Shown: piece after piece, positions 1 to 13,821 of the stretch | Layout of the letters: each line of letters begins with the position of its first letter | Numbering within the stretch: the stretch's first letter is position 1 | Assembly (NCBI GenBank): GCA_027295245.1 | Contig: JAPULF010000400.1 | Location: 1 to 13,821, forward strand | DNA length: 13,821 bases | Direction of reading: 5' to 3' | From: Planctomycetota bacterium | GTDB lineage: Bacteria; Planctomycetota; Phycisphaerae; UBA1845; UTPLA1 | Translations under genes and position numbers: made by a program | The notes under the pieces: generated by a model | The model's database searches: none | Told to the model about the DNA's origin: nothing | What the model saw: only the letters and a program-made list of their open reading frames with translations

Positions 1-773
1 GGACCCAAGGACGCGTCCGACATGGTGAAAATGTCCGTGGACCGCGAGGCGTCTGGCGAAACATCGAAATCCTCCATGCGAAGCCCGCCAACATTATCGG
101 CCTCATCCAAGTCGCCCGACATGCCGGGCCGGCGGGAGATATAGATCTTTTCTACATCGGAGGGGATCCCTCCGAATATTGCCACCGCGTCCAGCAAGCG
201 GAAGTCGGGCCGCGGAATCGCGTACGGCCCCGGGTTGGAAACGAATCCGATTGCCGAGAACTGTGCCTCCTGACTTCGCAACAACGATACGCGTACCTCT
301 GCATCGTCTAGAATCTGGGCGTCACGCAGGACCTGTTTCAGCTCCAACTCCAAATCGCGCGCAGTGAATCCGGCAATCCGGATCCTTCCGAGCACCGGCA
401 TCGTTTCAAACCCGCTGTTTCTGATTTGGATTTGAAGGTCCGTCGAAATCCCGATATTGACCAATTCGAAAATCGAAACCGAAACGACGTCGCCGGGCTG
501 GATAACGGGGTCGGTATACTCTGCAATCAAATCGGCCTCGGTCGGCTCTTCTGCAAACTGAATCCCCCCGGGCTCTTCCAGGATTCCCAGCGTGGAAAGA
601 ATCTCGTTCCGTCGCGGCTCGGCAAACTGGCCGACCTGCGTCGGATCAAGAAACCCGTTCTTGAACCACTCCATGCTCGTACCGCCGCCGATACAGGCGG
701 CCGATGGCGCGATGATCCACAACAGACCAAAGGACAGCGTTCGTGTGCGTCTTCGGCTTCCGTACCCGTTCAT
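1..773 (-). CDS. Wza-type polysaccharide export lipoprotein, 3' end missing
   Basis: The reading frame is open from an ATG at 773 (complement) to the left edge, giving 257 codons with no stop. Seen: a basic N-terminus (residues 1-11), a hydrophobic stretch 13-26 and a cysteine at 27 after Ser-Ala-Ala, which resembles a lipoprotein signal although the -3 residue is atypical. Around residues 90-170 comes a polysaccharide export domain beginning with the IQPGDVVSVSIFE motif. Near 172-220 there is an SLBB-like segment with the FVSNPGPYAIP signature followed by LLDAVAIFGGI. Known of the family: Wza/GumB/EpsA-type outer-membrane proteins form the export channel for capsule or exopolysaccharide. The start is supported by a GAGGA-like ribosome site about ten bases upstream. 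The neighbouring sugar acyltransferase and GT-C-like membrane protein fit a surface polysaccharide locus. The C-terminal part, possibly with further SLBB repeats, lies outside the window. Confidence 0.85.
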   Translation of the reverse strand, partial: MNGYGSRRRTRTLSFGLLWIIAPSAACIGGGTSMEWFKNGFLDPTQVGQFAEPRRNEILSTLGILEEPGGIQFAEEPTEADLIAEYTDPVIQPGDVVSVSIFELVNIGISTDLQIQIRNSGFETMPVLGRIRIAGFTARDLELELKQVLRDAQILDDAEVRVSLLRSQEAQFSAIGFVSNPGPYAIPRPDFRLLDAVAIFGGIPSDVEKIYISRRPGMSGDLDEADNVGGLRMEDFDVSPDASRSTDIFTMSDASLG

Positions 774-1277
774 CTGGAAAGCGTCCTCACTGCTTGATTC
801 GACCGACCGCAGACCTCTCCGCCCAAGGCTGAGTTCGAAATCCGTTCGGACTGGTCGTTACTACTCGATCGCTGTTATCGGCGGACGCTAGGAGCGGAAA
901 CACCCTTTCTAGGGCCGATAACAATACCCGAGAAACACTGCCGCATAGCCGCAAGTGCAGGTATTCCCCTCACTTACGACCGATAAGCACGCGCGATTCA
1001 AGCAATCGTCGGGCGCCAACCCTGATTGCCGAGCATACCAATCCTGAGAAGCTGTGACTGCGCTCCCTGCCCGCTCGCGTCGCTGCCGAACCATCCGTGG
1101 GTATTTGTTGATACGAACTGCGGGTCCGCCTGTTCAGCCCCCGCAACATTCGAGCCGATAGTTTCCTCGGATTGCCGCCCGACTGCAAGATCGGCCTTCA
1201 CGCTCGCACGGTTTTGCGGCGAATGATCGGCCCGCCGCGAAGACGCGAGATGCGAGATTCCAGGAAGTGAGAACTCC
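774..1277. other. Intergenic region between divergent polysaccharide genes
   Basis: About 500 bases separate the divergent starts of the export lipoprotein and the acyltransferase. Short open frames here run antisense into the acyltransferase or lack any recognisable protein, so I call no gene. The notable structure is a perfect inverted repeat at 873-923, listed separately. A further CCGATAA copy lies near 980. I found no convincing -35/-10 pair, tRNA or known riboswitch pattern by eye. The size and divergent layout suggest that promoters for both genes lie here. Confidence 0.6.
873..923. repeat. Perfect 10-base inverted repeat, possible operator
   Basis: TGTTATCGGC at 873-882 is the exact reverse complement of GCCGATAACA at 914-923, with a 31-base spacer. 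The spacer is itself bracketed by CTAG tetranucleotides (888-891 and 908-911). It lies about 100-150 bases upstream of the export lipoprotein start, a position suited to a regulator binding two half-sites or to an mRNA-leader hairpin. There is no T-run after it on either strand, so a simple terminator is less likely. Confidence 0.45.
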
Positions 1278-1991
1278 ATGAACATGATTATCGTCGGAGC
1301 CGGGGGGCACGGCAGAGTCGTGCTCGACATCCTTCGGCAGGCAAATGAAAACAAACCCGTCGGCTTTCTCGATAACAACGCCGAACTGCACGGCAGACGA
1401 ATCGACGGACTGCCGGTTCTCGGCAGCATCGAAGAACTGCCCGAACTTCGCAAACGAGGGATTACCGGGGCCACGATCGCAATCGGTGATAACGGGACCC
1501 GGCGGGCGGTCGGCGACACTATCGAGCAGAATGAATTCAAACTGATTTCCGCGATTCATCCCTCGGCGCAGTTGGCGACGACGGTTTCTCTCGGAAAGGG
1601 CGTGGTCATCGCGGCCGGCTCGTTGGTCTGCGCTCACTGCCAGATCGGCGACTACACGATTCTCAACACCGGCTGCATTGTCGATCACGAATCCATGATC
1701 GGCACCGCCGCGCACATTTGCCCAGGCGTCAGGCTTGCCGGCCATGTGACGGTGGAGGCGGGGGCACATGTGGGAATCGGCGCCACGGTAACGCAGAACA
1801 TCCGCGTCGGGTTTGAATCAATCATCGGGGCCGGCGCCGTCGTGATTCGAGACGTCGCGCCGATGACGACAGTTGTAGGCGTTCCCGCCCGGGCCATCAA
1901 AAACGCCCCCTCGCCGGATGAGTTTGCGACACTTCTTGCGCCGAGTCGGCCGGACCCACGCGACCCGATGCATGTTTCGACATTTCAATAA
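1278..1991 (+). CDS. NeuD/PglD-family sugar acyltransferase (left-handed beta-helix)
   Basis: The 237-residue product has the two-part layout of NeuD/PglD acetyltransferases. The N-terminal Rossmann-like segment (1-85) opens with IIVGAGGHGRVV (residues 4-15), which in this family binds the nucleotide sugar. Hexapeptide repeats at about 95-205 form the left-handed beta helix that binds acetyl-CoA. The CIVDHE segment places His137 and Glu138 at the position of the catalytic His-Glu pair of PglD. The end of the domain shows the usual VVGVPARAIK motif (199-208). It probably transfers an acetyl or other acyl group to a nucleotide-linked or lipid-linked sugar in the cytoplasm. The exact sugar cannot be told. 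The start is supported by AGGAAG at 1262-1267, ten bases before the ATG; a second ATG two codons later is a minor alternative. It diverges from the export lipoprotein and converges on the GT-C-like gene. Confidence 0.9.
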   Translation: MNMIIVGAGGHGRVVLDILRQANENKPVGFLDNNAELHGRRIDGLPVLGSIEELPELRKRGITGATIAIGDNGTRRAVGDTIEQNEFKLISAIHPSAQLATTVSLGKGVVIAAGSLVCAHCQIGDYTILNTGCIVDHESMIGTAAHICPGVRLAGHVTVEAGAHVGIGATVTQNIRVGFESIIGAGAVVIRDVAPMTTVVGVPARAIKNAPSPDEFATLLAPSRPDPRDPMHVSTFQ

Positions 1992-2005
1992 CCGAATATC
2001 TCCAT

Positions 2006-3805
2006 TCACCGGCGGACATTCGCCGTCGGACCGTTTCGGTCGACCTTCGCGCCCCGACCGGATGCGACGCCGGGATCAAAGGGAACAATCTCCGTCTTCC
2101 TCAGCAACGAGATCCAACCGTCATAGTTGCATCTGTAGAATCTGTATCCTGGCGAACTCAACGGCCGTCGAAATCGAAACTCTACGGCCGTGACGTCTTC
2201 GTCTTCAACTCCGACGATCTTCCCTTCAAACTCGCCAGCATCGAAGACATCGCCTAGTGCCTTCGATGAGTTGCGGCTGCGACCCATCCCCCCGACGAAT
2301 GTGCTCAGGATCGGATCATCCGTCGCCTCGAGTCGAAGCGTGTACTCATCCACAACCCTCACCTTCGGCGACTGAACGTCCGACAGAAAAGCCACGCGCA
2401 AGTCCCGTTCCCCGGTCACTCCGCGACAGGTATCCTGGGCGAACAGCACAATGAAGTTATTCGTCGCATTCAGATAAAAAACGCAGTCTCCGGAGGACAC
2501 CTCGCGCCCGAATCCGTTCACGCAGGCACGCGCGAGTTGCGACGAATCCCGTTCGATCGAACGAACGGCCACGGCCTCGCCGATCGTGGCCAAGACCGGC
2601 GAGATCAGAAAGAACAGAACCGGTAGCCAGCGAGACCCGGAAGCGGCGGGTCTGGATTGCGTCATCCAGATAGCGCCCAGATAGGAAAGCCCGATTGTGG
2701 GCAACATCATCACGCGGTTGTCAGGCACGGTACACACAAGCAGCGGCATGAACGGAATGACCCAAAGGGCCATCGACCAGAAACGATAGTCGCCCCGATG
2801 GTGGCGCCAAAACATGCGCCCGAGAAGCAGCAGCGTGATGCCACCCAACCCGCCGAGAACATAAAGACCCAACCGCCAGGCGGGATAAAAGTAGAAAATG
2901 AACGGGTTGTAGGGATAGAGCCAGGAAGACAGCAGCAAGAGAGAGCGTCCCGGCATGGTCGACAAGTAGCCAAGCGGATCCTGAACCGGATTCAGCATCA
3001 ACGCGCCGTTCGCGCCATAGCCTCCCTTGATATAGAAGCTCAGCCAGATAATTCCGACGAGAGACATCAAGCCTGTGGCGATAACCGAACGCCGACCGAC
3101 GCCGTGTCGATCTCGAAAGGCGCACCAGAGGCACAACGGCAGCGCGGCGATCGGCAGTGTCGCTTCTTTTATGGCCAATGAAACTGCAAAAAGAGCGGCC
3201 GATGCCAACAGCAGCGCGCTGCCGCCGTCGCGCAAAAAGCGAGCCAGGAAGAGAACCGCCCCGGCAGCCACAACGACGACGCCCAAGTCACCCCGGGCGG
3301 AAAGAAAGACCACCGGAACCGCATTGGAAGCAGCCACCGTGAAGAAAAGTGCCGCCCAGCGAGCGATACGTTCGCCACCCCCGATGATACGATAGATGGC
3401 CGACACGAGGCGCACGCCGATTATGTAGAGGATCAATCCGTCGATTCGATAGCCGAGTGGAGAATCGCCGTAGAGAAGGAATTCGCCGTAGATAATCGCC
3501 TCCGAAAACTTGCGGAGATGCCGGTACTGCACGTCGTCACCCAACCACCACGGGTACCATCCTTCCGCCCGCTGAGCATGATTGCCTTCGCCGCCGTCCA
3601 GGAAGTTGTATAAATCGAGTTGCTCCCGCTCGCCGGCCTGATACTCCCGACACAACCGTATCACCCTGAAGTCGTCGATCGCGAAGCCGCCGGCCAGAAA
3701 AGGACCGTAGAGAATCAGCACTACACCGGCCAAGACGAGTCCGGGTCGGGGCGTATTCTCATACCAGACCGCCAATCGGCTGAAGCGATGCAGGATGTAA
3801 TTCAT
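2006..3805 (-). CDS. Polytopic GT-C-like membrane protein (TMTC/PMT-type glycosyltransferase candidate)
   Basis: The 599-residue protein has about ten to twelve hydrophobic segments over residues 22-410, followed by a soluble C-terminal region of about 190 residues. After the first membrane segment there is an acidic Asp44-Asp45 pair (FAIDDFRVI), the position where GT-C glycosyltransferases carry their catalytic or metal-binding acidic motif. Further family-like features are the SARGD motif at 169-173, IKEAT at 212-216, and a PDNRVMMLPTIGLSYLG segment near 361-377. These match in order the pattern of TMTC/PMT-like multi-pass transferases, which use a lipid-linked sugar on the outer side of the membrane. 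The C-terminal region, with paired cysteines, is not one I recognise. The gene follows gyrB after 98 bases on the same strand and its stop lies 14 bases from that of the convergent acyltransferase. The enzyme class is inferred; a non-enzymatic membrane protein cannot be excluded. Confidence 0.65.
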   Translation of the reverse strand: MNYILHRFSRLAVWYENTPRPGLVLAGVVLILYGPFLAGGFAIDDFRVIRLCREYQAGEREQLDLYNFLDGGEGNHAQRAEGWYPWWLGDDVQYRHLRKFSEAIIYGEFLLYGDSPLGYRIDGLILYIIGVRLVSAIYRIIGGGERIARWAALFFTVAASNAVPVVFLSARGDLGVVVVAAGAVLFLARFLRDGGSALLLASAALFAVSLAIKEATLPIAALPLCLWCAFRDRHGVGRRSVIATGLMSLVGIIWLSFYIKGGYGANGALMLNPVQDPLGYLSTMPGRSLLLLSSWLYPYNPFIFYFYPAWRLGLYVLGGLGGITLLLLGRMFWRHHRGDYRFWSMALWVIPFMPLLVCTVPDNRVMMLPTIGLSYLGAIWMTQSRPAASGSRWLPVLFFLISPVLATIGEAVAVRSIERDSSQLARACVNGFGREVSSGDCVFYLNATNNFIVLFAQDTCRGVTGERDLRVAFLSDVQSPKVRVVDEYTLRLEATDDPILSTFVGGMGRSRNSSKALGDVFDAGEFEGKIVGVEDEDVTAVEFRFRRPLSSPGYRFYRCNYDGWISLLRKTEIVPFDPGVASGRGAKVDRNGPTANVRR

Positions 3806-3819
3806 TCAGAACATTGCTG

Positions 3820-3853
3820 AAAAGAGCGTCTGACGCCCGCGGTCACGACCGCG
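3820..3853 (-). terminator. Weak hairpins after gyrB, possible terminator
   Basis: In the 98-base gap after gyrB, CGCGGT/ACCGCG (3838-3853) can form a six-pair stem with a four-base loop. Reading on the minus strand, it is followed by a small GCGT/ACGC hairpin (3826-3836) and a run of four T (3823-3820). The T-run is short and the second stem is only four pairs, so termination may be partial and some read-through into the membrane-protein gene is plausible. Confidence 0.3.
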
Positions 3854-3903
3854 AGATACACCGCGGCCCCCACAAGCCCGCGCGGCGCCCGTTTATTTTG
3901 CGC

Positions 3904-6920
<3,017 letters not shown>

Positions 6921-6940
6921 GAATCAGGCACACCCCAACG

Positions 6941-8035
6941 TCAAGACAAGTTCACCGGCATCACGACGTACACGAAATCCGGATCGCTGCGCAGAAGCCC
7001 CGGCTTGGCGGGGGCCTGCAACTCCAGCGTCGTAGTGTCGCCGCATACCTTCATCGCATCGATGAGAAACGTCGGATTAAAGCCGATCTCGAGGGTTTCC
7101 CCCGAATACTGGACCGGCAGTCGAATGGTCGCCTCGCCTTGCTCGGGCGCCCGGCTCGAAAGGACCATGCCCTCGCTGCTAAGGTGAACCCGGATGCCCT
7201 TCGATTCCTCATTCGTGAGCAAGGCGGCCCGTTTCACGGCGCTGAGGACCTCCGCGGTTTTCAATTCGATCTTCTTGTTCAAATCCTTCGGCATCACGTC
7301 ACGGTACTTCGGAAACCGGCCCTCAATCAAGACGCTACTGATCGTGACGCGCTCGCTACGCAAAATCACCTGGTTGGTCGAAACCTTGATCTCGATATCT
7401 GCATCGGCATCAAGGTGCAGTCTTCCCAGCAGACCAAGTGGTTTCGTGGGAATGATGGCTTCGATATCGTCTCCGACCGCCTTCTCCAGCGTGGCCGTCG
7501 ACATGGCGAGGCGCCGTCCGTCCGTGGCAACCAGTCGCAGGATCTTCCCCTCCTTTTCGAACAACACGCCGTTGATGGCATACCGCGTGTTCTCTCGCGC
7601 GGCGGCGAACAGCGTTCGCTCGATGAGTCCCCGGATCACGCCGAGCTTAACGACAAAATCCGGATCGCCCTCCAACTCGGGCACCGGGGGAAACTCACGC
7701 ACGTCCTGCCCATAGACTTGAAAATGGCTGTCGTTACCCCGAATATGAAGGGTATCGTCCACGACCTCGAACGCCAGGGTTTCATCCGAAGACTCCCGCA
7801 CGATCGCAGCGAGGCGCTCACCCTTTACGAGGGTTTCGCCCGGCGAGGTGATTTCCACTTCCGGCAATCGGAAACGCAGCCCCATTTCCTGGTCGTAGGC
7901 GGTCAACGTCAAGACATCGTCTGCCGCCGTTAAGCGAACGCACTCCAGAATCGGTTTGGGCGTGCGCGTCAACGTAACGCCGGATGTCGCCGTTAACGCC
8001 TCACTCAGTGCCGCTCGGTCGCAAATGCATTTCAT
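6941..8035 (-). CDS. dnaN: DNA polymerase III beta sliding clamp
   Basis: The 364-residue length matches the bacterial beta clamp, which encircles DNA and tethers polymerase III and other partners. Three repeated clamp domains are evident. The first carries KPILECVRL near 27-35 and the second opens around 120 after the YGQDVREFPPVPE segment. The third ends with the VYVVMPVNLS tail, the usual family ending that lines the partner-binding pocket. Internal conserved stretches include RYAINGVLFE and ATDGRRLAM in the second domain and GRFPKYRDVMP at its junction with the third. It follows dnaA across a 311-base gap and precedes dciA by 20 bases, so the dnaN-dciA-gyrB group is probably one transcript, with its promoter in the dnaA-dnaN gap or upstream of dnaA. 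The CGGGATG ahead of the ATG may serve as ribosome site. Confidence 0.97.
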   Translation of the reverse strand: MKCICDRAALSEALTATSGVTLTRTPKPILECVRLTAADDVLTLTAYDQEMGLRFRLPEVEITSPGETLVKGERLAAIVRESSDETLAFEVVDDTLHIRGNDSHFQVYGQDVREFPPVPELEGDPDFVVKLGVIRGLIERTLFAAARENTRYAINGVLFEKEGKILRLVATDGRRLAMSTATLEKAVGDDIEAIIPTKPLGLLGRLHLDADADIEIKVSTNQVILRSERVTISSVLIEGRFPKYRDVMPKDLNKKIELKTAEVLSAVKRAALLTNEESKGIRVHLSSEGMVLSSRAPEQGEATIRLPVQYSGETLEIGFNPTFLIDAMKVCGDTTTLELQAPAKPGLLRSDPDFVYVVMPVNLS

Positions 8036-8308
8036 AGGCTACATCCCGTCTGTCATCTTATTGCTTCTTCTTAAAAGAATAATCTAATAGAGTCATCATA
8101 GCCGAGATAGCGCGTGTGAGATAGGTGAACACCTGACCCGCGAATCGGCAATCTCCGGAGGCCTCGAACGTTACGGTCCCCCCGTGGATTCTCGGCCGTG
8201 GACAGGTTGTGTTTGGCGGTGTGGAGCATTGCAAAGTCCGTCATGGTTTTCCGGGCGGGGCTTGCTTGTCGCACTGCGGGGGGCGCAATTCGCAGCAGTC
8301 TGCCCAGG

Positions 8309-8317
8309 TTATCCACC
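8309..8317 (+). promoter_or_regulatory. DnaA box (8 of 9)
   Basis: TTATCCACC differs from the consensus TTATCCACA only in the last base. It lies 30 bases beyond the dnaA stop codon and faces the second box at 8334-8342. Confidence 0.5.
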
Positions 8318-8333
8318 GGTCGTGCGGGAACGC

Positions 8334-8342
8334 TGTGGGTAA
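8334..8342 (-). promoter_or_regulatory. DnaA box (8 of 9)
   Basis: TGTGGGTAA reads TTACCCACA on the minus strand, one mismatch from the consensus. Sixteen bases separate it from the oppositely oriented box at 8309-8317. Confidence 0.45.
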
Positions 8343-8346
8343 TGGA

Positions 8347-9717
8347 TCAATCTTGACGGAGATCCTCCACGATGGACTCCAAGCGCGAGCGGAATTCAAC
8401 GTCATTTTCGCGACGACGGGACACCAACTTGTTCGCGTGGAGAACAGTGGTGTGGTCTCGGCCGCCGAAAAATCCACCTATTTCTTCGAGGCTGTGTCGG
8501 GTGAGCTGTCTGGCCAAATACATGCACACCTGCCTCGGAAACGCGATCGAACGGCTCCGCCGCCGCCCCTGGAGATCGGATAGTTTGACACCGAATACGC
8601 CGGTCACGACGCTCATGATGTCCTGAATCCGGACTTCGGGCGGGGGCGGGGCCACATGATCGACCAAGGCCTCCTCCGCAAGGGCTCGGTCGATCACGCC
8701 GTTATTGAGGGCCCCCATGGCCCCGATACGGGTGATCGCACCTTCAAGCTCGCGTGTATTGGTCTTGATCCGAGTTGCCACGAGCATGGTGACTTCGTCG
8801 GGAAGATCGATGCTACGGAGCCTCGCCTTTTTGCGCACGATCGCCAATCGCGTTTCCAGCGACGGGGCATCGATTCTGGCCACAAGACCCCAATTGAAGC
8901 GGCTGATGAGCCGTTCCTCGAGGCGGGGCAATTCCGAAGGAGCACAGTCGGCGGAGAGGATTATCTGCTTTTGAACCTGATAGAGCGTGTTGAATGTGTG
9001 AAAGAACTCGTCCTGCGTTCGTTCGTGCCCGCTAAGGAACTGCATATCGTCGATAACCAGCGCGTCGGCATGACGATAGCGGTATCGAAACGTGTCGATC
9101 GCGCCCCGCTCGATCGCCTCCACGAAGTGATTGATGAACGTCTCACACGAAAGGTAGGTGATTTTGCTGGCCGGGGCATCGTCGAGGATCTGGTGACACA
9201 CCGCCTGCAAGAGGTGGGTTTTCCCCAATCCTACGGCGCCGTGGAGAAAGAGGGGGTTGTAGGCCCTTCCGGGGTTCTCTCCCGCCGCGAGACAACTTGC
9301 GTGCGCCAATTGGTTGCTGGGGCCCGCTACGAAGTGTTCGAACTGATATTCCGGATTCAATCTCGCCAAGGAGCCGTCGTTCTGGAATGAGACCCGTTCG
9401 CTCTCGACACCGCGGGGGGGCGATGGGGCTGCAGCGAGGCTGAAAGTCACCGAAACCAGCCGGCCCGTGGCTGCCTGGGCCGCCTCCACGAACGAACCCA
9501 CGCAGTACGCTTCCATGTACTCGAGCTGATCGCTTTTCGCGACGTATATTGTCAGATTACCGCTCGAAAGAGGTCCAGGCCGCAGTCGACTGAACCAACC
9601 ACGCGCGACCGTCGCATGATGTGCGCGGACATACTCCAGAACGTCCCCCCAGACCGCATCACTTAAAGCGTCCATCGTGTCTCGCCGGACCGAGTGGTCG
9701 AGCCGCCACGCGGTCAT
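8347..9717 (-). CDS. dnaA: Chromosomal replication initiator DnaA
   Basis: DnaA binds DnaA boxes at oriC, oligomerises with ATP and opens the duplex. Seen in the 456 residues: a divergent domain I (about 15-95) with only a short linker (95-118); the AAA+ domain III starting at NPEYQFEHFV (121-130); Walker A GAVGLGKT (160-167); Walker B VIDDM (221-225); the sensor II segment TRELEGA (321-327) with Arg322; and DNA-binding domain IV ending in the DnaA signature GGRDHTTVLHA (418-428), with a basic stretch RRRSRS before it. The start is ambiguous. ATG 9717 has AAGG seven bases upstream, while ATG 9675 (residue 15) agrees better with where the family usually begins. The gene diverges from the TPR/alpha-CTD gene across 289 bases. 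A weak DnaA-box-like site beside its promoter candidate suggests possible autoregulation. Confidence 0.97.
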   Translation of the reverse strand: MTAWRLDHSVRRDTMDALSDAVWGDVLEYVRAHHATVARGWFSRLRPGPLSSGNLTIYVAKSDQLEYMEAYCVGSFVEAAQAATGRLVSVTFSLAAAPSPPRGVESERVSFQNDGSLARLNPEYQFEHFVAGPSNQLAHASCLAAGENPGRAYNPLFLHGAVGLGKTHLLQAVCHQILDDAPASKITYLSCETFINHFVEAIERGAIDTFRYRYRHADALVIDDMQFLSGHERTQDEFFHTFNTLYQVQKQIILSADCAPSELPRLEERLISRFNWGLVARIDAPSLETRLAIVRKKARLRSIDLPDEVTMLVATRIKTNTRELEGAITRIGAMGALNNGVIDRALAEEALVDHVAPPPPEVRIQDIMSVVTGVFGVKLSDLQGRRRSRSIAFPRQVCMYLARQLTRHSLEEIGGFFGGRDHTTVLHANKLVSRRRENDVEFRSRLESIVEDLRQD

Positions 9718-9764
9718 CCTACCGCCTTGGGGCTCCGTCCCACTCGTTGATGTAGATCTAACCT

Positions 9765-9773
9765 ATTATGTCA
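9765..9773 (-). promoter_or_regulatory. Candidate dnaA promoter, extended -10
   Basis: On the minus strand TGACATAAT gives an extended -10 element (TG, one base, CATAAT) about 50 bases before the dnaA start. No good -35 hexamer is visible, as is usual for extended -10 promoters. TTATTAACA at 9777-9785, a 7-of-9 DnaA-box-like site, lies directly upstream and could allow DnaA to act on its own promoter. Confidence 0.35.
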
Positions 9774-9890
9774 CAGTTATTAACAGCGATGGCTCCGCCC
9801 CGCTGTCGTGCCGGAGGAGCATACAACACCGAGGCGGCAATGGCAACGGGGATTCTGCTTCGTCGCCGATCGCGTATGCGGGCTTGGACC

Positions 9891-9918
9891 TTGTCATCCA
9901 CGCGTTGCTGATTATCAT
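9891..9918 (+). promoter_or_regulatory. Candidate promoter of the TPR/alpha-CTD gene
   Basis: TTGTCA (9891-9896) and TATCAT (9913-9918) each match five of six bases of the sigma-70-type -35 and -10 elements, with a 16-base spacer. The expected transcript would have a leader of about 80 bases. TCATCCACG at 9894-9902, a 7-of-9 DnaA-box-like site, overlaps the -35, so DnaA control is conceivable. All of this is by-eye matching. Confidence 0.35.
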
Positions 9919-10006
9919 AATGGGTTCGACAAATCCAACGAATGGCGGCTGGATCCCGCGCCCGGCGCGCAATTACGTTCGTTTATAAGGAGGCCAACCG
10001 GCGACC

Positions 10007-11344
10007 ATGGAAGCAACAATGGATCTTTCGGCGATTTTTGAACAGCAGGAACTCAACGACACCGTTTTCGCCAGCCTCAAGGAACTGGCGTTTGCAAATA
10101 CGGAGTCTTTTGATCGGTTTCGGACCCTCATCTCCGAGCTTGACCAGAGTCTCACCGCCGGGCGGCCGGACGCTGCGTCACACGCCTTGAAGCTGGGGTC
10201 GTGCTATCACGCAATAGAGAATTTCGCTAAGGCCGAGCAATGGCTCAATACGGCCCCGGCCGGACCGCGGCGCAGCCTCAACCTTGCCCGCCTCTATCGC
10301 GACCAAAGAAAGTTCGACGAGGCCTTGCGTGAAATCGATCAGGCCCGCAACCAGGGTGGCGACAGGACCGAGTGCGAGTTGCAGCGGGCGGAAACCTACA
10401 TTGCATGCGGTCAAATCGATGCGGCTTTGCCGATTATCGATCAGTCTGCTTCCGTGAAGGAATCGTCGGCGCAATGGAATTACCTCGAGGGCCGCCTTGC
10501 CCAGGCGGGAGGTGAGCTCGAGCGGGCCGCCCGGTCTTACGAAAGGGCTCTCGAGCTTGAAGAGGAGCATCCTCACGCCCTGTTTCACCTTGCGTATTTG
10601 GCGAACCTGTTCGGTGATGACGAGGCCGCTTTGCAACATTACCAGGACTGCGCCAGCCTGCCCTACGTCTACACCAATGCCCTCATTAACCTTGCGGTCA
10701 TGTACGAGGACGACGGTGATTACGATGAAGCGGCCAAGTGTTTGAGGCGGGTCCTGGCGACCAGCCCCAACCATCCGCGTGCGCAACTCTACCTCAAGGA
10801 CATTCTGTCGGCACAGGAGATGTACTACGACGAGGCACAGGTGGAGGCCCAGCAGCAGTACGACGCCGTCATGGACATTCCGGTCACGGATTTCGAGTTG
10901 TCGGTCCGCGCAAGGAATTGCCTCAAGAAGATGAACATATTCACGCTCGGAGATCTCCTGAGAATAAGCGAGCGCGAGTTGCTGGCCTACAAGAACTTCG
11001 GGGAAACCTCGCTCAACGAGATCAAGGCCATGTTGACCCAGAAGGGGCTGGCCCTCGGCCAACTCTCCGGCGAGACCGCCGTCCCGGCGAGTGAGGCCGC
11101 CGCCGCCGCACCGACCACCATCCTGCAAGGCGACTCCGAGCTAATGACGCGACCGGTGTCGAGCCTTCAATTGTCGGTTCGGGCTCGGAAGTGTCTTCAA
11201 AGGCTCGGCCTCAACTCCGTCGGCGAGTTGATTCGCACGAGCGAGCCGGAATTGCTGGCCTCGAAGAACTTCGGATTGACGTCGCTGAGCGAAATCAAGC
11301 AGCGTTTGGGCGAAATAGATTTATCGCTCAGATCGATCGATTAA
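10007..11344 (+). CDS. TPR protein with two C-terminal RNA polymerase alpha-CTD-like domains
   Basis: The 445 residues consist of about six TPR-like helix pairs (roughly 57-257; clearest at 156-187, 190-220 and 224-257) and two tandem domains that resemble the C-terminal domain of RNA polymerase alpha (291-351 and 382-441), joined by an Ala/Pro-rich linker. Compared from memory with Escherichia coli alpha, the counterparts of Arg265, Cys269, Gly296, Ser299 and Glu302 are kept in both (Arg301/392, Cys305/396, Gly332/423, Ser335/426, Glu338/429). Asn268 is kept only in the first (Asn304; Lys395 in the second) and Lys298 is Thr in both. The two domains are identical at about 32 of 60 positions. 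No alpha N-terminal assembly domain is present, so it is not RpoA. It may bind DNA or transcription proteins while the TPRs bind a partner; the function is unknown. AAGGAGG at 9987-9993 is a strong ribosome site but 13 bases from the ATG. It diverges from dnaA and precedes the SpoIID gene by 51 bases. Confidence 0.9.
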   Translation: MEATMDLSAIFEQQELNDTVFASLKELAFANTESFDRFRTLISELDQSLTAGRPDAASHALKLGSCYHAIENFAKAEQWLNTAPAGPRRSLNLARLYRDQRKFDEALREIDQARNQGGDRTECELQRAETYIACGQIDAALPIIDQSASVKESSAQWNYLEGRLAQAGGELERAARSYERALELEEEHPHALFHLAYLANLFGDDEAALQHYQDCASLPYVYTNALINLAVMYEDDGDYDEAAKCLRRVLATSPNHPRAQLYLKDILSAQEMYYDEAQVEAQQQYDAVMDIPVTDFELSVRARNCLKKMNIFTLGDLLRISERELLAYKNFGETSLNEIKAMLTQKGLALGQLSGETAVPASEAAAAAPTTILQGDSELMTRPVSSLQLSVRARKCLQRLGLNSVGELIRTSEPELLASKNFGLTSLSEIKQRLGEIDLSLRSID

Positions 11345-11354
11345 GTCTGGCCGC

Positions 11355-11384
11355 CCGAGTGGGGGCCGCGGCCCGGGTCCTCGG
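11355..11384 (+). promoter_or_regulatory. GC-rich hairpin overlapping the SpoIID gene ribosome site
   Basis: A perfect palindrome GGGCCGCGGCCC (11363-11374) is flanked by CCGAG (11355-11359) and CTCGG (11380-11384), so the spacer can fold into a stable stem. There is no T-run, so it is not a classical terminator. The GGAG ribosome site (11383-11386) of the next gene begins in the 3' arm and could be partly hidden when the stem forms. Confidence 0.4.
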
Positions 11385-11395
11385 AGAACAAGGGA

Positions 11396-12715
11396 GTGTT
11401 TCCGAAGTTTCGAAAGTTGCTCGGGACGGATGGGCTTCAACGCTTCGGGCTGATTCCCTTTCTTTTCATGGCACTTGCGTTGGTGACCTTGTTGTTCGTG
11501 GGTTGCCTGCGGTTGATGGAATGGAACCGTCCGCGCGACGTCGCTCGGGCCGAATCGGCTTCCGGGGTCAGCGTCGAGCGCGATATTTCCGTGCGGCTGA
11601 TGGGCCGCCAGCCGCGCCGCGATGTTCAGATTGCCGTCACCTCCGCCTTTTCCATCTCAGACGCCCGGAGTGATCGACCGGTGTATCAAAGTGACGTGCC
11701 GATCGGTCTTTCGATTGTCGCGCCCTTTCGAAAGAACGGTATTTCGATCGGACACAGAACCATCGACAGCAACGATGTGATCGTGACGCCGGTGCGAGAC
11801 GCCTCCATCGTCGTGGCGAAACCGACCCGTCGCGGAAACGTGCCACATACCTACCGCGGGCGGCTGCGAATCGAGCGTCGCGGCGACGGACTGTGCTTCA
11901 CGAATCTCGTGGACGTCGAGTCCTATCTCTACGGAGTTCTGCGCGGCGAGCTGCCTCGATCATTTCACAGCGAAGCGTTCAAGACCCAGGCGGTCGCGGC
12001 AAGGACGTATGTGCTGTACCAGAAGCGCATTGCGTCGCCGGGACGCACGTTCGACGTCCTCGATCACGAGGGAAGCCAGATGTACATCGGCGTCCGTGGC
12101 GAGGATCGAATCGCGGTCAGGGCCGTCGACGCCACGCGCGGCGAGGTCTGCCTGTGGAACGATAACGAAGAGCTGGAACTCTTTTGCACCTATTACTCAT
12201 CGACTTGCGGCGGCCTGTCTCAGCCGGTCAACTACTTCCGCGGCAGCGAAAGGAACATACCGCCCCTCTCCGGGAATGTGCGATGTACCGATTGCTACGT
12301 GTCGCCGTACTACCGATGGAAATCGGTCCGGGTTTCCAAGGCGGACGTCACACGCCGCATCGTGGAGAATTACCCCAGCGTCAAACGGATAGGGCGAATC
12401 ACCCGACTCGAGCCGAAGGCCAAGACCTCCGACGGCCGCGTAATAAGAATCAAGCTCGTGGGGGCCGGCGGGTTGAACGAGACCCTCATGGGGGAGGATT
12501 TCAGGTTGTCCGTGGGTAGCAGGGTGCTGAAGTCCACGAATTTCATGATCGCCGACGACGGCGACCATTTTGTTTTCTCGAACGGCCGAGGATTCGGACA
12601 CGGCGTGGGTCTCTGTCAGTACGGAATGGAAACCAAGGCCGCGCGGGGAATGAGCTATGTGGACATTCTCGCGGCCTACTATCCGGGCTCTCTGGTCCGG
12701 CGTGTCTATGACTGA
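11396..12715 (+). CDS. Membrane-anchored SpoIID/LytB-type peptidoglycan lytic enzyme
   Basis: The 439-residue protein has one hydrophobic segment (about 17-37), ending in Val-Gly-Cys37, which serves as a membrane anchor or, less surely, a lipoprotein signal. The SpoIID domain spans about 165-438. It shows VESYLYGVLRGELP (174-187) with Glu185 at the catalytic position known for SpoIID, the helix EAFKTQAVAARTYVLYQ (193-209), the STCGG motif (269-273) and the terminal GRGFGHGVGLCQYGM block (397-411). In sporulating Firmicutes SpoIID is a lytic transglycosylase that cuts glycan strands lacking stem peptides. Outside that group related proteins are usually annotated as SpoIID/LytB-domain proteins and probably remodel the cell wall in the periplasm. 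Nothing here suggests sporulation. The start is GTG, supported by GGAG about nine bases upstream; the first in-frame ATG would cut the anchor. Residues 45-165 are not recognised. It is probably cotranscribed with the gene upstream. Confidence 0.88.
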   Translation: MFPKFRKLLGTDGLQRFGLIPFLFMALALVTLLFVGCLRLMEWNRPRDVARAESASGVSVERDISVRLMGRQPRRDVQIAVTSAFSISDARSDRPVYQSDVPIGLSIVAPFRKNGISIGHRTIDSNDVIVTPVRDASIVVAKPTRRGNVPHTYRGRLRIERRGDGLCFTNLVDVESYLYGVLRGELPRSFHSEAFKTQAVAARTYVLYQKRIASPGRTFDVLDHEGSQMYIGVRGEDRIAVRAVDATRGEVCLWNDNEELELFCTYYSSTCGGLSQPVNYFRGSERNIPPLSGNVRCTDCYVSPYYRWKSVRVSKADVTRRIVENYPSVKRIGRITRLEPKAKTSDGRVIRIKLVGAGGLNETLMGEDFRLSVGSRVLKSTNFMIADDGDHFVFSNGRGFGHGVGLCQYGMETKAARGMSYVDILAAYYPGSLVRRVYD

Positions 12716-12816
12716 CGAATGGATCACGCGGATTCCGGCTGGCCGGCGCCGATTCCCCTCGTTAACCTGAGCTTGGGCCGACTTCCGAACCGTCCGATGT
12801 CGGCAACGTCGAACCC
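12716..12816 (+). other. Spacer before the CHASE2 gene
   Basis: A 101-base gap follows the SpoIID stop. I see no convincing terminator or ribosome site. An in-frame stop at 12763-12765 rules out an upstream extension of the next gene beyond that point. Confidence 0.5.
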
Positions 12817-13821
12817 ATGCGCCGAAACCGACCCCGACTCAATGGATTCCTCACCGGCGTGGCCGTCACCGCGTTGTGTGTGACCCTCTGGTTTCAATTC
12901 GGCCTGGGTGAAAGACTCGAGCTTCAATCGCTCGACATTCGTTTCCGGAGTTTCGGAGACGTCGACCGCGATTCCCGCATCGTCCATGTAGACATCGACG
13001 ACAACGCCCTCGACCGAATCGGGCGCTGGCCCTGGCCGAGGCTGGATACCGCCGACCTCGTCAGGACAATTCACGAGTTGGGTGCGTCTGTCATCGCGAT
13101 CGATCTTCTCATTGACGAGCCACAGACGCTGCGCAGGAACGATCCCAGCCTCTCAAAGGACCACGACGTCGAGCCCGACGTGAAAATCGAAGGACAGCCG
13201 ACCGATGCAGAGAGGGTATACGATGACATCGAACTCGCCGACGCGTTGCGGACCGCCGGCAGCGCCTTCATTTCGATTCAAGCGAAGACTGTCGGGCCGG
13301 GCATGCCCGATCCGGAGGACACGCGGATACGGAGGCTCTATGAGGAAGACCCGGGTATCGACACCGCCGCGGTCATTGCTGAACTGGGACTGGAGGACAA
13401 GCCGATCCAGCACAGTAGCGTTTCGAAGAGCCTTCTACGCGAACGAATCAGAGCAGCGCTCCTGAGGCGTTTCACCCTATCGGAAAAGCAGCTCGAGCGG
13501 CAATTAAAATTGACAAGAGACGATGTCTTGTCAGTGGTTGCGGGTGTGAAGGCGGAGGCTGCGAACGAACTCGTCGCGCGGATTTTTGCCGAGGGAAAAG
13601 AGCCCACCTTCGAGGAAGCTCGTCAGAGCGTTCTCGGAGAAAGTGCCGACACGCGTAATGCAGACCGTCAGGACGTGCTCGTGGCATTCCGTCGCCAAAA
13701 CGGGCTCGCGGCGATGCGGGCTCGGTCTCTTTCCACCGGATCGTCTGCCCGCGGGCGCCTGCAACGGGCGGTGAGTGCCGAGCCGCCGCTGGCTATTTTC
13801 GTAGAGGCTTCGTGCGGCTTC
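12817..13821 (+). CDS. CHASE2-domain sensor protein, 3' end missing
   Basis: The frame is open for 335 codons from ATG 12817 to the right edge. A short basic N-terminus leads into one membrane segment (about 11-29). Then comes the start of an extracytoplasmic CHASE2 sensor domain: SLDIRFR (38-44), RIVHVDIDDNALDRIGRWPWPR (54-75) and the strand SVIAIDLLIDEP (91-102), followed by DIELADALRTAGSAFISI (137-154). Residues about 160-320 are unusually long, charged and mostly helical, and look inserted before the next expected CHASE2 segment at 322-335 (PPLAIFVEASCGF). CHASE2 domains sit in front of adenylate cyclase, diguanylate cyclase, kinase or serine/threonine-kinase outputs; the output here is outside the window. 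No clear ribosome site precedes the ATG. It lies 101 bases after the SpoIID gene on the same strand and may share its transcript. Confidence 0.8.
   Translation, partial: MRRNRPRLNGFLTGVAVTALCVTLWFQFGLGERLELQSLDIRFRSFGDVDRDSRIVHVDIDDNALDRIGRWPWPRLDTADLVRTIHELGASVIAIDLLIDEPQTLRRNDPSLSKDHDVEPDVKIEGQPTDAERVYDDIELADALRTAGSAFISIQAKTVGPGMPDPEDTRIRRLYEEDPGIDTAAVIAELGLEDKPIQHSSVSKSLLRERIRAALLRRFTLSEKQLERQLKLTRDDVLSVVAGVKAEAANELVARIFAEGKEPTFEEARQSVLGESADTRNADRQDVLVAFRRQNGLAAMRARSLSTGSSARGRLQRAVSAEPPLAIFVEASCGF

Follow-up and report, generated by a model that had tools for sequence, protein, structure and literature searches.

A phylum-wide TPR protein with two tandem alpha-CTD modules in Planctomycetota: a possible transcription-associated adaptor

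The C-terminal domain of the alpha subunit (alpha-CTD) is a main upstream contact of bacterial RNA polymerase, to which it is normally tethered by a linker. In a 13,821-nucleotide stretch of DNA from a planctomycete draft genome (contig JAPULF010000400.1; here called the window), an initial annotation made from the sequence alone pointed to a gene whose product would carry two alpha-CTD-like modules in tandem on helical repeats, with no polymerase assembly domain, and suggested that this product might mimic or compete with the alpha-CTD. What, then, is the role of an alpha-CTD that is carried in duplicate by a protein other than the polymerase? In this report, we characterize the gene, its relatives and its surroundings computationally and weigh the roles that the evidence allows.

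The gene occupies positions 10007 to 11344 of the forward strand, stop codon included, as defined by its open reading frame, by Pfam matches and by homologues of similar length and layout, and encodes a product of 445 residues from an ATG start; a ribosome-binding-like AAGGAGG, read directly from the sequence, lies on the same strand at 9987 to 9993, 13 nt 5' of the ATG. Residues 7-271 (10025 to 10819) form a helical TPR solenoid in the AlphaFold model, with block pLDDT values of 85-98 over residues 11 to 270, and many TPR models of Pfam match, several over their cut-offs and the best within residues 99-263; with tandem helical hairpins that match TPR profiles, the product belongs among the TPR proteins. 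The solenoid is followed on the forward strand by a first module, CTD1 (residues 285-344; 10859 to 11038), a disordered linker (residues 349-376; 11051 to 11134) with pLDDT below 50 at residues 357-372 of the AlphaFold model and a mean pairwise identity of 21% among 33 genomes, and a looser alpha-CTD, CTD2 (residues 377-442; 11135 to 11332), both modules being supported by Pfam, PDB sequence matches, predicted fold and conservation. A crude hydropathy scan found no membrane-like hydrophobic segment in the protein (highest 19-residue mean, 1.06).

Matches in Pfam, NCBIfam and the PDB bear out the predicted architecture. In the HMM search that the initial annotation had proposed, RNA_pol_A_CTD (PF03118) matched the whole protein in two stretches (E 1.6e-40; 137.1 bits against a cut-off of 23.8), and over the whole source genome, a draft that is 75.5% complete in 653 contigs, it found three CTDs, namely CTD1 (79.1 bits) and CTD2 (66.6 bits), each above the curated cut-off, and, at 79.8 bits, the CTD of a separate rpoA located on another contig. 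In PDB searches with each module by itself, RNA polymerase alpha chains accounted for all 37 CTD1 rows with E<=1e-8 (the best at 3.8e-13) and for all 42 CTD2 rows with E<=1e-4 (the best at 1.2e-11). The 50 Foldseek rows listed for the whole-protein model are by title TPR or other helical-repeat proteins, with an alpha-CTD in none, and the CTD part was therefore folded alone; its predicted models have the alpha-CTD fold, and its structural matches include the Spx complexes 1z3e and 3gfk. The alpha N-terminal assembly domain is absent: the NCBIfam rpoA models have their best stretches within residues 268-352, far under the cut-offs (at most 133.6 bits for the equivalog models against 227.8-523), and CTD1 is preceded by TPRs instead. 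By its sequence, then, the protein is not the polymerase alpha subunit RpoA.

The two modules differ in what they retain. CTD1 has R301, N304, C305, N330, G332, S335 and E338 at the places of E. coli 265, 268, 269, 294, 296, 299 and 302, and the acidic D295 and E297 at those of 259 and 261; CTD2 has R392, C396, G423, S426 and E429 as the counterparts of Arg265, Cys269, Gly296, Ser299 and Glu302. The initial annotation was thus correct in placing these five residues in both modules of the window protein. Asn268 is retained in CTD1 alone, CTD2 having Lys there, and in place of Lys298 both modules carry Thr, a replacement shared by most Planctomycetota RpoA CTDs.

To follow these positions across the phylum, both the TPR/alpha-CTD protein and RpoA were taken from 53 genomes and compared over 60 matched CTD columns. 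Thirty-three of the genomes had been taken from among the best-scoring ones of a larger draw, and 20 were added from the 24 lowest-scoring genomes of an even draw to offset that bias (left out were G091 and G082, whose match lacks a CTD, G036, with no rpoA row, and G113, whose match lies at a contig edge). In this sample conservation is higher in CTD1 than in the CTD of the polymerase: mean pairwise identity is 67.1% for CTD1, 51.6% for the RpoA CTD, 54.0% for the RpoA N-terminal domain (NTD), 42.6% for CTD2 and 36.7% for the TPR region, and CTD1 has the higher identity of the two CTDs in 1264 of the 1378 pairs and ties with the RpoA CTD in 27, the mean difference being 15.6 points (12.8-18.6 on bootstrapping over genomes). 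The same measure gives 70.5%, 55.9%, 58.0% and 50.5% for CTD1, RpoA CTD, RpoA NTD and CTD2 in the 33 genomes, and 63.8%, 47.5%, 52.0% and 35.9%, with 34.6% for TPR residues 155-271, in the 20 low-end genomes.

A passage of PMC11434276 gives R265 and N268 of the alpha-CTD as DNA residues. Each of the DNA-contact residues R265, N268, N294, G296, S299 and E302 occurs in 51-53 of the 53 CTD1s (53, 51, 53, 53, 51 and 52, respectively, with C269 in 50), and R265, N268, G296 and E302 occur in 52, 52, 52 and 50 of the RpoA CTDs. The DNA-contact surface, whose loss across orthologues had been named as a point against the first reading, is therefore fully kept in CTD1, but only partly in CTD2, where R265 is found in 51, N294 in 44, G296 in 49, S299 in 40 and E302 in 52 of the 53 proteins, while N268 is found in four (with Lys or Arg in 40) and C269 in 23; an equivalence of the two modules is not borne out. 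At position 297, 50 CTD1s have Glu or Asp, as against Lys or Arg in 45 RpoA CTDs. Position 298 is Thr in 51 CTD1s and also in 47 RpoA CTDs, so that the replacement of Lys298 by Thr is a phylum-level change. Among 201 closer relatives (120 proteins, 80 loci and the window), positions 261, 265, 268, 269, 294, 296, 298, 299 and 302 of CTD1 are invariant, and position 259 is Asp in 176 and Glu in 25. For CTD1, both the predicted fold and the DNA surface are thus in place, the two points on which computation could have told against the initial annotation.

The acidic positions concern a second contact. In E. coli, according to a passage of PMC5511352 citing Ross and others 2003, alpha-CTD D259 and E261 contact R603 of sigma70. 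In CTD1, position 259 is acidic in all 53 genomes and position 261 in 52, and this pair is relaxed in RpoA (acidic in 32 and 38 of 53). The source genome has 20 matches to sigma region 4, among them an RpoD-like sigma (L229) with HPVRS at what we take to be the R603 place; two other long sigmas (L228 and L230) lack it, and the choice of L229 as the housekeeping sigma is our judgement. Better retention of the D259/E261 pair in CTD1 than in RpoA, together with an Arg on the sigma side, lends added support to the idea that the protein mimics the alpha-CTD.

The protein is also a lineage-wide one, as first suspected. A profile built from 71 relatives found it in 113 of 119 evenly drawn Planctomycetota genomes at E<=1e-40 (the source genome included), and in 69 of the 70 with a completeness of 90% or more and a contamination of 5% or less; rpoA itself was found in 115 of the 119 at E<=1e-30, and the gene is close to universal among the sampled Planctomycetota. 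In the larger draw, counted by eye, the best E was below 1e-50 in 277 of 294 genomes and from 1e-5 to 1e-33 in the other 17, all of which except G031 and G143 are listed as less than 90% complete; the tally of 294/294 in that draw includes any partial TPR or CTD match. Among nearer relatives, 94 of 101 have a match at E<=1e-20, which in G369 covers a CTD-sized stretch only; three of the seven non-matching genomes are more than 90% complete, and in several relatives the match begins only near residues 117-130, indicating short forms. Those of the best 120 of 7883 protein rows that name an organism, and the best 80 of 236 titles, are planctomycete or unassigned, both lists covering best matches only. 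Ten viral-contig stretches fit a pattern but none was confirmed as a relative, and none of 56 plasmid records spanned 80% of the query or yielded a tandem relative, the two examined being annotated full-length RpoA genes.

What is already known is the domain and the fact that such proteins are named after it, or misnamed, in databases. The rows listed read 'tetratricopeptide repeat protein' or 'DNA-directed RNA polymerase subunit alpha C-terminal domain-containing protein', with no role of their own, in line with the remark in the initial annotation that relatives are annotated only by domain name; the remark does not hold for several JGI rows (e.g. P0012, P0021 and P0024), called 'DNA-directed RNA polymerase subunit alpha' despite their TPR domains, a name that is likely an annotation error. 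In the open-licence literature searched we found no description of the protein: the words 'tetratricopeptide', 'TPR' and 'ruvA' are absent from the main text of PMC10632474 as available, and the accessible part of PMC12283558 has nothing on it.

A FastTree analysis of 33 CTD1s, 33 CTD2s, 33 RpoA CTDs and six PDB alpha-CTDs, in which 60 columns carry little signal, recovered three groups, one uniting every CTD1 (support 0.985), one every RpoA CTD (0.881) and one 30 of the 33 CTD2s (0.808). This topology fits an old split followed by vertical descent; recent copying from RpoA is disfavoured, as the CTD1 group stands apart from the RpoA CTDs. The three CTD2s outside their group belong to one family, f49, in which (L223, L157 and L177) the contact hairpin of CTD2 is degenerate. 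Two f49 loci have a DksA/TraR zinc-finger gene 5' of the TPR/alpha-CTD gene (L177, 4283-4804, by Pfam; L147, by cluster membership).

On these grounds, namely domain identity, predicted fold, phylum-wide presence, residue retention and the lack of a membrane-like segment, we propose, tentatively and at somewhat less than an even chance, that the protein serves Planctomycetota as a core transcription-associated adaptor and brings an alpha-CTD to promoters in trans. CTD1 would dock in the AT-rich minor groove beside the -35 region, its acidic pair touching sigma region 4 as the polymerase alpha-CTD does at UP elements; CTD2, on its flexible linker, would make a second, looser DNA contact; and the TPR solenoid would hold a partner, either a regulator or the polymerase itself. 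At a set of promoters, the outcome may be either help for the alpha-CTDs of the polymerase or competition with them. Several observations weigh against this proposal. The acidic residue at 297 of CTD1, where RpoA has Lys or Arg, could weaken DNA binding, and nothing forces a second alpha-CTD copy, since the RpoA CTD also keeps its DNA residues. CTD1 further keeps Thr or Ser at position 285 (33/33 genomes) and an acidic residue at 286 (33) and at 288 (32), so that its constraint need not come from DNA and sigma alone, and the commonest neighbour of the gene is ruvA, not a transcription gene.

A stronger form of the idea, which we consider rather improbable, would make the protein in effect a detachable polymerase subunit, in which a phylum-wide TPR protein with the stricter alpha-CTD shares the work at UP elements and sigma region 4 and takes over most of the sigma contact that is relaxed in RpoA.

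The genomic neighbourhood brings in the main rival to the adaptor reading. In the window itself the divergent neighbour of the TPR/alpha-CTD gene is dnaA (8347 to 9717, reverse strand, by profile matches), 289 bp away. This arrangement, noted at the outset, is real but local: dnaA lies near the gene in seven of 80 relatives' loci, some of them shortened by contig ends, and in two of 60 phylum-wide loci, where it shares the strand and sits 4.7-6.8 kb upstream. DnaA-box-like 9-mers number 13 in the whole window against 8.95 expected, a count within chance (27 of 200 shuffles reached at least as high), and a special link with dnaA or oriC was rejected. Directly downstream lies a SpoIID/LytB-family gene (11396 to 12715, forward strand; Pfam SpoIID, E 4.8e-20), which follows on the same strand in 62 of 80 nearer relatives from titled genomes; its planctomycete hosts are not known to form spores. 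Over the phylum a different order emerges, namely TPR/alpha-CTD gene, (ruvC), ruvA, ruvB, queH, spoIID, tgt, yajC, secDF, and a cluster running from ruvA and ruvB through queH, spoIID, tgt and yajC to secDF, led by our gene, recurs in L138, L142, L143, L152 and others; for the gene names, one example each of ruvA, ruvB, ruvC, queH, spoIID and tgt was checked by Pfam, and yajC and secDF were named by eye. Among 60 loci from the best-scoring rows of the larger draw, mostly on long contigs, the ruvA cluster was found in 37 (in one case as an antisense ORF and in another at a distance of 2.9 kb), SpoIID downstream in 17, tgt in 14, yajC in 13 and secDF in 13.

In this rival reading the protein might act in recombination or repair with RuvAB, its tandem alpha-CTD modules, of a helix-hairpin-helix-like fold, reading branched or bent DNA and its TPRs holding RuvA, RuvB or another partner. 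The linkage is frequent: of the 110 genomes of the even draw with both genes, 65 have the start of ruvA, by coordinates, on the same strand less than 1 kb downstream, as do 41 of 62 families, with family numbers and coordinates entered by hand and the non-adjacent cases possibly including contig breaks; by tblastn it lies within 800 bp in 38 of the 60 loci, and ruvC, ruvA and ruvB all follow the gene in L152 (ruvC checked by Pfam) and, by cluster membership, in L143. However, this linkage is weak evidence for a repair role, because ruvA sits among ruv, queH, tgt, yajC and secDF genes that have no common function. The protein has no RuvA, RuvB or RuvC domain among the 25 listed of 27 Pfam rows, and a general stand-in for a missing RuvC was rejected, as 105 of 119 genomes have ruvC; in the source genome ruvA is elsewhere, together with ruvC on another contig. 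CTD1 moreover retains a sigma-contact pair of no evident use in recombination. We therefore regard a role with RuvAB as unlikely, and all that the protein shares with the RuvABC Holliday-junction system is its genomic neighbourhood.

Two further readings are less probable again. With two DNA-type modules per chain, a retained DNA surface in CTD1 and no assembly domain, the protein could be a nucleoid-like competitor that covers AT-rich UP-type DNA and excludes the polymerase alpha-CTDs with no productive sigma contact; we doubt this, since such a protein would not require the sigma-contact pair, and the strong constraint on CTD1 suits a specific protein contact better than a general coating of DNA. 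Most doubtful is a protein that engages, as decoy or adaptor, the activators and Spx-like proteins whose usual target is the alpha-CTD, with DNA binding secondary: TPRs bind proteins, as does the alpha-CTD itself (as in the Spx complexes), and CTD1 keeps positions 285, 286 and 288 of the activator-used surface, but 287, 317 and 318 vary (33 genomes) and so strict a retention of the DNA surface would not be required.

The adaptor reading can be set against known systems. The protein resembles the RpoA CTD in domain family, predicted fold, DNA-contact residues and, in CTD1, the acidic pair for sigma region 4, but it has no N-terminal assembly domain, each chain carries a pair of CTDs on a TPR scaffold, and CTD1 differs further in its acidic 297, a residue at 267 that is mostly Arg, and higher conservation. 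An alpha-CTD-like domain outside RpoA is also described by NF005841 PRK07758 ('hypothetical protein'), which matches weakly (46 bits against a cut-off of 115), but this is a short model of 95 positions with neither TPRs nor a tandem. One stretch of BREX PglW (NF033442) weakly matches CTD1 (39.4 bits against 990), far under the cut-off; PglW is a large kinase of a defence system. If the adaptor reading is true, a near-universal gene with a stricter, separate alpha-CTD would add one more core component to promoter recognition in Planctomycetota. The reading is directly testable because Planctopirus limnophila is cultured and has been screened, a transposon essentiality screen having been published (PMC10632474).

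The window holds three more genes of note. The start of a CHASE2 protein lies at 12817-13821 on the forward strand; a relative in L005 carries an adenylate/guanylate cyclase domain at its end, and a CHASE2 gene is near the TPR/alpha-CTD gene in three of 80 relatives besides the window. An ORF of 599 residues at 2006-3805 on the reverse strand has no Pfam match and a weak, below-cut-off likeness to TIGR03663. Finally, a DciA-family gene (6495-6920, reverse strand) is situated between gyrB and dnaN.
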